Shown piece after piece: positions 1-64,000 of a stretch of 64,000 nucleotides of DNA (position 1 is its first letter; the number at the start of each line of letters is the position of its first letter). Where the stretch lies: NCBI GenBank assembly GCA_949948715.1, contig CATLGW010000004.1, positions 1-64,000 of the forward strand, given 5' to 3'. This DNA comes from an uncultured Lachnospiraceae bacterium. GTDB lineage: Bacteria > Bacillota > Clostridia > Lachnospirales > Lachnospiraceae. The position numbers were made by a program, and so were the translations under genes. Below the pieces are notes generated by a model. The model was not told the origin of the DNA. It saw only the letters and a program-made list of their open reading frames with translations, and did no database searches.

Positions 1-1
1 T

Positions 2-1330
2 AGCAGCCTAAGAAGTATAGATTTGAGCAGTTTTAATACCGGGAATGTGACAGACATGAGGGAGATGTTTTCTGGTTGCAGTAGCCTGAGTAACATAGAC
101 TTGAGCAGTTTTAATACCGGGAATGTGACAGACATGGGGAGTATGTTCGCTGGTTGCAGCAGCCTGAGTAACATAGACTTGAGCAGTTTTAATACCGGGA
201 ATGTGAAAGATATGGGGAGTATGTTTTCTAGCTGTAAAAGTCTGAGTAGTATAGATTTGAATAGTTTTAATACTGAGAATGTGGTAGATATGGGGGGGAT
301 GTTCTGGGGCTGTAGCGGCTTGATAAGTATAAATTTGAGCAGTTTTAGTACTGAGAATGTAGCAGATATGGAGAGTATGTTCGCTGGTTGCAGTAGCCTG
401 ATTAGTATAGATTTGAGCAGTTTTAACACCGGGAATGTGACAGATATGTGGAGAATGTTTTCTGGTTGTAGCAGCTTGAGTAATATAGACTTGAGCAGTT
501 TTTATACCGGGAATGTAACAAACATGACGTATATGTTTAGAGGGTGCAGCAAACTGAGCGGTATAGATTTGAGCAGTTTTAATACCAGAAATGTGACAGG
601 CATGGGGGAAATGTTTTCTGGTTGCAGTAGCCTGATTAGTATAGATTTGAGCAGTTTTAACACCGGGAATGTGACAGATATGTGGAGAATGTTTTCTGGT
701 TGTAGCAGCCTGAGTAATATAGATTTGAGTAGTTTTAATACTGGGAATGTGACAAACATGAATGAGATATTCTCTGGTTGTAGCAGCCTGAGTAATATAG
801 ATTTGAGTAGTTTTAATACTGGGAATGTGACAAACATGAATGAGATATTCTCTGGCTGTAGCAGCCTGATTAGTATAGATTTGAGCAGTTTTAATACCGA
901 GAATGTGACAGATATGGGGGGAATGTTTTCTGGTTGTAGCAGCCTGAGTAATATAGATTTGAGTAGTTTTAATACCGGGAATGTGCGTGAAATGTGGGCT
1001 ATGTTCTTTGGCTGTAGTAGCCTGAGTGATATAGACTTAAGCAGTTTTAATACCGGGAATGTGACAAATATGGGGTGGATGTTCTCTGGCTGTAGTCGCC
1101 TGAGTAATATAGATTTGAGCAGTTTTAATCTTGGGAATGTGGTGTATATGTATGGGATGTTCGAAGATTGTAGCAGCCTAAGAAGTATAGATTTATGCGG
1201 TTTTAATATTGAAAAAGTAAGAGATATGCGTTGGATGTTCTCTGGCTGCAGTAGCCTGAAAAGTGTAGATTTGAGTAGTTTTGATACTGGAAAAATGGCT
1301 GGCGAATGGGATTGGTTTGATGGTATATTT
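2..1330 (+). repeat. Tandem 78-bp repeats encoding DUF285 units
   Basis: About 17 direct repeats of 78 bp (26 codons). The offset was measured directly from the repeated string cctgagtaa at 85 and 163. Two adjacent copies, from about 696 and about 774, are identical over roughly 80 bases. A second nearly identical block recurs at about 400 and 634, an offset of exactly three units. The array is therefore young in places and likely to change copy number. Confidence 0.9.
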
Positions 1331-2689
1331 GATGACTGCATAAATTTAACTTCCATACATACGCCCTGCCATGTGCTCCAGGCAGTCGCCCTTCCCTCCG
1401 TCCCCGGCTATGCCTGGTATCTTCCGGACGGCACCGAGGTGGCGCAGCTTCCGAAAAACCTAAGCGAGAGCGTCCTCCTCACCAGGCGCGCCAAGGAGGG
1501 GGCGCCGGTTATCACCACCACCACGGTGGACCTGAATATGGAGGACGTAATCCGGGTGAAATATGTGCCCTATTCCTACACCGTTCGAACCAACAACCAG
1601 GACAGTGAAAACCAGGTCACCTTCTACGTAGTGGAGGGGAGGCTGGCGGAGGGTCTGCAGATGTACCCCGCCACCGGTGAAATCTACGGCGTTCCCCTGG
1701 AGGCGGGGGAATTCAGGATAACCGTGCGGGCGGATTTCAGCAATCCCAATTATCTCCCCTCCTATGCGGAACTGACCCTGACCGTGCTGGAAAATACGGA
1801 TGAAAACATAGGAACGGCCACGGATCCCGGGTATGAGATCACCCAGCCCGTGTCCGACCTGGATCTGGGCAGCCTGGCGGGAAGCGGCAGCCATACGGTG
1901 GTCTCCAACGGCGAGTATGCGGAATTCGTGGATGTGTACCTGGACGGCAGGAGGCTGTCCAGGGAGACGGAGTACACCTCCGAGGCAGGGAGCACCCGGA
2001 TCACCATAACCGACCAGACCTTTATCGACGCGGGGGAGGGGAGCCACACCCTGGGCATCGAGTTCCGCGCTGAGGAGACGGGGGAGCTGAAGCGTGCGGC
2101 GCAAAATATTGCCGTCACCAGCACGGGAAGCTCCGGGGAAGGCAGCCAGAAACCAGACGACGGCTATCCGGGCAGCAAGCCGGGAAATAATAACGGAGGC
2201 TCAGGAAACGAGACGGAGGGCGGACCGGAGCATACTGGCGGCAGCGGCAATGACGGCGGCGCGGATCCGGGAGTCGGAGTCCAGGCTCAGCCGCCCCGGG
2301 AGGCAGGAGCCTCCACCATCATCTACACGGTTCTGCCCGGAGACAATCTGTGGAAAATCGCAGTGAAGTTTTATGGCTCCGGCGGCTACTGGAGAAAAAT
2401 ATACGAGGGCAACCGGGCTGTTATTACGGATCCCGCCAGAATCTATGCGGGACAGCGCCTCACAATTCTCCTGTCCGGGGAGAACGCAGGAGGCGCGGCC
2501 AAGGCCTCTGGGGCAGACGGGAGAAAAACGCTTTACCGGGTGGCTGCCGGAGACAGTCTATGGAAAATTTCACTGAAGGTCTACGGAAACGGTCGGTTCT
2601 GGGAGAGGCTTTACCGGGCGAACCAAGGCAAGATTTCCAATCCTAAACGGATCTATGCGGGACAGGAAATCTTGATTCCCGAAAGATAA
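2..2689 (+). CDS. BspA/DUF285-repeat surface protein with two C-terminal LysM domains (5' partial)
   Basis: The reading frame is open to the left edge (codons in frame from base 2), so the TTG at 23 in the ORF track is not the real start and the N-terminus lies outside the window. Seventeen 26-residue repeats of the form GCSSLSNIDLSSFNTGNVTDM fill about the first 440 residues; this is the BspA-like leucine-rich repeat family (DUF285). Next come an Ig-like segment (YVPYSYTV...IYGVPLEAGEF), a second beta-rich module (VYLDGRRLS), a Gly/Ser/Asn-rich linker and two LysM domains (about 768-816 and 838-887), which should bind peptidoglycan. Inferred: an exported protein held on the cell wall by LysM and displaying the repeat array for adhesion or binding. 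Its C-terminal third is paralogous to the next gene. Base composition changes sharply near 1365. Confidence 0.9.
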   Translation, partial: SSLRSIDLSSFNTGNVTDMREMFSGCSSLSNIDLSSFNTGNVTDMGSMFAGCSSLSNIDLSSFNTGNVKDMGSMFSSCKSLSSIDLNSFNTENVVDMGGMFWGCSGLISINLSSFSTENVADMESMFAGCSSLISIDLSSFNTGNVTDMWRMFSGCSSLSNIDLSSFYTGNVTNMTYMFRGCSKLSGIDLSSFNTRNVTGMGEMFSGCSSLISIDLSSFNTGNVTDMWRMFSGCSSLSNIDLSSFNTGNVTNMNEIFSGCSSLSNIDLSSFNTGNVTNMNEIFSGCSSLISIDLSSFNTENVTDMGGMFSGCSSLSNIDLSSFNTGNVREMWAMFFGCSSLSDIDLSSFNTGNVTNMGWMFSGCSRLSNIDLSSFNLGNVVYMYGMFEDCSSLRSIDLCGFNIEKVRDMRWMFSGCSSLKSVDLSSFDTGKMAGEWDWFDGIFDDCINLTSIHTPCHVLQAVALPSVPGYAWYLPDGTEVAQLPKNLSESVLLTRRAKEGAPVITTTTVDLNMEDVIRVKYVPYSYTVRTNNQDSENQVTFYVVEGRLAEGLQMYPATGEIYGVPLEAGEFRITVRADFSNPNYLPSYAELTLTVLENTDENIGTATDPGYEITQPVSDLDLGSLAGSGSHTVVSNGEYAEFVDVYLDGRRLSRETEYTSEAGSTRITITDQTFIDAGEGSHTLGIEFRAEETGELKRAAQNIAVTSTGSSGEGSQKPDDGYPGSKPGNNNGGSGNETEGGPEHTGGSGNDGGADPGVGVQAQPPREAGASTIIYTVLPGDNLWKIAVKFYGSGGYWRKIYEGNRAVITDPARIYAGQRLTILLSGENAGGAAKASGADGRKTLYRVAAGDSLWKISLKVYGNGRFWERLYRANQGKISNPKRIYAGQEILIPER

Positions 2690-2730
2690 CTTACCAGGTA
2701 CAAGCCTGAATAGAAGGAGGAGCTTAAATA

Positions 2731-5700
2731 ATGAAACTGATGAAAAAGTGTCTGGCGGTGTTCATGGCGGCATTGCTGATTATGCCCGGCCTGTCGGCAT
2801 CCGCGGGGGTCAGGGAGCCTGCGGACGCGCCGAAAATCAGAGAGGAAGCGGATACGGCACAGGCCATAGAGGCAGCAGACGCAGCGGAGAACAGGGGGGC
2901 CGTGGCCGCTGCGGATGCCGTGGTCCCGGCGGAGGACCAGAAGCCTACGGAAATGACGGAAACCGGGGAGGCGGCCTCGCCTGTGGCATCCGCGGAGACA
3001 GACCAGGTCCTGTTTAACACCGGGAACCATGTGTTTTGTATCGTTCCCGAGTCCGTTTCCATGAATGGAACGGGGGATGGCTTTTTTGAGGAGGACGGAA
3101 GCTATACCATCCATATTCCGGAAGACAATCCCTTCTTCCCCTATGAGGTGCAGTTTACCCATGGCGGGGAGGTTTTCAGCCGATGGTTTATGACCCCGGA
3201 CGACAGCGTGGAGGTGGGCGGGCATATCTTTTATGTGGACGCCTGGTTTGACGGCGTGTCGGTGACCCGGATGAACCTGTGCGTGGCGGGGGAGAAGGTG
3301 CCGCTATACCCGGAGAAGAAGCGGTTTGACAACTCTGGGGACGGGACCATGCCGATCTCCCTGCTGCCCCTTGAGGAGCGGAGACTCCATGCGGATTTAA
3401 CCGCTTACACACCTGCGGAGCTGACCCGGGTGGCCGTGGAGATCTTTGCGGGAACCCAGGCGAAGGAGGGGGATCAGGTGGTGTGGACCTATTCCGCCGG
3501 TGACGACTATACCGTAAATCTGCCGGGGGATCAGCTTGACCTGAGCAGCCACACCTATAACAGCTCCCGTACCACCTGGCAGATGATTGTGGGGGACGGC
3601 GACCAGCTTGCGGCCTCCAATATCCGCTGTATTGTGGATATGCAACTTACATCCTCCAAACGGTGGCTTTTGCCTATGGTTTATTCCCAGAACAGTGCCG
3701 GGAGGCGCAGTCCGGTGTCCGTGGTGGAGTTTGACAGCGTTCTGGACGCTTATTATGATTATAATAAGAATGACCGCGAAATGAGGATCCGTGTGCCGGA
3801 GGATGAGGTGGACGGGGAGGTTTACATAAGCCTGAAGATAAATAAAGAGATTTTTCCCGATACCGCATTTGATCATTTCAGGGTGTATGAGGGGCAGTTT
3901 GCCGATGCCGCGGAGGCGCTGGCAGGGAAGGATATCACCGCCCAAGTGTTCTGTGAAAACATGACGCAGAGAGATGCCGGTTACCGGATACCGCGCTCTA
4001 CTGACCGGTGGGTTACCCTGGTGACCTTTGACGCGGGAGGAAATGTGACAGGCTGCCTGCCCTTTCAGCTTTACTGGCAAACCGCCAGCAATTATGTGAG
4101 GGTATACGGTCTGTATGACAGGTCGGAGGGAGAAACAGGCGGGACTTCTGTTACGGACAAATATTCCAGGAGGACGGTGGACGGCGCTGTCACGGAAACC
4201 AGGACCCTGTACAAGGGGTATGCGGCAAACGGCATTTATCATTTAGTATTTAATTATTATGTAAACAATTCCTCCGTCTCTAACGCATTGGTTGCGGTGA
4301 CGGCGGCTTATGCGGGAACCTATTCCTCCATAGCCCAAGCGTCAGCGGCGGGGGCCGTAGATATTAAGGAAACCCTGTTTGGACAGGATTCCTCCGGCGG
4401 ATATGCCGCAGACTACAGCGGCGGCGTGGACTTTACCGTTTTTGTGGGGGAGGACGGCAGCCCGGAGCAGGAAATTTACCATTATAAAGTGATCACAAAA
4501 GAGGGGGAGACTCCGCCTCCGGCCCCCTCGGAGGTCCTTGGCAGCGGGACGTGGGTAAGCTTCTATGGCCTGAACGACAGAAACGGGAAGTGGATCAGCG
4601 CGTACCGGGTGGACAGCCGGGAGGACGATTACGGGGAATATACCTTCCTCACCTTCCTGGTGGGGGCGGATCAGGATGTGACGGACCTGGCGCCGGTATT
4701 TTACACGGAGGAAGGCTTAAATCTGCGTGTCTCCGGCAGCACCACGGCGGAGGTCAGCGGGGAGAGCTTTCACGACTTTTCCCAGAGACCGGTGCAGTAC
4801 ACCGCATATTCGGAGGACGGAGAGAACCAGCGCAACTATTGGCTCCAGGTGGTGAAAGCAACCGAGGGGGCCGGGCGGATTTACATCAACAGCCTGGCGG
4901 ACGCAAGCGCGGGCACACGGTGGGAGAACGGGGTGGCTTATTCCACCAGGGAGATGATGCTGGACGGCTACCATGGCTATAAGCATGATATCTTCATCGC
5001 GAATATGGGGACCCAGGCGCTGGAGGCCCTGTCCGTGGATCTGCAGTCGGACGCGGTGGAGCTGGACGACTATTGGACGCTGAGCGGGGATTATGATCTG
5101 GCGGGTTTTTCAGGCACATGGGAATCCTCCTCTTACGGGGAACTCTGGAATCTGGCAAAGATCCGCGTCAAGGCGAAGGACGGCATGGAGGCCGGGGCGG
5201 ACGTGGCCGGCACATTGACGGTCAAGGCGGGGGAGACCGTGCTGGCGGTGCTGACGCTGACGGGAACGGTGGGCGACCCCTGCATCACCACGGAGGAAAT
5301 ACCCCAGGCGGTTAAATATGTGCCTTACGGCGCCGCTATCCAGAACAACAACAAGTATAGCTGGAACAGGGTGACTTATAGCTGGATGGAAGGGGAACTG
5401 CCCCAGGGTATGACAGTCAGGCCCAACGGGGAGTTGTACGGCGTACCCATGGAAGCAGGGGAGTTTGCCTTCACGGTGCGCATGAACAACGGCAGTTCCT
5501 TCCGGGACAGCACAAAGACGTACACTCTGGTCGTGAAGGAAAACACGGATGAGAATGTGAACGCCGCCACGGACGCGGGCTATGAGCTCACCAAGCGGGT
5601 GCAGCCCGTGTACCTGGATTCCCTGTCGGGCGGGCAGATCCTGGTTTCCCAGGGAAACTACGGGGAGTTCCAGGATATCTATCTGGACGGCGTGAAGCTG

Positions 5701-6381
5701 GCGGAGGGGGAGGATTATATATCCGAATCCGGCAGCACCCGGATCACCATCCTGGAGCAGACTCTTGCGAACAATACCCCGGGAACCCATACCCTGGGGC
5801 TGGAATTCCGCACGGAGGATACGGAGACCCTAAACCGCGCGGCCCAGAACTATACCGTAGAGGCCGAGAGGCCGGGTGAGGATGACGGCGGAGACGGCTC
5901 CGGCAGCGGAAGCGGCGGCAGCCATGGCGGAGAGGACGGCGATGGCGGCGGTTCCGGAAGCGGGAGCGGCGGAAACGGCAAAAGCAATCTGGAAATTGCC
6001 CTTTCAAGCGGCATTGCGACGGCGGTTTCCTATACCGTGGAGGCAGGGGACACTCTCTGGAAGATTGCGAAGAAATATTATGGCTCCGGCATATACTGGC
6101 AGAAGATCTATGAGGACAATGCATCCGTAATAAGCGACCCCGACAGAATCTACGTGGGGCAGAAGCTCACGATTTATCTGGCGGGGGGAGCGGGAGCCGC
6201 CGCAGTGGCGGCAGGAGGAACCTCCTATACGGTGCAGCCCGGGGACACGCTCTGGAAAATCGCCCAGAAGGTCTACGGCTCCGGCTGGCGGTGGAGAAAG
6301 ATTTACCAGGCCAACGCGGATGTGATTGCCGATCCTTCCCGCATTTTTGTGGGACAGGTTTTGATTTTGCCGGAGGCGTGA
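2731..6381 (+). CDS. Secreted multidomain protein with two C-terminal LysM domains
   Basis: 1216 residues. The start is an ATG behind the strong Shine-Dalgarno gaaggaggag. A signal peptide is clear (MKLMKKCLAVFMAALLIMPG, cleavage near SASAG). An Ala/Glu-rich stretch follows to about residue 92, then some 750 residues of beta-rich sequence I do not recognise. Next come an Ig-like segment (VKYVPYGAAI...LYGVPMEAGEF) and the VYLDG-type module shared with the upstream gene. After a Gly/Ser linker come two LysM domains (about 1101-1150 and 1166-1215), both with the GDTLWKIA core. It lies 41 bp after its paralogue and is probably co-transcribed. Inferred role: a cell-wall-bound exoprotein of unknown ligand. 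It has no sortase motif, so retention would rest on LysM. Confidence 0.85.
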   Translation: MKLMKKCLAVFMAALLIMPGLSASAGVREPADAPKIREEADTAQAIEAADAAENRGAVAAADAVVPAEDQKPTEMTETGEAASPVASAETDQVLFNTGNHVFCIVPESVSMNGTGDGFFEEDGSYTIHIPEDNPFFPYEVQFTHGGEVFSRWFMTPDDSVEVGGHIFYVDAWFDGVSVTRMNLCVAGEKVPLYPEKKRFDNSGDGTMPISLLPLEERRLHADLTAYTPAELTRVAVEIFAGTQAKEGDQVVWTYSAGDDYTVNLPGDQLDLSSHTYNSSRTTWQMIVGDGDQLAASNIRCIVDMQLTSSKRWLLPMVYSQNSAGRRSPVSVVEFDSVLDAYYDYNKNDREMRIRVPEDEVDGEVYISLKINKEIFPDTAFDHFRVYEGQFADAAEALAGKDITAQVFCENMTQRDAGYRIPRSTDRWVTLVTFDAGGNVTGCLPFQLYWQTASNYVRVYGLYDRSEGETGGTSVTDKYSRRTVDGAVTETRTLYKGYAANGIYHLVFNYYVNNSSVSNALVAVTAAYAGTYSSIAQASAAGAVDIKETLFGQDSSGGYAADYSGGVDFTVFVGEDGSPEQEIYHYKVITKEGETPPPAPSEVLGSGTWVSFYGLNDRNGKWISAYRVDSREDDYGEYTFLTFLVGADQDVTDLAPVFYTEEGLNLRVSGSTTAEVSGESFHDFSQRPVQYTAYSEDGENQRNYWLQVVKATEGAGRIYINSLADASAGTRWENGVAYSTREMMLDGYHGYKHDIFIANMGTQALEALSVDLQSDAVELDDYWTLSGDYDLAGFSGTWESSSYGELWNLAKIRVKAKDGMEAGADVAGTLTVKAGETVLAVLTLTGTVGDPCITTEEIPQAVKYVPYGAAIQNNNKYSWNRVTYSWMEGELPQGMTVRPNGELYGVPMEAGEFAFTVRMNNGSSFRDSTKTYTLVVKENTDENVNAATDAGYELTKRVQPVYLDSLSGGQILVSQGNYGEFQDIYLDGVKLAEGEDYISESGSTRITILEQTLANNTPGTHTLGLEFRTEDTETLNRAAQNYTVEAERPGEDDGGDGSGSGSGGSHGGEDGDGGGSGSGSGGNGKSNLEIALSSGIATAVSYTVEAGDTLWKIAKKYYGSGIYWQKIYEDNASVISDPDRIYVGQKLTIYLAGGAGAAAVAAGGTSYTVQPGDTLWKIAQKVYGSGWRWRKIYQANADVIADPSRIFVGQVLILPEA

Positions 6382-6466
6382 GATTGCGGAGTAAATATTT
6401 GGGGGCAAGGAATCAAAAGCGCAGTTGCATTAAGGGGTAGTAGGAAAAAGAAAGATATAGGTTAGG

Positions 6467-6498
6467 CTGTCCGCCCGGAATCAACGCCGGGCGGACAG
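6467..6498 (+). terminator. Perfect 12-bp hairpin between genes
   Basis: CTGTCCGCCCGG pairs perfectly with CCGGGCGGACAG across an 8-nt loop (6479-6486). No T-run follows (tcggttaagg), so it is not a classical intrinsic terminator. It may still end the LysM operon or act on the following leader. It ends 26 nt before the next start. Confidence 0.4.
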
Positions 6499-6524
6499 TC
6501 GGTTAAGGGTTGGAAGGTTTGAAA

Positions 6525-8015
6525 GTGAAAAAGAGCGATCACTCGTTTTTCTATCTATTGTGCGGCTTAAATTTTTTGATTGTTGGCTGGCTGTTTTCAG
6601 CCGGAATTTCCGGGAATGATCTTTGGTGGCATATTAAGGCGGGGGAATGGATTGCGGAACATGGACGGATTCCTGCGGAGGACGCGTTTTCCTGGGTAAG
6701 CGCCACCCGCAGTCTTGCGTGGACGCCCCATGAATGGCTTTCGGAGCTGATTTTTTATCTTCTGCACCAGGCGTTTGGGGAATATGGAATCTTTATTTTC
6801 GTTATTTTCATATCGCTTTTGTTTAATTTTGGTATGCTTGCGCTGCGGCGTGAGGAGATTGAGAAAAATAACCTATTTTGGGGGGTGTTTTTTGTATATC
6901 TGTTCTTCCTTACAAAGCTTTTTCAATGCGGCAGACCCCAAATTTTTGCCTGTTGTATTTTGTTTGTGGAGCTGGTTCTGCTTTACCGCTTTATGGAGAA
7001 GCCGGAGAGCAGAGGCATATTCTGGCTTCCGATTATTTCTGTCCTTTGGAGCAATACCCACGGAGGATCTGCCAATCTGGGCTATCTGTTGATTTTGCCA
7101 GTGCTGGCGGGCGGTGGCTTACATTTTTCCCTTGGGAGGCTGGAGACCTGGAAGATGCCGGCAAAGTCACTTGTTCGCCTGGGTGCTGTGTTTACACTGA
7201 CGGTATTGGGAGTGTTTGTCAATCCGGTGGGAAGGGAAATTTTTCTGTATCCTTATGAGCAGATGCAAGATGGTGTTATGCTCAAGTATATTTCCGAGTG
7301 GCAGCCGCCGGATGTTAAAGACCCGGCACAGCTTCTGCTCCTGTTTGTGCCAGTATTTCTGCCTTTATCCACATTGATGCTTTCCCCTAAGAAAATACGT
7401 CTGGCGGATTTTTTGTTTATGCTGGTTTTTACCTATCTCTTTTTCAGAAGTGTGCGGTTTTGCTTCCTTTACATGGTGGCGGCTCCCTTTTGGTGTTCGC
7501 GTTATGTGGAAGGGGAAGGGTTTTGCAAGAAACGGCAGATTGGGACACGGAGTGCGGGGATTGCCAGGATGGTCTGCCAGTGCCTGACTGTCGTCGTATA
7601 CATCGGTTTTGCCTCGGGCGTTTTTGTTCTGTTTCAGAAGGGGGGAGAGGGCGGAGTGATTTCGCATATACTACCGGACGAAGTGCTGGAGGTGATAAAA
7701 AAAGAGGAACCGGATCGGCTGTTCAATGATTACGATTATGGCGGTGAATTGATATTTGCGGAGATCCCGGTATTTTATGACGGCAGAGCCGATCTTTATT
7801 CGGCAGCAGGGATTTTTGCGGAGGGAAATACCCTGTTGTTCCTGAGACAAATAGAGGGCAGAGGCTTTGACCTGGAGGAGTTAATGCAAAAATACCAGTT
7901 TGACGGTATAGTGATCAGGGTTGACAGACCTCTTAATGTGTATTTGAGCAGTCATCCGGAGCGGTTTGAGAGAATCTTGGAACAAGGCGGCGCTGTTTAT
8001 TACAGAGTGAGGTGA
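6525..8015 (+). CDS. Polytopic membrane protein, GT-C glycosyltransferase-like
   Basis: The track starts at TTG 6510, but ggaagg at 6512-6517 sits 7 nt before GTG 6525, so I take GTG (496 residues). About ten hydrophobic segments run to roughly residue 385 and a soluble tail of about 110 residues follows. The first extracytoplasmic loop holds DLWWHIKAGEWI and, further on, HEWLSEL. An acidic residue in the first loop with aromatic and His neighbours is typical of GT-C-type polyprenyl-phosphate-sugar transferases and their relatives, so a role in transferring a lipid-linked sugar is possible. This is by analogy only; no family was assigned. It stands alone between the LysM pair and the AAA protein. 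Confidence 0.7.
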   Translation: MKKSDHSFFYLLCGLNFLIVGWLFSAGISGNDLWWHIKAGEWIAEHGRIPAEDAFSWVSATRSLAWTPHEWLSELIFYLLHQAFGEYGIFIFVIFISLLFNFGMLALRREEIEKNNLFWGVFFVYLFFLTKLFQCGRPQIFACCILFVELVLLYRFMEKPESRGIFWLPIISVLWSNTHGGSANLGYLLILPVLAGGGLHFSLGRLETWKMPAKSLVRLGAVFTLTVLGVFVNPVGREIFLYPYEQMQDGVMLKYISEWQPPDVKDPAQLLLLFVPVFLPLSTLMLSPKKIRLADFLFMLVFTYLFFRSVRFCFLYMVAAPFWCSRYVEGEGFCKKRQIGTRSAGIARMVCQCLTVVVYIGFASGVFVLFQKGGEGGVISHILPDEVLEVIKKEEPDRLFNDYDYGGELIFAEIPVFYDGRADLYSAAGIFAEGNTLLFLRQIEGRGFDLEELMQKYQFDGIVIRVDRPLNVYLSSHPERFERILEQGGAVYYRVR

Positions 8016-8017
8016 AA

Positions 8018-8038
8018 GTCAGCATAGGCGTAGCTGAC
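8018..8038 (+). other. Small inverted repeat after the membrane protein gene
   Basis: GTCAGC (8018-8023) and GCTGAC (8033-8038) form a 6-bp stem just after the stop codon of the upstream gene. There is no T-run. It is a weak terminator candidate only. Confidence 0.2.
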
Positions 8039-8108
8039 GACAAGCTTTATCCGATTCCAAAGATTTAGGATGTCCGCATCAGATATTCAGAAATTTGTAG
8101 CAAAAGCA

Positions 8109-8137
8109 TTGACTTTTCGACGGTTCGGACATAAACT
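8109..8137 (+). promoter_or_regulatory. Candidate vegetative promoter for the AAA/PD-(D/E)XK gene
   Basis: TTGACT, 17 nt, TAAACT. The -35 matches the consensus at five of six positions and the -10 at four. It lies about 45 nt before the start at 8182. Confidence 0.45.
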
Positions 8138-8181
8138 TGACCCATACAGAGTGTTGAAAGGCGGTTTATGGGAGGAGTGCG

Positions 8182-9765
8182 ATGGGAGCATATTTTAATC
8201 CCGGAAACAGGGGATTTCAGGAAATTCTGCAGTCGGAATATGTGGATAAAACCGGCTTGATTGCATTGGTCAACGAGACTGTGGGAACCATGCAGAAGCT
8301 GTCTTGCATCAGCAGACCGAGGCGTTTTGGTAAATCTTATGCCGCAAAGATGCTGTGTGCGTACTATGACTGCTCCTGCGATTCCCGCAGACTCTTTGAC
8401 GGTATGGAGATTGCACGGACGGAAGGGTATTTGGATTACCTGAATCAGTACCATGTTATCAGTATAGATGTTGCGGGATTTGTTTCTGCCGCTAAAAAGC
8501 AGTGCAAGGCAATGGAAAGTATGCCGGGATTGATTGAAAAGAGGATACTTGAGGAACTGGTCTTGCTGTATCCGGAATTCGGAACGGAAAATTACCTTAC
8601 GGATTGTCTGGTCAGATGTGTGGAGAAGACGGGCAGACAGTTTATCTTTATTATTGACGAGTGGGATGCGCCAATCCGTGAGGCAAAGGAGGATGCCGAT
8701 GCACAGACGGCTTATCTTAATCTTTTGCGGGAATGGTTTAAGAATAATAATTTTACGCCGCAGGTTGTGGCCGCAGCCTATATGACCGGGATCCTTCCGA
8801 TTAAAAAGGACGGCTCACAGTCGGCGGTATCGGATTTTATGGAGTACCCGATACTGGAACCGGACGGATTTGCTTCGTTTACCGGTTTCACGGAAGGAGA
8901 GGTAAGAAGACTATGTGAAGAACATCTGATGTCCTTTGAGGATGCGAGGAGATGGTATGACGGTTATGACTTCCCTGACGCGGGGGCGATTTATAATCCC
9001 TATTCCGTTATGTCGGCAGTCAGAAAGGGAAAGTTTCGTTCTTATTGGCAGAAGACTTCCGCGGCAGAGTCGCTGATGACTTACGTCAACATGGATTTTG
9101 AAGGATTGCAGGAAATTATTGCGCGGCTGATAGCCGGTGAAGAGGTGGAGGTTAAAACAGACGGATTTGAGAATGATTTTGAGACCTTCAAGAGCAAGGA
9201 TGACGTGCTGACGTTGTTGATCCATCTGGGTTATCTTACTTATCGTGAGGAACATGAGACAGCGCGCATTCCCAATGAGGAGGTGAGGATTCAATTTGAG
9301 AAGATTCTTGAGGGAACGGGGGTAAGCCGGAGGTGGACGGAGTTGATAGGCAGTTCCAGGAAGTTGCTGGAGGATACGATCGCAGGCAATTCGGAGGCGG
9401 TGGCCGGGGCAGTGGATAGGATACGCGGCACACAGTATGCGCCTACTTTCTACAATGATGAGCAGGCGTTGCGGTATGTGGTTAAGTTCGCGTATATTGC
9501 CGCGGTGGATCAGTATATAAAGATTGAAGAGCTGCCGTCCGGAAAAGGGATTGCGGATGTGGTGTATCTGCCGAAGAGGAGATCGGCGCTTCCAGCATTG
9601 CTTATTGAGCTGAAATGGGATAAGTCGTCCGGCGGGGCTGTACGTCAGATTAAAGAAAACGACTACCCCGCGGTGCTTAAGGATTACGGGGGAGAGATTG
9701 TGCTGGTTGGAATCAATTATAATGCGAAGACCAAAGAACACACCTGCGAGATAGAGAGGATTTAG
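8182..9765 (+). CDS. AAA-family ATPase with C-terminal PD-(D/E)XK nuclease-like domain
   Basis: 527 residues, ATG behind gggagga. The N-terminus (MGAYFNPGNRGFQEIL...YVDKTGLI) and the P-loop RPRRFGKS are typical of the AAA-ATPase-like family, common in Clostridia and Bacteroidetes, that ends in a PD-(D/E)XK nuclease-type domain. The Walker B strand is FIFIIDEWDAP. Near the C-terminus IADVVYLP and LLIELKWDK supply the D...ExK pattern of a PD-(D/E)XK fold. These proteins occur as many paralogues per genome and their biological role is unsettled. It is monocistronic and AT-richer than its neighbours, in line with lateral spread. Confidence 0.85.
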   Translation: MGAYFNPGNRGFQEILQSEYVDKTGLIALVNETVGTMQKLSCISRPRRFGKSYAAKMLCAYYDCSCDSRRLFDGMEIARTEGYLDYLNQYHVISIDVAGFVSAAKKQCKAMESMPGLIEKRILEELVLLYPEFGTENYLTDCLVRCVEKTGRQFIFIIDEWDAPIREAKEDADAQTAYLNLLREWFKNNNFTPQVVAAAYMTGILPIKKDGSQSAVSDFMEYPILEPDGFASFTGFTEGEVRRLCEEHLMSFEDARRWYDGYDFPDAGAIYNPYSVMSAVRKGKFRSYWQKTSAAESLMTYVNMDFEGLQEIIARLIAGEEVEVKTDGFENDFETFKSKDDVLTLLIHLGYLTYREEHETARIPNEEVRIQFEKILEGTGVSRRWTELIGSSRKLLEDTIAGNSEAVAGAVDRIRGTQYAPTFYNDEQALRYVVKFAYIAAVDQYIKIEELPSGKGIADVVYLPKRRSALPALLIELKWDKSSGGAVRQIKENDYPAVLKDYGGEIVLVGINYNAKTKEHTCEIERI

Positions 9766-9786
9766 TTCTTTGGCCTTTCCAACCGC

Positions 9787-10422
9787 TCACAGGGTTTCGG
9801 GAGGGAAGACTTCCTGTGACCGGCGGATCTCCACATATTTCTCAAACTTTTCTCCCGGAACCATGATGCGGTAGATATCCCTCAGGTTTTGTTCGCATTC
9901 CTCCCGGTCCGCGTTTCCCCCGAGAGCCAGAAGCCAGATGGCATAATGCACGCCGTAGACGGAGCTCCTGATTTCGGTTTTCAGGACTCCGTTTTTCTCA
10001 TAGAAGGCATCCCGCTTCTGTCTCTCCCGAGCTTCCGCCTCATTTTGGGCGAAGTCTATGTCCTCCGTCTCGATGAGAATCCCCCTGCAGTTCGGCAGAC
10101 GGGCGCTCAGCGCCCGGAGAAAGGCGCTGCCCGCGCCCCGGGAGCGGTATTCTTCCAGGATTGCCAAATAATCCAGGAGAATCATGCCGCCTCCCGGCTG
10201 GGCGGCAAAAAAAGCGTACCCTGCCAAGGGGGGCAGAGAGCGGGGGGAAACCGGGGAGTCTGATCCAGCATAGAGGGCGTAGGCACGGTATGCGTCCCCC
10301 TCCCACATACGGGCGATGCTCTTTAGCGGCTTGATTTCCCCTGCCGGAAAATGGCGGTGAAGATATTCCGAATAAATCTCTGCCGTCTGTTTGTAAGTTA
10401 GAGGCCGTACAAAATAGTCCAA
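9787..10422 (-). CDS. GNAT-family N-acetyltransferase
   Basis: 211 residues read from a TTG start at 10422 (MDYFVRPLTYKQ) with a modest aaagga about 11 nt upstream. The acetyl-CoA-binding motif A region is visible as YLAILEEYRSRGAGSAFLRAL, with the R/Q-x-x-G-x-G/A pattern written RSRGAG. This supports transfer of an acetyl group from acetyl-CoA to an unknown amine. The C-terminal tail is longer than in minimal GNATs. It is followed on the same strand, about 95 bp upstream, by the hydrolase gene, so the two may share a transcript. Confidence 0.8.
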   Translation of the reverse strand: MDYFVRPLTYKQTAEIYSEYLHRHFPAGEIKPLKSIARMWEGDAYRAYALYAGSDSPVSPRSLPPLAGYAFFAAQPGGGMILLDYLAILEEYRSRGAGSAFLRALSARLPNCRGILIETEDIDFAQNEAEARERQKRDAFYEKNGVLKTEIRSSVYGVHYAIWLLALGGNADREECEQNLRDIYRIMVPGEKFEKYVEIRRSQEVFPPETL

Positions 10423-10517
10423 TTTTCTGTGTTTCCTTTCTGTGGCGGTGGTCTGGGCGGGAGCTTCCGTGTTCCGTTTACTATAAATGCAGCGCCGGGC
10501 GCTTGGGCCGAACGAAA

Positions 10518-11345
10518 TTACAGACTGCTTTCTATGGATTCTACAAAGCGTTCAATCAGTGAGTTTACTGTCTCCGGCTGATCCGTGTTGGAATTGTGCC
10601 CCGCCTTTTCAATCCATTCCAGGGGGATTCCGGAAGCTTTGTGCCAGGCCTTGTTGTACCTCCTTGTGGAACCGGCCCGGTCCTGCTTTCCGCATATTAA
10701 AAGGGCCGGGCATTCGAGCCGGTAGGGCAGATCTGCCTCCATGGCATCGGCCAGCATTCGGAAGCCGTGGCCGGACAGCCCGGCGTATCGTTTCTTGTCC
10801 TGGTCATAGGACATCATCATATCGTACATCAGTTGTCTGCCGTAATCGGATACCGCGCATCCTTTTGTTCCGGACTTTAACAGCCATTTCCACGGATAAA
10901 GGCGATACACGGGTTCCATTCTCTTTAAAAGCCAGATCTCCGCCGAGGTGACATACCGTCTTTGAAGGGGCGCAGAATCCACGGAGACGAAGCCCCTGAG
11001 CCTTCCCGGGAACCGCTGCGCGAATGCCTGTCCCACATATCCGCCCATGGATTGTCCGATTATTACGGGGCGGAGGATGTTTTCCCTGTCCAGGATTTCC
11101 CCCAGCCATCCGGCCTTGTCCGACAGGGAAAAGGTGAGAGAAAAGGGCCGGGAGGAGCCGTGGCCGGGGGCGTCCCAGACAAGAAGAGGGTATTTGCCGG
11201 CAAAATACGCTGCCTGTTTGTCAAACAGTCTGTGGTCGGCGGTCAGGCCGGGCAAAAAGACCAAAGTGCAGCCATCCTTCTTGGGTTCGCCCTCCGTCCA
11301 ATAATGAATTTTGCCCAGGGCCGTGGCATATACTCTTTCCCTCAT
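10518..11345 (-). CDS. Alpha/beta-fold hydrolase
   Basis: The ORF track begins at 11366, but ATG 11345 (MRERVYATALGKIHYW) has aaggcaggt about 7 nt upstream and is the better start, giving 275 residues. The nucleophile elbow is GQSMGG, the oxyanion-loop region is FLPGLTADHRLF, the acid is probably Asp in LICGKQDRAGS, and the catalytic His is in KAGHNSNTDQPE. This is the usual catalytic triad of small-molecule esterases and related hydrolases in the cytoplasm. The substrate cannot be predicted. It is divergent from the LytTR operon. Confidence 0.85.
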   Translation of the reverse strand: MRERVYATALGKIHYWTEGEPKKDGCTLVFLPGLTADHRLFDKQAAYFAGKYPLLVWDAPGHGSSRPFSLTFSLSDKAGWLGEILDRENILRPVIIGQSMGGYVGQAFAQRFPGRLRGFVSVDSAPLQRRYVTSAEIWLLKRMEPVYRLYPWKWLLKSGTKGCAVSDYGRQLMYDMMMSYDQDKKRYAGLSGHGFRMLADAMEADLPYRLECPALLICGKQDRAGSTRRYNKAWHKASGIPLEWIEKAGHNSNTDQPETVNSLIERFVESIESSL

Positions 11346-11475
11346 TCCGAAACCTGCCTTTCCCACAGTTTTCTTGATTTTATCACAGAGGAATACTCTT
11401 CGTCAATGCGTGCTCCGGTTGTCTGGCATAAGGGGCAGTTTATGCGGGAAAAGCGGCAGCTTGCGTTTAGAAGGA

Positions 11476-11503
11476 TTGATAAGCCGGGAATATTCCGTAT
11501 AAT
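11476..11503 (+). promoter_or_regulatory. Promoter of the LytTR operon with palindromic operator in the spacer
   Basis: TTGATA, 16 nt, TATAAT: a strong sigma-A-type promoter. The spacer contains GGAATATTCC (11487-11496), a perfect 10-bp palindrome between -35 and -10, well placed for a repressor. The start codon of the LytTR gene is 24 nt after the -10. Confidence 0.65.
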
Positions 11504-11526
11504 GGAACCAGAAGGGCGGTGGGAAT

Positions 11527-11967
11527 TTGAAGATAGAGATCAGGGTGGACGAGAGAGAGGAGGATCTGACGATTGCCGTTACCTGTAAGCAGTTGACCCC
11601 CGATGTGGAAAAGCTTTTGGCCGCGCTACGGATGATGAATCATCAGCTCACGGTAAAAAAGGAAGGGGAGATCTATCTGTTGGATATCGCGCAGATTGTC
11701 TATATCGAGAGCGTGGACAGGAAATGCTTTGTCTATACATCCGACGAAATATACGAATCGGAATTCCGATTGTATGAGCTGGAGCGGAGGTTGGAGGAAT
11801 ACGGGTTTATGCGGGTCAGCAAGTCATTTCTGATCCACCTGCATAAGATTCAGTCCCTGAGAGCCGACCTCAACCGCAAAATCCGCATCACCATGTCAGG
11901 CGGAGAGCAAATAATCGCCTCCAGGCAGTATGCCGACGAGCTCAAGAAGAGATTGGGGGTTAAATAG
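11527..11967 (+). CDS. LytTR-type DNA-binding transcriptional regulator
   Basis: 146 residues from a TTG start behind gggcggtggg. The N-terminal 45 residues have no receiver domain. From about residue 48 a LytTR domain is clear: DIAQIVYIESVDRKCFVYT, then the FMRVSKSFLIHLHKI block and IIASRQYADELKKRL. It should bind direct repeats near promoters and control the operon it heads. One base separates its stop from the next start, and the order LytTR-DUF3021-ABC ATPase-ABC permease is common in Firmicutes. Without a receiver domain the input signal is unknown; the DUF3021 membrane partner may supply it. Confidence 0.9.
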   Translation: MKIEIRVDEREEDLTIAVTCKQLTPDVEKLLAALRMMNHQLTVKKEGEIYLLDIAQIVYIESVDRKCFVYTSDEIYESEFRLYELERRLEEYGFMRVSKSFLIHLHKIQSLRADLNRKIRITMSGGEQIIASRQYADELKKRLGVK

Positions 11968-11968
11968 A

Positions 11969-12451
11969 ATGGAAAAAAAGGGAACGATATTTGATTATTT
12001 ATCGCAGGTGCTGATCGTCTTTGGCTTTGCCATGCTGATGTTAAATATTTTCTGTCTTCTCTTCGGAGATTCGGCCAGGGGGTTCTCGGGTTTGTTTGAG
12101 CTGGGGAGCAAGGGTGTACCTGCGGGGATCGCCTTTCAGTTTTTATGTGTGTCTGCCTTGATTGTGGGAATCCGCATTGTATTTTTTACGGATATTCTGA
12201 TTAAGAAAATGTCTTCCCGTCTCAGGACCCTTTGTATGCTGACTGCGGTAGTGACGGTCATAGCGGCGTTTGTGAGGGGATTTGACTGGTTTCCCACAGA
12301 TATGTGGCAGCCCTGGGCGATGTTTTTTGTCTGTTTCGGACTGTCGTTTCTGGGGAGCTTTGGGGTGATGAGCCTAAAAGAAAGAGCGGAAAACAGGAGG
12401 ATGGAGGAGGCGCTGCAAAGATGGAAGGAGAAAGAAGGAGGGAAAAAATGA
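11969..12451 (+). CDS. DUF3021-family membrane protein
   Basis: 160 residues. The true start is ATG 11969, one base after the LytTR stop and behind gggggt; the track entry at 11930 is an upstream extension. Four hydrophobic segments (LIVFGFAMLMLNIFCLLF, FQFLCVSALIVGIRIVFF, LCMLTAVVTVIAAF, WAMFFVCFGLSFLGSF) precede a charged cytoplasmic tail. The size, topology and coupling to LytTR fit DUF3021. Proteins of this kind are thought to inhibit or sense for the LytTR regulator next to them; that role is inferred here. The stop overlaps the next ATG (ATGA). Confidence 0.8.
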   Translation: MEKKGTIFDYLSQVLIVFGFAMLMLNIFCLLFGDSARGFSGLFELGSKGVPAGIAFQFLCVSALIVGIRIVFFTDILIKKMSSRLRTLCMLTAVVTVIAAFVRGFDWFPTDMWQPWAMFFVCFGLSFLGSFGVMSLKERAENRRMEEALQRWKEKEGGKK

Positions 12452-13296
12452 GCTATGTGATAGAGGCGGAGGATATCTCCTTGAGCCTTGGAAAAAAGCA
12501 GATTCTGGACCAGATCAGTTTCCGGGTGGGGGAAGGGGAAATTTTCGGTCTGTTGGGTCCTTCCGGAGCGGGGAAGACCACGCTCATAAAGCTTCTCACG
12601 GGACAGTTAAAACAGGATGCCGGATATGCAAGGCTTTTGGGAAGGGATACCGGTGGGCTGGGTGCGGCGGAGCATAGTCAGATCGGGGTGATGATGGATG
12701 ATTTGGGACTCTACGAGAGACTGTCCGTCTATGACAATCTGGCCTTTTACGCCGATATTTATCATATCTCCCGCGGCAAAATCGAGGAGCTTTTGGAAAG
12801 CGTCGGCCTGTATGAGGCCCGCCGCAGGGCGGTGTCAAAGCTTTCCAAGGGGATGAAAAACAGGCTGTCTCTGGCCAGGGCTCTTATGAGGGAAGGGAAG
12901 ATTCTTTTTCTGGACGAACCCACCTCCGGGCTGGACCCGGTCACCACAAGGCAGATGCACGAAATTCTGGCGGGGCTTAAGAAGAAGGGGGTGACGATCT
13001 TTCTCACGACCCACAATATGTATGAGGCGGCAAGCCTCTGCGTCCGGGTGGCCTTGCTGAACGAGGGGAAAATCATAGAGCAGGGACGTCCCGGGGAAAT
13101 CTGCAGAAAATACAATGATTTGAATCTGCTCCGGGTGACCCTTAAGAGCGGGGAGGAGGTCTTACTGAAAAACAGCCCGGCCTCCGCCCTGAGAATGAGA
13201 GAATATTTGGAGCAGGACGCCATATGGGCCATACATTCCACAGAGCCCACGCTGGAAAGTGTTTTTATTGAATTGACAGGAAAGGAATGGATATGA
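12448..13296 (+). CDS. ABC exporter ATP-binding subunit
   Basis: 282 residues from ATG 12448, overlapping the DUF3021 stop by 4 nt; the ORF track start at 12304 is too long. Walker A is GPSGAGKTT, the signature is LSKGMKNRLSLARA, and Walker B is ILFLDEPTSGLDP, with a switch His in TTHNMYEA. It resembles DrrA/CcmA-type ATPases of drug, peptide or bacteriocin exporters. It pairs with the permease that follows 1 bp later, and expression is probably controlled by the LytTR protein. The transported substrate is unknown. Confidence 0.92.
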   Translation: MSYVIEAEDISLSLGKKQILDQISFRVGEGEIFGLLGPSGAGKTTLIKLLTGQLKQDAGYARLLGRDTGGLGAAEHSQIGVMMDDLGLYERLSVYDNLAFYADIYHISRGKIEELLESVGLYEARRRAVSKLSKGMKNRLSLARALMREGKILFLDEPTSGLDPVTTRQMHEILAGLKKKGVTIFLTTHNMYEAASLCVRVALLNEGKIIEQGRPGEICRKYNDLNLLRVTLKSGEEVLLKNSPASALRMREYLEQDAIWAIHSTEPTLESVFIELTGKEWI

Positions 13297-13297
13297 C

Positions 13298-13990
13298 ATG
13301 AGCAAAGCAGCAGCAATTTTCAAAAAAGAGCTGAAGGACACCTTCAAAAACAAAACGATTTTGATTCAGTTTCTCATGTTTCCGGCCCTTGTGCCAATCA
13401 TGGAAAATGCGGTGAGAATCGATGGAATGCCGGAGAATTTTTTTGTGAAACTGTTTGCCTCCATGTACATAGGGATGGCTCCTTTGACCGGCATGGCGGC
13501 CGTCATTTCGGAGGAAAAGGAGAAGAACACCCTGCGGGTTCTGCTTCTGTCAAATGTAAAGCCCTGTGAGTATTTATTGGGTGTGGGCGTCTATATCTGG
13601 ACTGCCTGTATGCTGGGAGCTGTCGTCATATGCGCCGCCGGGGGATATGGATTGCGGGGAAGCCTTGTCTTTTTGTCCGTCATGGCGGCGGGTATTTTGG
13701 TGTCCGCACTGATCGGGGCGGCCATAGGCGTATGGAGTAAGACGCAGATGATGGCTACCTCCGTCACCGTGCCCGTGATGATGGTTCTGGCCTTTCTGCC
13801 CATGCTGTCCATGTTCAACGATTCTATCGCGGCGGTGGCCAAATACACCTATTCGGAGCAGATCAGTATCCTGCTGAATCAAATCGACGCCCCGCGGATG
13901 GAGGTGTCCGGCGTCTGGGTCATTGCGGGCAACGGGCTTCTGGCCGCTCTGCTGTTTGCCGCCGTATACAGGAGGCGGGGACTGGAGTAG
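13298..13990 (+). CDS. ABC-2 type transporter permease
   Basis: 230 residues, about six hydrophobic segments, with the N-terminal KKELKDTFKNKTILIQFLMFP and the EEKEKNTLRVLLLSNV loop typical of ABC-2 permeases of the NatB/YhgE type. It is the membrane partner of the ATPase encoded just upstream. Its last 71 bases overlap the end of the convergent histidine kinase gene on the other strand. Confidence 0.88.
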   Translation: MSKAAAIFKKELKDTFKNKTILIQFLMFPALVPIMENAVRIDGMPENFFVKLFASMYIGMAPLTGMAAVISEEKEKNTLRVLLLSNVKPCEYLLGVGVYIWTACMLGAVVICAAGGYGLRGSLVFLSVMAAGILVSALIGAAIGVWSKTQMMATSVTVPVMMVLAFLPMLSMFNDSIAAVAKYTYSEQISILLNQIDAPRMEVSGVWVIAGNGLLAALLFAAVYRRRGLE

Positions 13991-15356
13991 GCATATCCTT
14001 TGGCAAAACCGCCTCAAACACATTGGTCTCCCCCTCCCGAAAATAGCGGATACCTCCCCCGTGCTTTTCCAGGATGATTTTGGTTATAGCAAGACCCAGA
14101 CCGGTTCCGCCGTCTGTTCTTCTTGCCTTGTCCCCCCGAGAAAAGGCGTTGAATATCTGTGGCGCCAGATTCCTGTCAATTTCGCTGCCGTCGTCACAGA
14201 CTGCAAGAGTTATTTGGCTGTTATCCCGGGTTAACCTTACGGAGATAACCTTGCCGGAACGGTTGTACCTTTTCGCGTTGGAGAGAAGATTGCCTACCAC
14301 TCTGGAAAAGAGGTCTGTGTCAATCAGGACATTTATTTCGGTCTCCGGGATGTCGATGTCGAACGCAAAGCCCGCCTTTGTTATTTCGTCGTAGTATTCC
14401 GCGCAAAGCTGACGCAGATACTCGCATAGATTTACGGATTCGGGGTTCAGACGGTAATCAGGATGATCCATTTTAAGCATCATAAACATATCGTCGATAA
14501 GCTTTTGCACACGATTGATCTTTGCGTCAATGATACGGTAGGTCCCGTTTCTCTTTTCATCGGGGACAAGCCCTGCTTCAAGGGCATTTATATAGCTTTT
14601 AATGGTTGAAACAGGGGTTTTTATATCGTGGGACAATTCCAGCAGCATTTGGTTTTTGTTCCGGGTAAGCCGCTCCTTTTCAGCCTTTTCCGCTGCAAGC
14701 TGTCTCGTCATAAGATTGAAGGTGTCCACGATTTTTTCAAATTCCGCCTCGGTGGTTATATTGATTCCGGAGCCGTTTGCTCCGGAAGTAAGTCCTTCCA
14801 TTCCCTCAATAATTTTGGCTAAAGGATTTTTTATCTTCTTTTTCAGATACAGGCTGATCAGCACAATTTCAAGGAAGGAAAGCGGAAAGAAGATAAAAAA
14901 CAGATTGGGAGTGTCAAAATTGTCCACATTGTTTAGTTTGACGGTTATACCGGGCTCCATAATATCCCTGTCATAGATACAGAGATATTTTTTGTCGCTT
15001 TCTTCGGGCCGAATGAAAAAACCGATATATTTGCCTGTTCCGAAGGAGGCCGTAAGTTCCAGCAAGTCTTCGGCGGAATAGGCATATTTGTCGGTCTGCT
15101 TTTGGCCGTATGCATGAATGACATGATAGTTTTCATCCAGTTCTTCAATCCAGCCGCCTACTTTTTTGATAATTTCAAGATTTACCACATTGCCTTTTGG
15201 GTCAATGACATTTTCAGGGTGAAGCCTGTGCATATTGCCCTCGCCGATGAACGTGGCCTCAAGCCAAATACAGAAAATAAATGTTAAAATCATAACGACT
15301 GCATACAGTATAAAGCTGGCTACCAGCTTTGTGAAAATACTTTTTTTTATTCTCAA
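13920..15356 (-). CDS. Membrane sensor histidine kinase
   Basis: 478 residues. TM1 is about 11-33, an extracytoplasmic sensor of about 130 residues follows, TM2 is about 163-184, then a HAMP-like linker. HisKA carries the phosphoacceptor His in LLELSHDIKTPVSTIKSY, and HATPase_c shows the N box NLLSNAKRYN and GGTGLGLAI. It phosphorylates the response regulator encoded 4 bp upstream. The gene ends inside the convergent permease gene. The last 20 or so residues (after VLPKDMP) lie beyond the normal kinase core and look like a read-on tail. The system probably controls the ABC/peptidase genes upstream on the same strand. Confidence 0.92.
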   Translation of the reverse strand: MRIKKSIFTKLVASFILYAVVMILTFIFCIWLEATFIGEGNMHRLHPENVIDPKGNVVNLEIIKKVGGWIEELDENYHVIHAYGQKQTDKYAYSAEDLLELTASFGTGKYIGFFIRPEESDKKYLCIYDRDIMEPGITVKLNNVDNFDTPNLFFIFFPLSFLEIVLISLYLKKKIKNPLAKIIEGMEGLTSGANGSGINITTEAEFEKIVDTFNLMTRQLAAEKAEKERLTRNKNQMLLELSHDIKTPVSTIKSYINALEAGLVPDEKRNGTYRIIDAKINRVQKLIDDMFMMLKMDHPDYRLNPESVNLCEYLRQLCAEYYDEITKAGFAFDIDIPETEINVLIDTDLFSRVVGNLLSNAKRYNRSGKVISVRLTRDNSQITLAVCDDGSEIDRNLAPQIFNAFSRGDKARRTDGGTGLGLAITKIILEKHGGGIRYFREGETNVFEAVLPKDMPTPVPASCIRRQTAERPEARCPQ

Positions 15357-15360
15357 AATG

Positions 15361-16056
15361 TTATTCCTTTTCCACCTTGTATCCCAGCCCTTTTATGGTT
15401 TTAACAATCCTTGGGGTTTTGGGATTGTCCTCAATTTTTGAGCGGAGATTGCTGATATGCACCATAATCGTTTTGTCATCGGCAATATAATCACCGTCCC
15501 ACGCATAGTCAAAAATCTGTTGTTTGGTGAAAATTCTGCCCCTATGCTGCAGCAGCAGTTCAAGGATGAGAAATTCCGTCTTCGTAAGCTCCACAGCCCT
15601 TCCGTTCTTCGTAACCGTCCCCTCCGTCTTATTCAGCACAATATCAAAGCATTTCATTTCATCGCCTGGGATGGCGCCGTTATCCTTATAGTCGTAATTT
15701 CTGCGAAGCTGAGCCTTAATTCTTGCCACAACAACCATGGGGTTAAAGGGTTTCGTGATATAGTCGTCGGCGCCCAGGGAAAGTCCCAGAATTTTATCGT
15801 AATCCTCGCCTCTTGCGGTAAACATGATGGCGGGAACGCTGCTCTCGGCACGAATTTTCTTAAGCACCGTAAAGCCGTCGAGCCCCGGCATCATGATATC
15901 CAGCAGCACAAGATGAGGCTTTTCCCTTCTGAAAAGGTCGAAAGCTGCAATGCCGTTATCTGCCTTTATAAGCTTTATATTTTCTCTTTCGGTGTATAGC
16001 TCCAGAGCGTCGAGAAGCTCTGTTTCATCATCTGCCGCAAGCACCTTATATTCCAT
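15361..16056 (-). CDS. OmpR/PhoB-family response regulator
   Basis: 231 residues. The receiver domain has the acidic pair DDE, the phosphoacceptor Asp in LVLLDIMMPGLDG, and Thr/Lys in MFTARG and ITKPF. A winged-helix DNA-binding domain follows (LTKTEFLILELLLQHRG ... MVHISNLRSKIE). The start has ccggaggtttgc before the ATG. It is the cognate partner of the kinase gene 4 bp downstream. OmpR-type regulators bind tandem direct repeats, and such a repeat is seen before the ABC ATPase gene (18719-18737). Confidence 0.95.
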   Translation of the reverse strand: MEYKVLAADDETELLDALELYTERENIKLIKADNGIAAFDLFRREKPHLVLLDIMMPGLDGFTVLKKIRAESSVPAIMFTARGEDYDKILGLSLGADDYITKPFNPMVVVARIKAQLRRNYDYKDNGAIPGDEMKCFDIVLNKTEGTVTKNGRAVELTKTEFLILELLLQHRGRIFTKQQIFDYAWDGDYIADDKTIMVHISNLRSKIEDNPKTPRIVKTIKGLGYKVEKE

Positions 16057-16082
16057 GCAAACCTCCGGACTTCCGCTTCGCG

Positions 16083-16094
16083 GAGAAATTTCTC
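16083..16094 (-). promoter_or_regulatory. 12-bp palindrome upstream of the response regulator gene
   Basis: GAGAAATTTCTC is a perfect palindrome 27-38 nt before the response regulator start. Next to it TCCGCTTCGCGGA (16072-16084) can form a small hairpin. Operator or mRNA-processing functions are possible; nothing more can be said. Confidence 0.3.
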
Positions 16095-16139
16095 TAAGGC
16101 TGCCATGCTGCCTTTACGAAAGGGCCTGTGCCGTGAGCG

Positions 16140-17072
16140 CTAGAAATTCTTCTCCTGCGGTATATTCAGTTCTGTATAAATCAGATGAATCAGCGGTTGG
16201 GAAAAATCATAGTCCTTTTTCCACTGAGGGTTCAGGGCATCCAATATCATACATTGCGCCATTCCCGCCCTGTAATATTTATTTGAGCCTTCCCCGTATT
16301 CGCCGATATTATCGATATAATTGACTTTGAAGCTTTCGGGAGCCAGCCTGTAATATACGCTGGCCTCGATGTAACGGGCTGATCCCTCCACTCTTGTATA
16401 ATATTCTTCAAGAGCTGTTACGTCAATGGAAAGCAGTGCCCTTCTCTCACCGTCCAGCCTCTTATATTCTGCAATATACTCTCTTATTTTGTCAATATCA
16501 TCTGTCTTTACCGCGTTTTCAAGCAGAGCCGCCTGCTGCTCGAATAAACTGACCGCCTGCCGGTTTGTGTCGGCGTGTTCGACAATCAGATTTTCCGCCG
16601 CTTTCCCCTGCCAGAGGGCTTCTATGGGGCCGCGATAATTGGTAAGCTGCCAGCAGTGAAAGGCTTCGTGCCATAGGGTGGCGACACAATCTTCCCTTTC
16701 GTATTCCCAGCTTCCCCCGCTCATCATACCCAGAAACGACGACATTTTTTCAACGGTGGGCGAAAGAACTTCATAATGATCGTCCACGGAGTATGCCGTT
16801 GCGGCTATGGAATTTATGACGGGCCTTCGCCTTTCTATAAGGTAGCCGTTGTCTTTCCACCGGATCACATAATCGTGATCGCCGTCATAAAAGGCCACCG
16901 GGTAATCGGTTATGGCAAAACCCTCAAATCCAAAATTACCGTTTTCCTGCTCCAACGCTACCGCCTGCTCATATATAGCAATATTATCTTTTGAGAGACC
17001 GTAGCTGCCTGTGGCGATAACTCCCGCAGTAAGGGCGGCGCCTAAAAGAGATACAGCTATTTCTTTTTTCAT
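16140..17072 (-). CDS. Membrane-anchored or secreted zinc metallopeptidase (HExxH)
   Basis: 310 residues from ATG 17072 behind aaaaaagga; the ORF track start at 17183 runs back through the structured element and is rejected. MKKEIAVSLLGAALTAGVIA is a signal peptide or N-terminal anchor. TLWHEAFHCWQ holds a perfect HExxH zinc site (about residues 135-139). About 90 residues later EGSARYIEA supplies Glu residues like the third ligand seen in gluzincin (peptidase MA) families. I infer an extracytoplasmic zinc peptidase of unknown substrate. Its place between an ABC exporter and a two-component system suggests that it processes or destroys a peptide that the system senses or exports. The family was not identified. 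Confidence 0.75.
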   Translation of the reverse strand: MKKEIAVSLLGAALTAGVIATGSYGLSKDNIAIYEQAVALEQENGNFGFEGFAITDYPVAFYDGDHDYVIRWKDNGYLIERRRPVINSIAATAYSVDDHYEVLSPTVEKMSSFLGMMSGGSWEYEREDCVATLWHEAFHCWQLTNYRGPIEALWQGKAAENLIVEHADTNRQAVSLFEQQAALLENAVKTDDIDKIREYIAEYKRLDGERRALLSIDVTALEEYYTRVEGSARYIEASVYYRLAPESFKVNYIDNIGEYGEGSNKYYRAGMAQCMILDALNPQWKKDYDFSQPLIHLIYTELNIPQEKNF

Positions 17073-17191
17073 AATCGGTTTTCCTTTTTTGAGTTTCGCG
17101 TTTGCCCTTCCGGTACCTTGACAGACAGAACAAGGTCCGTCTGAAAGAACCATCCGGACCTTGTTCGGGCACTGTCCGGGCATCTGCTGTT
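17073..17191 (-). repeat. Structured 5'-leader element, copy E (before zinc peptidase)
   Basis: The folded core is 17098-17187 on the minus strand. It shares the acaGC...TGCCCggacAGTGCCC and GGTACCggaaGGGCA...GC ends of the other copies. Its central stem is GAACAAGGTCCG/CGGACCTTGTTC (12 perfect pairs, unlike the central stems of the other copies). The tail gaaactcaaaaaagga supplies the Shine-Dalgarno of the peptidase gene, whose ATG is 25 nt after the core. The outer stem is the most decayed of the five copies. Confidence 0.65.
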
Positions 17192-17206
17192 AAATTATTA
17201 CATTTC

Positions 17207-17962
17207 TTAGCTGGACTTTCGTTTGAACACAAGAATCAGTACCCCGAATACGTAAGCGCCGAGCAGACCTGTGAGAATGATATGCAGGTCAATCGGTTTT
17301 TCACAGAGCACATTGCCCGCTTCCCTTTGGATTCCGTGAAGGTTTGGAATCACTTTGAGGAAATATTTTATCATTTCTCCGGCAAAACCGCCTATAATGT
17401 CTTTCAGTATGGACAGTAAACCGTGAAAAATTCCCACAAGTGCCGCCGCGGCAGAGACTGCCCCCGATACAGGTCTGGGGAGGATTATGCTGAATGCGCT
17501 TGTCATTGCGCTCACAATCGTAATGTTTATTCCAAGGATCAGATAGGCCGGAATAAGTCTCCACAGCTCCCCCGTCTTGCCGTAAGAAATCATAAAGATA
17601 AGGATTGCAAGAAACAGGATTGCCTCTGATGCCAGTCCCGAAAGAATGTTTGCCACGGCAAGTTCCCCGTGATAGCGATGCTGGGGAATCTTTCTGATCC
17701 ACACAAGATGACTGGTTCTCCGTTCATATTCGTTGGGTATGGTACCCAGACTCATGACAACGGACAGACCGCAGCAGATTGCATTTACGACTGTCAGCAG
17801 AATGGGAGCAAGGGAACTGTAATCGGTAACCGCCTTGCCGTTTATGGTAAGAGACCCTGAGCCTGATCCAAAGGTAAGGAGGATAAGGGCTCCGATCACC
17901 GAGACAATAGTAAACTCTTTTCTCCGTATTTTTTCTTTTAAAGAAGTGAACGCGATAATCAT
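17207..17962 (-). CDS. ABC-2 type transporter permease
   Basis: 251 residues with about six hydrophobic segments. The N-terminus is MIIAFTSLKEKIRRKEF, and the loop PNEYERRTSHLVWIRKIPQHRY is of the kind that couples to an ATPase. The start overlaps the end of the ATPase gene by 4 nt, so the two are translationally coupled. It forms an exporter, or lantibiotic/antimicrobial peptide-type pump, with that ATPase. The substrate is unknown. Confidence 0.85.
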   Translation of the reverse strand: MIIAFTSLKEKIRRKEFTIVSVIGALILLTFGSGSGSLTINGKAVTDYSSLAPILLTVVNAICCGLSVVMSLGTIPNEYERRTSHLVWIRKIPQHRYHGELAVANILSGLASEAILFLAILIFMISYGKTGELWRLIPAYLILGINITIVSAMTSAFSIILPRPVSGAVSAAAALVGIFHGLLSILKDIIGGFAGEMIKYFLKVIPNLHGIQREAGNVLCEKPIDLHIILTGLLGAYVFGVLILVFKRKSS

Positions 17963-18654
17963 TTTGTCGTACCTCCCACCAAATCAAGAAAGACTTCTTC
18001 AAGAGTTTTCGTGCCGAGATCGGTTTTGTTCCAGGTTCCGGCCCGGGCGCCGTTTTTGATGATAATGCCTCTGTCGCAGATTCGTTCCAGATCATTGAGA
18101 ATATGGGAATTTATCATAATCGTCCTGCCCGATTTTTTCAGCGTTTCCATTAACCCCATAATCTCGACACGCCCCGGAGCGTCGAGGCCGGCCGTAGGCT
18201 CGTCGAGTATGAGAAGGTCCGGACTGCCGAGGAGGGATTGTGCCAGAGCGAGCCTCTGGAGCATACCTTTTGAATAGTTTCTTATTTTTGTCCGGCTGTT
18301 TTCAAGTCCCACCGTATCCAGCAGCTTTACAATTTCCCTCCTGCGCTCCGGTCTGGGGATTTTCTGAAGTCCTCCATAATAGTCAAGGGCCTCATAGCCT
18401 GTAAGAAACGGCAAAAAGTACGGTGTTTCAGGAGAATAGCCCACCCGGATATTTTCGGCAAACTTCACCTCTCCGCTGTCCATTGGGACCAGGCCCAGTA
18501 TCATTTTGACGGCGGTCGTTTTTCCTGCGCCGTTGCTTCCGATAAAGGCAAATATTTCCCCCCGGTTCACATGAAAGCTCAGATGATTTACAACGGGTTT
18601 TTTATGATAAGACTTTGTCAGATTATTACACTCAAGTATTTTTAATTCCTCCAT
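17959..18654 (-). CDS. ABC transporter ATP-binding subunit
   Basis: 231 residues from ATG 18654 (MEELKILECNNLTKSYHKKP), chosen because gagaggag precedes it; the ORF track start is 13 codons further upstream. Walker A is GSNGAGKTT, the signature YSKGMLQRLALAQ, Walker B LLILDEPTAGLDAPG, and the switch His is in INSHILNDLE. It heads the minus-strand unit ATPase-permease-peptidase-regulator-kinase. The tandem TAAAGATT repeat 65-83 bp upstream is a likely regulator site. Confidence 0.92.
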   Translation of the reverse strand: MEELKILECNNLTKSYHKKPVVNHLSFHVNRGEIFAFIGSNGAGKTTAVKMILGLVPMDSGEVKFAENIRVGYSPETPYFLPFLTGYEALDYYGGLQKIPRPERRREIVKLLDTVGLENSRTKIRNYSKGMLQRLALAQSLLGSPDLLILDEPTAGLDAPGRVEIMGLMETLKKSGRTIMINSHILNDLERICDRGIIIKNGARAGTWNKTDLGTKTLEEVFLDLVGGTTK

Positions 18655-18718
18655 TTTTTCGCTCCTCTCTGTTTCTTTCATTTTAAAGCACAAAGCTGAA
18701 GCAAAGGTAAGGGGAACC

Positions 18719-18737
18719 TAAAGATTAGTTAAAGATT
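18719..18737 (-). promoter_or_regulatory. Tandem direct repeat, likely OmpR-type regulator site
   Basis: TAAAGATT occurs at 18719-18726 and 18730-18737, a period of exactly 11 bp, about one helical turn. On the minus strand this reads AATCTTTA-ACT-AATCTTTA upstream of the ABC ATPase gene. OmpR-family dimers bind head-to-tail repeats of this spacing, and the operon encodes such a regulator. Confidence 0.5.
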
Positions 18738-18846
18738 TATGCTTGTCCGGCTGCCCTGCGCGCTGTCAAACATCCGGCGGCAGGATGGCATAGTTTCCTT
18801 CGGCCAAGCATAGAAATGAATTGAACAAGCTTGCAGGAGGATTCTT

Positions 18847-21582
18847 ATGTTTGAAAAGAGTGGGATTCAGGATACCATACATAAATTACACAGCGACGGG
18901 GAGGCCGGGCTTTCGGCGCTGGAGGCGTCCAGGCGCCTTGCCGTAAACGGAAAGAATGAGCTGCGGGAGCCAAAGGGGAAGACGCCTCTGGAAAATTTTA
19001 TAGGGCAGCTTAACGACCCGCTGATCTATGTGCTTCTGGTGGCGGCTGTGGTGTCCGTATTTTTGAGGGAGATAAGCGATGCGGTCATCATCGGAGTGGT
19101 GGTGCTTGTGAACGCTTTGGTGGGGATGATTCAGGAGGGAAGGGCCAAGAAGGCCCTGGAGGCCTTAAAAAAGCTGACAAGCCCACAGACCACGGTGATC
19201 CGGGACGGGGTGCGCAGGGAAATTCCGGCATCGCAGCTTGTGACGGGAGACCTGGTGTGTCTGGAGGCGGGATGTCAGGTGCCCGCGGATCTGCGACTGA
19301 CCAGATCCGTCAATTTGAAGGTGGAGGAATCGGCCCTGACCGGAGAGACTCTGCCCGTGGAGAAGGACGCGCTGTTTCTGGCGGACTGTGCCAGGGAGAT
19401 TCCTCTGGGGGACAGGAGAAACATGGCCTATATGTCCACTATCGTCACCTATGGAAGAGGAGAGGGGATCGTCACCGCCGTGGGTATGAACACGGAGATC
19501 GGACGGATCGCCACTATGATCACGGAGTCCAAGGAGGAGATGACGCCTTTGCAGAAGCGCCTGGGAGAATTGGGCAAGGTGTTGAGCCTTTTGTCCCTGG
19601 CGCTGTGCGGAGCTCTGTTTTTCATCGCTGTGATACAGCAGAGGAATGCCCTGGAAATGCTGATCACCGCTCTGTCCCTGGCGGTGGCTGCGGTGCCGGA
19701 GGGGCTTCCGGCCGTGGTGACCATCTGCCTTGCCCTTTCCGTCACCAAGATGGTGAAGGTCAACACTATTGTGCGCCGTCTGCCCTCCGTGGAGACCCTG
19801 GGGGCGGTCAGCGTGGTGTGCTCCGACAAGACGGGCACCTTGACCCAGAACAGGATGTCGGTGGAAAGATGCTGGTGGGACGGCCGAATGGAGTCCCTGG
19901 GGGGACAGTGGTCGGAGGGCGCGGTGAAAGCGGCTCAAAAGTCGGAGATCGGCAGGGCTCTGGAGCACAGGGACTTTGTCCAGGGGCTGGTTCTGTGCAA
20001 TGACGCCTCTCTGGCTCAGGGTAGCCGCCTGGGTGACCCCACGGAGCTGGCGCTCTTGGATCTGGCGGCCCGGTTTGGCGTGGAGAAGGAAGGGCTGGAG
20101 ACCGCGCTGCCCCGCATGGGGGAGCTGCCCTTTGACTCGGACCGAAAGATGATGACCACCTGCCATATGCGTAAGGGGGAGCTGGCAGCCGCTCAGATTT
20201 CCCGGGAATGCGGGGGAGTGTCCTATACCAAGGGAGCGCCGGACGAGGTGCTGCGCAAATGCTGCTTTATCCGGATACGGGACAAAGTCCTGCCCATGAC
20301 GGAGCAGTACCGCAGACAGATCTTAAAGGCCGTGGAGGAGATGTCCTCGGAGGCGCTGCGGACTCTGGCGGTGGCTATGCGGGACCGGGTGAATTATCCC
20401 GTGGAGGAGCAGCTCACCTTTCTGGGGATGGTGGGAATGAGAGATCCCGCCAGGCCGGAGGCCGCGGAGGCTGTGGCCACCTTCAAGACGGCGGGAGTCA
20501 GCACGGTGATGATCACCGGAGATCATGTGGAGACCGCTTATGCCATCGGCAGGCAGCTTGGGATCGTGGATCATATGGGACAGTGCATGACCGGCAGTGA
20601 GCTGGGGATTTTGGGTGAGGAGGAGCTTAGGGAGCGGCTGGCTGACACCAGGGTTTTTGCCCGGGTGTCCCCCTCCCAGAAGGTCCGCATCGTGAAGGGA
20701 TTTAAGGATCGGGGACAGATTGTGGCCATGACGGGGGACGGCGTCAACGACGCGCCCTCCTTAAAGGCGGCGGATATCGGGATCGCCATGGGTATGACAG
20801 GCACGGATGTGGCGAAGCAGGCCTCCGACATGATTCTTACGGATGATAACTTTGCAACCATCGAGAAGGCCATCGAGGAGGGGCGGGGAGTCTATGAAAA
20901 TATACGCAAATCCGTGATATTCCTGCTGTCCTCCAATCTGGGAGAAATTTTGACCATGTTTTTGGCGGTGATCTGCGGGCTTGCCTCTCCTCTGAAATCC
21001 AGCCATATTTTATGGATTAACCTGATCACTGACACATTGCCGGCGCTGGCTCTGGGGATTGACAGAAACGACGGCAAAAGCCTGATGCAGAATGCTCCCA
21101 GAAAGTCGGATGAAAGCCTTTTTTCCAGGGGCGGGCTGGCGTGTACCTGCTTCTACGGGCTATTGATCGCGGGAATCAGTCTGGCTGCGTTTCTGATGCT
21201 GCCCTGCGCCTGGCTGAAGGTGCAGGAGCTGCCCGTGAATCTGGAGAACCTGGCCATGGTGCTGCGCCAGGATGTGCTGCTGTCCAAATCCCAGACCTAT
21301 GCTTTCACCCTGTTAGGGATGTCCCAGCTCTTTCATGCCATCGGCATGAGGGACACCCAGAAGTCGGTATTTCGCATGAACCACTGGGAGAACAAGCTGA
21401 TGCTTGCGGCGCTGGCGATGGGATTTGTCCTGCAGTTTGCGGTGACGGAGGTGCCCTTTTTGATCGACGCCTTCGGCACCTCCCATCTGTCCTGGCAGGA
21501 ATGGGGAAGGCTTGGGATTCTGGCGGCCTTTCCGCTGCTTGCCCATGAATGTATTGCGCTGCTGCAGAGAAGGCCGGGGTGA
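18847..21582 (+). CDS. P-type ATPase, Ca2+-type (P2A) cation pump
   Basis: 911 residues, start behind gcaggagg. The order is that of the SERCA/PMCA-like family: cation-ATPase N domain (about 5-70), first TM pair, actuator loop with LTGET (about 163), TM3-4 with AAVPEGLPAV, phosphorylation site SDKTGTLTQN (Asp about 328), nucleotide domain, the hinge TGDGVNDAPSLKAADIGIAMG, and six C-terminal TM helices. The pattern PEGLP in TM4 and the sequence as a whole favour Ca2+ export over the Mg2+ or Na+/K+ types, but Mn2+ or another cation is not excluded. It is monocistronic and divergent from the ABC operon. Confidence 0.9.
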   Translation: MFEKSGIQDTIHKLHSDGEAGLSALEASRRLAVNGKNELREPKGKTPLENFIGQLNDPLIYVLLVAAVVSVFLREISDAVIIGVVVLVNALVGMIQEGRAKKALEALKKLTSPQTTVIRDGVRREIPASQLVTGDLVCLEAGCQVPADLRLTRSVNLKVEESALTGETLPVEKDALFLADCAREIPLGDRRNMAYMSTIVTYGRGEGIVTAVGMNTEIGRIATMITESKEEMTPLQKRLGELGKVLSLLSLALCGALFFIAVIQQRNALEMLITALSLAVAAVPEGLPAVVTICLALSVTKMVKVNTIVRRLPSVETLGAVSVVCSDKTGTLTQNRMSVERCWWDGRMESLGGQWSEGAVKAAQKSEIGRALEHRDFVQGLVLCNDASLAQGSRLGDPTELALLDLAARFGVEKEGLETALPRMGELPFDSDRKMMTTCHMRKGELAAAQISRECGGVSYTKGAPDEVLRKCCFIRIRDKVLPMTEQYRRQILKAVEEMSSEALRTLAVAMRDRVNYPVEEQLTFLGMVGMRDPARPEAAEAVATFKTAGVSTVMITGDHVETAYAIGRQLGIVDHMGQCMTGSELGILGEEELRERLADTRVFARVSPSQKVRIVKGFKDRGQIVAMTGDGVNDAPSLKAADIGIAMGMTGTDVAKQASDMILTDDNFATIEKAIEEGRGVYENIRKSVIFLLSSNLGEILTMFLAVICGLASPLKSSHILWINLITDTLPALALGIDRNDGKSLMQNAPRKSDESLFSRGGLACTCFYGLLIAGISLAAFLMLPCAWLKVQELPVNLENLAMVLRQDVLLSKSQTYAFTLLGMSQLFHAIGMRDTQKSVFRMNHWENKLMLAALAMGFVLQFAVTEVPFLIDAFGTSHLSWQEWGRLGILAAFPLLAHECIALLQRRPG

Positions 21583-21737
21583 CAGGCTGCCTGGGGGGAG
21601 GGGGATGTGCCGCCGAGGTACTGTAAAAAACATTAGTATTATGAATGGGAGTATGATAAGATAGTGTTAGTGCGAGGAGGGATAATTCCATATGCATTGC
21701 GATAATTGAAAGTTTACAGTTTCTTAGGGAGGAGTGG

Positions 21738-22943
21738 ATGGAATCTATGCATTCTGAAAATAACAACACGGACAATCTGGAAATAGAGATTGAGAAGAAA
21801 AAGGCGGAGTTTCTTGGTATTGAATATGATACAGAGGCCGAAAACAGCGAAGAAGAACAGGAAAGCATGGAACAGCCCTTCAATGTTGATAAGATAAGAG
21901 TTGACCAGCAAATGCTGTCCGTCAAATATATGCTGGAATTGATGGAACAGGATCTGCTTGAGTTGAACCCGGGATATCAGAGGAGGAGAGTATGGACTGA
22001 TAACAAGCGCAAGTCTTTATTGATTGAATCTCTGATATTGCGTATTCCGATTCCGGCATTTTACTTTTATGAGAATAAGGACGGAAAGTTTCAGGTTATA
22101 GACGGCCAGCAAAGGCTTGCAACCATAAAGGAATTTGTCAATGGTGATTTCAAGCTGACAGGACTGGAATATCTGGGGGCGGATTGCAACAAAAAGCGGT
22201 TCTCTGACTTGGAACAGAAATATATCCAGAGAATATACAGGACGCAGATTGCCGTCAATATTCTTGATGCCAGGTCTCCCAAAAAGGTGATTTATGAAAT
22301 TTTCCGTCGGGTGAATACCGGCGGTATGAATTTAAATCCGCAGGAAATGCGAAATGCGATTTGCAGACAGGAAGTGCGGGATTTTTTGGTCCGGAGCACA
22401 TGGAATCAAAATTATTTAATAGCCACCAGGAGAAGGGTAAAGGACGACAGGATGGATGCCCAGGAGCTGGTTTTGCGGTTTTACGCTTTTTATATGGCTT
22501 ACGATTTTGAGAGGGAAGAATTGCAGTATAATTCTCCCAATATAGCTGAAATGCTGGATGCGGCGATTGAAAAATTGAATGATATGCCGCCGGAAGAGAG
22601 AGAGAAGCTGTATAAAATCTTCGACACGGCCATGGAGCGGGCTTATGAGGCCTTTGGAAAATATGCCTTTTCAAAGATATACCGATCAGGCGGCGAGATA
22701 ATGAGAAACATGGATTATATCAACAAATCTTTGTTTTCTTCCTTTTCCGTTCTTTTGGCTCATTCCAAATATGACGGCGTGAAAATCGAGGAATGCCGGG
22801 ATCAATTATTGTATACATTGGCGGATGCATTGCAGAACTATTACTACACCAACTCTATAACAATCGGCACGGGAGACCGGCGGAATGTGTATGCAAACTT
22901 TGGATATTCCAGGGAGGTATTGGAGAAATGCCTGGTGCAATGA
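21738..22943 (+). CDS. DUF262 (GmrSD/ParB-like) domain protein, first gene of a defence-like cassette
   Basis: 401 residues, ATG behind gggaggag. A charged N-terminal region of about 45 residues precedes a DUF262 domain: LNPGYQRRRVWTDNKRKSLLIES, PIPAFYFYE, the hallmark VIDGQQRLATI and FRRVNTGGMNLNPQEMRN. DUF262 has a ParB/sulfiredoxin-like fold, is the nucleotide-binding half of the GmrSD type IV restriction enzyme, and is frequent in defence islands. The HNH-type DUF1524 domain of GmrSD is absent, so nuclease activity is unlikely from this chain alone. Its end overlaps the ATPase gene. Role inferred: sensor or regulator in a three-gene anti-phage-like unit. Confidence 0.85.
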   Translation: MESMHSENNNTDNLEIEIEKKKAEFLGIEYDTEAENSEEEQESMEQPFNVDKIRVDQQMLSVKYMLELMEQDLLELNPGYQRRRVWTDNKRKSLLIESLILRIPIPAFYFYENKDGKFQVIDGQQRLATIKEFVNGDFKLTGLEYLGADCNKKRFSDLEQKYIQRIYRTQIAVNILDARSPKKVIYEIFRRVNTGGMNLNPQEMRNAICRQEVRDFLVRSTWNQNYLIATRRRVKDDRMDAQELVLRFYAFYMAYDFEREELQYNSPNIAEMLDAAIEKLNDMPPEEREKLYKIFDTAMERAYEAFGKYAFSKIYRSGGEIMRNMDYINKSLFSSFSVLLAHSKYDGVKIEECRDQLLYTLADALQNYYYTNSITIGTGDRRNVYANFGYSREVLEKCLVQ

Positions 22944-24052
22944 TCGATAAGATAGTATTGAAAAATTTCAAATGCCATAAAGATTTCGAGGCACAGATGC
23001 GTAATTTGAATATATTGACAGGGAGCAACGCTTCGGGTAAATCCAGTCTGGTACAGGCGGTGCTGCTGGCATTTAAAGGCTGGGAAAGCAGTGAAAAGAG
23101 GCAGGTGAGCACTAATAAGGTGTTTGGTGTGAATCTTGGTATTCCTATCAATATTGTGTCGGAGGAACTGGAACAGAAAGATATTGAGATCGGGCTGTTC
23201 ATGGAAGGGATTGAAAACAGGATTGTTTTGGACCTTCCGGAGGATAATGAGGAAATCTATTTGAACATCCGCAATTATGAGGAGATTGTGGAACAAAAGA
23301 CGCTTCGCAGAAATTTGGACAAAATACGCCTTTTCTTTTTGAACGCGGAACGGCAGGGTCCCCGAATCGTTTCCTTTATTCGGGAGGAGATGCCGTTTTC
23401 GGTAGGTACAGCCGGGGAGAATACAGGATTTATATTGAGCGAGATGGACAAAAACCAAAAGCGGAAAGGCGGACTCCGGCTGCCTGAGGCACTGAAAATT
23501 TCTGATATTGACAGGTTTTCGGCTAATTGCGAGGCTTGGCTTAATTTAATTGTTCCCGAAACAAGACTGCGGTACAGTGTGGATTTGGAAAAGAATTTTA
23601 CCACGCTTATGATGCAGAATCAGGGTGAATTTCATTTACCTGTGGCGACAGGGTTTGGTATCTCTTATGTGCTGCCTGTTGTGGTACAGGCGTTAGCGGC
23701 CAGTGCTGTCGGAGATTCTTTGCTGATCATTGAAAATCCGGAAGCGCATTTACACCCTTTAAGCCAGTCAAGACTTGGAAAATTTTTGTCACTGGTTGGG
23801 GCAAACGGAGTTCAAATCATTTTGGAAACGCACAGTGAGCATATTATAGACGGCTGTCGGATTCAGGCTGCTAAAGAAAAGCAATGTGAGAATATGCAGA
23901 TCCTGTTTTTTGAGAAGAAAGACAATGACAGTGTATGCTCACAGATTAAGATACAGGAAAACGGCGAGCTGGAGACTTGGCCCGAAGGATTTTTTGATCA
24001 GAAACGGTTGGATTTACGAGAGTTGCTGGAGATAAGAAGATGTGGAAATTAG
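22928..24052 (+). CDS. OLD/DUF3696-like AAA ATPase, second gene of the cassette
   Basis: 374 residues from ATG 22928 (ggaggt 9 nt upstream). ATG 22940, which forms ATGATC over the upstream stop, is a possible second start. The ORF track start at 22793 lies within the DUF262 gene and is rejected. IDKIVLKNFKCHKDF and GSNASGKSSLVQAVL (Walker A) mark an SMC/ABC-type ATPase. LLIIENPEAHLHPLSQS is the signature plus Walker B, and LETHSEHIIDGCR the switch region, as in AAA_15/DUF3696 and OLD-like proteins. No TOPRIM domain is present. Such ATPases pair with toxic effectors in several defence systems, such as Septu and PARIS. It overlaps the third gene by 13 nt. Confidence 0.85.
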   Translation: MPGAMIDKIVLKNFKCHKDFEAQMRNLNILTGSNASGKSSLVQAVLLAFKGWESSEKRQVSTNKVFGVNLGIPINIVSEELEQKDIEIGLFMEGIENRIVLDLPEDNEEIYLNIRNYEEIVEQKTLRRNLDKIRLFFLNAERQGPRIVSFIREEMPFSVGTAGENTGFILSEMDKNQKRKGGLRLPEALKISDIDRFSANCEAWLNLIVPETRLRYSVDLEKNFTTLMMQNQGEFHLPVATGFGISYVLPVVVQALAASAVGDSLLIIENPEAHLHPLSQSRLGKFLSLVGANGVQIILETHSEHIIDGCRIQAAKEKQCENMQILFFEKKDNDSVCSQIKIQENGELETWPEGFFDQKRLDLRELLEIRRCGN

Positions 24053-24894
24053 ATTTCTATGTATTGCCGCCCGATCGATACGGGGACCTGAATGATGACA
24101 TTATCCTTGATTTTGATGAAAAGGCAAGATATTTAAGTGAAAGGGAAAATCTATATGTTCCGGATTCGATATTTTCCCAGGAGGACAGGGACGGTTTAAC
24201 TCTGGAGGATTTCCTTTTTGTGAATGAGCAAAGCGACAGTTCGGCCTTGCTTAGGGAAATAATTTTGAAGCAGAGAATGTGCTCCGATACATATGATGAA
24301 ATAGAGGAAAAAGCGGAATACGGGTATTTGCCTGTGAGCACTGTCGACATACCGGAAGAAACCGCACCTTTATGCGTTGGAAGAGTCAGGGATATCGAAG
24401 AAGAAAAATGCAGGAAGGTCAATGATGTGGTAAGGATAAAGCGCTTGTATATTGTAAGCACAGATAACTATAGTGTTTATGAAGACAGGGCGAGAGTCTG
24501 CTACCCTGATCTTTTTTTTCATGATGACGCTTTTTTGTATGCTTCCGAGATGGGGAGTTGTATGGATATGGCGGAAGAATTGTCAAGACACCTGGCTGCA
24601 CTGAATGATGCTGGCAGAAGCTTATATTTATATTATGGTCAGAATGAAAAGTCCGCATTATCAGAGCTTAAAGCAAAATATAAGATAGAATGTTCGGGAA
24701 AGGGCTCTAATGAAGGAGAGAGCTACAATAAGGAGATCACATATGGAAAACAGTCCTATCAATTGACTTGCAATCCTCATACAAAGCTTCATGGCAAGAG
24801 AACGGATGAACGGATTTATTTCTGTTGGGGACGCATCGAAATTGAAAGCCACAAAATTATAATTGTGCGCATTGGCGGACATTGGAAAAAATAA
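24040..24894 (+). CDS. Unknown protein, third gene of the cassette (candidate effector)
   Basis: 284 residues, ATG 24040 within the end of the ATPase gene. I do not recognise the family. It is soluble and acidic in the first half (DIILDFDEKARYLSE, ENLYVPDSIFSQEDRDG). The most patterned part is the C-terminus: TCNPHTKLHGKRTDERIYFC and then KIIIVRIGGHWKK, with His, Arg and Asp residues dense enough to form an active site. No TM segment or signal peptide is seen. Position as the last gene of a DUF262-ATPase unit makes it the likely effector, for example a nuclease or other toxin. That is inference from context alone. The gene is AT-rich against its surroundings. Confidence 0.6.
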   Translation: MWKLDFYVLPPDRYGDLNDDIILDFDEKARYLSERENLYVPDSIFSQEDRDGLTLEDFLFVNEQSDSSALLREIILKQRMCSDTYDEIEEKAEYGYLPVSTVDIPEETAPLCVGRVRDIEEEKCRKVNDVVRIKRLYIVSTDNYSVYEDRARVCYPDLFFHDDAFLYASEMGSCMDMAEELSRHLAALNDAGRSLYLYYGQNEKSALSELKAKYKIECSGKGSNEGESYNKEITYGKQSYQLTCNPHTKLHGKRTDERIYFCWGRIEIESHKIIIVRIGGHWKK

Positions 24895-24943
24895 CTAATC
24901 GTGCGCGGCCACAGGGAAAAACGCGGCCAGAGGAGAAAAGTGG

Positions 24944-24972
24944 TGGACAGATATGACCTCTTGTAGTATGAT
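24944..24972 (+). promoter_or_regulatory. Promoter of trpS
   Basis: TGGACA, 17 nt, TATGAT; each box matches the sigma-A consensus at five of six positions. It would give a leader of about 110 nt containing the hairpin and T-run at 25015-25048. Confidence 0.6.
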
Positions 24973-25014
24973 GAAAATGTTTCTGGCGTAGGAATTTCTT
25001 AAGGTGTTTGAATT

Positions 25015-25048
25015 GGTATGTCTGCTTCATATGGACATGCCTCTTTTT
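25015..25048 (+). terminator. Leader hairpin with T-run before trpS (possible attenuator)
   Basis: GGTATGTC (25015-25022) pairs with GACATGCC (25034-25041; one G-T pair) and tcttttt follows. It lies downstream of the candidate promoter and 43 nt before the trpS ATG. It therefore either ends the upstream cassette transcript or acts as an attenuator. There is no T-box (no TGGTACCGCG-type sequence). Confidence 0.5.
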
Positions 25049-25091
25049 CACACACAGGAGAAGTTTCAACATTTATAAAAGGAGTACGGAA

Positions 25092-26174
25092 ATGGACAAG
25101 ATTATTTTGACGGGAGACAGGCCCACGGGAAGACTGCATGTGGGGCATTATGTGGGCTCTCTGCGCAGACGTGTGGAGCTGCAGAATTCCGGGGAATATA
25201 AGAAAAACTTTATTATGATTGCGGACGCCCAGGCTCTCACGGACAATATTGAGAATCCGGAGAAGGTGCGGCAGAATATTATCGAGGTGGCTCTGGATTA
25301 CATGGCCTGCGGCCTGGATCCGATAAAGTCCACCCTCTTTATCCAGTCTCAGATTTCGGAGCTGTGCGAGCTGACCTTCTACTATATGGATCTGGTGACG
25401 GTGGCCCGGCTGCAGAGGAACCCCACCGTAAAGAGCGAGATTCAGATGCGCAATTTTGAGGCCAGCATCCCGGTGGGATTTTTTACCTATCCCATCAGCC
25501 AGGCGGCGGATATCACGGCTTTCAAGGCCACCACGGTGCCGGTGGGCAGCGATCAGCTCCCCATGATCGAGCAGACCAGGGAGATCGTGCACAAGTTCAA
25601 CACGGTGTACGCCCCCGTTTTGGTGGAGCCTGCGGCGTTGGTGCCAAAGAGCGAGGCCTGCCAGAGGCTTCCGGGCATAGACGGGAAGGCGAAGATGAGC
25701 AAGTCTCTGGGCAACTGCATCTATCTGGCGGACAGCGCCGACGAGGTCCGAACCAAAATTATGAGTATGTATACGGATCCCCTGCACCTGCAGGTCAGTG
25801 ATCCCGGCCATCTGGAGGGCAACACGGTGTTCATCTATCTGGACGCTTTCTGCAGACAGGAGCATTTTGAGCGGTATCTGCCGGAGTACGGCAGCCTGGA
25901 CGAGCTGAAGGCCCATTACCAGAGGGGCGGTCTGGGAGATGTGAAGGTGAAGCGGTTCCTGATCAATGTGATGCAGGAGGTCCTGGAGCCCATCCGCACC
26001 CGCAGGAAAGAGCTGGAAAAGGACATTCCGGCGGTCTATGAAATCCTGAAAAAGGGCAGCGAGGAGGCGCGACAGGCGGCGGCGCAGACGCTCTCCGAGG
26101 TGAAAACCGCCATGCGCATCAACTACTTTGAGGATCAGGAGCTGATCCGCGCTCAGAGCGCACGGTATGAATAG
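25092..26174 (+). CDS. trpS: Tryptophanyl-tRNA synthetase
   Basis: 360 residues from ATG 25092 behind aaaggag; the ORF track extends upstream in frame to a TTG at 25008. Class I signatures are plain: [16 protein letters not shown] (HIGH region) and [10 protein letters not shown] (KMSKS). It charges tRNA-Trp in the cytoplasm. [17 protein letters not shown] and the Trp-pocket region [10 protein letters not shown] fit the bacterial TrpRS class. It appears to be monocistronic, with the SH3b protein following 6 bp later. Confidence 0.95.
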
Positions 26175-26180
26175 GAGCAG

Positions 26181-27347
26181 ATGAAAGAAACTATAAAAGT
26201 ATTTACACCCAGGGGGTACACAGAGATGAGGTCTGAGGAAAACATGACGGGGGAAGACCGGACCGAAGAAAAACGGGACAGGGAACATCAGGCTGAAGAA
26301 ACCCCAGGCGGCGGATACGCAAAAAAGGAGGAGCCTCTATCGGAAGACGGGGGAGAACCCAAAGGGCATACCGCCCGGAAAACCGGCGGGCAAACCAAGG
26401 GGAAAGCGCAGGGCAAATCCGGAAAAGGAAAGTCGGGCGGCGGGCAGTCCAGGGTGCTGGAGTTTCTTGCCGACGAAGAGTTTTATGACGAGGAGTGGGA
26501 GGAGCCTGACCGGGACGATGGGGAGGAAAAGGGCTCCGGCTCCGCGTTGAATGTGCTGACCTTCGGCGTTTTGATCGTTTTGGCGGTATTGGTCTGCACT
26601 CTGGTGTGGGTGTTGACCCACAGGGAGAAGGAAAAGGGGGAGAGCGGGCTGCCGGAAAGCAACACGGAGGTATCCTCCGAGCTTCCGTCCGGTCCGTCTG
26701 AGCCGGAGGGCGGGCCCTCTGACAGTATGCCCGCCCAGGGACAGCAGCCGGCGGGAGCGGACGGCGAGGTATCGTCGGACGCCGGGGCGGGAAGCGCCGT
26801 TTCCGGCGGGACGGAAATGGCGGAAGATCCCGTGTCGGGGGACGCCTCCATGACTTTTGTGGATGTGAAGGAGGACGTCACCGCAAAGGATGTGACCAAT
26901 TTGCGCTCGGTGCCCAGCACGGAGGACTCGGATAACATATTGACTCAGCTTATGAACGGAGAGACCTTGACGCGCACCGGTATCAACGAGAGCACGGGCT
27001 GGTCCAGGCTTTCCTGGAACGGACAGACGGTCTATGCCGTGACGCAGTTTTTGACCGCGGATTTGAGCTACAAGCCTCCGGTGAGCCAGTCGGATCCCAA
27101 CCGTGTCACCACCATGGACGGCAGGGTGATTATTTTTATGGATTGCGACGATACGGTGACGCCCAAGGAGTATGTAAATCTGCGGACGGAGCCCAGTACA
27201 TCCCAGGGGGAGACCACGGTCAGGGCGCAGCTATACAACGGCGAGCAGGCCCATAGAACAGGATACAGTCCGGATTCGGGGTGGTCCCGGGTGGAATATG
27301 ACGGCCAGGTACTCTATGTGGTAACCAGCTATGTGATCAATCCATAA
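26181..27347 (+). CDS. Membrane-anchored protein with two SH3b domains
   Basis: 388 residues behind taggagcag. About 120 residues of highly charged, low-complexity cytoplasmic sequence (Glu, Lys, Gly, Arg) precede one TM helix (NVLTFGVLIVLAVLVCTLVWVL). A Ser/Pro/Gly-rich linker and two bacterial SH3 repeats (about 230-295 and 320-385, each with VTNLRS or YVNLRTEPS) then face outward. SH3b domains usually bind cell-wall peptides, so a wall-sensing or wall-anchored role is likely. It resembles SH3b proteins of unknown function in Lachnospiraceae. It probably shares the trpS transcript. Confidence 0.8.
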   Translation: MKETIKVFTPRGYTEMRSEENMTGEDRTEEKRDREHQAEETPGGGYAKKEEPLSEDGGEPKGHTARKTGGQTKGKAQGKSGKGKSGGGQSRVLEFLADEEFYDEEWEEPDRDDGEEKGSGSALNVLTFGVLIVLAVLVCTLVWVLTHREKEKGESGLPESNTEVSSELPSGPSEPEGGPSDSMPAQGQQPAGADGEVSSDAGAGSAVSGGTEMAEDPVSGDASMTFVDVKEDVTAKDVTNLRSVPSTEDSDNILTQLMNGETLTRTGINESTGWSRLSWNGQTVYAVTQFLTADLSYKPPVSQSDPNRVTTMDGRVIIFMDCDDTVTPKEYVNLRTEPSTSQGETTVRAQLYNGEQAHRTGYSPDSGWSRVEYDGQVLYVVTSYVINP

Positions 27348-27424
27348 TTTGACGTAAGACAGAATAAAATTCACACAGTCGGAGACAATAGTCCCAAAGC
27401 TTTGAGAAGGAGAGTGGCGGGATT

Positions 27425-28462
27425 ATGAATCGGAGTGATAATCAAAGATTGGGGAGATCCAGCGTGAAGCTGGGTTGTGACGTCTATATTAACAGCAGTG
27501 CCAGCGTGGTGGGCAAGAAGGAAGGAGAGGGCCCGTTGGGACTGCTGTTTGATATGGTGGGACAGGATGATCTGTTTGGGTGCAGCACCTGGGAGGAGGC
27601 GGAGAGCAGCCTGCAGAAGGATGCCGTCTATCTGGCCTTGGAGAAGGCCAAGCTGAAGGCCGAGGATATTTCCTATATTTTTGCGGGTGACCTGTTGGGT
27701 CAATCTATTGCGACCTCCTTTGGCATCGCCTCCTACAACATTCCCCTTTTGGGGGTGTACGGGGCCTGCTCCACCTGCGGGGAATCCCTTACATTGGGGG
27801 CCATGGCCATTGCGGGGGGATATGGGGACAAGGTGCTGTGCGTTACCTCCAGCCATTTTGCCAGCGCGGAGAAGGAGTTTCGTTTTCCCCTGGAGTACGG
27901 AAGCCAGAGGCCCCTCTCCGCAAGCTGGACGGTGACAGGCAGCGGAGCCTTTGTGGTCAGCGGGGAAAATGCCCGGGGGACGGCCAGAGCGCGCATTGTG
28001 GGAATGACGGTGGGAAAGATTGTGGATTATGGTCTGAAGGACTCCATGAATATGGGAGCCTGTATGGCCCCTGCGGCGGCGGATACCCTGGAGAGGCATT
28101 TTGTAGACTGGAACAGTCAGCCGGGAGATTATGACAAGATTATAACGGGGGACCTGGGATCTGTGGGGCAGACCGTGCTCTTTGATCTGATGAGAGAGAA
28201 GGGTTATGATATCTCCTCCGTGCACATGGACTGCGGAATCGAGATTTTCGATGCCCAGTCCCAGGATACCCACGCCGGAGGGAGCGGCTGCGGCTGCAGT
28301 GCCGTCACACTGTCAGCGTATATTTTAAAGCAGCTTGAGGAGGGCAACTGGAAGAAGGTGCTGTTTATGCCCACGGGCGCCCTGTTAAGCAAGACCAGTT
28401 TCAACGAGGGCCAGAGCGTGCCGGGGATAGCCCACGGCCTGGTGCTTGAGCATATAGAGTAG
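27425..28462 (+). CDS. spoVAD: Stage V sporulation protein AD
   Basis: 345 residues, ATG behind gagaaggag. The thiolase-like fold family SpoVAD is recognised by VYINSSASVVGKKEGEGPLG, the CSTCGESL segment at the former active-site Cys, and GDLGSVGQ and GGSGCGCSAV. In Bacillus it binds dipicolinic acid and, with SpoVAC and SpoVAE, forms the channel that loads DPA into the spore. No SpoVAC gene precedes it, and SpoVAE is found 2 kb downstream rather than next door. This is evidence that the organism makes endospores. Confidence 0.93.
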   Translation: MNRSDNQRLGRSSVKLGCDVYINSSASVVGKKEGEGPLGLLFDMVGQDDLFGCSTWEEAESSLQKDAVYLALEKAKLKAEDISYIFAGDLLGQSIATSFGIASYNIPLLGVYGACSTCGESLTLGAMAIAGGYGDKVLCVTSSHFASAEKEFRFPLEYGSQRPLSASWTVTGSGAFVVSGENARGTARARIVGMTVGKIVDYGLKDSMNMGACMAPAAADTLERHFVDWNSQPGDYDKIITGDLGSVGQTVLFDLMREKGYDISSVHMDCGIEIFDAQSQDTHAGGSGCGCSAVTLSAYILKQLEEGNWKKVLFMPTGALLSKTSFNEGQSVPGIAHGLVLEHIE

Positions 28463-28585
28463 CAAAAGCGGTAGGGAGCAGCCGTGGAAAAATCTGTTGC
28501 ATTGGCGGGGACGAACTGCTAAAATGGTTACAGCTTCCCTATCTTACGGGTGTGGGGAGCAATAGAACAAAAAGCGGGTGATCCC

Positions 28586-28831
28586 ATGCGCAGAATGGAA
28601 TTTAAGATGGAAAGGCCGGGACTTTTGTCCGTGGGTCAGAAGATTACGGTGACGGAGGGGCTGCTCCCCAGCAATTATTACTACATCATAGATCCGGCGC
28701 TGGCCATGTCGCCCAATGTCCCCTTTCGCAGCCGCCTGCTCAGCAGGGAGGGTGTGGTGGCGGACATTGTAGAAAACGCCAGGGGATTTTATGTGACTGC
28801 GGAATTTGACGAGCCGGAGGTCGGCGGCTGA
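28586..28831 (+). CDS. Small conserved-looking protein of unknown function
   Basis: 81 residues from ATG 28586 (MRRMEFKMERPGLLSVGQ); the ORF track starts at a GTG 12 codons upstream that lacks a Shine-Dalgarno. No TM segment, signal peptide or known motif is seen. SNYYYIIDPALAMSPN and VVADIVENARGFYVTAEFDEP suggest a small beta-rich fold. It lies 123 bp after spoVAD on the same strand and may be carried on that transcript. Function unknown. Confidence 0.6.
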   Translation: MRRMEFKMERPGLLSVGQKITVTEGLLPSNYYYIIDPALAMSPNVPFRSRLLSREGVVADIVENARGFYVTAEFDEPEVGG

Positions 28832-28918
28832 TATTTACCCGGTCCTCCCGCTCCCCGGCGGATATGCGCGATACCCGCATTTACCATGGGATTCCGGCTA
28901 AGAAACGTCAAGAATTGT

Positions 28919-29038
28919 TTTTACAGCATCTGCCCGGACAGCGCCCGGGACAGTATCCGGCTATGCCTTTTTGACGGATATTGTTCTGTCGGTATTGGCG
29001 CCGGGAGGGCGGATGCGGAACTAAAAAGGAGAGAAAAA
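28919..29038 (+). repeat. Structured 5'-leader element, copy C (before ridA)
   Basis: The folded core is 28926-29016. The outer stem is GCATCTGCCC/GGGCGGATGC (one wobble), the second stem GCGCC/GGCGC, and the central stem CAGTATCCG/CGGATATTG, different in sequence from the other copies but still paired. The tail ggaactaaaaaggagagaaaaa contains the Shine-Dalgarno and ends at the ridA ATG, 22 nt after the core. Confidence 0.8.
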
Positions 29039-29413
29039 ATGATGCAAAAGATTTCCACAAAGAAAGCCCCTGGGGCCATCGGACCCTATTCCCAGGGCAT
29101 TGTCGCAGGAGACTTGCTCTTTGCCTCGGGGCAGATTCCCTTAAATCCTGAAACAGGAGAGGTGGAGGGACGAGATATTGCCGAGCAGGCCCACCGTGCT
29201 ATCAAAAATGTGGGCGCTATCCTTGCGGAGGCGGGTACGGACTATGAAGGGGTGGTGAAGACCACCTGTTTTCTGGCGGACATGAACGACTTTGCCGCTT
29301 TCAACGAAGTGTATGCCCAGTATTTCACCGGGAAACCTGCCAGGAGCTGCGTGGCCGTAAAGACGCTGCCCAAAAATGTGCTTTGTGAGGTGGAGGTGAT
29401 AGCCCGGCTGTAG
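29039..29413 (+). CDS. ridA: RidA-family reactive intermediate deaminase
   Basis: 124 residues from ATG 29039; the track line at 28886 runs back through the structured element and is not the gene start. The family pattern is complete: KAPGAIGPYSQGI, FASGQIPLNP, the GxxxxQAxxxxxN segment, and RSCVAVKTLPKNVLCEVEVIA with the substrate-binding Arg. RidA hydrolyses reactive enamine/imine intermediates released by PLP enzymes in the cytoplasm. Length and motifs are standard. It is followed after 24 bp by the EamA transporter gene. Confidence 0.95.
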   Translation: MMQKISTKKAPGAIGPYSQGIVAGDLLFASGQIPLNPETGEVEGRDIAEQAHRAIKNVGAILAEAGTDYEGVVKTTCFLADMNDFAAFNEVYAQYFTGKPARSCVAVKTLPKNVLCEVEVIARL

Positions 29414-29437
29414 GCTGGGGCAGGAGAGAGGCAGAAA

Positions 29438-30358
29438 ATGAAGAACAGAGCGGTTAGAAACAGTTTTCTCTTATTTTTGACGGCGTGTATCTGGGGCATG
29501 GCGTTTGTCTCCCAGAGTAAGGGTATGGATTATATGCAGCCCTTCACCTTTAACGGCGTAAGGACCTTGATTGGCGCTGCGGCGCTCCTTTTCTACATAG
29601 CGGTCTCCCGATTGATTGCGGGGAAGGGGGCCAAGCCCATCGACTGGCCTGTGACGGTGAAGGCGGGGCTTTTGTGCGGTGCGGTGTTCACGGCGGCCAG
29701 CACTCTGCAGCAATTCGGCATCCTGTATACCACGGTGGGGAAGGCCAGCTTCATTACCACCCTGTACATTATCTTCGTGCCCATAGGGGGCATCTTTCTA
29801 AAGAGGAAGGTGTCCCCTGTCATTTGGGGGGCGGCGGTCATGGCTGCGGTGGGAATGTATCTGCTGTGTATGTCGGAGAGCCTAACCCTTGGCAGCGGCG
29901 ACATTATGGTATTTCTCTGCGCCGTTTTGTTTGCCGCGCATATCATGGTGGTGGATCACTATGCAAAACGGGCGGACGGTGTGATCGTATCCTGCATCCA
30001 GCTTCTGGTGTGCGGCCTGGTGTGCGGCCTGTCGGCGCTTATCTGGGAACAGCCTGCTCCCGGCCAGCTTCGGGACGGCCTGGGAACCCTGCTGTACGCC
30101 GGAATTTTGAGCTGCGGCGTAGCGTATACCCTGCAGATTGTGGGACAGAAGGGCGTCAATCCCACGGTGGCGGCCCTGATTTTAAGTCTGGAGTCCGTGG
30201 TGGCGGCGGTGGCGGCGTGGATCGCGTACAAGGCGGGAATGCTGGGCACAGACCAGAGTATGACGACCAGGCAGATTGGGGGCTGCGTCATTGTCTTTGC
30301 CGCTGTCATTTTGGCGCAGCTTCCCCCGGAATGGTTTTCCCTTCGGCGAAAGGAATAG
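29438..30358 (+). CDS. EamA-family (DMT) transporter
   Basis: 306 residues with ten predicted TM helices arranged as two EamA halves. The first is about 10-140, beginning LLFLTACIWGMAFVSQSKGM, and the second about 150-300, ending VFAAVILAQLPPEW. This is a drug/metabolite exporter of the inner membrane. Its substrate is not predictable, though amino acids or their derivatives are common for the family. It may be co-transcribed with ridA. Confidence 0.88.
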   Translation: MKNRAVRNSFLLFLTACIWGMAFVSQSKGMDYMQPFTFNGVRTLIGAAALLFYIAVSRLIAGKGAKPIDWPVTVKAGLLCGAVFTAASTLQQFGILYTTVGKASFITTLYIIFVPIGGIFLKRKVSPVIWGAAVMAAVGMYLLCMSESLTLGSGDIMVFLCAVLFAAHIMVVDHYAKRADGVIVSCIQLLVCGLVCGLSALIWEQPAPGQLRDGLGTLLYAGILSCGVAYTLQIVGQKGVNPTVAALILSLESVVAAVAAWIAYKAGMLGTDQSMTTRQIGGCVIVFAAVILAQLPPEWFSLRRKE

Positions 30359-30474
30359 CGCTCCCCCGGCTGCTGTCGACGGATGGGGATGCATATTTGA
30401 TGAAAAAATGCGGACACTATCCTAAAGGAGCCGCCTCGCGGCGGCGCGGATTGACAGCAGGGAGGATAAGTGGG

Positions 30475-30831
30475 ATGGAATATTTGAACGCATTTTGGGT
30501 GGGAGGTCTGATCTGCCTCCTGGTGCAGATTCTGATGGAGAAGACGAAAATGATGCCGGGCAGAATTATGGTGCTTTTGGTGGTCTCGGGGGCCGTGATC
30601 AGCGCTCTCGGATGGTATGAGCCCTTTCAGGAGTTTGCCGGGGCCGGGGCCAGCGTCCCCTTACTCGGCTTTGGCAACGTGCTGATGAAGGGAGTCAGGG
30701 AAGCCGTGGACGAGCAGGGATTTCTGGGGCTGTTTATGGGCGGCTTCAAGGCCGGGGCGGTGGGCTGCTCGGCGGCGCTGATCTTTGGCTATCTGGCCAG
30801 TCTGATCTTCAAGCCCAAGATGAAAAAGTAA
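30475..30831 (+). CDS. spoVAE: Stage V sporulation protein AE
   Basis: 118 residues from ATG 30475, behind ggagg with 9-nt spacing. The ORF track shows it only as the end of a 385-residue line from 29674 that reads through eamA in the wrong frame. Three or four TM segments. AFWVGGLICLLVQILMEKTK and the loop EFAGAGASVPLLGFGNVLMKG are diagnostic of SpoVAE. It is part of the SpoVA DPA channel in the developing spore. Here it is separated from spoVAD by a small gene, ridA and eamA. It ends 9 bp from the convergent gene. Confidence 0.9.
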   Translation: MEYLNAFWVGGLICLLVQILMEKTKMMPGRIMVLLVVSGAVISALGWYEPFQEFAGAGASVPLLGFGNVLMKGVREAVDEQGFLGLFMGGFKAGAVGCSAALIFGYLASLIFKPKMKK

Positions 30832-30840
30832 AATAGCAAT

Positions 30841-31341
30841 TTACAGGGCCTCGAAGGACACGCCCTTCTCCGCCAGGAAGCGGGAGATATGTCTGTCCCA
30901 GATAACGTCCGGCTCCTTGGTGGGAACAAAGGAGGCGTAGGAGATACCGGTGGTGAGGCAGGCTTTGGTCCCGTCGTATTTGACGGTGAGGACCAGGGCT
31001 TTTATCAGGGAAGCGTCTGTCTGGCAGTTCTCCCCCATAAGCAGGGGGGCTGTCAGCTCCGGCTTCAGGTGCAGCACAAACTTAAAGGCCAGAGGCGTGT
31101 TTTTTCCCTTGATCAGATGAAAGCAAAGGCTCTTGATCTCGCTCCAGGGCTTCAGATCATAGGGAAGACAGTCCTTTTCCCGCTCCTCGGGAGGGTAGAA
31201 TTCTTTGTTGATATGTCCGTCCACCGTGTAGGTGAGAGCCGTGCGTATGACGGCCTCCTCCAAGAGGAAAATGTCAAAGGCGTCTCCCGCCAGAAGCTGA
31301 TTCATCAGGGGTTTCAGAGAGGTAATTGTAACGGTTGTCAT
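30841..31341 (-). CDS. DUF5721-like conserved protein
   Basis: 166 residues from ATG 31341 (MTTVTITSLKPLMNQLL), which has tgaggaatgcc upstream; the ORF track starts 4 codons earlier. It is soluble and has no signal peptide. FDIFLLEEAVIRTALTYTVDGHINKEFY, the PWSEIKSLCFHLIKGK block and LNIYYDGT-like LTVKYDGTKA fit a family I recall from Lachnospiraceae as DUF5721. The assignment is from memory and uncertain. Function unknown. It is divergent from degV. Confidence 0.6.
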   Translation of the reverse strand: MTTVTITSLKPLMNQLLAGDAFDIFLLEEAVIRTALTYTVDGHINKEFYPPEEREKDCLPYDLKPWSEIKSLCFHLIKGKNTPLAFKFVLHLKPELTAPLLMGENCQTDASLIKALVLTVKYDGTKACLTTGISYASFVPTKEPDVIWDRHISRFLAEKGVSFEAL

Positions 31342-31434
31342 GGCATTCCTCATATCTTTCTAATTTTTCAGGTATCTTTCATCTTTTATCATATCACGGA
31401 AAAGCATTGTTTTACAAGAATATTCATTTTTTGC

Positions 31435-31463
31435 TTTACGAGCGTCCTCTCTTATGCTATCAT
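31435..31463 (+). promoter_or_regulatory. Candidate degV promoter
   Basis: TTTACG, 17 nt, TATCAT, about 50 nt before the degV start. A short inverted repeat gtagt/actac lies just downstream in the leader. Confidence 0.45.
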
Positions 31464-31514
31464 AAGTAGTAATAAAAACTACATGAAAAGGTTGTTTAGA
31501 ACGGAGAAAGTGAC

Positions 31515-32351
31515 ATGAGCTATAAGATCGTAGTGGACAGTTGTTGTGAATTGCCTGAGCATTTGAAGAAGGACAGCCGGATTGAAGCGGTCCCCCTGGG
31601 TTTGGAGGTGGGGGATTATCGGATAATGGACGATGAAAATTTTGATCAGGCGGAATTTTTGAGGAAGGTGGCGGAGTGTCCGAAATGCCCCAAGTCCTCC
31701 TGTCCGTCCCCCGAGCGGTTCATGGAGGCTTATCATGTTGAGGCGGAGCACATTTATGCGGTGACGCTGTCCTCTCACTTAAGCGGCAGCTATAACAGCG
31801 CCATGTTGGGCAGGAAGCTCTATCTGGAGAAGTATGGGGAGAAGCAGATTCATGTGGTGGATTCGGAATCCGCCTGCGGGGGGGAGACCCAGATTCTGTT
31901 GAAGCTCATGGAGCTGGAGGAGCAGGGGCTTGCCTTTGAGGAGATCGTGAGACAGATAGAGAGCTTCAGAAGCAGTATTCACACCTATTTCGTGCTGGAC
32001 AATCTGGAGACCCTTCGGAAGAACGGAAGGCTGTCCGGAGTGAAGGCCCTGGTGGCCACCACTCTGAACATCAAGCCCGTCATGGCCGGGGATAAGGGAA
32101 ATATCGTTCAGAGGGGCCAGGGTATCGGAATCAAGAAGGCATTGGCCAAGATGGCGGATATGGCGGTGTCCAAGGCAGACCCCCAGGGCAGACAGACTCT
32201 GATCATCTCCCACTGCAATGCCCCAAAGAGGGCGGAGCAGGTGAGAGAGATGATTCTGGCCCGGGCCAGGTTCCAAAAGGTGTATATCACGGACACCACG
32301 GGAATCGGCAGTATGTATGCCAACGACGGAGGCGTGGTGGTGACCCTATGA
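31515..32351 (+). CDS. DegV-family fatty-acid-binding protein
   Basis: 278 residues. The start YKIVVDSCCELPEH matches the DegV N-terminus. TLSSHLSGSYNSA carries the lipid-head-group Thr/Ser residues and FVLDNLETLRKNGRLSG is the family core. The end GIGSMYANDGGVVV lies in the C-terminal lipid pocket. DegV (FakB-like) proteins bind a fatty acid and, where a FakA kinase exists, present it for phosphorylation. No fakA gene is in the window. It is monocistronic from its own promoter. Confidence 0.92.
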   Translation: MSYKIVVDSCCELPEHLKKDSRIEAVPLGLEVGDYRIMDDENFDQAEFLRKVAECPKCPKSSCPSPERFMEAYHVEAEHIYAVTLSSHLSGSYNSAMLGRKLYLEKYGEKQIHVVDSESACGGETQILLKLMELEEQGLAFEEIVRQIESFRSSIHTYFVLDNLETLRKNGRLSGVKALVATTLNIKPVMAGDKGNIVQRGQGIGIKKALAKMADMAVSKADPQGRQTLIISHCNAPKRAEQVREMILARARFQKVYITDTTGIGSMYANDGGVVVTL

Positions 32352-32381
32352 CCTGGGGCAAAGGTAAGGGAAACGGGGCAT

Positions 32382-32666
32382 TCAGCCCTGGCCGAACCGC
32401 ACATAGAGCCACAAGAGAAGAGCGGTTTCCAGGATAAAGATGCAGGGGAAACCCAGCCGGAAGTACCAGTGCCTGGTCTTGTGGCGGAAGTACCGCATTC
32501 CCAGATAGCAGCCCAGGCTGCCTCCCAGCCAGGCCGTCAAAAAAAGAGAGCGCTCCGAGATGCGCCAGGCACCTCGGACTGCTCTTTTTTTATCGATTCC
32601 CATGACCGCGAAACCCACTGCGTTGATCAGCAGAAGATATATTCCCAAAAGCGTCTGTATGATCAT
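32382..32666 (-). CDS. DUF1294-family small membrane protein
   Basis: 94 residues with three hydrophobic stretches and the conserved basic loops MGIDKKRAVRGAWRISERSL and GSLGCYLGMRYFRHKTRHWYF, the signature of DUF1294. Function unknown. It lies 13 bp after argG on the same strand and is probably read through from it. Convergent with degV, 30 bp apart. Confidence 0.85.
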   Translation of the reverse strand: MIIQTLLGIYLLLINAVGFAVMGIDKKRAVRGAWRISERSLFLTAWLGGSLGCYLGMRYFRHKTRHWYFRLGFPCIFILETALLLWLYVRFGQG

Positions 32667-32679
32667 GGTCGTGGCCCCT

Positions 32680-33912
32680 TTACTGCAGCTTCATGGGGTC
32701 GATGCCCTGCTCCTGCTGCTTCATGGCCCGGACCTTGCTGGAGAGACCGAACAGATTGATGAAGCCCTCCGCGTCGTGATGGTCGTACAGATCGCCGGTG
32801 GTGAAGGAGGCAATCTTCTCATTGTAGAGAGAGTAAGGGGAGGTGGTGCCCGCCTTGATGATGTTGCCCTTGTAGAGCTTAAATCTCACCTCGCCGGTGA
32901 CATACTCCTGAGTCTTCTCTATGAAAGCCTGTTCTGCCTCTCTCAGGGGAGTGAACCATTTTCCCTCGTACACCAGGCTGGCAAAGCGGCCGCCCATCTC
33001 GGTCTTGAGGGCGTAGGTATCGCGGTCCAAAATCAGCTCCTCAAGCTGCTGGTGCGCCTCCATCAGGATGGTGCCTCCGGGGGTCTCATATACGCCGCGG
33101 GATTTCATGCCTACCACGCGGTTCTCCACAATGTCCACGATACCGATGCCGTGCTTGCCGCCCAGCTCGTTCAATTTCCGGATGATGTCGGACACCTTCA
33201 TTTTCTCGCCGTTTAAGGAGACGGGGACGCCCTTTTCAAAGGTCATGGTCACATACTCGCCCTCGTCGGGAGCTTTTTCGGGGGTGACGCCCAGCACCAA
33301 AAGATGCTCAAAGTTAGGCTCGTTTGCGGGATCCTCCAGCTCCAGTCCCTCGTGGCTGATATGCCAGATATTGCGGTCCCGGCTGTAGGAGGAGTCGGCG
33401 GAGAAAGGCAGATGAATGCCGTGGGCCTGACAGTAGGCGATCTCCGATTCGCGGGAATCCATGTTCCATTTTTCGTTTCTCCAGGCCGCGATGATCTTAA
33501 GATCGGGGGCCAGGGCCTTGATGCCCAGCTCGAAGCGGATCTGGTCGTTGCCTTTGCCCGTTGCGCCGTGGCAGATGGCGGAGGCACCCTCCTTGCGGGC
33601 GATTTCCACCAGCTTCTTGGCGATCAGCGGCCTTGCCATGGAGGTGCCCAGGAGATATTTGTTCTCATAGACGGAATGTGCCTGTACGCAGGGCACGATA
33701 TATTTGTCGCAGAATTCGTCCACCACATTCTCAATGTAGAGCTTGGATGCGCCGCAGGATTTTGCCCGTTCCTCCAGGCCGTCCAGCTCCTCATCCTGTC
33801 CGCAGTCCACGCAGACACAGATAACCTCATAGTCGAAGTTCTCCTTCAACCAGGGAATGATGGCGGTGGTGTCCAGTCCGCCCGAGTAAGCCAAAATTAC
33901 TTTTTCTTTCAT
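32680..33912 (-). CDS. argG: Argininosuccinate synthase
   Basis: 410 residues, normal family length. The ATP-binding P-loop is [12 protein letters not shown], with [25 protein letters not shown] and the citrulline/aspartate-binding stretch [19 protein letters not shown]. It condenses citrulline with aspartate using ATP in arginine synthesis. The start has cagggaggctttaacc before ATG. argH is not adjacent in the window. Confidence 0.97.
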
Positions 33913-33969
33913 AGGTTAAAGCCTCCCTGACTTATGTATTTTAGTAGATTTGTGTTGAATCTGAAAATT

Positions 33970-33998
33970 ACTATACAACATTCTCCCGGGAAAAGCAA
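33970..33998 (-). promoter_or_regulatory. Candidate argG promoter
   Basis: On the minus strand TTGCTT, 17 nt, TATAGT, about 57 nt before the argG start. I see no convincing ARG box. Confidence 0.5.
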
Positions 33999-34149
33999 GG
34001 GCCGGGGAGGCTGCTTAAGGTCTGTTTCAAACATTTCCTCTCTGTCTCTGCCGTCACTTGGAACAAAACCCTGCCATCCTTTCCAGACTGTGGTAAAATA
34101 TGATAACAGACATAAAGTGGGAACGACAGAAACAGCGGAGGAGCAATTC

Positions 34150-34554
34150 ATGGAAATCAGGAAAACAGATGAAAAAAACGCGGAAAAAATTCTGAAATGG
34201 GACCGGCATATCACCAAAGAGGAGCTGACAAACCTGATCGGACTGGGAAGGGTGTATGTGCTGGAGACGGAAAATCAATTTGCCGGCTGGCTTCGGTACA
34301 ATCTCTTCTGGGACAATACGCCCTTTATGAATATGCTGTACATTCTGGAGGAATTCCGGGGCAGGGGGTTTGCAGCGGCCCTGGCAGAATTCTGGGAGGG
34401 AGAGATGAGGACGCGGGGATATTCCGTGGTGATGACCTCCACCGTCTCCCGAGAATACGCCCAGCATTTCTATCACAGGCTGGGATACAGGACGGTGGGA
34501 GGCTTTCTGCCCCACGGGGAATTCTATGAGGTGATTCTGGAGAAGGTCTTGTAG
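34150..34554 (+). CDS. GNAT-family N-acetyltransferase
   Basis: 134 residues from ATG 34150 behind gcggaggag; the ORF track starts 72 codons too early. The acetyl-CoA motif is LYILEEFRGRGFAAALAEF and the C-terminal FYHRLGYRTVGGF is the usual motif B. A single small GNAT domain, cytoplasmic, acceptor unknown. It is divergent from argG and ends before the hairpin at 34683. Confidence 0.88.
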   Translation: MEIRKTDEKNAEKILKWDRHITKEELTNLIGLGRVYVLETENQFAGWLRYNLFWDNTPFMNMLYILEEFRGRGFAAALAEFWEGEMRTRGYSVVMTSTVSREYAQHFYHRLGYRTVGGFLPHGEFYEVILEKVL

Positions 34555-34682
34555 AAAGCTTTTTGGTGTGTCGGCACACTAGTCCGGCCCCTTCTGCGGA
34601 CTCGGGTAATGTGGGGCATAAGCCGGTCCGATTTCCGGCAGAGAATTTTGCGCTCCTGTTCTTCGGATATCATGGAGAGTAG

Positions 34683-34724
34683 AAACTGCCGCAGGGAGCC
34701 TGAAAAAGGCGCCTGCGGCAGTTT
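34683..34724 (+). terminator. Strong hairpin between convergent genes
   Basis: AAACTGCCGCAGG pairs perfectly with CCTGCGGCAGTTT (13 bp), and the loop holds a further AGCCT/AGGCG-type inner stem. It lies between the GNAT gene and the end of the convergent pilin-like gene, so it could end transcription from both sides. Only TTT follows on the plus strand. Confidence 0.6.
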
Positions 34725-34737
34725 GAGGCAATGTGAT

Positions 34738-35034
34738 TCAATAGTAGGACACCTTGGTGTTTTCTGTCATCCATTTACACAGCCCGGGCATTCCGGCGCG
34801 CATGGCGACGATCAGAACAAAAATCAGAAGAAAACCTATGATGAAATCCCTTATGTTCTTCTTTGCCTGCTCCAGTTCCTCGGCACTCTCAGCCTTCGCA
34901 AAGCGGACACCCAGGAAAATGCACTGTATGGCGCCCAGAGAACTCACAATGAGTAACAGGGTGCCGGTGTAACCGTTCACCAGATTCAGAATGGGAAGAA
35001 TCAGATTGTAAAAAGCGTTGGACTCATTGGTCAT
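34738..35034 (-). CDS. Small two-TM, pilin-like membrane protein (paralogue 2)
   Basis: 98 residues, start behind gagggggaa. Topology: a short N-terminus, TM1 (YTGTLLLIVSSLGAIQCIFLGV), a charged loop with RFAKAESAEELEQAKKNIRD, TM2 (FIIGFLLIFVLIVAMRAG), and a short tail. This arrangement resembles VirB2/TrbC-type pilins of conjugation systems, but no other type IV secretion gene is present. It is clearly paralogous to the gene 18 bp upstream. Function unknown; it may be an oligomeric membrane component. Confidence 0.7.
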   Translation of the reverse strand: MTNESNAFYNLILPILNLVNGYTGTLLLIVSSLGAIQCIFLGVRFAKAESAEELEQAKKNIRDFIIGFLLIFVLIVAMRAGMPGLCKWMTENTKVSYY

Positions 35035-35052
35035 AAGTATTCCCCCTCAGGC

Positions 35053-35340
35053 CTAGGCGGGACTGTTCATCCACGCCTGCATCGCGGGCAAGCCCAGCTT
35101 CAGGGCCAGCATCAGAACGAAAATCAGCACAAAACCGATAATTGCATTTTTGAGAGCTCCCTTTGCTTTCTCCCTGTCCTGAGGCTCCTCCGCCTTGGCC
35201 AGCTTGATGCCTAAGAAGATGCAGTAGATGGCGCCCACGGCTCCCACCAGCATGAGAATAGGGTTGATGGCCATATTGAGCAGCCTGACGATGGGGCTTA
35301 CCATCTGCTCAAAGGGATTGGTTGCTAATAATACATACAT
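35053..35340 (-). CDS. Small two-TM, pilin-like membrane protein (paralogue 1)
   Basis: 95 residues with the same plan as its neighbour: TM1 (INPILMLVGAVGAIYCIFLGI), loop KLAKAEEPQDREKAKGALKN, TM2 (AIIGFVLIFVLMLALKLGLP) and a Trp-containing tail. Shared motifs are GAIxCIFLG, AK-AE, AK--(L/I)(R/K)(D/N)-IIGF-LIFVL and a final GxPxxxxWM. It has its own promoter, divergent from the STAS-NRPS operon. A VirB2/TrbC-like relationship is only a resemblance. Confidence 0.7.
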   Translation of the reverse strand: MYVLLATNPFEQMVSPIVRLLNMAINPILMLVGAVGAIYCIFLGIKLAKAEEPQDREKAKGALKNAIIGFVLIFVLMLALKLGLPAMQAWMNSPA

Positions 35341-35384
35341 GATAGATTCTCCTTTCGTTTAGAGATGGGTTAAAAGCTACCCTC

Positions 35385-35413
35385 ATTGTATAGTTGGGAG
35401 AATGCCAATTCAA
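35385..35413 (-). promoter_or_regulatory. Promoter of the pilin-like pair
   Basis: On the minus strand TTGAAT, 17 nt, TACAAT, 45 nt before the start of the first pilin-like gene. Confidence 0.55.
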
Positions 35414-35429
35414 TGTTCAAATTTGATTC

Positions 35430-35470
35430 AAAACCGTTAATTTTGCATGGAAAGCAAAATTAACGGTTTT
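35430..35470. promoter_or_regulatory. 17-bp perfect inverted repeat in divergent promoter region
   Basis: AAAACCGTTAATTTTGC (35430-35446) and GCAAAATTAACGGTTTT (35454-35470) are separated by 7 nt. Being between two divergent promoters it cannot serve as an ordinary terminator. An operator shared by both units is more likely, although an RNA hairpin cannot be ruled out. Confidence 0.6.
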
Positions 35471-35506
35471 ACTGCAAATACGGCACTAGGGACTTGGATT
35501 TCTTTT

Positions 35507-35515
35507 TGTTACAAT
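35507..35515 (+). promoter_or_regulatory. Extended -10 promoter of the STAS-NRPS operon
   Basis: TGTTACAAT (TGn plus TACAAT) 28 nt before the first STAS start, with no good -35. The inverted repeat at 35430-35470 lies just upstream, near where a -35 activator or repressor would act. Confidence 0.4.
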
Positions 35516-35542
35516 AAAAAACAGAAGAAGGAGGAGTGAAGG

Positions 35543-35842
35543 ATGACGGTAAAGCTGATGAAACAGGAGGACCATGCGACGTTATTTCTGGAGGGGAGGA
35601 TCGATTCCATGTCCGCTCCGGAGGTTCAGGAGGCGCTGCTGCCTATGGTGGATGAGTTTGGGGATATCACCCTTGATTTTAACAAGGTGGCCTTCGTGAG
35701 TTCCGCCGGGCTGCGCGTGCTTCTGGCGCTGCAGAAAAAATGCATTGCCCAGAGCAAGGAGATGCGGCTGACCGGGGTCAAGCCCGCCATCATGGAGGTG
35801 TTTGACATGACGGGATTTTCGGGAATGCTGTGCATTGAATGA
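35543..35842 (+). CDS. STAS-domain anti-anti-sigma factor
   Basis: 99 residues behind gaaggagga. A single STAS domain of the SpoIIAA/RsbV kind: LFLEGRIDSMSAPEVQEAL, LDFNKVAFVSSAGLRVLL with the phosphorylatable Ser, and a C-terminal FDMTGFSGML. Such proteins bind an RsbW/SpoIIAB-like kinase when unphosphorylated and so free its target. It is the first gene of the operon STAS-NRPS-PP2C-RsbW-STAS and starts just after an extended -10 box. Confidence 0.92.
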   Translation: MTVKLMKQEDHATLFLEGRIDSMSAPEVQEALLPMVDEFGDITLDFNKVAFVSSAGLRVLLALQKKCIAQSKEMRLTGVKPAIMEVFDMTGFSGMLCIE

Positions 35843-35870
35843 CATCTGCGCTGCGGAGGTGAGGGATGAC

Positions 35871-38800
35871 ATGACAAAGTGTAAGTTAAATCAGGCGCAG
35901 TGGGGAATTTGGCAGAATGAGCGCGTCTATGGAGAAAAAAAACTGTCCGTGATATCCGTGAAGCTGAAGCTGGCGGGATATACGGCAGAGCAGGTCCGGG
36001 ACGCTGCGGACAGGGTTATGGAGCGCGCGGATATTTTCTCCGCGGCTCTTTGCCAGGAGGATGAGATCTGTTTTATTCCCGGAGGCCGGGCCGTGGAGGG
36101 CTGCGTTTTGCTGGCAGAGGCGGCATATGAGGACGCTCTCAAATATATGGAGGAGAAGGACCGCTGTCCTTTGGACTCCCCTCGGGAGCTGTACCGGGCG
36201 GAGACGATTCCTCTGCGGGAGGGCGGGGCGCTTCTCTATGTGCGCTTTCACCACATTCTCATCGACGGGTACGGGATGAGCCTTTTTGCCCGCCGGGTGG
36301 CGGATGCGCTTGAGGGAAAGGAGCCGCCCTTGTCCGTCTTCTTTTCGGAGGACGGTTTCCCGGGGGAGGAGGCTGCCTTTTCGGAGGACGGCTCGGAGGA
36401 GCTGTTCTGGAGGGAGTATTTCCGGGAGCCGGAGTTTGAGGCGGCAATTTTCCCGGAAGTTTCCAAGGGACTGGAAAAGACCAGTGTCCGCCGAAAACCG
36501 GAGAAGGGGCTGGGAGAAGAAATCCTTTCTTTCGCCGAGAGAAATCAGGTCACCCCGGCCTATGTCCTGGGGGCGGCCTACGCCCTTTACCTGGCCGAAG
36601 CTTCGGGCAAGGGGGAAGCGGTGTTTCTCATGGCCAGGCAAAACCGCAGAGAGGAGGAGCGGGAGACATTGGGCTGCTACACCCTCCCTGTGCCCGTGCG
36701 GGTGCAGGTGGAGCGGGAGGATACCTTCGGCCAGCTTTGCCAAAGGGTTCAAAACGCCGCCAGACTGGCCTCGGCAAAAAAGGGCTTCGGCCTTGAGCGG
36801 ATACAGAAGCTTTTGAGGGAGGAAGGACTGTCTTTCGGAAACGTCTCGGAATATTCGTTCAATTTCTATCCCCGGGGACTTTCGGGGAAAGCGGGGCATT
36901 CCCTGGATTTCAGCGTGTCGGGTGGGATCACGGGACATTTCAGATGGAATGTGTTTCAGGGAGAGGACGGTCCCTTCTTTGTGTTCGATCTGCGGGACGG
37001 GATTTACGACAGGGAGAGGGCGGAGTATTTTGCCAATTCCGTGGAGGAGATCCTGAGGCAGGGATTCGGGGGGAAACGGGCCGGAGAGATAGAAATCATC
37101 GGCGAGGCGGAAAAAAGGAGTCTTCTCGCCGTCCGCGGGAAGGAGATACCCATCGACGGGGAGGCCACCATACCGTCCCTGTTTCGGGAGGCCGCGGCCC
37201 GATACGGTCACAGGCCGGCCCTCTACGCGGGTGAGGCCGCGTTAAGCTTTCAAGAGCTGGATGTGCTGTCTGACAAAATTGCCGCGGGACTTAGGGCCAG
37301 GGGCGTGGAAAGCGGGGACAGGGCCGCCTTTATGCTGAAGCGGGACATCCGCCTGATCCCGGTGATTCTGGGAATCGCCAAGGCGGGGGCGGCTTTCATC
37401 CCCATAGACCCCATGTACCCCGGGGACAGGATTCGCTATATTGTGACGGACAGCCGGGCCAAGGTACTGATTTCCTCAAGGGAGGTGGAACAGGCGGCGG
37501 AATACGGGTATCTGGATGTGGAGGAGCTGATTTGCGGCGGGGAGGAGAGATTTGACCTTCCCCCGATAAGGCAGGAGCAGACCGCATATCTCATCTACAC
37601 TTCCGGCACCACGGGACGGCCCAAGGGAGTCATGCTTTCCCACAGGGGAATCGTCAATATCGTACACCCGGACAACAATCCCTTCAACCGGGATATCGTG
37701 GAGCATGCAAGAGGCATCACGGCAATCGGCTCCATCTGTTTTGACATTTCTCTCTTTGAGATCTTTGTGCCGTTGTTTAACGGACTGTTCGTGGAGCTGG
37801 GGAACGAAAAGTCCATGCTGGACGCGGGGGAGCTGGCGGAGCACATTCTGCGCCACAGGGCGGATATTTTACACTGCACGCCCTCCAGGGTGGCCTCCTA
37901 CCTGGGCAGCCCCCGCTTCAGGGAGGCGCTGGGGCAGGTGAAAGCCATGCTGATGGCGGGGGAGGTTCTGCCGGAGAGTCTGGTCAACGAGCTGAAGGAG
38001 CGCTACGGCATACGGGTCTACAACGGCTACGGCCCCACGGAGACCACCATAGGAGCCACCATCACCGAGGCCGGGGACAATCAAACCATAGGCGCGCCCA
38101 TCGCCAACACCGGCGTTGTGCTTCTAAATAAAAACGGGAAGGCCGTGCCCTGGGGAGCGGCGGGGGAAATCTGCGTTTACGGGGACGGGCTGGGGACCGG
38201 GTATTGGAACAGGCCCCGGGAGACGGAGGAGAAATTTATTCTGTGGCAGGGTATGAGGCTGTACCGGACAGGGGACCTGGGCCGCCTGGACCCGAGGGGG
38301 AGGCTTTTGTACCACGGTAGAAACGACAGGCAGGTGAAGCTCAGGGGGCTGCGGATAGAGCTGTCCGAAATCGAGAGGGTTATGGGCGCGCATCCCGACG
38401 TGGCTCAGGCCTGCTGTATTCTGCGGAAAATTGAGAGGACAAAGCGCCTGGTGGGATTTTATGCGGCCGGCCCCGGCGGCAGCGTGTCGGAGGAGAACCT
38501 GAGGGCGTTTATGAAGGAGCGCCTGGCGCCCTATATGGTGCCGGACATCCTGACGGCCCTGGACAAAATGCCTCAGACACCGGGAGGAAAGACGGACTAT
38601 AGAGCCCTGGAGGAGCTTCCGGTGGCTTTCCGGCAGACCTACCGCGCCCCAAAAGGGGATAAGGAACAGGCGGTCTGCCATGCCTTTGCAAGGGTACTGG
38701 AGCTTGCGCAGGTGGGAATGGACGACAATTTCTTCGAGCTGGGAGGAGACTCCTTGAGCGCCGTGGAGCTGATTGTGGAATTGGAGAAAGCCCTGGGCGG

Positions 38801-40073
38801 GGAGGCGGAAGGGATTAATTATGAGAGTCTGTTTCAGCATCCCACCCCCGGCCTGCTCCTCTCGCAGCTTGGCAGCCCGGGGGAGGGGAGGAAATCATAC
38901 CCCATAGACGGTCTGGATTACACGGGGATAGACGCATACCTTTCCTGCCGGACAGACAGGTCCCGGGGGGAAAGGAAAGGTCTGGGGAATGTGCTGATCA
39001 CAGGGGCCACCGGGTATCTGGGCATCCATATCCTGATCGAGCTTTTGCAGAATCCGGACATCTGCCAAAAGGTGTACTGCCTGACCCGGTCCAAGGGGAA
39101 GGTCTCCGCCGAGAAGCGAATGAAGAATTCTCTCTTTTATTATGCCGAGGCAGACTTTGAGGAAAGTTACGGCCCAAAATGGGAGGTGGCGGAGGGGGAT
39201 ATCACCCGGGACGAGATTTTCATCAAGCCCTTTGCCGGGAGAATCGACACGGTCATCAACGCCGCGGCAAATGTGGCCCATTTCGCCTACGGGGATGCGC
39301 TGGATCAGGTGAACCGTGCGGGGGTGAGGAATCTGGCGGAGTTTGCCCTTTCCCGGAAAGCTCTGTTCTGCCAGATTTCCACGGTCAGCGTGGGCGGTAT
39401 GTGCCGGGATCTGGCCGACGGCAGAGTGTTTTCCGAGGAGAATCTCTACATCGGACAGGGGATTTATAATCAGTACATCTATTCCAAATTTATGGCCGAA
39501 TATGAGCTGCTTCGGTCCGCCGTGGACAGGGGGCTGTCCGTGAAGATCATGCGGGTGGGAAACCTCCAGGGACGCAGCAGGGACGGAGAATTTCAGATGA
39601 ACCTAAAATCCAACGGTTTTACGAGGCGTCTGTCCTCCTATATCCGCATGGGGGCGGTTCCCCGGTCGGTGTACCGGGGCAGCGTCAATTTCTCCCCGGT
39701 GGACGAGACGGCCCATATGATTATCGCGCTGGCGGGGATGGACTGCGCCTGCCCGGTGTTTCATGTGTATCCCCCCCGGGAGGTGGAGTTTTCCAGACTG
39801 TTTGACGCTCTTGCAAGGCAGGGACATGAGGTGAAAGTGTTGGAGGACGAAGGGTTTGAGGAGCTGCTTCAGTCCTTAAAGCGCACCGACGAGGGGCGGC
39901 AGGCAGCGGAGGGGCTGCTCACGGAACGGCCCGACGGAATCAACAGAGATATCCCGGTCATCCAGAATCGGACCCAAGAGCTGTTGGAGGCCGCCGGGGA
40001 GAGGTGGCTCACCGTCACGGACGAATATCTGAATCAATATCTGTCCGCGCTGGAGGGTATGAATATGTATTAA
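35871..40073 (+). CDS. One-module non-ribosomal peptide synthetase: C-A-PCP-thioester reductase
   Basis: 1400 residues from ATG 35871 (ggaggt 10 nt upstream; the ORF track starts 12 codons earlier). Domains in order: condensation (about 5-420) with HHILIDG at about 127; adenylation (about 440-925) with YTSGTTGRPKG, GPTETT and YRTGDLGR; carrier protein with FFELGGDSLSAVEL (Ser about 960); and an NAD(P)H-dependent thioester reductase (about 1035-1400) with ITGATGYLG and a YxxxK pair (YIYSK). There is no thioesterase. A leading C domain without an upstream module suggests that it acylates the loaded amino acid, and the reductase should release an aldehyde or alcohol. The specificity pocket was not assigned. 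It starts 28 bp after a STAS gene and is followed by partner-switching genes. Confidence 0.93.
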   Translation: MTKCKLNQAQWGIWQNERVYGEKKLSVISVKLKLAGYTAEQVRDAADRVMERADIFSAALCQEDEICFIPGGRAVEGCVLLAEAAYEDALKYMEEKDRCPLDSPRELYRAETIPLREGGALLYVRFHHILIDGYGMSLFARRVADALEGKEPPLSVFFSEDGFPGEEAAFSEDGSEELFWREYFREPEFEAAIFPEVSKGLEKTSVRRKPEKGLGEEILSFAERNQVTPAYVLGAAYALYLAEASGKGEAVFLMARQNRREEERETLGCYTLPVPVRVQVEREDTFGQLCQRVQNAARLASAKKGFGLERIQKLLREEGLSFGNVSEYSFNFYPRGLSGKAGHSLDFSVSGGITGHFRWNVFQGEDGPFFVFDLRDGIYDRERAEYFANSVEEILRQGFGGKRAGEIEIIGEAEKRSLLAVRGKEIPIDGEATIPSLFREAAARYGHRPALYAGEAALSFQELDVLSDKIAAGLRARGVESGDRAAFMLKRDIRLIPVILGIAKAGAAFIPIDPMYPGDRIRYIVTDSRAKVLISSREVEQAAEYGYLDVEELICGGEERFDLPPIRQEQTAYLIYTSGTTGRPKGVMLSHRGIVNIVHPDNNPFNRDIVEHARGITAIGSICFDISLFEIFVPLFNGLFVELGNEKSMLDAGELAEHILRHRADILHCTPSRVASYLGSPRFREALGQVKAMLMAGEVLPESLVNELKERYGIRVYNGYGPTETTIGATITEAGDNQTIGAPIANTGVVLLNKNGKAVPWGAAGEICVYGDGLGTGYWNRPRETEEKFILWQGMRLYRTGDLGRLDPRGRLLYHGRNDRQVKLRGLRIELSEIERVMGAHPDVAQACCILRKIERTKRLVGFYAAGPGGSVSEENLRAFMKERLAPYMVPDILTALDKMPQTPGGKTDYRALEELPVAFRQTYRAPKGDKEQAVCHAFARVLELAQVGMDDNFFELGGDSLSAVELIVELEKALGGEAEGINYESLFQHPTPGLLLSQLGSPGEGRKSYPIDGLDYTGIDAYLSCRTDRSRGERKGLGNVLITGATGYLGIHILIELLQNPDICQKVYCLTRSKGKVSAEKRMKNSLFYYAEADFEESYGPKWEVAEGDITRDEIFIKPFAGRIDTVINAAANVAHFAYGDALDQVNRAGVRNLAEFALSRKALFCQISTVSVGGMCRDLADGRVFSEENLYIGQGIYNQYIYSKFMAEYELLRSAVDRGLSVKIMRVGNLQGRSRDGEFQMNLKSNGFTRRLSSYIRMGAVPRSVYRGSVNFSPVDETAHMIIALAGMDCACPVFHVYPPREVEFSRLFDALARQGHEVKVLEDEGFEELLQSLKRTDEGRQAAEGLLTERPDGINRDIPVIQNRTQELLEAAGERWLTVTDEYLNQYLSALEGMNMY

Positions 40074-40157
40074 CGCCCTGCCGGAAACCGTGACATTTCT
40101 CTTCCCGGGTTTTTATCGGCGAAGGGTTTGTCTGCCCGGAGGAGGAGAGGGAATATA

Positions 40158-40193
40158 ATGAAAGGAATAAGGAATCCAATATGTTCACGATAG
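40158..40193 (+). CDS. Possible 11-codon leader ORF overlapping the phosphatase start
   Basis: The strongest Shine-Dalgarno in this gap, ggaggagaggg, is spaced 6 nt before ATG 40158 (MKGIRNPICSR, stop 40191), not before the phosphatase ATG 40181. That ATG lies inside this short ORF in another frame. Translational coupling or leader control is possible. Its expression is not shown. Confidence 0.3.
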   Translation: MKGIRNPICSR

Positions 40194-41626
40194 CCTTGTG
40201 GAGCTTTGCGGTTTTTCTGGCGTCGGTATTCGCCGCGGTGCTGGCGGGAATCACGCTGGCGCCGAAATACGGGGGTGCGGTCAGGGCGCTTGTCTGGTCC
40301 GGGGCTGCAGTCTTGGGGTACGGAATGACCATAGGGAGCTATTCTGTCAATCTGTACAATGATACGGTGGGCATTTTGGGGCTTTCCGCCATGGTCTGCC
40401 TGGTGTGCCAGATTCTGTACAAGGGTGCCTGGTCGGAGAAGCTGGCGGTGGCTCTGATGGGATGTCTGATCGGAAACGTGTCCACCTTTATGCTCTGCGG
40501 CACCACGGACACTCTGTTGGCACCCCGGCTGGGGCTGATCAGGGAGGGGCCCTATGACACGCCGAATCTGTTGTTTTTTATCGGGCTGAAGGTTGTGGTC
40601 TATGTGCTCATTGCTTTGGTTTACGGGCGGTTTTTGAGAAAGTATGTGCATCATACCATCGAGTCCGTGGAGGGGAATATGACGCTCTTTCTTCCGGCCC
40701 TTGGGGTGTCGGTGGCAGGCTTTTATGTGATCAACCTGTTCTCCAACAGCAATGGGATTTACCCCGATCATCCCTGGTTTTTCCCGCTGTATCTCACGGT
40801 GTGCGTGATTTTCGTGGTGGAATTTTGGATGATTTTCTATTCCATTGACCGCAGCGCGGCTGCCGCCAGGAACGCGGCGGAGCTGAATGTGGCCACCAAT
40901 ATTCAGCAGTCCATGCTGCCCTGTATCTTTCCGGCGTTTCCGGAGCGGGAGGAATTTGACATTTTTGCGGACATGAATCCCGCCAGGGAGGTGGGCGGTG
41001 ATTTCTACGATTTCTTTATGGTGGATGAGGGGCATTTGGCCATGGTGGTGGCGGATGTGTCCGGCAAGGGGGTTCCCGCCGCTCTGTTCATGGTGATCGG
41101 CAAGACGCTGATAAAGGATCACACCCAGCCGGGGCGGGATCTGGGAACCGTGTTTTCTGAGGTAAACAATCTTTTGTGCGAAGCCAACAGCGAGGGAATG
41201 TTCATCACTGCCTTTGAGGGCGTGCTGGATCTGGCCTCGGGGGAACTGAATTTTGTAAATGCGGGACATGAGCTGCCGTTTATCTGCAGAAATAAGGGCA
41301 GCTTTGAGCCCTATAAAATCCGTCCCGGGTTCGTTTTGGCCGGGATGGAGGATATGCGCTTTCAGGCGGGAAGTCTGGTGCTGGAGCCGGGGGATAAGCT
41401 TTTCCAGTATACGGACGGGGTCACCGAGGCCACTAACGCAAAGAGCGAGCTGTACGGCATGGATCGGCTTAAGGCGGTTCTGGACAGGAACCGGACTAAG
41501 ACGCCGGCCTGCATTCTGCCCGAGGTTAAGCGGGACATAGATATGTTTGTGGGAAGCGCGCCTCAGTTTGACGATATTACCATGATATGTCTGGAGTACA
41601 GGGGAAGAAAGGGATCCGAGGTTTGA
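40181..41626 (+). CDS. Membrane PP2C/SpoIIE-type protein phosphatase
   Basis: 481 residues. The N-terminal 225 residues contain about seven hydrophobic segments, then a short linker (NVATNIQQSMLPCIFPAFP) typical of RsbU-like proteins. The PP2C-type SpoIIE domain (about 255-475) has metal-binding motifs AREVGGDFYDF, VADVSGKGVPAALFM, QYTDGVTEA and FDDITMICLE. It is expected to dephosphorylate one or both STAS proteins of the operon on receipt of a membrane signal. The start ATG is placed by frame; only a weak ggaat precedes it, and it lies within a short leader ORF. Confidence 0.92.
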   Translation: MFTIALWSFAVFLASVFAAVLAGITLAPKYGGAVRALVWSGAAVLGYGMTIGSYSVNLYNDTVGILGLSAMVCLVCQILYKGAWSEKLAVALMGCLIGNVSTFMLCGTTDTLLAPRLGLIREGPYDTPNLLFFIGLKVVVYVLIALVYGRFLRKYVHHTIESVEGNMTLFLPALGVSVAGFYVINLFSNSNGIYPDHPWFFPLYLTVCVIFVVEFWMIFYSIDRSAAAARNAAELNVATNIQQSMLPCIFPAFPEREEFDIFADMNPAREVGGDFYDFFMVDEGHLAMVVADVSGKGVPAALFMVIGKTLIKDHTQPGRDLGTVFSEVNNLLCEANSEGMFITAFEGVLDLASGELNFVNAGHELPFICRNKGSFEPYKIRPGFVLAGMEDMRFQAGSLVLEPGDKLFQYTDGVTEATNAKSELYGMDRLKAVLDRNRTKTPACILPEVKRDIDMFVGSAPQFDDITMICLEYRGRKGSEV

Positions 41627-41658
41627 TGCGTCCGCGAAGCGGGCAGATGGGAGAGGCT

Positions 41659-42066
41659 ATGAAAGAAATGACGATCAATGCCACCGTGGAAAATATCCAG
41701 GTGGTCACAAATTTTGTGGACGAGCAGCTTGAGCTGCTGGGCTGTCCCATGAAGGCGCAGATGCAGATTGACATTGCCATCGACGAGCTGTTCGGCAATA
41801 TTGCCCACTACGCCTACAATCCGGAGGTGGGTTCCGCCACCGTTCGGGTGGAGGTGACGGAAAAACCCATGGCCGTCATTATTACCTTTATCGACAACGG
41901 AGTGCCCTATGATCCGCTGGAGAGCGCCGATCCCGACATTTCGCTCTCCGCTGCGGAACGGCAGATCGGAGGGCTGGGGATATACATGGTCAAGCAGAGC
42001 ATGGACGAGATCTCCTATGAATATAAGAAGGGACAGAATATCTTAAAGATCAAGAAGCATCTATAG
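41659..42066 (+). CDS. RsbW/SpoIIAB-like anti-sigma kinase (HATPase_c)
   Basis: 135 residues from ATG 41659 behind gggagaggct; the ORF track starts 24 codons too early. A stand-alone GHKL ATPase: IDIAIDELFGNIAHYAYN (N box), ITFIDNGVPYDPL (G1) and GGLGIYMVKQ (G2). In the partner-switching scheme it phosphorylates STAS proteins and sequesters a sigma factor or another target. No sigma factor gene is in the window, so the true target may be elsewhere or may be a different protein. It lies 32 bp after the phosphatase gene. Confidence 0.92.
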   Translation: MKEMTINATVENIQVVTNFVDEQLELLGCPMKAQMQIDIAIDELFGNIAHYAYNPEVGSATVRVEVTEKPMAVIITFIDNGVPYDPLESADPDISLSAAERQIGGLGIYMVKQSMDEISYEYKKGQNILKIKKHL

Positions 42067-42118
42067 GATTCCCTTTAAGTTGAGCGGGCCGCTTGGGCGG
42101 CGGAAGGAGAGGATCGAA

Positions 42119-42415
42119 TTGAAGATTACAAGAACGGAAAACGGAAGCAGCCTCTGCCTGGCGCTGGAGGGGCGGTTGGACACAAACACGGCGCCGGAGC
42201 TGGAGAGCGAGCTTAAGGGACGGCTTGACTCTGTCAAGGAGCTGACCATCGATATGGCGGAGCTTTCCTATCTGTCCTCCGCGGGCCTGAGGGTTCTTCT
42301 GGGGGCGCAGAAGACCATGAACCGACAGGGCGGCATGAGGGTGACGAATGTGAACGAGACCGTCATGGAGATCTTTGAAATTACAGGGTTTTTGAATATA
42401 CTGACGGTGGAGTGA
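42119..42415 (+). CDS. STAS-domain anti-anti-sigma factor (second copy)
   Basis: 98 residues from a TTG start at 42119 behind aaggagagg; the ORF track start at 42080 is an upstream TTG. LALEGRLDTNTAPELESELKG and LSYLSSAGLRVLLGAQK mark the domain and its phosphorylatable Ser. The end EIFEITGFLNILTVE resembles the end of the first STAS protein of the operon. Probable substrate of the RsbW-like kinase and the PP2C enzyme. It is followed by a strong terminator, so the operon ends here. Confidence 0.92.
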   Translation: MKITRTENGSSLCLALEGRLDTNTAPELESELKGRLDSVKELTIDMAELSYLSSAGLRVLLGAQKTMNRQGGMRVTNVNETVMEIFEITGFLNILTVE

Positions 42416-42464
42416 GGGCGCTGCGCACAAATTGAATAGGGCAAAACCGGGTATGACGGGTAAG

Positions 42465-42500
42465 ACAGACGAAAATGGTTTCATTTTCGTCTGTTTTGTG
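42465..42500 (+). terminator. Intrinsic terminator of the STAS-NRPS operon
   Basis: ACAGACGAAAATG (42465-42477) pairs with CATTTTCGTCTGT (42482-42494) across a 4-nt loop, followed by ttttgtgg. A clean 13-bp stem with flanking A/T runs. Confidence 0.85.
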
Positions 42501-42682
42501 GTACAATTTTTTTGTCGGTCTGGCCTTATCATTTAGGTATTGAGATCACCGGGAGGGATCTGTCAGGGGATTTATGAGGAAACGGTTGAGACACCGAGGC
42601 TGAGGAATGGCATTAGGGGACGGTAATCCTAAACTTTAAGGATTAGCAAATAAGAAATTGAGATTCAGGAGGGAGCATTACA

Positions 42683-44098
42683 ATGAAAAAACTGGTGGAG
42701 ATTTTGATTACGCTTTGTACGCTGGCTGCGGGGATATACTTTCTGGTCAACGCAGGCCCTCCGTTTCTAAAAATTCTGGGCGGGGCAAGACCCCTGGGTC
42801 CCGGGGAGGATTTTTCCCAGGCGGAAGGGGAGTACATAAGCTATGAGGTGGCCTATCCTGTGGCTTCCCGGGTGGCGGAGGTCTATTCGGGGGATCAGGA
42901 CCGGGCCAGGACCCTGGGATTCGTGGTATATGACGAGGAGAGGCAGGCGTTTATTTATGTCATTGTCTCGGAGCAGAACAAGGGCGGGTTTGAGAATCTC
43001 ATGTGGAAGCTGCAACTGGCGGCGGAGATGAGGGAGAGCAGGGATATGATGCCCATTCCTGTGGCGGGCACTCTGGAGCCCATGGAGAAAACGTCGGTGG
43101 AGCAAATCTTTAAGGCCCTGGAGGACAGCAAGGTGATGGAGCTCTATTCCTCCTACGGCCAGGGTGTGAGCGGAGATATCTACTTTGGCGATGCCTACGG
43201 TCAGGTCATGGCGCAGATGGGCGAGGCCCTGGAGCAGGGGTGGAAGCAGACGGATTGGTACTATATCGAGGACGGCAGCGTGGAAGGCAGGGAGAACTAC
43301 CATATATGGACCGCTGTTTTTGCCGGAGTGTTCAGCCTTTTCCTCTTTCTCTGCCGCGTGTTCAATATGTTTGCCGGGGGTAAAAGCCCTGCAGGGGAGA
43401 AAGACTTCGGCTCCGGCAGCAGAATGGGGCAGCTTTTGAACGCCCAGAGGGGCTGGGTGGAGGAATGGTGCTCTTACGGCTGGGGTAGAAGCCGCCGCCT
43501 GGCCTATTTGTTTGGGGTGGGCTGTGTGGCGGCGCTGACGGCGGTGGGCCTGTTAGCCGGAGGAACCCTCCCGGATGTGCTGTCATTCCATGTGCCTTTG
43601 GGAGTGCTCATGGGCGAACTGGGCGGGATATTTTTCTGGAGTACCCAGAAGGTAAAGTTTAAGCCGGATTTGATTTTGGTAAATCTGGAGAAGCACATGA
43701 AAAAGGAGCTTCCATCTTCCGCAGATCAGGAGGCGCTGGCCGAGGATATTTTCGGTGCGGGCAGAGAATGGGTGTTTCAGGACCGGGGAAAGGACGATAT
43801 GTACTATGGCGTCGTGGGGAGCCGTTATTGGGTGGTGTTCTCCGGAAACGGCACGGTGTGCGTTATAGATTCCCCGCGTCTTAGAAGGATAGAGACGGAA
43901 AAGAGATCCGGTCAGATGCGGAGCGGGAATGTGAAGGTGAGATATGAATTCTACCTGGCTCAGTTTTATTACGAGAATGCTGTCCCGAAGAAAAGAAGCG
44001 ACAAATCCCTGTCCTTTCCCACGGCCAACGGCTTGGGCCAGTTTATGACGCTGGCGAGAAAGAGGGTGGGCGACGGAGTAGAGATCGTGTCAAAGTGA
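42683..44098 (+). CDS. Membrane protein of unknown function
   Basis: 471 residues, ATG behind aggaggg. TM1 is at the extreme N-terminus (VEILITLCTLAAGIYFLV). An extracytoplasmic region of about 180 residues follows (SYEVAYPVASRVAEVYSG ... QTDWYYIEDG), then TM2 near 213-235, TM3-4 near 275-320, and a soluble C-terminal part rich in charged residues. I do not recognise the family, though I have a loose memory of similar Lachnospiraceae DUF proteins. It is followed by the next membrane protein gene across a tandem structured element, which begins at its stop codon. Confidence 0.65.
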   Translation: MKKLVEILITLCTLAAGIYFLVNAGPPFLKILGGARPLGPGEDFSQAEGEYISYEVAYPVASRVAEVYSGDQDRARTLGFVVYDEERQAFIYVIVSEQNKGGFENLMWKLQLAAEMRESRDMMPIPVAGTLEPMEKTSVEQIFKALEDSKVMELYSSYGQGVSGDIYFGDAYGQVMAQMGEALEQGWKQTDWYYIEDGSVEGRENYHIWTAVFAGVFSLFLFLCRVFNMFAGGKSPAGEKDFGSGSRMGQLLNAQRGWVEEWCSYGWGRSRRLAYLFGVGCVAALTAVGLLAGGTLPDVLSFHVPLGVLMGELGGIFFWSTQKVKFKPDLILVNLEKHMKKELPSSADQEALAEDIFGAGREWVFQDRGKDDMYYGVVGSRYWVVFSGNGTVCVIDSPRLRRIETEKRSGQMRSGNVKVRYEFYLAQFYYENAVPKKRSDKSLSFPTANGLGQFMTLARKRVGDGVEIVSK

Positions 44099-44113
44099 GA
44101 TGCGGAACTAAAC
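44099..44113 (+). repeat. 3'-end remnant of the structured element
   Basis: gatgcggaactaaac directly after the stop TGA of the upstream gene equals the 3' tail of copies A and B. With the two full copies it forms a partial third unit, as expected for tandem duplication. Confidence 0.7.
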
Positions 44114-44220
44114 TGACAGCATCTGCCCGGACAGTGCCCAGAACACTGTCCGGCAAAGCCATACAGCCCGGACATTGATCTGCCAGAGACGGTGCTGGGA
44201 GGGCAGATGCGGAACTAAAC
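44114..44220 (+). repeat. Structured 5'-leader element, copy A (tandem unit 1)
   Basis: 107 bp, nearly identical to copy B (one base longer in the central loop). The core is 44119-44210: outer stem GCATCTGCCC/GGGCAGATGC (10 perfect pairs), second stem AGTGCC/GGTGCT with wobbles, central stem CACTGTCCGG/CCGGACATTG. It ends ggaactaaac and runs directly into copy B. Confidence 0.85.
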
Positions 44221-44340
44221 TGACAGCATCTGCCCGGACAGTGCCCAGAACACTGTCCGGCAAAGCCATACAGCCGGACATTGATCTGCCAGAGACGGTG
44301 CTGGGAGGGCAGATGCGGAACTAAAAAAGGAGAGAAAAAA
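44221..44340 (+). repeat. Structured 5'-leader element, copy B (tandem unit 2)
   Basis: Core 44226-44316 with the same stems as copy A. The tail ggaactaaaaaaggagagaaaaaa holds the Shine-Dalgarno and ends at the ATG of the next gene, 24 nt after the core. The tail differs from that of copy A exactly where a start codon follows. Confidence 0.85.
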
Positions 44341-44979
44341 ATGGTAAAAAAACTGACTTTTAAATCGTGGTTGAACTCGGGGCTTCTCATTCTTTTTTGT
44401 CTGATTCCCGGTACATGGGCTCTTTTGCGGTACGGCCCTCATGCCCTGGTGGCGCTTTCCGGAGGCGTGCCCTGGCTGAACGAGTCTATGGGCAATATCT
44501 ATGGAATGTCGGCGTTTGGCCTCCTTATGGTGATCATCGGCCTGTTTATTTTGGTAAAGCAGTTCACTTCCTCGGTGAGCAGGCTGGTGAAGCGCTATCT
44601 GACGGAGCACCCGGAGGTTACCATGGAACAGCTCGACAGTGAGTTTGCCGCTGCCCGGAAAATCGAAAATGTGTGGGTCGGCAGGAGGTGGACCTTCAGC
44701 CACCATCTGCGCTTTATTGTGGTGGATAATGAGAATATCGCCTGGGTCCACAGCAGAAGGGAGCGCAACAAAAACGGCACCAGCTATTATCTCTGTCTGG
44801 GAATGGCCGACGGAAAGACGGATGAGGTGAAGATGAGCCACGGAAGTCTCTCGGAGATCATGGAGCTCTATGAGAAGTATCCTCATATTGTGGTGGGGAA
44901 TAACCCGGAATACGAATATCAGTTCAAGCACGACAGGGAAGCTTTTCTGAATATGAAATACCGACAGGGAAAGGACTGA
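44341..44979 (+). CDS. Two-TM membrane protein of unknown function
   Basis: 212 residues from ATG 44341; the ORF track starts 20 codons earlier inside the structured element. TM1 is about 10-30 (SGLLILFCLIPGTWALL) and TM2 about 55-77 (MSAFGLLMVIIGLFILV). The remaining 135 residues are cytoplasmic, with VWVGRRWTFSHHLRFIVVDNENIAWVH and a KYPHIVVGNNPEY segment that looks like a PH-like beta fold. I cannot name the family. Translation must run through the tail of copy B of the structured element, which provides its ribosome binding site. Confidence 0.65.
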   Translation: MVKKLTFKSWLNSGLLILFCLIPGTWALLRYGPHALVALSGGVPWLNESMGNIYGMSAFGLLMVIIGLFILVKQFTSSVSRLVKRYLTEHPEVTMEQLDSEFAAARKIENVWVGRRWTFSHHLRFIVVDNENIAWVHSRRERNKNGTSYYLCLGMADGKTDEVKMSHGSLSEIMELYEKYPHIVVGNNPEYEYQFKHDREAFLNMKYRQGKD

Positions 44980-45210
44980 ATCTCAGCGTAAGCCCTTCCC
45001 CTGGGGGGGTGAAAGAGCAAACGGCATTAAAAGATCTCCCCTGCCATAGAGAAGGGGAGCGGTTGACCCGGAGGCGGATCCCGGAGGATTCGCATTTCGG
45101 GTTTCTTTCGTGTCCCTGTCCCCGATACGGCGCTCCAGGCTCACCGGCTGCGGCGCTTTCATAAGGACTGTGGCGGACAGGAAATTCAACGGAGTTTTTC
45201 CGAAAACGGG

Positions 45211-45239
45211 TTTACAGGTTTTTACCTAAGATGTATAAT
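45211..45239 (+). promoter_or_regulatory. Upstream promoter (P1) of the hybrid kinase gene
   Basis: TTTACA, 17 nt, TATAAT (perfect -10). Confidence 0.65.
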
Positions 45240-45243
45240 ACTC

Positions 45244-45272
45244 TTGTTTTTGTACACTTTGTGAAGTATAAT
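45244..45272 (+). promoter_or_regulatory. Downstream promoter (P2) of the hybrid kinase gene
   Basis: TTGTTT, 17 nt, TATAAT (perfect -10), 33 bp downstream of P1 and 70 nt before the start codon. Confidence 0.65.
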
Positions 45273-45342
45273 TCTTTCATATGGTTGTTGACGTACACGG
45301 CAGACAGCATTTCATTCATTGCAAGGATAAGGAGGATTCGGT

Positions 45343-48300
45343 ATGTACCATTGCCATATGCAATTCTATTTGCTGGGTTCGCAATGCGAAGTTTTTGATA
45401 TTGTTAAGGAGATGGCGCCTCTTGCGCATTTCACGCATGAATTCTTGGAAAGTGACAGGTTGGAGGAAGCATTGGCCGCCAAGGCGGACGTGATTTTGGC
45501 CAATCTGCAGGATGTGGATGCGGGGGCCGCGGTGCAGGCCCTGGTGTCAGCCAAGGACAGAGAGACGGAGCTGATACTTTTGTCGGACAAAAGCCAGGTC
45601 AGCCTTCTGGCCGACAGTCTGGCGGAGGTTAAGGATATATGGATCTGTCCCATGTCGGAGGAGGAAGCGCGCTTCCGCTTTCTGAGATGGCAGGAGAGCT
45701 GCAGACAGAGTAAGGATTTCTGGGAGACCAGCCATTTTTTTGAAGCCACCATCAACAATGTCCCCAACCTGATATGGTACAAGGACAAAAACGGAATCCA
45801 TGAGAAGGTCAACGACAGCTTCTGCAGGACGGTGAATAAGACTAAGGACCAGGTACAGGGCCGGGGGCATGCTTACATATGGGATGTGGAGCAGGATGAC
45901 CCTGCCTGCATCGAGTCGGAGCGGGAGGTCATGAGCACGGAAAAGACCTGCGTGTCGGAGGAGATCATCCAGACCGGAGCGGGGACCAGGACCCTTACCA
46001 CCTACAAGTCTCCCCTGTATGACCTGGACGGCAGCGTGATGGGAACGGTAGGCGTGGCCATTGACGTGACCCAGGAGCGGGCTTACGAGCAGGAGATCAT
46101 ACAGAAGAACCGGACCCTGGAGACGATTTTTACCACCATAGACTGCGGCGTTATTTGCCATACGGTGGACGGCTCAAGACTTTTAAGCATTAACAGGGCA
46201 GGGCTCAAGATTCTGGGCTATAACACCAGGGAGGAGCTGGAGAGGGAAGGCTTTGACATGGTGGCTCAGTCCATCGTGGAGGAAGATCGAGGAAGAATCA
46301 GAGAGGCCATCAAGAGACTGGAGAAGGAGGGGGACAGCGTCAGCCTGGAGTACCGCGTGCGTCACAGGGACGGAGAACTTCTGCACATTATGGGCAATGT
46401 AAAACTTCTGCAGGAGAATGGCCAGATGTTCTATCAGAGGTTTCTTCTCGACTGCACCGCTCAGAAGCTTCAGGAGAAGAAGAATGAGAGGCGCCAGATG
46501 GAGCTGATTCAGGCGCTGAGCATTGATTACAATATTGTATGCTATTTTGATCTGGACACCGGTGTGGGCACGCCCCTGCGCAGCGAGGAGGGCGAGCATG
46601 TTTTCGCGTTGGCCTCCAACGGCGCCATTTTCTTCCAGGAGAGCATGGAGCGCTATATACAGGAGTTTGTATTTGAGGAGGACCGGGAGATGGTGCGCCA
46701 GTCCGCCTCCCTGGAGTGTCTGAAGCGGGAGCTGGAGGAGAACAGTCTTCACTATGTGAATTACCGCGTTTCCATGAACGGCGAGACGCTTTATTTCCAA
46801 CTGAAAGCAGTCCGCACCGGAAATTGGGGACAGCATCACTATGCGGTTCTGGGTATCCGCAGCGTGGATGAGGAGACCCGCGCCGAGATGGAGAAGAAGA
46901 ATCTGCTGGAGACCGCGCTGATGCAGGCGAATCAGGCGAACAAGGCAAAAAGCATCTTCCTGTCCAATATGTCCCATGATATCAGGACTCCCATGAACGC
47001 CATCGTGGGCTTTACCGCTCTTGCTATCACACATATTGACTATAAGGAGCAAGTGGAGGAATATCTGAAAAAGATTATGTCCTCCGGCAATCATCTGCTG
47101 AGTTTGATCAATGACGTTTTGGATATGAGCAGGATCGAGAGCGGCAAAATGCATCTGGACGAGAAGCCCTGCCGTCTGCCGGATATCCTGCACGGGCTGC
47201 GCAATATTCTGCAGGCGGACATCCACGCCAAGCGCATGGAGCTCTATATCGACGCCGTGGATGTTACGGATGAGGATATTTACTGCGACAAGCTGCGTTT
47301 GAACCAGGTTCTTCTTAATCTGCTGAGCAATGCGGTGAAATACACGGGCGCCGGCGGGATTATCAGTATGCGGATCATTGAAAAGCCGGGAGCGCCCAAG
47401 GGGTACGCGAATTACGAATTTAATATCAAGGACAACGGCATCGGCATGAGCGAGGAATTCGTGGCCCATATCTTTGAGCCCTTTGAGAGAGAGCAGACCA
47501 GCACTGCCAGCGGTATACAGGGAACCGGGCTGGGAATGGCAATCACCAAGAATATCGTGGATATGATGAACGGCACCATCTCTGTGAAAAGCGAGCAGGG
47601 GGCGGGCACGGATGTGTCAGTCTGCTTTACCTTCCGTCTGCACTCCGATAAGAAGGAGGAGCAGGACATTCCGAAGCTGAAGAACTGCCGGGCTCTGGTG
47701 GTGGACGACGACTTTAATACCTGCGACAGCGTCAGCTATATGCTGGGACAGATCGGAATGCGGGCGGAATGGACATTGTCCGGAAAGGAAGCGCTTTTGC
47801 GCACCCGTCAGGCGGTCACCAGAGGCGATACCTACACCGTGTATGTAATCGACTGGATGCTGCCTGATATGAACGGCCTGGAGGTCACCCGCAGGATCCG
47901 CAAGGAGATGGGGGAGGATGTGCCCATTATTCTCCTGACGGCATACGACTGGATGGACATTGAGGAGGAGGCGAAGGAGGCCGGAGTCTCTGCCTTTTGC
48001 AGCAAGCCGATGTTCCTGTCGGAATTGAGAAGCTGTCTGAAAAACATTGTGGATGTGGAGGAGCGGGAGGAGACCCAGGGTGAGGGGGAGACGGTGAAGA
48101 GACGCACCGGGCGCATTCTGCTGGCTGAGGACAATGAGCTGAATCAGGAGATTGCCAGGGTGATCCTGGAGGATGCGGGATTCAGTGTGGAGATAGCCGG
48201 AAACGGTCAGATAGCGGTGGAGATGCTTAAGAATTCCGAGCCGGGGTATTATCAGCTTGTGTTGATGGATGTGCGTATGCCCATTATGAACGGCTATGAG

Positions 48301-48483
48301 GCCACCCAAACCATCCGTAAGCTGGAGGACTCCATGCTGGCCTCCATCCCCATACTGGCAATGACTGCCAATGCTTTCGAGGAGGATAAGCAGGAGGCCA
48401 TGGAGTGCGGAATGAACGGTCATCTGGCGAAGCCCATCGATGTGGAGGCTTTGTTTGCCGCTCTGGACAGGATATTGAAGTGA
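45343..48483 (+). CDS. Multi-PAS hybrid histidine kinase with two receiver domains
   Basis: 1046 residues, ATG behind aaggagg. There are no TM helices, so it is cytoplasmic. Order: a receiver-like N-terminal region without clear acidic residues (about 1-115); PAS (about 130-250, NVPNLIWYKDKNGIHEKVN); PAS (about 258-375); a further PAS-like region (to about 510); HisKA with FLSNMSHDIRTPMNAIVGF; HATPase_c with DNGIGM and GTGLGMAI; REC1 (about 770-890, VIDWMLPDMNG); REC2 (about 918-1040, LVLMDVRMPIMNG). No DNA-binding output is present, so phosphate probably moves to an external partner. Two good promoters precede it. Confidence 0.94.
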   Translation: MYHCHMQFYLLGSQCEVFDIVKEMAPLAHFTHEFLESDRLEEALAAKADVILANLQDVDAGAAVQALVSAKDRETELILLSDKSQVSLLADSLAEVKDIWICPMSEEEARFRFLRWQESCRQSKDFWETSHFFEATINNVPNLIWYKDKNGIHEKVNDSFCRTVNKTKDQVQGRGHAYIWDVEQDDPACIESEREVMSTEKTCVSEEIIQTGAGTRTLTTYKSPLYDLDGSVMGTVGVAIDVTQERAYEQEIIQKNRTLETIFTTIDCGVICHTVDGSRLLSINRAGLKILGYNTREELEREGFDMVAQSIVEEDRGRIREAIKRLEKEGDSVSLEYRVRHRDGELLHIMGNVKLLQENGQMFYQRFLLDCTAQKLQEKKNERRQMELIQALSIDYNIVCYFDLDTGVGTPLRSEEGEHVFALASNGAIFFQESMERYIQEFVFEEDREMVRQSASLECLKRELEENSLHYVNYRVSMNGETLYFQLKAVRTGNWGQHHYAVLGIRSVDEETRAEMEKKNLLETALMQANQANKAKSIFLSNMSHDIRTPMNAIVGFTALAITHIDYKEQVEEYLKKIMSSGNHLLSLINDVLDMSRIESGKMHLDEKPCRLPDILHGLRNILQADIHAKRMELYIDAVDVTDEDIYCDKLRLNQVLLNLLSNAVKYTGAGGIISMRIIEKPGAPKGYANYEFNIKDNGIGMSEEFVAHIFEPFEREQTSTASGIQGTGLGMAITKNIVDMMNGTISVKSEQGAGTDVSVCFTFRLHSDKKEEQDIPKLKNCRALVVDDDFNTCDSVSYMLGQIGMRAEWTLSGKEALLRTRQAVTRGDTYTVYVIDWMLPDMNGLEVTRRIRKEMGEDVPIILLTAYDWMDIEEEAKEAGVSAFCSKPMFLSELRSCLKNIVDVEEREETQGEGETVKRRTGRILLAEDNELNQEIARVILEDAGFSVEIAGNGQIAVEMLKNSEPGYYQLVLMDVRMPIMNGYEATQTIRKLEDSMLASIPILAMTANAFEEDKQEAMECGMNGHLAKPIDVEALFAALDRILK

Positions 48484-48485
48484 GG

Positions 48486-48508
48486 GGAAGGCGCTCAGAG
48501 CGTCTTCC
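48486..48508. terminator. Hairpin between the hybrid kinase and MATE genes
   Basis: GGAAGGCGCT/AGCGTCTTCC, 10 pairs with one wobble across a 3-nt loop, overlapping the last codons of the MATE gene. No T-run. A weak bidirectional terminator candidate. Confidence 0.35.
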
Positions 48509-49829
48509 GGAAGGATAGGGCATAGTAAAGGATGCCTGCAGAGTCGGCCAATACCCAGCCGATGGGAATGGCCCACCAGATTCCGTCCACACCGACCCCG
48601 GAAAGCGGTGACAGGGTGTAGGCCAGGACTACCCGGGTGCCCAGGGAGATCACGGTCAGTACCACGGACATGGAGGGTTTTCCCAGGGCTCTGTAGAGCC
48701 CGTACAACAAAAACAAGCATCCGATGCCCCAGTAAAAGGGGCCCACTGTCCGAAGGTATTTGACGCCTTCCGCTACAATGTGGGCCTCTTCCTCGTCTAT
48801 AAAAATGAGGGTAAGAGGTCTTGCCAGAAACCACAAAAGTGCGGAGGCAGCGGCGCAGTAGGAGAACACGGTCAGGACGGCGTAGCGGATGCCCCTTTTG
48901 ATCCTGACAGTCTGTCCGGCTCCCATATTCTGGGCAATAAAGGTGGAAAAGGCATTGGCGTACTCCTGAGCGGGCATATAGATAAAGGCCTCGATCTTAA
49001 CCGCCGCCGTGAAGGCGGCCATGACGGAGGTGCCGAAGCCGTTGATCAGTCCCTGTATCATCAGAATGCCCAGGTTCATCACGGACTGCTGCAGACAGGT
49101 CAGGACGGAGTAGCCTGCGATTTCCCGCAGACTGCTGCCGCGTAGTCTGAAGATGCGGAGGGCGTCCCGCAGAGCTCTGTTTTTGGCAAAAACATAGATT
49201 CCGATGCCTGCGCCGGACACATATTGAGCGATGACCGTGGCGACGGCGGCCCCGGAGGTTCCCATTCCCAGGTCGGCCACAAACCAGAGGTCCAGGGCGA
49301 TATTCAGCACCGTGGAGAGCCCCAGAAACAAAAGGGGGACCACGGAATTTCCCAGGGCCTTCAGATAGGAGCCAAAGAAGTTGTACAGGGCCACGGCCGG
49401 GATGCCCCAAAAGATCAAGGTGAGATACTCTCCCATAATTTCCCGGATTTCGGGGGGAATATTCATCCAGGTCATGATCGGCCCTATGCCCGAGAGAGAG
49501 AGGACTGTGAGCAGAGCCGCCACGGCGGCTGTCAGGAGAAGGGAGGCGCACAGGCTGTCCTTTAAGCGGTCATGGTCCTCCTGTCCGAAGCAGAGGGAGA
49601 ACACGGTGCCGCTGCCCATGCACAGCCCCAGGAGTATGGAGGTCAGAAAGGTCATAAGGGTGAAGGCGGAACCCACCGCCGCCAGAGCCCAGGGCCCCAG
49701 GAAATGTCCTACTACCCAGGTGTCCGCTATATTGTATCCCTGCTGCAGGATGTTGCCCAGGATCATAGGCAGGGCAAAATGGAATAAAGTTGAAAAAACA
49801 GAACCTTTGGTTAAATCTTTTTGATGCAT
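48495..49829 (-). CDS. MATE-family multidrug exporter
   Basis: 444 residues with 12 predicted TM helices in two halves. The opening LFHFALPMILGNILQQGYNIADTWVVGHFLG and GTSGAAVATVIAQYVSG are typical MATE motifs. It exports cationic compounds against Na+ or H+ entry at the cytoplasmic membrane. Start ATG behind acggagaaaaagcc. It is divergent from the helicase gene and convergent with the hybrid kinase gene. Confidence 0.93.
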   Translation of the reverse strand: MHQKDLTKGSVFSTLFHFALPMILGNILQQGYNIADTWVVGHFLGPWALAAVGSAFTLMTFLTSILLGLCMGSGTVFSLCFGQEDHDRLKDSLCASLLLTAAVAALLTVLSLSGIGPIMTWMNIPPEIREIMGEYLTLIFWGIPAVALYNFFGSYLKALGNSVVPLLFLGLSTVLNIALDLWFVADLGMGTSGAAVATVIAQYVSGAGIGIYVFAKNRALRDALRIFRLRGSSLREIAGYSVLTCLQQSVMNLGILMIQGLINGFGTSVMAAFTAAVKIEAFIYMPAQEYANAFSTFIAQNMGAGQTVRIKRGIRYAVLTVFSYCAAASALLWFLARPLTLIFIDEEEAHIVAEGVKYLRTVGPFYWGIGCLFLLYGLYRALGKPSMSVVLTVISLGTRVVLAYTLSPLSGVGVDGIWWAIPIGWVLADSAGILYYALSFRKTL

Positions 49830-49850
49830 GGCTTTTTCTCCGTAAGTAAT

Positions 49851-49878
49851 TTGTAAAGTAAAACATATGTCCTATTAT
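49851..49878 (+). promoter_or_regulatory. Promoter of the Lhr-like helicase gene
   Basis: TTGTAA, 16 nt, TATTAT. The same site read on the minus strand gives gcTATAAT, a -10 for the MATE gene, so the two divergent promoters overlap. Confidence 0.5.
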
Positions 49879-49918
49879 AGCACGGGCGCAGGCGCGAGAA
49901 AAGAGAGCGGACTAAAAT

Positions 49919-52900
49919 ATGGAAAGACGAGTAAAGGTATCCGAACAGAAGAAAACACTGGAGCTGTTTGAGAGGGAAACGGCCCGGTGGTTTGAGAAGG
50001 TGCTGGGAAGTCCCACCCCGGTGCAGGAAGCCGCCTGGCCGGCCATTGCTCAGGGAGGACATGTGCTGGTGTCCGCTCCCACCGGAACGGGGAAGACGTT
50101 GTCCGCCTTTCTGGTGTTTCTGGACCGCTTTAAAGAGCAGGCCCTGGCAGGGACGCTTCCGGGAAAGCTGCAGCTTATCTATGTGTCGCCCCTGAAATCT
50201 CTGGCCTCTGATATCCGTGAAAATCTAAAGAGACCCCTGGAGGGAATCGGCGGGGAGGAGCTTATCAGTGTGGCGGTCCGCACCGGGGACACGGATCAGC
50301 GGGAGAGGCAGCGTATGGTGAGAAAACCGCCCCATATCCTGATCACTACCCCGGAGTCTCTCTATCTGATGCTCACCGGGAAGGCGGGGCGCAATATGCT
50401 GTGCACGGCCCGGACCGTGATCGTGGACGAGCTTCACGCGCTGATCGACACCAAGCGTGGGGCTCATCTGATGCTGTCTCTGGCCCGGCTTGACATTCTC
50501 AGGGGGGAGCCGCTGCAGCGCATCGGACTTTCCGCCACCATCGCTCCCCTGGAGGAGGCCGCAAAATACCTGGCGCCGGAGCCTGTGAGGATTGTGGCTC
50601 CTCCCATGGAGAAAAAGGTGAGGCTTCAGGTGCTGGGTTCCTACGTGGAGTACGGAAAAAGGAGAAAGGATCCCGTCTGGCAGGAGCTCTCGGCGCTGGT
50701 TTATGAGCACTGCCAGGGGAAGCGCAGCGTCATCGCTTTTGTGGAGGGCAGGAGATATGCGGAGAAGCTGGCCTACTACGTGAATCTGCTGGGAGGGGAG
50801 GACTTCGCCCGGGTGCATCACGGGAGTCTGTCCCGGGAAAAGCGGCAGGAGACGGAAGAAGCGCTTAGGGAGGGGCGGCTTCGGCTGCTGTGCGCCACCT
50901 CCTCCATGGAGCTGGGAATCGACGTGGGGGAGATCGACCAGGTGCTGCAGGTGGGGTGCCCCAGAACCATATCCGGAACCATGCAGAGACTGGGGCGGGC
51001 GGGACATAACCCCTCCGGAGCCAGCGTAATGTATCTTTTTCCCAGGACGGCGGCGGAGAGCGTCCAGTGCGGCATGACCGCCCAGTTGGCAAGGGAGGGG
51101 ATGGTGGAGCGCATGAATCCCCCGGTGGGATGTCTGGACGTGCTGGCCCAGCATTTGGTCTCCTTGGCTGCTTTCGGCTCTTATCGGGTGGAGGATGTGA
51201 TGGAGATACTGCCCAGGGCCCTGCCCTTTGCCCGGCTCACAAGGGAGGATGTGGAATCGGTGCTTCGAATGCTTGCGGGGGACTATGAGCACGAGAGGGA
51301 GGTTCCTGCCCGTCCCCGGGTTCTGTATGACAGGATAAACGGGACTGTGGAGGGGGACGGCTACAGCAGGATGCTGGCGCTCTCCGGGGGAGGAACCATC
51401 CCCGACAAGGGACTGTATACCGTGCGGACGGAAGACGGGGTGAAGGTGGGGGAGGCGGATGAGGAGTTCGTCTATGAGACCCGGCTGGGCGACCGTTTTA
51501 TCCTGGGTGCCTTTGCCTGGCGGGTGGTGCATATCGGCCGGGATTTTGTGACGGTGACCCAGGCTCCTGCGGAAGGGGCCAGGCTTCCCTTCTGGAAGGG
51601 GGAGATCAAGGGAAGGGACAAGGAGACGGGAACCGCCTTCGGACGGATCCTGCGCTCTCTCGGGGAGGCCTCGGGGGGAGGCAGACTGCAGGAGGCTCTG
51701 GAGGAGCTGGGGCTGAATCAGGCGGCGGCCGTTCCGGCCGCGGAATATCTGATGAGACAGATTGCGGTCACGGGAGGGCTGCCGGATGACAGGACGATTT
51801 TGGCGGAGCATTTCAGGGACCAGTCGGGAAAGTGCCAGCTCATGTTCCATTCGGTATACGGCGGCCGTATCAACGGCCCGCTGTCGCTCTTAGCCGCCTG
51901 GAAGGCCGGGGAGGAGCTGGGAGAACATGTGGGAAGCGTGGATGAGGAGGACGGATTCCTGCTCTATTCCTACGGGGAGGGTGAACTGCCCCAGGGCCTG
52001 CTGCACCGGATTGCCCCGGAGTCTGTGGAGGCTGTTTTGTCCGTTCTTCTCCCGGGGACGCCCCTTTTCAACATGGCCTTTCGATACAACTGCGGCAGAG
52101 CCCTTATGACGGGGGTGCGGGGAGGAAAGAGGCAGCCGCTGTGGATGCAGAGGCTGCGCAGCGCGGAAATGCTGGAGCAGGTCATGGGGAGGGCGGAGCA
52201 TCCGCTGATCAGGGAGACTACCCGGGAATGCATGGAACAGCTCTGGGATGTGCAGGGACTTAAGGAGTTGCTTTTAGGGATCCGCCTGGGCCAAATCTCG
52301 GTGAGGGAGATATACACGGAGATTCCCTCCCCCATGTCCCTGCCGCTGCAATGGGCCCAGGAGGCGGGGGAGATGTACGATTACTGGCCCACCTTCCGGG
52401 GAATGCACGCCAAGGTGGAGGAGGCGCTGAAGGGGGAGAAAAATCAGATTACCCCGGGGGAGGCGGAGCTTGTGGAGGCACAGTCCAGGGAGAGGCTTCC
52501 GGAGGACGAAAGGCAGCTTCACTCCCTTCTCATGGCGGAGGGAGACCTGGCGGCGGGAGAGCTGGACATTCCTGTGGAATGGCTGGAGAATCTGGCGCAG
52601 GAGGGGAGGGCCGTCTATCTGGAGCAGGGACTGTGGATAGCGGCGGAGCAGGAGGAGGCCTACCGCGCGGCCTTTGGGGATCCTGGGGGCGGGGAGGCGC
52701 TGCGAATTCTGCGGCGTATGCTTCGCTTCCGGGGCGGCGCGGACGTCCGGCGGGCCGCTCTGCGGTACGGATGGACCCAGGAGGAAGCCCGCAGACTGTT
52801 GGAGAAGCTGTGCCGACAGAAAGAAGCGGCCGCCCATGGGGAGGGGGAGGAGACTGTCTATTACCATGGGAAGGTTTATGACAGGGCGAGGGCTAAGACC

Positions 52901-54064
52901 CTGCGAAGCCGCAGGGAGGAGATCTCCACCTGTCCCGCCTCCGCCTACGGGGCGCTGTTACTCTCCCGCATGGGAAGCTCGGCTCCTCCCCGGGAGCGTC
53001 TCAGGGAGGCCGTCCGGTCTTTGGAGGGGACGGCGTTTCCGGCGGCGCTGTGGGAGGAGGTGCTGCTGCCCGCCAGGGTGAGAAATTACAGGGAAGGGCT
53101 GCTGGATGAATTTCTGGCCGAGGGGGAATATTTCTGGCATATGGAGGCGGAGGGCAGACTTATGTTTGACAGGGTGGAGCGGACGGATTGGGATATTCCG
53201 CCCCGGGTGCCCTGGGAGGAGCTGTCTTGGCAGGAACGGATTCTGGCGGAGACCCTTTCCAGGCGGGGAGCCAGCTTTCTGCAGACCCTGGGAGGCGCTT
53301 TGGAGGGAGATTCTCCCTACGACGCCCTGTTTTCTCTGATGGAGAGGGGGATTGTGTGCGCCGACAGCTTTGCCCCGGTGCGGCATCTGCTGCACCGGAA
53401 AAGGACCGAACGGGCGGCGGCAAGACAGCGGGTGGGAGCCCGGGTGAAAGCTGTGAGCGGCGGACGCTTCGATCTGGTCAGGCCTCTTTTGCCACTCCCG
53501 GTGCAGGAGGCCGTGGACCGGTGCTTTGACCGGTATATCATTCTGTCCAGGGAAACGGCCGCCGCCTGCGGCCTGTCCTGGCAGGAGGCGCTGTCCCTTT
53601 TACGGATCCAAGAATACACCGGACAGGTGAGAAGAGGATATTTTGTGGAAGGGCTCTCGGGGGCACAGTTTCTCAGAAGCGGAGATTTTGAGTGGGTCAT
53701 CGCCTGTCTGAGAAAACCCCAGAGTGAGACGGTCTGGCTGAATGCGGCGGACCCTATACAGCCCTGGGGGAAGCTTTTTCCCCACAGGGAGGGCAGGGGA
53801 TTTGTCAATGTGCCGGGCACGGCGGCGGCGCTTCGGGACGGTCTGCCCGCGGCCGTCTTTGAGAGGCAGGGGAAGACCCTGCGGGTTTTTGAGCGGGAGG
53901 GGCTGGAGGAGGCTCTGGCTCTGTTTGCCCGGGAGTTCGCCGAGGGGAGGATTTTTACGAACAGAAAGCGAATCCTGGTGTCCGAATATCCCCCGGACGC
54001 GGCCCCGGCTTTGGCGGAAGCCGGTTTTCTAAAGGAGATGCAGGATTACGTGCTGTATAAATAG
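49919..54064 (+). CDS. Lhr-type ATP-dependent DNA helicase
   Basis: 1381 residues. Helicase motifs: Q-like PTPVQEAAWPAIA, Walker A SAPTGTGKT (about 54-62), Ib ITTPESLYLML, DELH box VIVDELHAL, SATIAPL (motif III), and VI in RLGRAGHNPSG. After the two RecA-like domains comes the Lhr winged-helix/beta-barrel region and the long C-terminal part (to 1381) that marks full-length Lhr rather than Lhr-core. It is a 3'-5' ATP-driven helicase with a DNA-repair role in studied bacteria. Start ATG 49919 lacks a strong Shine-Dalgarno. Monocistronic. Confidence 0.9.
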   Translation: MERRVKVSEQKKTLELFERETARWFEKVLGSPTPVQEAAWPAIAQGGHVLVSAPTGTGKTLSAFLVFLDRFKEQALAGTLPGKLQLIYVSPLKSLASDIRENLKRPLEGIGGEELISVAVRTGDTDQRERQRMVRKPPHILITTPESLYLMLTGKAGRNMLCTARTVIVDELHALIDTKRGAHLMLSLARLDILRGEPLQRIGLSATIAPLEEAAKYLAPEPVRIVAPPMEKKVRLQVLGSYVEYGKRRKDPVWQELSALVYEHCQGKRSVIAFVEGRRYAEKLAYYVNLLGGEDFARVHHGSLSREKRQETEEALREGRLRLLCATSSMELGIDVGEIDQVLQVGCPRTISGTMQRLGRAGHNPSGASVMYLFPRTAAESVQCGMTAQLAREGMVERMNPPVGCLDVLAQHLVSLAAFGSYRVEDVMEILPRALPFARLTREDVESVLRMLAGDYEHEREVPARPRVLYDRINGTVEGDGYSRMLALSGGGTIPDKGLYTVRTEDGVKVGEADEEFVYETRLGDRFILGAFAWRVVHIGRDFVTVTQAPAEGARLPFWKGEIKGRDKETGTAFGRILRSLGEASGGGRLQEALEELGLNQAAAVPAAEYLMRQIAVTGGLPDDRTILAEHFRDQSGKCQLMFHSVYGGRINGPLSLLAAWKAGEELGEHVGSVDEEDGFLLYSYGEGELPQGLLHRIAPESVEAVLSVLLPGTPLFNMAFRYNCGRALMTGVRGGKRQPLWMQRLRSAEMLEQVMGRAEHPLIRETTRECMEQLWDVQGLKELLLGIRLGQISVREIYTEIPSPMSLPLQWAQEAGEMYDYWPTFRGMHAKVEEALKGEKNQITPGEAELVEAQSRERLPEDERQLHSLLMAEGDLAAGELDIPVEWLENLAQEGRAVYLEQGLWIAAEQEEAYRAAFGDPGGGEALRILRRMLRFRGGADVRRAALRYGWTQEEARRLLEKLCRQKEAAAHGEGEETVYYHGKVYDRARAKTLRSRREEISTCPASAYGALLLSRMGSSAPPRERLREAVRSLEGTAFPAALWEEVLLPARVRNYREGLLDEFLAEGEYFWHMEAEGRLMFDRVERTDWDIPPRVPWEELSWQERILAETLSRRGASFLQTLGGALEGDSPYDALFSLMERGIVCADSFAPVRHLLHRKRTERAAARQRVGARVKAVSGGRFDLVRPLLPLPVQEAVDRCFDRYIILSRETAAACGLSWQEALSLLRIQEYTGQVRRGYFVEGLSGAQFLRSGDFEWVIACLRKPQSETVWLNAADPIQPWGKLFPHREGRGFVNVPGTAAALRDGLPAAVFERQGKTLRVFEREGLEEALALFAREFAEGRIFTNRKRILVSEYPPDAAPALAEAGFLKEMQDYVLYK

Positions 54065-54073
54065 TCCCGTCCG

Positions 54074-54102
54074 TTGACGGTTACCGCAAAAGAAGATAAA
54101 CT
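54074..54102 (+). promoter_or_regulatory. Candidate promoter of the chemoreceptor gene
   Basis: TTGACG, 17 nt, TAAACT, about 90 nt before the start. No sigma-D (flagellar) type box is seen. Confidence 0.5.
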
Positions 54103-54193
54103 GTTTTCCGGGGACCGGTCAGGCACAGGGAACCATAACAATGACGGATAGGAGGTTTGAGCCAGAGAGCGAAAGGAGCTTTGGCGAAGCGGT

Positions 54194-56161
54194 ATGAGGA
54201 AGATTCAGACCAAGATTATGCTGTTGGTGGCGTTGGTGGCGGTGGGCGTCACGTTGTTTAGTTGTTATCAGGGAGCCGTGATCACAAGGCAATCCACCAC
54301 GGAAGCCATCGAGAAAAATGTGATGGAGACTGCCGAGCTGGCGGCGCTGGCGGCACAGAACATGATTGCCACCTACACTCTGACCATTGCGGAGATGGCT
54401 TCTAATCCGGTGCTCTCGGACAGAGACGCCACCGCAGAGGAGAAGCAGCTCTTTTTGCAGGGCAGGGCGGACGCTTATTATATGAGAGCCGGGGGAATGA
54501 CGGATGGGAACGGGTTTGACGCCTATCATGAGGTGGATGTCTCCGGGGAGCCCTTCTTCCAGGCGGCCATACAGGGGGAGAATTATATGTCTGCGCCCTA
54601 TATCGAGGGAGATGACATGTATCTGATGGTTTCGGCGCCGATCATGAAGGGCGATGAGATTTTGGGCATCGTGTACTTTCAGTGTGATACCTATATTCTG
54701 CGTTCCATTGTGGAGGGCATAAAGATCGGAGAGAAAGGGGATGCCTACATTCTGGATAAGGAGGGAAATACTATCGCCTACGAGGATGAACGGCTGGTGC
54801 TTAACCGGGAGAATGTCATAAGAGAGTCGGCGCAGAATCCAAAGGATCCGGATCTTGCGGTGTTGGCTGCTATCGAGAAGCGGATGGTGGCAGGGGAAAG
54901 CGGCGTTGAGAAATATACTTATGTCTCGGACCATACCAAGAATATCCAGGGCTATGCGCCCATCCAGGGAACGGACGGCTGGAGCATTGCGGTCACAATC
55001 AACGAGGACGAGTTTATGCGCTCTGCCTATGAGGGCAATATGATGCAGTTTCTGGTCTGTGCGGCGATGTGCGCGGCAGTGGTTTTGATTTCCTTCGGAG
55101 TCAGCCGCTCCATTGCGGGTCCTGTCAGCCGCTGTGCCGGCCGTCTGCAGCAGCTCTCCGAGGGGGATTTGAAAAGCCCTGTGCCCTTGGTGACCGGCAG
55201 GGACGAGGTTCGCGTGCTGGCGGACTCCACCAAAAATCTGGTGGAGAAATTCAGGGGCATTGTGGGGGACATGGGCATGGTGCTGGGAAGCATTGCCGAC
55301 GGCGACCTGACAAAGAGCAGCGACGGAGTTCACTATGCCGGGGATTTCCGGGAGCTGCATCAGTATCTTAAGATGATCGACGAAAAGCTCAATCAGACTC
55401 TGGGGGGAATTGTATCCACGGCGGCTTGTGTGTCGGGCGGCTCGGCTCAGATGGCAGCAGCCAGCGAGAGTCTTTCTCAGGGAGCGCTGGAACAGTCGGG
55501 AGCCGTGGAGCAGCTTTCTGTTACCATGGAGGATATGGACCGAGATGCCAGGAGGATCGCTTCGCTCACGGAGGATACCAAGGAGTCGGTGGGCAGCGCC
55601 GGCTCTCAGCTTCAGGAGAGCAGCCGGTATATTGAGAGTCTGAACGAGGCCATGAACAGAATCACTGCCTCCACCAATGAAATCAGCCGCATCATAGACG
55701 CCATAGACGATATTGCGCGGCAGACCAACATACTGTCCCTGAACGCCTCGGTGGAAGCAGCCCGGGCAGGAGAGGCGGGCAGAGGCTTTGCGGTGGTGGC
55801 CGGGGAGGTGCGGGAGCTGGCTGAAAAGTCTGCCCAGGCCGCCAAGGCTACCATGGAGCTGATACATAATTCCACGGAGGCGGTGGAGAGCGGAAGCCGG
55901 GTGGTGGAGAAGGTGACAGGCTCCGTGGCGAATGTGACGGCGATTTTTGAGGAGATCACCGAGCAGAGCAGGACCGTGGCGGAGGCGGTGGAACGTCAGA
56001 CGGCGGCCATCGGACAGGCGGCCCAGGGAATCGGTCAGATATCCGATGTAGTGCAGTCCAATTCCTCGGCGGCGGAGGAGAACGCTGCCACCAGCAGACA
56101 GCTTTCCGGCCAGGCGGCCGGGCTCAGACGGCTTGTCAGCAGCTTCTCACTTCGCAGATAA
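54194..56161 (+). CDS. Methyl-accepting chemotaxis protein (dCache sensor)
   Basis: 655 residues. TM1 is about 8-28, then an extracytoplasmic dCache-type sensor (about 35-280: [45 protein letters not shown]). TM2 is about 283-305, followed by HAMP ([18 protein letters not shown]) and a signalling domain with [24 protein letters not shown]. It transmits ligand state to CheA. The nearest good Shine-Dalgarno (aaaggag) is about 14 nt upstream, longer than usual. Ligand unknown. Confidence 0.94.
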
Positions 56162-56172
56162 TATCTGACCTA

Positions 56173-56188
56173 TGCGGAATTCAAAAAC
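56173..56188 (+). repeat. Degenerate 3'-end remnant of the structured element before copy D
   Basis: tgcggaattcaaaaac resembles the tail tgcggaactaaaa of the element and lies immediately before copy D, repeating the remnant-plus-copy order seen at 44099. Confidence 0.45.
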
Positions 56189-56189
56189 A

Positions 56190-56305
56190 AAACAGCATCA
56201 TCCCGAATGGCGCCCATGGAATGACCGGAAGCGAAGCGGCCGGGAATTCCATGCCCGGAGAGGTGCCGGGAGGGAGGATGCGGAACTCAAAATCAGGAGG
56301 CCACT
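56190..56305 (+). repeat. Structured 5'-leader element, copy D (before the beta-galactosidase)
   Basis: Core 56195-56281: outer stem GCATCATCCC/GGGAGGATGC (9 of 10 pairs), second stem GGCGCC/GGTGCC, and an unrelated but perfect central stem CATGGAAT/ATTCCATG. The tail ggaactcaaaatcaggaggccact carries the Shine-Dalgarno and reaches the ATG 24 nt after the core. Confidence 0.75.
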
Positions 56306-58261
56306 ATGAAATTCGGCGTATGCTATTATCCGGAGCACTGGGACAGGAAGGAGTGGCGGGACCATGCCCGTCTGATGCGGGAGGCGGGCTTTAATACGGC
56401 CAGGCTGGCGGATTTTGCCTGGGGCGTTCTGGAGCCGGAGGAGGGGAGGTATGACTTTTCCCTTCTGGACGAGGCTGTCGCGGTTCTGGGGGAGGAGGGC
56501 CTGGATGTCATCCTCTGTACTCCCACCGCCGGGCCTCCCAAATGGCTGGCGGACAGATATGACATTTTGCAGAATGACCGCTACGGCCGCCCGGCGGGCT
56601 GGGGCTCCCGCAGGGAGGGCTGCGCCAACAAGGCGGATTTTTGCAGGTTCAGCGCTTTGATCACGGATGAAATGGCCAGGCATTATGGGGATCATCCCAA
56701 AGTGGCGGCATGGCAGATCGACAATGAATTCGGCTGCCACGCTTCCGCCAGGTGTTACTGCGAGCAGTGCAGGAGAGCTTTTTCGCGGTGGCTTGCGGAA
56801 AAATACGGTGAGATAGAGAATCTGAACCGGGCCTGGGGGACGGTGTTTTGGAGCCATCAGTATGCCTCCTTTGAGGACGTGATATTGCCGGCGTACAATG
56901 CCTGTGAGCCGGAAAATGCCCAGAGCTGGTCCCATAATCCTTCCCTGGATATGGAATACAGACGGTTTGCCTCTGATTCCTGGGTGAATTACCAGAAAAT
57001 GCAGACGGATATTATCAGGAAATATACGGATCAGCCCGTGACCCACAATATGATGGGACATTTTTCGGATATTGATTACTATGATCTGGCCAGGGGGCTT
57101 GACTTTGTGGCCTGGGATAATTACCCTGACAATCAGTGGGGAGAGTCTGAATATGCGTATGTCTCCATGGCCCATGAGATTATGTACGGGGTAAAAAGAA
57201 AGAATTTCATTGTGGCGGAGCAGCAGTCCGGCCCCTGTGGCTGGGATGTGATGGGAGCCCAGCCGGAGCCGGGGCAGTTAAGGCTCTGGACCTATCAGGC
57301 TCTGGCTCACGGGGCGGAGGGGATACTCTATTTCCGCTTCCGGGCTCTGCCTTACGGTATGGAACAATACTGGTACGGCGTGCTGGACCATGACGGCGTG
57401 CCCCGCAGAAGGTACTATGAGCTGCAGCGCACCGGCAGGGAGCTTGAAAAGCTTACCCCCTACATTGTGGGGAAGCACAGCAGGTATGAGGCGCTGATTG
57501 TGAGAACCTACGACAATGTGTGGGGACATGAGATCAAGAGCCACGTGAAGGGCTTTGACTATCGAAGTCTTCTCTATGAGTATTACAGAGCCAACGCCCG
57601 GCTTAATATACCCACGGCGGTTTCCGTAGGAAATTATGAGGATTACAGGGCGGTCTATATGCCCGCCTACAATATCGTGCACCGCGGGGAGCTGGAGGCC
57701 GTGGCAGAATATGTGAAAGAGGGCGGGACTTTAGTGGTCACCTTCAGAAGCGGCGGCAGGGACCCGGAGAATAATCTCTTTACCGATACGCTGCCCTGCG
57801 CCTTTAGGGAGCTGGCGGGTATAGAGGTGGAGGAATTCGCTCCCCTGCGAAAGCCGGTGGGGGTGGAAGGGCTTGTGCAATGTGCTGCCAGGCTGTGGTG
57901 CGATGTGATAAAGCCTGTCACCGCCCGGGTGCTGTGCACCTATAGGGACTGCTATTTTCAGGGAAAGGCCGCCGTCACAGTCAATGCTTACGGAAAGGGG
58001 AAGGTGTATTATGTGGGCTGCGACCTGGAGGCGGAGGCTCTGGAAGAGCTGGTGCGCCACATCTCCTCTCAGGCGGGGATTGCCGTGACAGAGGCCCCCC
58101 GGGGGGTGGAGATCCTGCGCAGGGAGGACTGCACGGCGGTGCTCAATTACAATGATTACGAGGTGCAGACACCGGTTGCGGGACGGAATCTGCTGACCGG
58201 GGAGACTTTTACGGGAAAACTGGAGGGGTATGGGGCAGTGTTTATAAAGGAGGGCATTTAA
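56306..58261 (+). CDS. GH42 beta-galactosidase
   Basis: 651 residues, usual for GH42. The start MKFGVCYYPEHW is typical. The acid/base Glu is in AWQIDNEFGCH, the nucleophile Glu in FIVAEQQSGPCGW, and a Cys cluster (CYCEQCRRAF) fits the zinc site known in several GH42 enzymes. It hydrolyses terminal beta-galactosides; with no signal peptide it acts in the cytoplasm on imported oligosaccharides. No transporter or regulator is next to it. It is the only carbohydrate hydrolase in the window and is preceded by copy D of the structured element. Confidence 0.95.
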   Translation: MKFGVCYYPEHWDRKEWRDHARLMREAGFNTARLADFAWGVLEPEEGRYDFSLLDEAVAVLGEEGLDVILCTPTAGPPKWLADRYDILQNDRYGRPAGWGSRREGCANKADFCRFSALITDEMARHYGDHPKVAAWQIDNEFGCHASARCYCEQCRRAFSRWLAEKYGEIENLNRAWGTVFWSHQYASFEDVILPAYNACEPENAQSWSHNPSLDMEYRRFASDSWVNYQKMQTDIIRKYTDQPVTHNMMGHFSDIDYYDLARGLDFVAWDNYPDNQWGESEYAYVSMAHEIMYGVKRKNFIVAEQQSGPCGWDVMGAQPEPGQLRLWTYQALAHGAEGILYFRFRALPYGMEQYWYGVLDHDGVPRRRYYELQRTGRELEKLTPYIVGKHSRYEALIVRTYDNVWGHEIKSHVKGFDYRSLLYEYYRANARLNIPTAVSVGNYEDYRAVYMPAYNIVHRGELEAVAEYVKEGGTLVVTFRSGGRDPENNLFTDTLPCAFRELAGIEVEEFAPLRKPVGVEGLVQCAARLWCDVIKPVTARVLCTYRDCYFQGKAAVTVNAYGKGKVYYVGCDLEAEALEELVRHISSQAGIAVTEAPRGVEILRREDCTAVLNYNDYEVQTPVAGRNLLTGETFTGKLEGYGAVFIKEGI

Positions 58262-58293
58262 CCGGGTTTTCCGGCGGGCCTTCACGGATTTAT

Positions 58294-58322
58294 TTGCAAT
58301 ATCCTTCAATCTATGGTATCCT
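58294..58322 (+). promoter_or_regulatory. Candidate promoter of the diguanylate cyclase gene
   Basis: TTGCAA, 17 nt, TATCCT. It lies over the first codons of the long ORF in the track, which supports the later start at 58364. Confidence 0.45.
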
Positions 58323-58363
58323 TTTGTTATTACAAGCTGACACATTTTACGGAGAGAACGGCA

Positions 58364-60163
58364 ATGGATCACAGAAATATTACGGGCTACGGGAGCGTGC
58401 CCGGGGAATATCTGATGTATCGCGGTAAGGCTTCTCTGGGAAGCGGTTTTTATCTTGCCAATTACGACGAAAGGTTTTATCACTATATCGGTATGGCCAG
58501 AAGCTTCCAGTCTGTCCCCGAGTTTATACATCCCGACGACGTAGATGCGTTTCTGGAGGCGGTGCCGCGGCTGGATCAATGTCCGCAGCATTTGATTCTT
58601 CGTCTTTTGAGCGTCAATGACCAGTATCGCCTGTTCCATGTGTTGATGAAATATAACGGTAAGGTGCTGGACGGCTTTCGATCCTTTGATATATGTGCGA
58701 CCCAGATTATGGCCATCACTGACAAATACATGGACTATCTGAACCTGGTTGAAAAGTACAGGGGCTTTATGACGCTCTTTGACGGTATCTTTCTGGAGTA
58801 TGAGTACGGCACGGATATGCTGAAGTTCTATGAGTACAGGAACAGGCAGAGCCGGGTGGTATTCCACGCTCCGTTGGAGGAGTTCAGACAGCAGGTGGAG
58901 GAAAATGCCCGCCTCAGCCAGGAGCAGAAGGCGGAATTTCAGATTATGTACGAGATGCTCCGAAAGGGCAGAGATCACGCCAAGGTGGATGTGGACGCCG
59001 CGCTCTTTTTGGAGACGGAAGGGGCAGTCCGCTATGAGATCAGATTCAATATGGTCTATCAGGATGACGTCCGGGAGATGGCCATCGGTCTGGTGGATGT
59101 GATCAGCAGGAACAAGCCTAAACAGAGTTACTATCTCACGGACAGCGCCTTTGACCCCGGCACCGGTATTCTGAATAAGCGTGCCATCAATGAATACGCC
59201 ATTGAGAAGATTCAGAGTAATACTCCGGGACTGCATCTGGTCATCATGGATGTGGATGATTTCAAGCATATCAATGATAATTTCGGTCATATGTTCGGCG
59301 ACGAGGTACTTTCCCGGACGGCGGAGATTATCAAGGGAGTGGTGAAGACCAGAGGCGCGGTTGGCCGGTTTGGCGGCGATGAATTTATGGTGGTGTTAGA
59401 GGGAATCGACTCGGAGGATACTCTTCGGAGAATAATTTCCACCATTGCCCATAACATCGAGTGGGCCTTCAGCGATGTGGAGGGACTGAAGGTGACGGCC
59501 TCCATCGGAATCTCGAAATTTCCTGACGACGGAACCACCTATGAGGAGCTGTTCCAGAAGGCGGACAAATCCGTCTACATAGCCAAGGAGAAGGGGAAGA
59601 ACCGGTACATTATCTATGACGAGAAGAAGCACGGGGCGGTGGTGAAGGAGGATGACAACCGTCTCAATATCGGGTTTAAAGCCACTGTCAGCGATGACAA
59701 GAAGAATGCGGCGGCCTCCGATATGACCATGCGGCTCTATAGAGAGGGGACGGAAGCGCTGGTTCCCGTGATGGAGCAGATGCAGTCCTATTTTGACATC
59801 GACGGCATTGCCGTTTACACAGGGGAAAATTTGATGCGCACCCATTCGGTGGGAAAATATGTCAATCCTATCCAGTCTCTGTCTTTTGCAAAGGATGCAG
59901 GTTATCAGGAATTCTTTGACAAGCGGGGATTCTGCGATATGAACGCCATGCAGAAGCTGGAGAACAAGGCGCCTTTTGCTCTGGAGGAGTACAGGAAGCA
60001 GGAGAACGGGAAGTTCCTGCAGTGCCAGGCGCTTCGGGACGGGGTTCCCGTGGCGGTGGTGTCCTTTGACATTTTCAACAGAAAGACAAAGCAGGGAACC
60101 ACGGATCTGGGATTGATCCGCCTGGTGGGCCGGTTGATTGCGGAAATTGCGGCGAAGGGATGA
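58364..60163 (+). CDS. Diguanylate cyclase (GGDEF) with sensory flanking domains
   Basis: 599 residues from ATG 58364 (cggagag 8 nt upstream); the track start at 58313 falls inside a promoter. The N-terminal 260 residues look like two PAS-type modules. The GGDEF domain (about 275-430) has FDPGTGILNKRA, DVDDFKHINDNFGH and an intact GRFGGDEFMVV, so it should make c-di-GMP. No RxxD inhibitory site is obvious. A C-terminal region of about 150 residues (YFDIDGIAVYTGENL) resembles a GAF-like sensor. No TM helix: a cytoplasmic signal integrator. Confidence 0.9.
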   Translation: MDHRNITGYGSVPGEYLMYRGKASLGSGFYLANYDERFYHYIGMARSFQSVPEFIHPDDVDAFLEAVPRLDQCPQHLILRLLSVNDQYRLFHVLMKYNGKVLDGFRSFDICATQIMAITDKYMDYLNLVEKYRGFMTLFDGIFLEYEYGTDMLKFYEYRNRQSRVVFHAPLEEFRQQVEENARLSQEQKAEFQIMYEMLRKGRDHAKVDVDAALFLETEGAVRYEIRFNMVYQDDVREMAIGLVDVISRNKPKQSYYLTDSAFDPGTGILNKRAINEYAIEKIQSNTPGLHLVIMDVDDFKHINDNFGHMFGDEVLSRTAEIIKGVVKTRGAVGRFGGDEFMVVLEGIDSEDTLRRIISTIAHNIEWAFSDVEGLKVTASIGISKFPDDGTTYEELFQKADKSVYIAKEKGKNRYIIYDEKKHGAVVKEDDNRLNIGFKATVSDDKKNAAASDMTMRLYREGTEALVPVMEQMQSYFDIDGIAVYTGENLMRTHSVGKYVNPIQSLSFAKDAGYQEFFDKRGFCDMNAMQKLENKAPFALEEYRKQENGKFLQCQALRDGVPVAVVSFDIFNRKTKQGTTDLGLIRLVGRLIAEIAAKG

Positions 60164-60169
60164 TTGGTT

Positions 60170-61006
60170 ATGCCCCAGGACAACGTACAGATAGAAAACA
60201 GTATTCGCAAGAGATTTCACAAATCTCTGTTTGGCAGGTTTGCCCGCGCTCTGAACCAATACGAGCTTCTTCGGGAGAACGACAGAGTGGCGGTATGCAT
60301 TTCCGGGGGGAAGGACTCCATGCTGATGGCAAAGCTTTTCCAGGAGCTGAAGCGTCACGATAAGTTTCCTTTCGAGCTGGTGTTTTTGGTGATGGACCCG
60401 GGCTACAGTCCGGCCAACCGGGCGGCTCTGGAGGAAAATGCCGCGCTCATGAATATTCCCCTCACCGTATTTTCGTCGGATATCTTTAACGCTGTGTATG
60501 AAATTGATAAATCGCCCTGTTATCTCTGTGCGAGAATGCGGCGGGGCCATCTCTACAGCCAGGCTAAGAAGCTTGGCTGTAATAAGATTGCCCTGGGCCA
60601 TCACTATGACGATGTGATTGAGACGATCCTGATGGGGATGCTCTATGGGGGACAGGTGCAGACCATGATGCCCAAGCTGCACAGCACGAATTTTCCCGGA
60701 ATGGAACTGATACGCCCCATGTACCTGATCAGGGAGGAGGATATCAGGCGGTGGCGGGATTATAATGACCTGCATTTCCTCCAGTGCGCCTGCCGTTTCA
60801 CGGAGCAGCATACCTTCTGCAAAAGCGACGGCAGCAGCGATTCCAAGCGCATGGAGATCAAGGCTCTGATCGCCCGCCTGAAGGAGACCAATCCCTTTGT
60901 GGAGGGGAATATCTTTAAGAGCGTGGAAAATGTGAATTTAAGCACTGTCATAGCCTACAAGGAGAACGGTGTCAGGCATCATTTTCTGGAGCATTATGAG
61001 GAGTAA
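60170..61006 (+). CDS. TtcA-like PP-loop tRNA thiolation-family protein
   Basis: 278 residues from ATG 60170 (gggatg upstream; 6 bp after the cyclase stop). The PP-loop is VCISGGKDSMLM. The pair CYLCARMRRGHLY and a later CRFTE give the Cys residues that hold the Fe-S cluster in the TtcA/TtuA class, and GHHYDDVIETILMGMLYGG is the family motif. It probably adenylates and thiolates a tRNA base. TtcA itself (2-thiocytidine-32) is the best guess, but the Firmicutes members of this class are not all proven. The gene overlaps the convergent DUF4317 gene by 35 bp. Confidence 0.85.
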   Translation: MPQDNVQIENSIRKRFHKSLFGRFARALNQYELLRENDRVAVCISGGKDSMLMAKLFQELKRHDKFPFELVFLVMDPGYSPANRAALEENAALMNIPLTVFSSDIFNAVYEIDKSPCYLCARMRRGHLYSQAKKLGCNKIALGHHYDDVIETILMGMLYGGQVQTMMPKLHSTNFPGMELIRPMYLIREEDIRRWRDYNDLHFLQCACRFTEQHTFCKSDGSSDSKRMEIKALIARLKETNPFVEGNIFKSVENVNLSTVIAYKENGVRHHFLEHYEE

Positions 61007-62126
61007 GAGGCCTCACAGTGACTCCGTTTACTTCCACGCTGCCGTCCAGCTCGATGACAAGGCAGGGTCTTCCGTTTATATTCCGGGTTTCTATCAGATC
61101 GGTGCGCTCCGGATTGACCCGGATCACCACATCCGGGGTTTTGACCTCAAAGGTGCGGGTGTCCGCCACATTGCTTACCAGGAGCGCCGTATCGCTTCCC
61201 GCCGTCTCGTCGTAGCGGCGGTCAAATTCGTCCATCCTCTCGTTGGACACACCGCTGCTCGCAAACAGTGTCTTCACTTCATTTTTATCCAGGATCAGGG
61301 GTTCGGGCTCCTCCCTGTGTTCCTCCACCATCTCATTTAATTTCTCATGTATATTTTTTACCGTCTCTATATCGCAGGCATCCCCCAGCGTCTCCTCGAT
61401 CAGGGAATGGAAGGTCTCCTTCTGTCCTCCGGCTGACAGAGGCAGGGGGCATCCCAGGAGGGCGTTCACAAAATCCTCCTTAAGCTCCTCGGGATTTTTG
61501 GTGTAATAGAGGAGGCTGTGCAGGTCCGCGCTGCGGTCGTTGAAAGCGGGGAAGAGGAAGGCGGTGGCGGGGGGCTCCACCACCCAGTCCCGTATGCGGT
61601 TGTGGAAGCTGTTTTCCTCGGCGTGATAGCTTAAGCCCGGCTTGCTCAGGTTCACCGGGCAGATACAGGTGAGTATGTACTCATATACTTCGTCGGAGGC
61701 GTCCTCCATCTCCATGCCGTCCCGGGCTTTGCCGGGGATATCGTAGACGTCGTGCACCATGAGGATCAGATAATTGCCCACATACTCGTAAGCTTCGATA
61801 ATCCTGTCATAAAATTCCCCAAGCAGCGCGTCGTCCTTAAGGCCGCTGCTTTTGAGTCTCAGCAAAAATTCCTGGGCGCCTCCCTCGGTCTCGCTCTCCA
61901 GAGGAAACTCCAGATTCAGCATATTCTTTCCGATGGAGCCTGACAGCGCCTTCCTCAGAATCTCAAAATATTTGAACATCTCCTCCTCGGGCAGCGCCAG
62001 AAAGGCCTGCCTGAATTCTGTTTTCTTGTTTTTCTCTCCGTCCACGTAGCAGCCGCAGATGCGGGTGATGGAGCAATTTCTCTGGGTAAAAAGCTTTTTC
62101 AACTCGGTTATATCCTGTTTGATCAT
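60972..62126 (-). CDS. DUF4317-family protein
   Basis: 384 residues, ATG 62126 behind aggaggtaac. The start MIKQDITELKKLFTQRNCSITRICGCYVDGEKNK is typical of DUF4317, a soluble cytoplasmic family restricted largely to Clostridia. TAFLFPAFNDRSADLHSLLYYTK is also conserved there as I recall it. Function unknown. Its 3' end overlaps the ttcA-like gene on the other strand. Confidence 0.85.
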   Translation of the reverse strand: MIKQDITELKKLFTQRNCSITRICGCYVDGEKNKKTEFRQAFLALPEEEMFKYFEILRKALSGSIGKNMLNLEFPLESETEGGAQEFLLRLKSSGLKDDALLGEFYDRIIEAYEYVGNYLILMVHDVYDIPGKARDGMEMEDASDEVYEYILTCICPVNLSKPGLSYHAEENSFHNRIRDWVVEPPATAFLFPAFNDRSADLHSLLYYTKNPEELKEDFVNALLGCPLPLSAGGQKETFHSLIEETLGDACDIETVKNIHEKLNEMVEEHREEPEPLILDKNEVKTLFASSGVSNERMDEFDRRYDETAGSDTALLVSNVADTRTFEVKTPDVVIRVNPERTDLIETRNINGRPCLVIELDGSVEVNGVTVRPLTPHNAPENDA

Positions 62127-62144
62127 ATGTTACCTCCTAATTTA

Positions 62145-62185
62145 GTCGCTGCGCGACGGCTCTCCCGGGGAAGTCCCTTCGGCGC
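62145..62185. repeat. Direct repeat copy 1 with GTCGC/GCGAC hairpin
   Basis: gtcgctgcgcgacggc...ggggaagtccctt.ggcgc. It shares two conserved blocks with copy 2, 141 bp away. The first 13 bases form a GTCGC/GCGAC stem. Confidence 0.7.
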
Positions 62186-62285
62186 ATATGTTGAGAGTCA
62201 GCCTTCATGCGCAGGGGAGCGCCTGAAAGCTGCTCTCATGCGCCCTTGGGGCTTCCCTGGGTGTTTTCTGCACATTTTAGCTGCA

Positions 62286-62328
62286 GTCGCTGCGCGACGG
62301 CACTCTGAAGGGGAAGTCCCTTAGGCGC
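62286..62328. repeat. Direct repeat copy 2
   Basis: gtcgctgcgcgacggcactctgaaggggaagtcccttaggcgc; identical to copy 1 in the first 16 bases and in most of the ggggaagtccctt block. Confidence 0.7.
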
Positions 62329-62432
62329 GGTCTCATTTCCAGTATAAACCATTTTTTGATGAGGGGCAATTGTAAAAATTTGGGCGCAAATGATGTAGAA
62401 AGTAAGAATATTATGTAGAAACCGGTAATTAT

Positions 62433-62467
62433 TACACGATATACCGTATATAATGGAATATCGTGTA
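62433..62467 (+). promoter_or_regulatory. Promoter of the Spo0A-like gene, bracketed by an inverted repeat
   Basis: TACACGATAT (62433-62442) and ATATCGTGTA (62458-62467) are perfect inverted repeats flanking a TATAAT -10 (62449-62454). The -35 (taatta) is poor. A dimeric regulator bound here would cover the -10. Confidence 0.6.
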
Positions 62468-62564
62468 GATATGCGCGATGAAATGGAGTTGAAGCATCAA
62501 ACAATATCAATTTATAATAGGATGTAACGAATTTTAGAATTTTTTAGAGCTTGGAGGTAGTTTG

Positions 62565-63089
62565 ATGGAGCAGTTAAATATTACGGCTACGAAGGATAAT
62601 GATAAAGTGTACAAGATTTTGGGGGATTTGATGAATGCGGGCAAGGAGTTCCAGATTATGATCACCGTTCCTTCCGGAAAGGGAGGCGGCTCGCAGAAGA
62701 ACGGTGAGGAGCGGGTGGAGAAGACGGAGACGTCGGAAAGAGATCTGGAGCAGGATGTGACCGATATGATACATGAGATCGGAGTACCCGCTCACATCAA
62801 GGGCTACCAGTATTTACGTGAGGCCATCATGATGTCCGTGGACGATCCCTCCATGATCAGCTCCATCACCAAGATACTCTATCCCACCATCGCGAAGCGC
62901 TTTCAGACCACGCCCAGCCGTGTGGAGCGCGCCATCCGTCATGCCATCGAGGTGGCCTGGAGCAGAGGACGTATGGAGACGCTGGATTCCCTGTTTGGCT
63001 ATACCATTGACACCGGCAAAGGGAAGCCCACAAACTCCGAATTTATTGCGCTGATAGCGGATAAAATTCGCCTCTCATATAGAAAATAA
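62565..63089 (+). CDS. Spo0A-type DNA-binding protein without a receiver domain
   Basis: 174 residues from ATG 62565 behind ttggaggtag. Residues about 65-174 match the Spo0A C-terminal effector domain: [50 protein letters not shown] and [18 protein letters not shown]. The first 60 residues ([19 protein letters not shown]...) show none of the DD, D or K residues of a receiver and are unrelated to one. It should bind 0A-box-like DNA but cannot be switched by phosphorylation in the usual way. A palindrome covers its promoter. It is most likely a paralogue next to a full Spo0A elsewhere in the genome; the window cannot show this. Confidence 0.9.
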
Positions 63090-63190
63090 CCCTTTTCTTG
63101 CCTCTGATATTAGTGTATAATGTATCTTAAGCAATAACAGTGGCAACAGATTTTGCATATGGCAGAGTGAAGTCTGCGTGGAGGGTTCAA

Positions 63191-64000
63191 ATGAAAAAGA
63201 TTCTTTTTGTGGCGTCAGAGGGAGTGCCTTTTGTCAAAACAGGGGGGCTTGCGGATGTGGTGGGATCCCTGCCCAAGTATATTGACAAGGAGCATTATGA
63301 CGTGAGGGTATTCCTGCCCAAGTATGCCTGCATGAAGCAGAATATGAAGGATAAAATGGAATATGTGACACATTTTTACATGGACTACAACTGGCAGAAT
63401 ATGTATGTGGGAATACTTGAGGCCGTTGAGGATGGGGTACATTATTACTTTATAGATAACGAGTACTATTTTAGCGGCGATAAGGTGTACAATGACAGCC
63501 CTGTCTATGAGATCGAGAGATATGCCTATTTCTGCAAGGCTGTCCTGTCCGCTCTGCCTATCCTTGATTTCAGGCCGGATCTGATTCACTGCCACGACTG
63601 GCAGACGGGGCTGATTCCCGTTTATTTGAAGGAGCGCTTCCAGGGGAGCGATTTCTTCAGAGGCATCAAGTCTGTCATCACCATCCACAATCTGAAATTC
63701 CAGGGCAAGTGGGATGTGAGGACGGTGAAGAACCTGACGGGACTTCCGGAGTATTATTTCTCTCCCGACAAGCTGGAGGCTTACAAGGATGCGAACCTTT
63801 TGAAGGGAGGCATTGTGTTTGCCGACGCGGTGACCACAGTGAGCAATACTTACGCCGAGGAGATCAAGACGCCCTTCTACGGCGAGGGGCTTGACGGGCT
63901 GTTGCGGGCCCGCAGCCATGATCTGAGAGGCATTGTAAACGGAATCGACTACGGAACCTTTGATCCTGCCACGGACTCCCATATTTTACATCCCTACAAT
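63191..64000 (+). CDS. glgA: Glycogen synthase, ADP-glucose type (3' partial)
   Basis: Absent from the ORF track because it runs off the right edge; 270 codons are in the window. ATG 63191 follows gtggaggg. The GT5 N-terminus is clear: KILFVASEGVPFVKTGGLADVVGSLP (the KTGGL ADP-glucose motif), HCHDWQTGLIP, ITIHNLKFQG and TTVSNTYAEEI. It extends alpha-1,4-glucan chains from ADP-glucose. A TATAAT at 63116-63121 is a likely -10 for it. Confidence 0.95.
   Translation, partial: MKKILFVASEGVPFVKTGGLADVVGSLPKYIDKEHYDVRVFLPKYACMKQNMKDKMEYVTHFYMDYNWQNMYVGILEAVEDGVHYYFIDNEYYFSGDKVYNDSPVYEIERYAYFCKAVLSALPILDFRPDLIHCHDWQTGLIPVYLKERFQGSDFFRGIKSVITIHNLKFQGKWDVRTVKNLTGLPEYYFSPDKLEAYKDANLLKGGIVFADAVTTVSNTYAEEIKTPFYGEGLDGLLRARSHDLRGIVNGIDYGTFDPATDSHILHPYN

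What the first reader, a model, noticed from the sequence alone, without database searches (positions are those of the whole stretch)
44099..44340. Repeated foldable element carrying the ribosome binding site, here in tandem
Five copies in the window (44119-44210, 44226-44316, 28926-29016, 56195-56281, and 17098-17187 on the minus strand) share the ends acaGCATCTGCCCggacAGTGCCC and GGTGCCgggaGGGCAGATGCggaacta. The two outer stems keep pairing through changes (second stem GCGCC/GGCGC, GTGCC/GGTAC, GGCGCC/GGTGCC). The central stem has an unrelated sequence at each locus yet is complementary every time. Unpaired ggac and ggga stay constant inside the stem, as in a structured RNA. Every full copy ends 22-25 nt before an ATG and its tail supplies the Shine-Dalgarno (the first tandem unit runs into the second). 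Either a new cis-regulatory RNA class or a mobile hairpin that lands at start codons. I match it to no known riboswitch.
Basis: partly seen in the sequence, partly recalled or inferred. Interest (0 to 1): 0.88.

Follow-up and report, generated by a model that had tools for sequence, protein, structure and literature searches.

The report
RNA hairpin repeats at ribosome-binding sites
One group of gut bacteria carries dozens of copies per genome of a roughly 105-letter RNA hairpin placed, in one orientation, directly in front of the ribosome-binding sites of unrelated genes; its sequence changes freely while its fold is kept, which points to a spreading repeat that works as a structural part of messenger RNAs.

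Summary
All five window copies exist and covary. The same fold occurs about 40 times in this incomplete genome (66.7% complete) and in 32 of 121 sampled genomes of its genus (Lachnospiraceae, near Acetatifactor), up to 87 copies per genome, but in no other genus among 173 sampled. Rfam has no match. Of 183 testable arrays, 172 end directly before a Shine-Dalgarno and start codon in the sense direction; an antisense control gives 4. Downstream genes share no theme and include rplL, atpD, leuS, clpP and ridA, so it is not an ordinary riboswitch. Between two sister species, orthologous copies carry 21 compensated double changes against 5.3 expected, and more G-U than A-C intermediates (28 to 11): the sense RNA fold seems selected in place. 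Copy number varies between the sisters, "empty" sites often keep only the 3' tail, and ridA has the element in one of 30 genomes, so units come and go. P1 sequences vary freely (not a classical MITE), and Y1/RAYT transposases do not co-occur with it. Best reading: a spreading, sense-oriented leader hairpin acting in cis as a generic mRNA insulator or stabiliser. The spreading machinery and the exact effect on expression are unknown.

The parts
44119..44210 (+). Family A hairpin, tandem unit 1 (one extra C in P3)
44226..44316 (+). Family A hairpin, tandem unit 2; P1 10 bp, GGA/GGA loop, P2, 8-nt 3' bulge, P3 14 bp
44099..44115 (+). 5'-truncated family A unit (3' tail GATGCGGAACTAAACTG), directly after the upstream stop codon
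   Evidence: general pattern
44317..44343 (+). Tail GGAACTAAAA, SD AAGGAG and start codon ATG (44341) of a DUF6709 gene
28926..29016 (+). Family A hairpin before ridA (ATG 29039)
28892..28922 (+). 31-nt repeated motif TTCCGGCTAAGAAACGTCAAGAATTGTTTTT directly 5' of the hairpin; in this genome 7 of 8 hits of its core lie directly 5' of a family A unit
56195..56281 (+). Family A hairpin with divergent P3, before a GH42 beta-galactosidase (ATG 56306)
56174..56185 (+). Remnant tail GCGGAATTCAAA of an upstream unit
17098..17187 (-). Family A hairpin before the gene starting at 17072 (minus)
62144..62257 (-). Family B hairpin ending in GTCGCGCAGCGACT, before SD and start of a DUF4317 gene
62285..62330 (-). 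5'-truncated family B unit directly upstream of the full unit

Best explanation
A lineage-specific family of about 105-nt leader hairpins that spreads within genomes to the spot directly 5' of Shine-Dalgarno sequences, in the sense orientation, and is then kept as a structured part of the mRNA. Shown: fold, covariation, position, orientation, gene-independence, clade restriction, turnover, tandem arrays, and excess compensation between orthologs. Inferred: it acts in cis at RNA level, not on one metabolite but generically. Most likely it walls off the downstream cistron: a stable helix of about 34 bp ending about 10 nt before the SD would block a 5'-to-3' exonuclease or be cut by a double-strand RNase, giving the downstream gene its own protected 5' end, with unit number as a tuning knob. 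Not known: the enzyme that inserts it.
For: Structure: 141 copies, 91.6% of pair cells formed vs 64.0% shuffled, 999 double-change cells vs 268, slid controls 30-49% (CM-fitted alignment, so it leans towards the fold). Less biased test: 15 orthologous pairs from sister species G479/G492, 27 double changes vs 11.0 expected (max 19 of 2000 permutations), 21 compensated vs 5.3 (max 12), G-U 28 vs A-C 11. Position: 172 of 183 arrays before SD and start codon, mode 18-23 nt from GGAAC, antisense control 4; most of the 11 exceptions precede another unit or a weaker SD. Transcribed by context: between rplJ and rplL and between atpG and atpD, between T-box terminator and leuS SD; 131 of 167 arrays follow a same-strand gene, 91 within 60 nt. 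Gene-independent. Spread: 32 of 121 genus genomes, none in 172 other sampled genera (shallow scoring). Turnover: ridA 1 of 30, sister empty sites and 2-vs-1 units, neighbours in an array 0.93 identical vs 0.64 between arrays.
Against: No expression or RNA-decay data; the insulator/stabiliser step is inference. G-U pairs are rare in P1 (42 of 1836) and the anchored G-U vs A-C comparison there is not significant (42 vs 26, p=0.07), so DNA-level maintenance of the palindrome is not excluded. The ortholog test still uses elements that a covariance model found, which slightly favours G-U. Frequent loss down to a solo tail at essential genes (purH, upp, mfd) says the hairpin is dispensable at single loci.
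Confidence: 0.5

Rival explanations
1. Purely selfish hairpin mobile DNA: a folded single-stranded DNA end is recognised by an unidentified recombinase whose target is the SD (AGGAGG, or CCTCCT on the other strand). The SD survives insertion, so arrays form. The host gains nothing.
For: Fixed 3' boundary at the SD, arrays, 5'-truncated units directly upstream (87 of 169 vs 30 control), patchy species distribution, solo tails at empty sites, stem sequence free while fold is kept, few G-U pairs in P1.
Against: Compensation and G-U excess between vertically inherited orthologs suggest selection in place. Y1 transposases, the obvious hairpin-recognising enzymes, occur in 8 of 32 bearing and 32 of 89 other genomes and were not found in this genome. 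Nearly no copies stand elsewhere in the genome.
Confidence: 0.3
2. Ligand-sensing riboswitch or gene-specific cis-regulator.
For: Strong covariation, leader position.
Against: Downstream genes have no common theme and include many housekeeping genes; conserved unpaired sequence is short; the SD is outside the helix; no Rfam match.
Confidence: 0.07
3. Classical MITE moved by a DDE transposase through sequence-specific terminal inverted repeats.
For: Palindromic ends, many dispersed copies.
Against: 115 different 10-nt 5' arms among 204 units; orientation and site are fixed; no fixed-length target duplication seen.
Confidence: 0.04
4. Transcription attenuator or terminator upstream of genes.
For: Stable hairpins in leaders.
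Against: No U-tract follows; GGAACUNNAA and an SD follow instead; found between rplJ and rplL and between atpG and atpD.
Confidence: 0.04

Closest known systems
BOX, RUP and SPRITE repeats of Streptococcus pneumoniae (PMC3049150)
   Same: Small dispersed, foldable, transcribed repeats with variable unit number; one BOX sits between two T-boxes; no functional theme of neighbouring genes
   Different: BOX/RUP/SPRITE are over-represented between convergent genes; here sense orientation directly before the SD is near-universal
REP/REPIN elements with RAYT transposases (PMC2817692, PMC3116915, PMC3733652)
   Same: Many intergenic palindromes, clusters, stems that vary with pairing kept
   Different: REPs are 20-40 bp with GTAG or CGTC tags; here about 105 nt, no such tag identified, head-to-tail only, no Y1 association
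ERIC and Correia elements (as reviewed in PMC3049150)
   Same: Intercistronic hairpins that are cut by RNases when transcribed, the closest functional analogy
   Different: Those families are recognised by conserved sequence (own knowledge); here only the fold and the foot are conserved
Integron attC sites (from own knowledge)
   Same: Fold conserved rather than sequence, bulges, an AAC near the foot
   Different: No cassette arrays; core-site motif layout does not match; neighbours are ordinary operon genes

Membership tests
Known Rfam RNA family | Match at or above a curated gathering score | tested here: not met
   window; family B and G018 loci; sub-threshold matches are chance-like
Riboswitch | Restricted, functionally coherent regulon | tested here: not met
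   78 downstream proteins, no theme by inspection; rplL, atpD, clpP, UvrB-interaction-domain protein
Riboswitch | Ligand binding and switching | not testable with these tools
   needs in-line probing
REP/RAYT system | Y1 (RAYT) transposase in bearing genomes | tested here: not met
   8 of 32 bearing vs 32 of 89 other genomes; none found in G000, which is 66.7% complete
REP/RAYT system | GTAG or CGTC tag and 20-40 bp palindrome | tested here: not met
   units about 100-106 nt with ACAG and GGAACT ends
MITE (DDE type) | Sequence-conserved terminal inverted repeats | tested here: not met
   115 distinct 10-nt 5' arms among 204 units
MITE (DDE type) | Short target-site duplication | tested here: inconclusive
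   upstream repeats of 12-96 nt match the unit's own 3' end, not a fixed-length target copy
BOX-like repeat | No preference for the 5' side and sense strand of genes | tested here: not met
   172 of 183 sense before SD against BOX data in PMC3049150
Integron attC | Cassette array with integrase | not tested
   integrase not searched; genomic context of ordinary operons argues against
Correia-like RNase III substrate | Cleavage of the transcribed hairpin | not testable with these tools
   needs RNA-end mapping

The most novel reading that the evidence does not exclude
A new class of mobile element whose insertion site is the Shine-Dalgarno itself: arrays are written in one event by copying a circular template of about 105 nt (RNA or single-stranded DNA) from a primer at the SD. 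This would explain the intact 3' end at the SD, near-identical units within an array, and a 5'-truncated first unit, in families A and B alike. The host then uses the hairpins as leader parts.
Probability: 0.13. Interest if true: 0.92.

Novelty: new variant of a known kind. Interest (0 to 1): 0.72.

Why it matters
Known bacterial repeat families mostly avoid translation starts. Here a repeat sits at them in nearly every case, in one orientation, before genes as central as rplL and atpD, and evolves almost free of sequence while keeping its fold. It offers natural replicates (dozens of leaders per genome, sister species with and without a unit at the same gene) to measure what an SD-adjacent helix does to mRNA decay and translation, and it points to an unknown mechanism that recognises or spares SD sites. 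It also shows how a structured RNA can spread across unrelated genes in one bacterial lineage.

Tried and rejected
Rfam at gathering and E-value thresholds: nothing. Y1/RAYT mobilisation: no co-occurrence. Phage carriage: no exact element in viral contigs; five tail-pattern hits were chance. Functional theme of genes: none by inspection. leuS survey of named genomes: no family A copies in 1.4 Mb of flanks apart from two marginal hits, the one inspected looking like coding sequence. G-U vs A-C on anchored P1 alone: inconclusive. Literature for an SD-locked hairpin repeat in Lachnospiraceae: none found in the held library. A ridA protein tree hints that bearing genomes cluster, but is too short to settle it.

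Full report
Observation. The fold is a long hairpin: P1 (10 bp), a 3x3 GGA/GGA loop, P2 (5-7 bp), an unpaired 7-8 nt on the 3' side, P3 (about 14 bp) and a variable loop, followed by the single-stranded tail GGAACTNAAA, the SD and the start codon. Four copies already covary. Rfam knows none of it. The tandem at 44119-44316 is two near-identical units plus a 5'-truncated third unit that starts right after the upstream stop codon.

Census. A covariance model from four window copies found about 42 real copies in this genome, a MAG of 66.7% completeness (the few remaining hits are antisense matches of the same palindromes or marginal). Read without selecting for position, they almost all run into an SD and ATG on the same strand. 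In the genus, 32 of 121 genomes carry it, with up to about 32 copies scored per genome; two sister species searched in depth have 87 and 58. In 392 genomes of the order (173 genera) only this genus scored (only ten candidates per genome were scored there, so a sparse distant relative could be missed). The nearest named relatives by leuS include 'uncultured Acetatifactor' records. G021 appears to be CANSPM01, an uncultured Lachnospiraceae MAG, because its contig C20 has the same length as CANSPM010000020.1, 59431.

Position. Over 194 arrays from ten genomes, 172 of 183 testable ones end before an SD and a start codon on the same strand, mostly 18-23 nt from GGAAC to the start; the same test on the antisense side gives 4. 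Most of the 11 exceptions precede another hairpin unit, a family B element or a weaker SD; only two decayed copies in G000 (C9, C36) clearly lack an SD directly behind them. 131 of 167 arrays follow a same-strand gene, 91 within 60 nt of its stop codon. Units lie between rplJ and rplL and between atpG and atpD and between a T-box terminator and the leuS SD in two species, so they are transcribed by context. Downstream genes have no common function.

Fold under selection. With 141 copies from eight genomes, 91.6% of pair cells form (shuffled 64.0%), 29 of 30 pairs show double changes, and slid controls drop to 30-49%. That alignment is fitted to the model, so I repeated the test on orthologous elements of sister species G479 and G492, whose flanks are mostly 83-95% identical while the elements are 74-83% identical. 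In 15 pairs aligned to each other without the model, 27 base pairs changed on both sides against 11.0 expected by permutation, and 21 of these stayed paired against 5.3 (maximum 12 in 2000). One-sided changes gave 28 G-U and 11 A-C. Since G-U on the sense strand is A-C on the other, this favours selection on the sense RNA. The anchored P1-only version is weaker (42 vs 26, p=0.07), and G-U is rare there, so DNA-level maintenance of the palindrome is not excluded.

Turnover. ridA has the element in this genome but in none of 29 relatives inspected, most of which share the upstream gene. Of 40 G479 loci, about half have a G492 counterpart among the fetched element loci, often with 2 versus 1 units. 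For 11 other loci the sister site was located; most lack the hairpin, one (L316/L376) keeps a diverged one, and several keep only the tail GCGGAACTNNAA before the SD. 87 of 169 arrays carry a 5'-truncated piece matching their own 3' end directly upstream (30 with a unit from another array); neighbouring units are 0.93 identical, different arrays 0.64. P1 is not a conserved terminal repeat: 115 different 5' arms among 204 units. Y1 transposases are not associated, and the phage contigs scanned do not carry it.

Related families. Family B (ending GTCGCGCAGCGACT; one full and one truncated unit in the window at 62144-62330 minus) has a related layout, the same place before the SD in 23 of 39 sites of its tail pattern (the rest include tandem upstream units and chance matches), and the same hosts: 20 of 26 genomes with it also carry family A. 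A third variant ends in GTCCGCGAAGCGGACT in G018. Neither matches Rfam.

Reading. The best-supported account is a spreading, sense-oriented leader hairpin kept for its RNA fold and acting generically in cis. That it insulates or stabilises the downstream cistron is inference, by analogy with intercistronic ERIC and Correia elements that are cut by RNases (PMC3049150) and from the geometry. Its spread to SD sites is shown by distribution and turnover; the enzyme is unknown. A selfish DNA hairpin with an SD target is the main rival.

Noticed in passing
window 62144-62330 (minus); L108, L139, L394, L404, L409: Second hairpin family B with tail GTCGCGCAGCGACT, mostly before an SD, with tandem and 5'-truncated units; absent from Rfam; found mostly in the same genomes as family A.
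   Followed up: partly
window 28892-28922; G000 C1, C2, C7, C9, C16, C24, C27: 31-nt repeated motif GTCCGGCTAAGAANNGTCAAG.. directly 5' of family A units in this genome (7 of 8 hits), also seen once in G026 (L077); possibly the true left end of the element.
   Followed up: partly
L222, L223 (G018): Third variant: hairpin with a 3' bulge followed (L222) by GTCCGCGAAGCGGACT, or a similar small hairpin (L223), and the SD, in a genome without typical family A copies.
   Followed up: no
L043 (G000 C9), L125 (G026): leuS leaders in which a T-box is followed by family A (and in L043 family B) hairpins between the terminator and the SD.
   Followed up: partly
window 1-1314: A run of 14 or more 78-nt tandem repeats inside a long open reading frame (probably a repeat protein).
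   Followed up: no
G492 loci L374, L378, L379 (purH, upp, mfd): Solo tails GCGGAACTNNAA without a hairpin before SDs, like scars of deleted units.
   Followed up: partly
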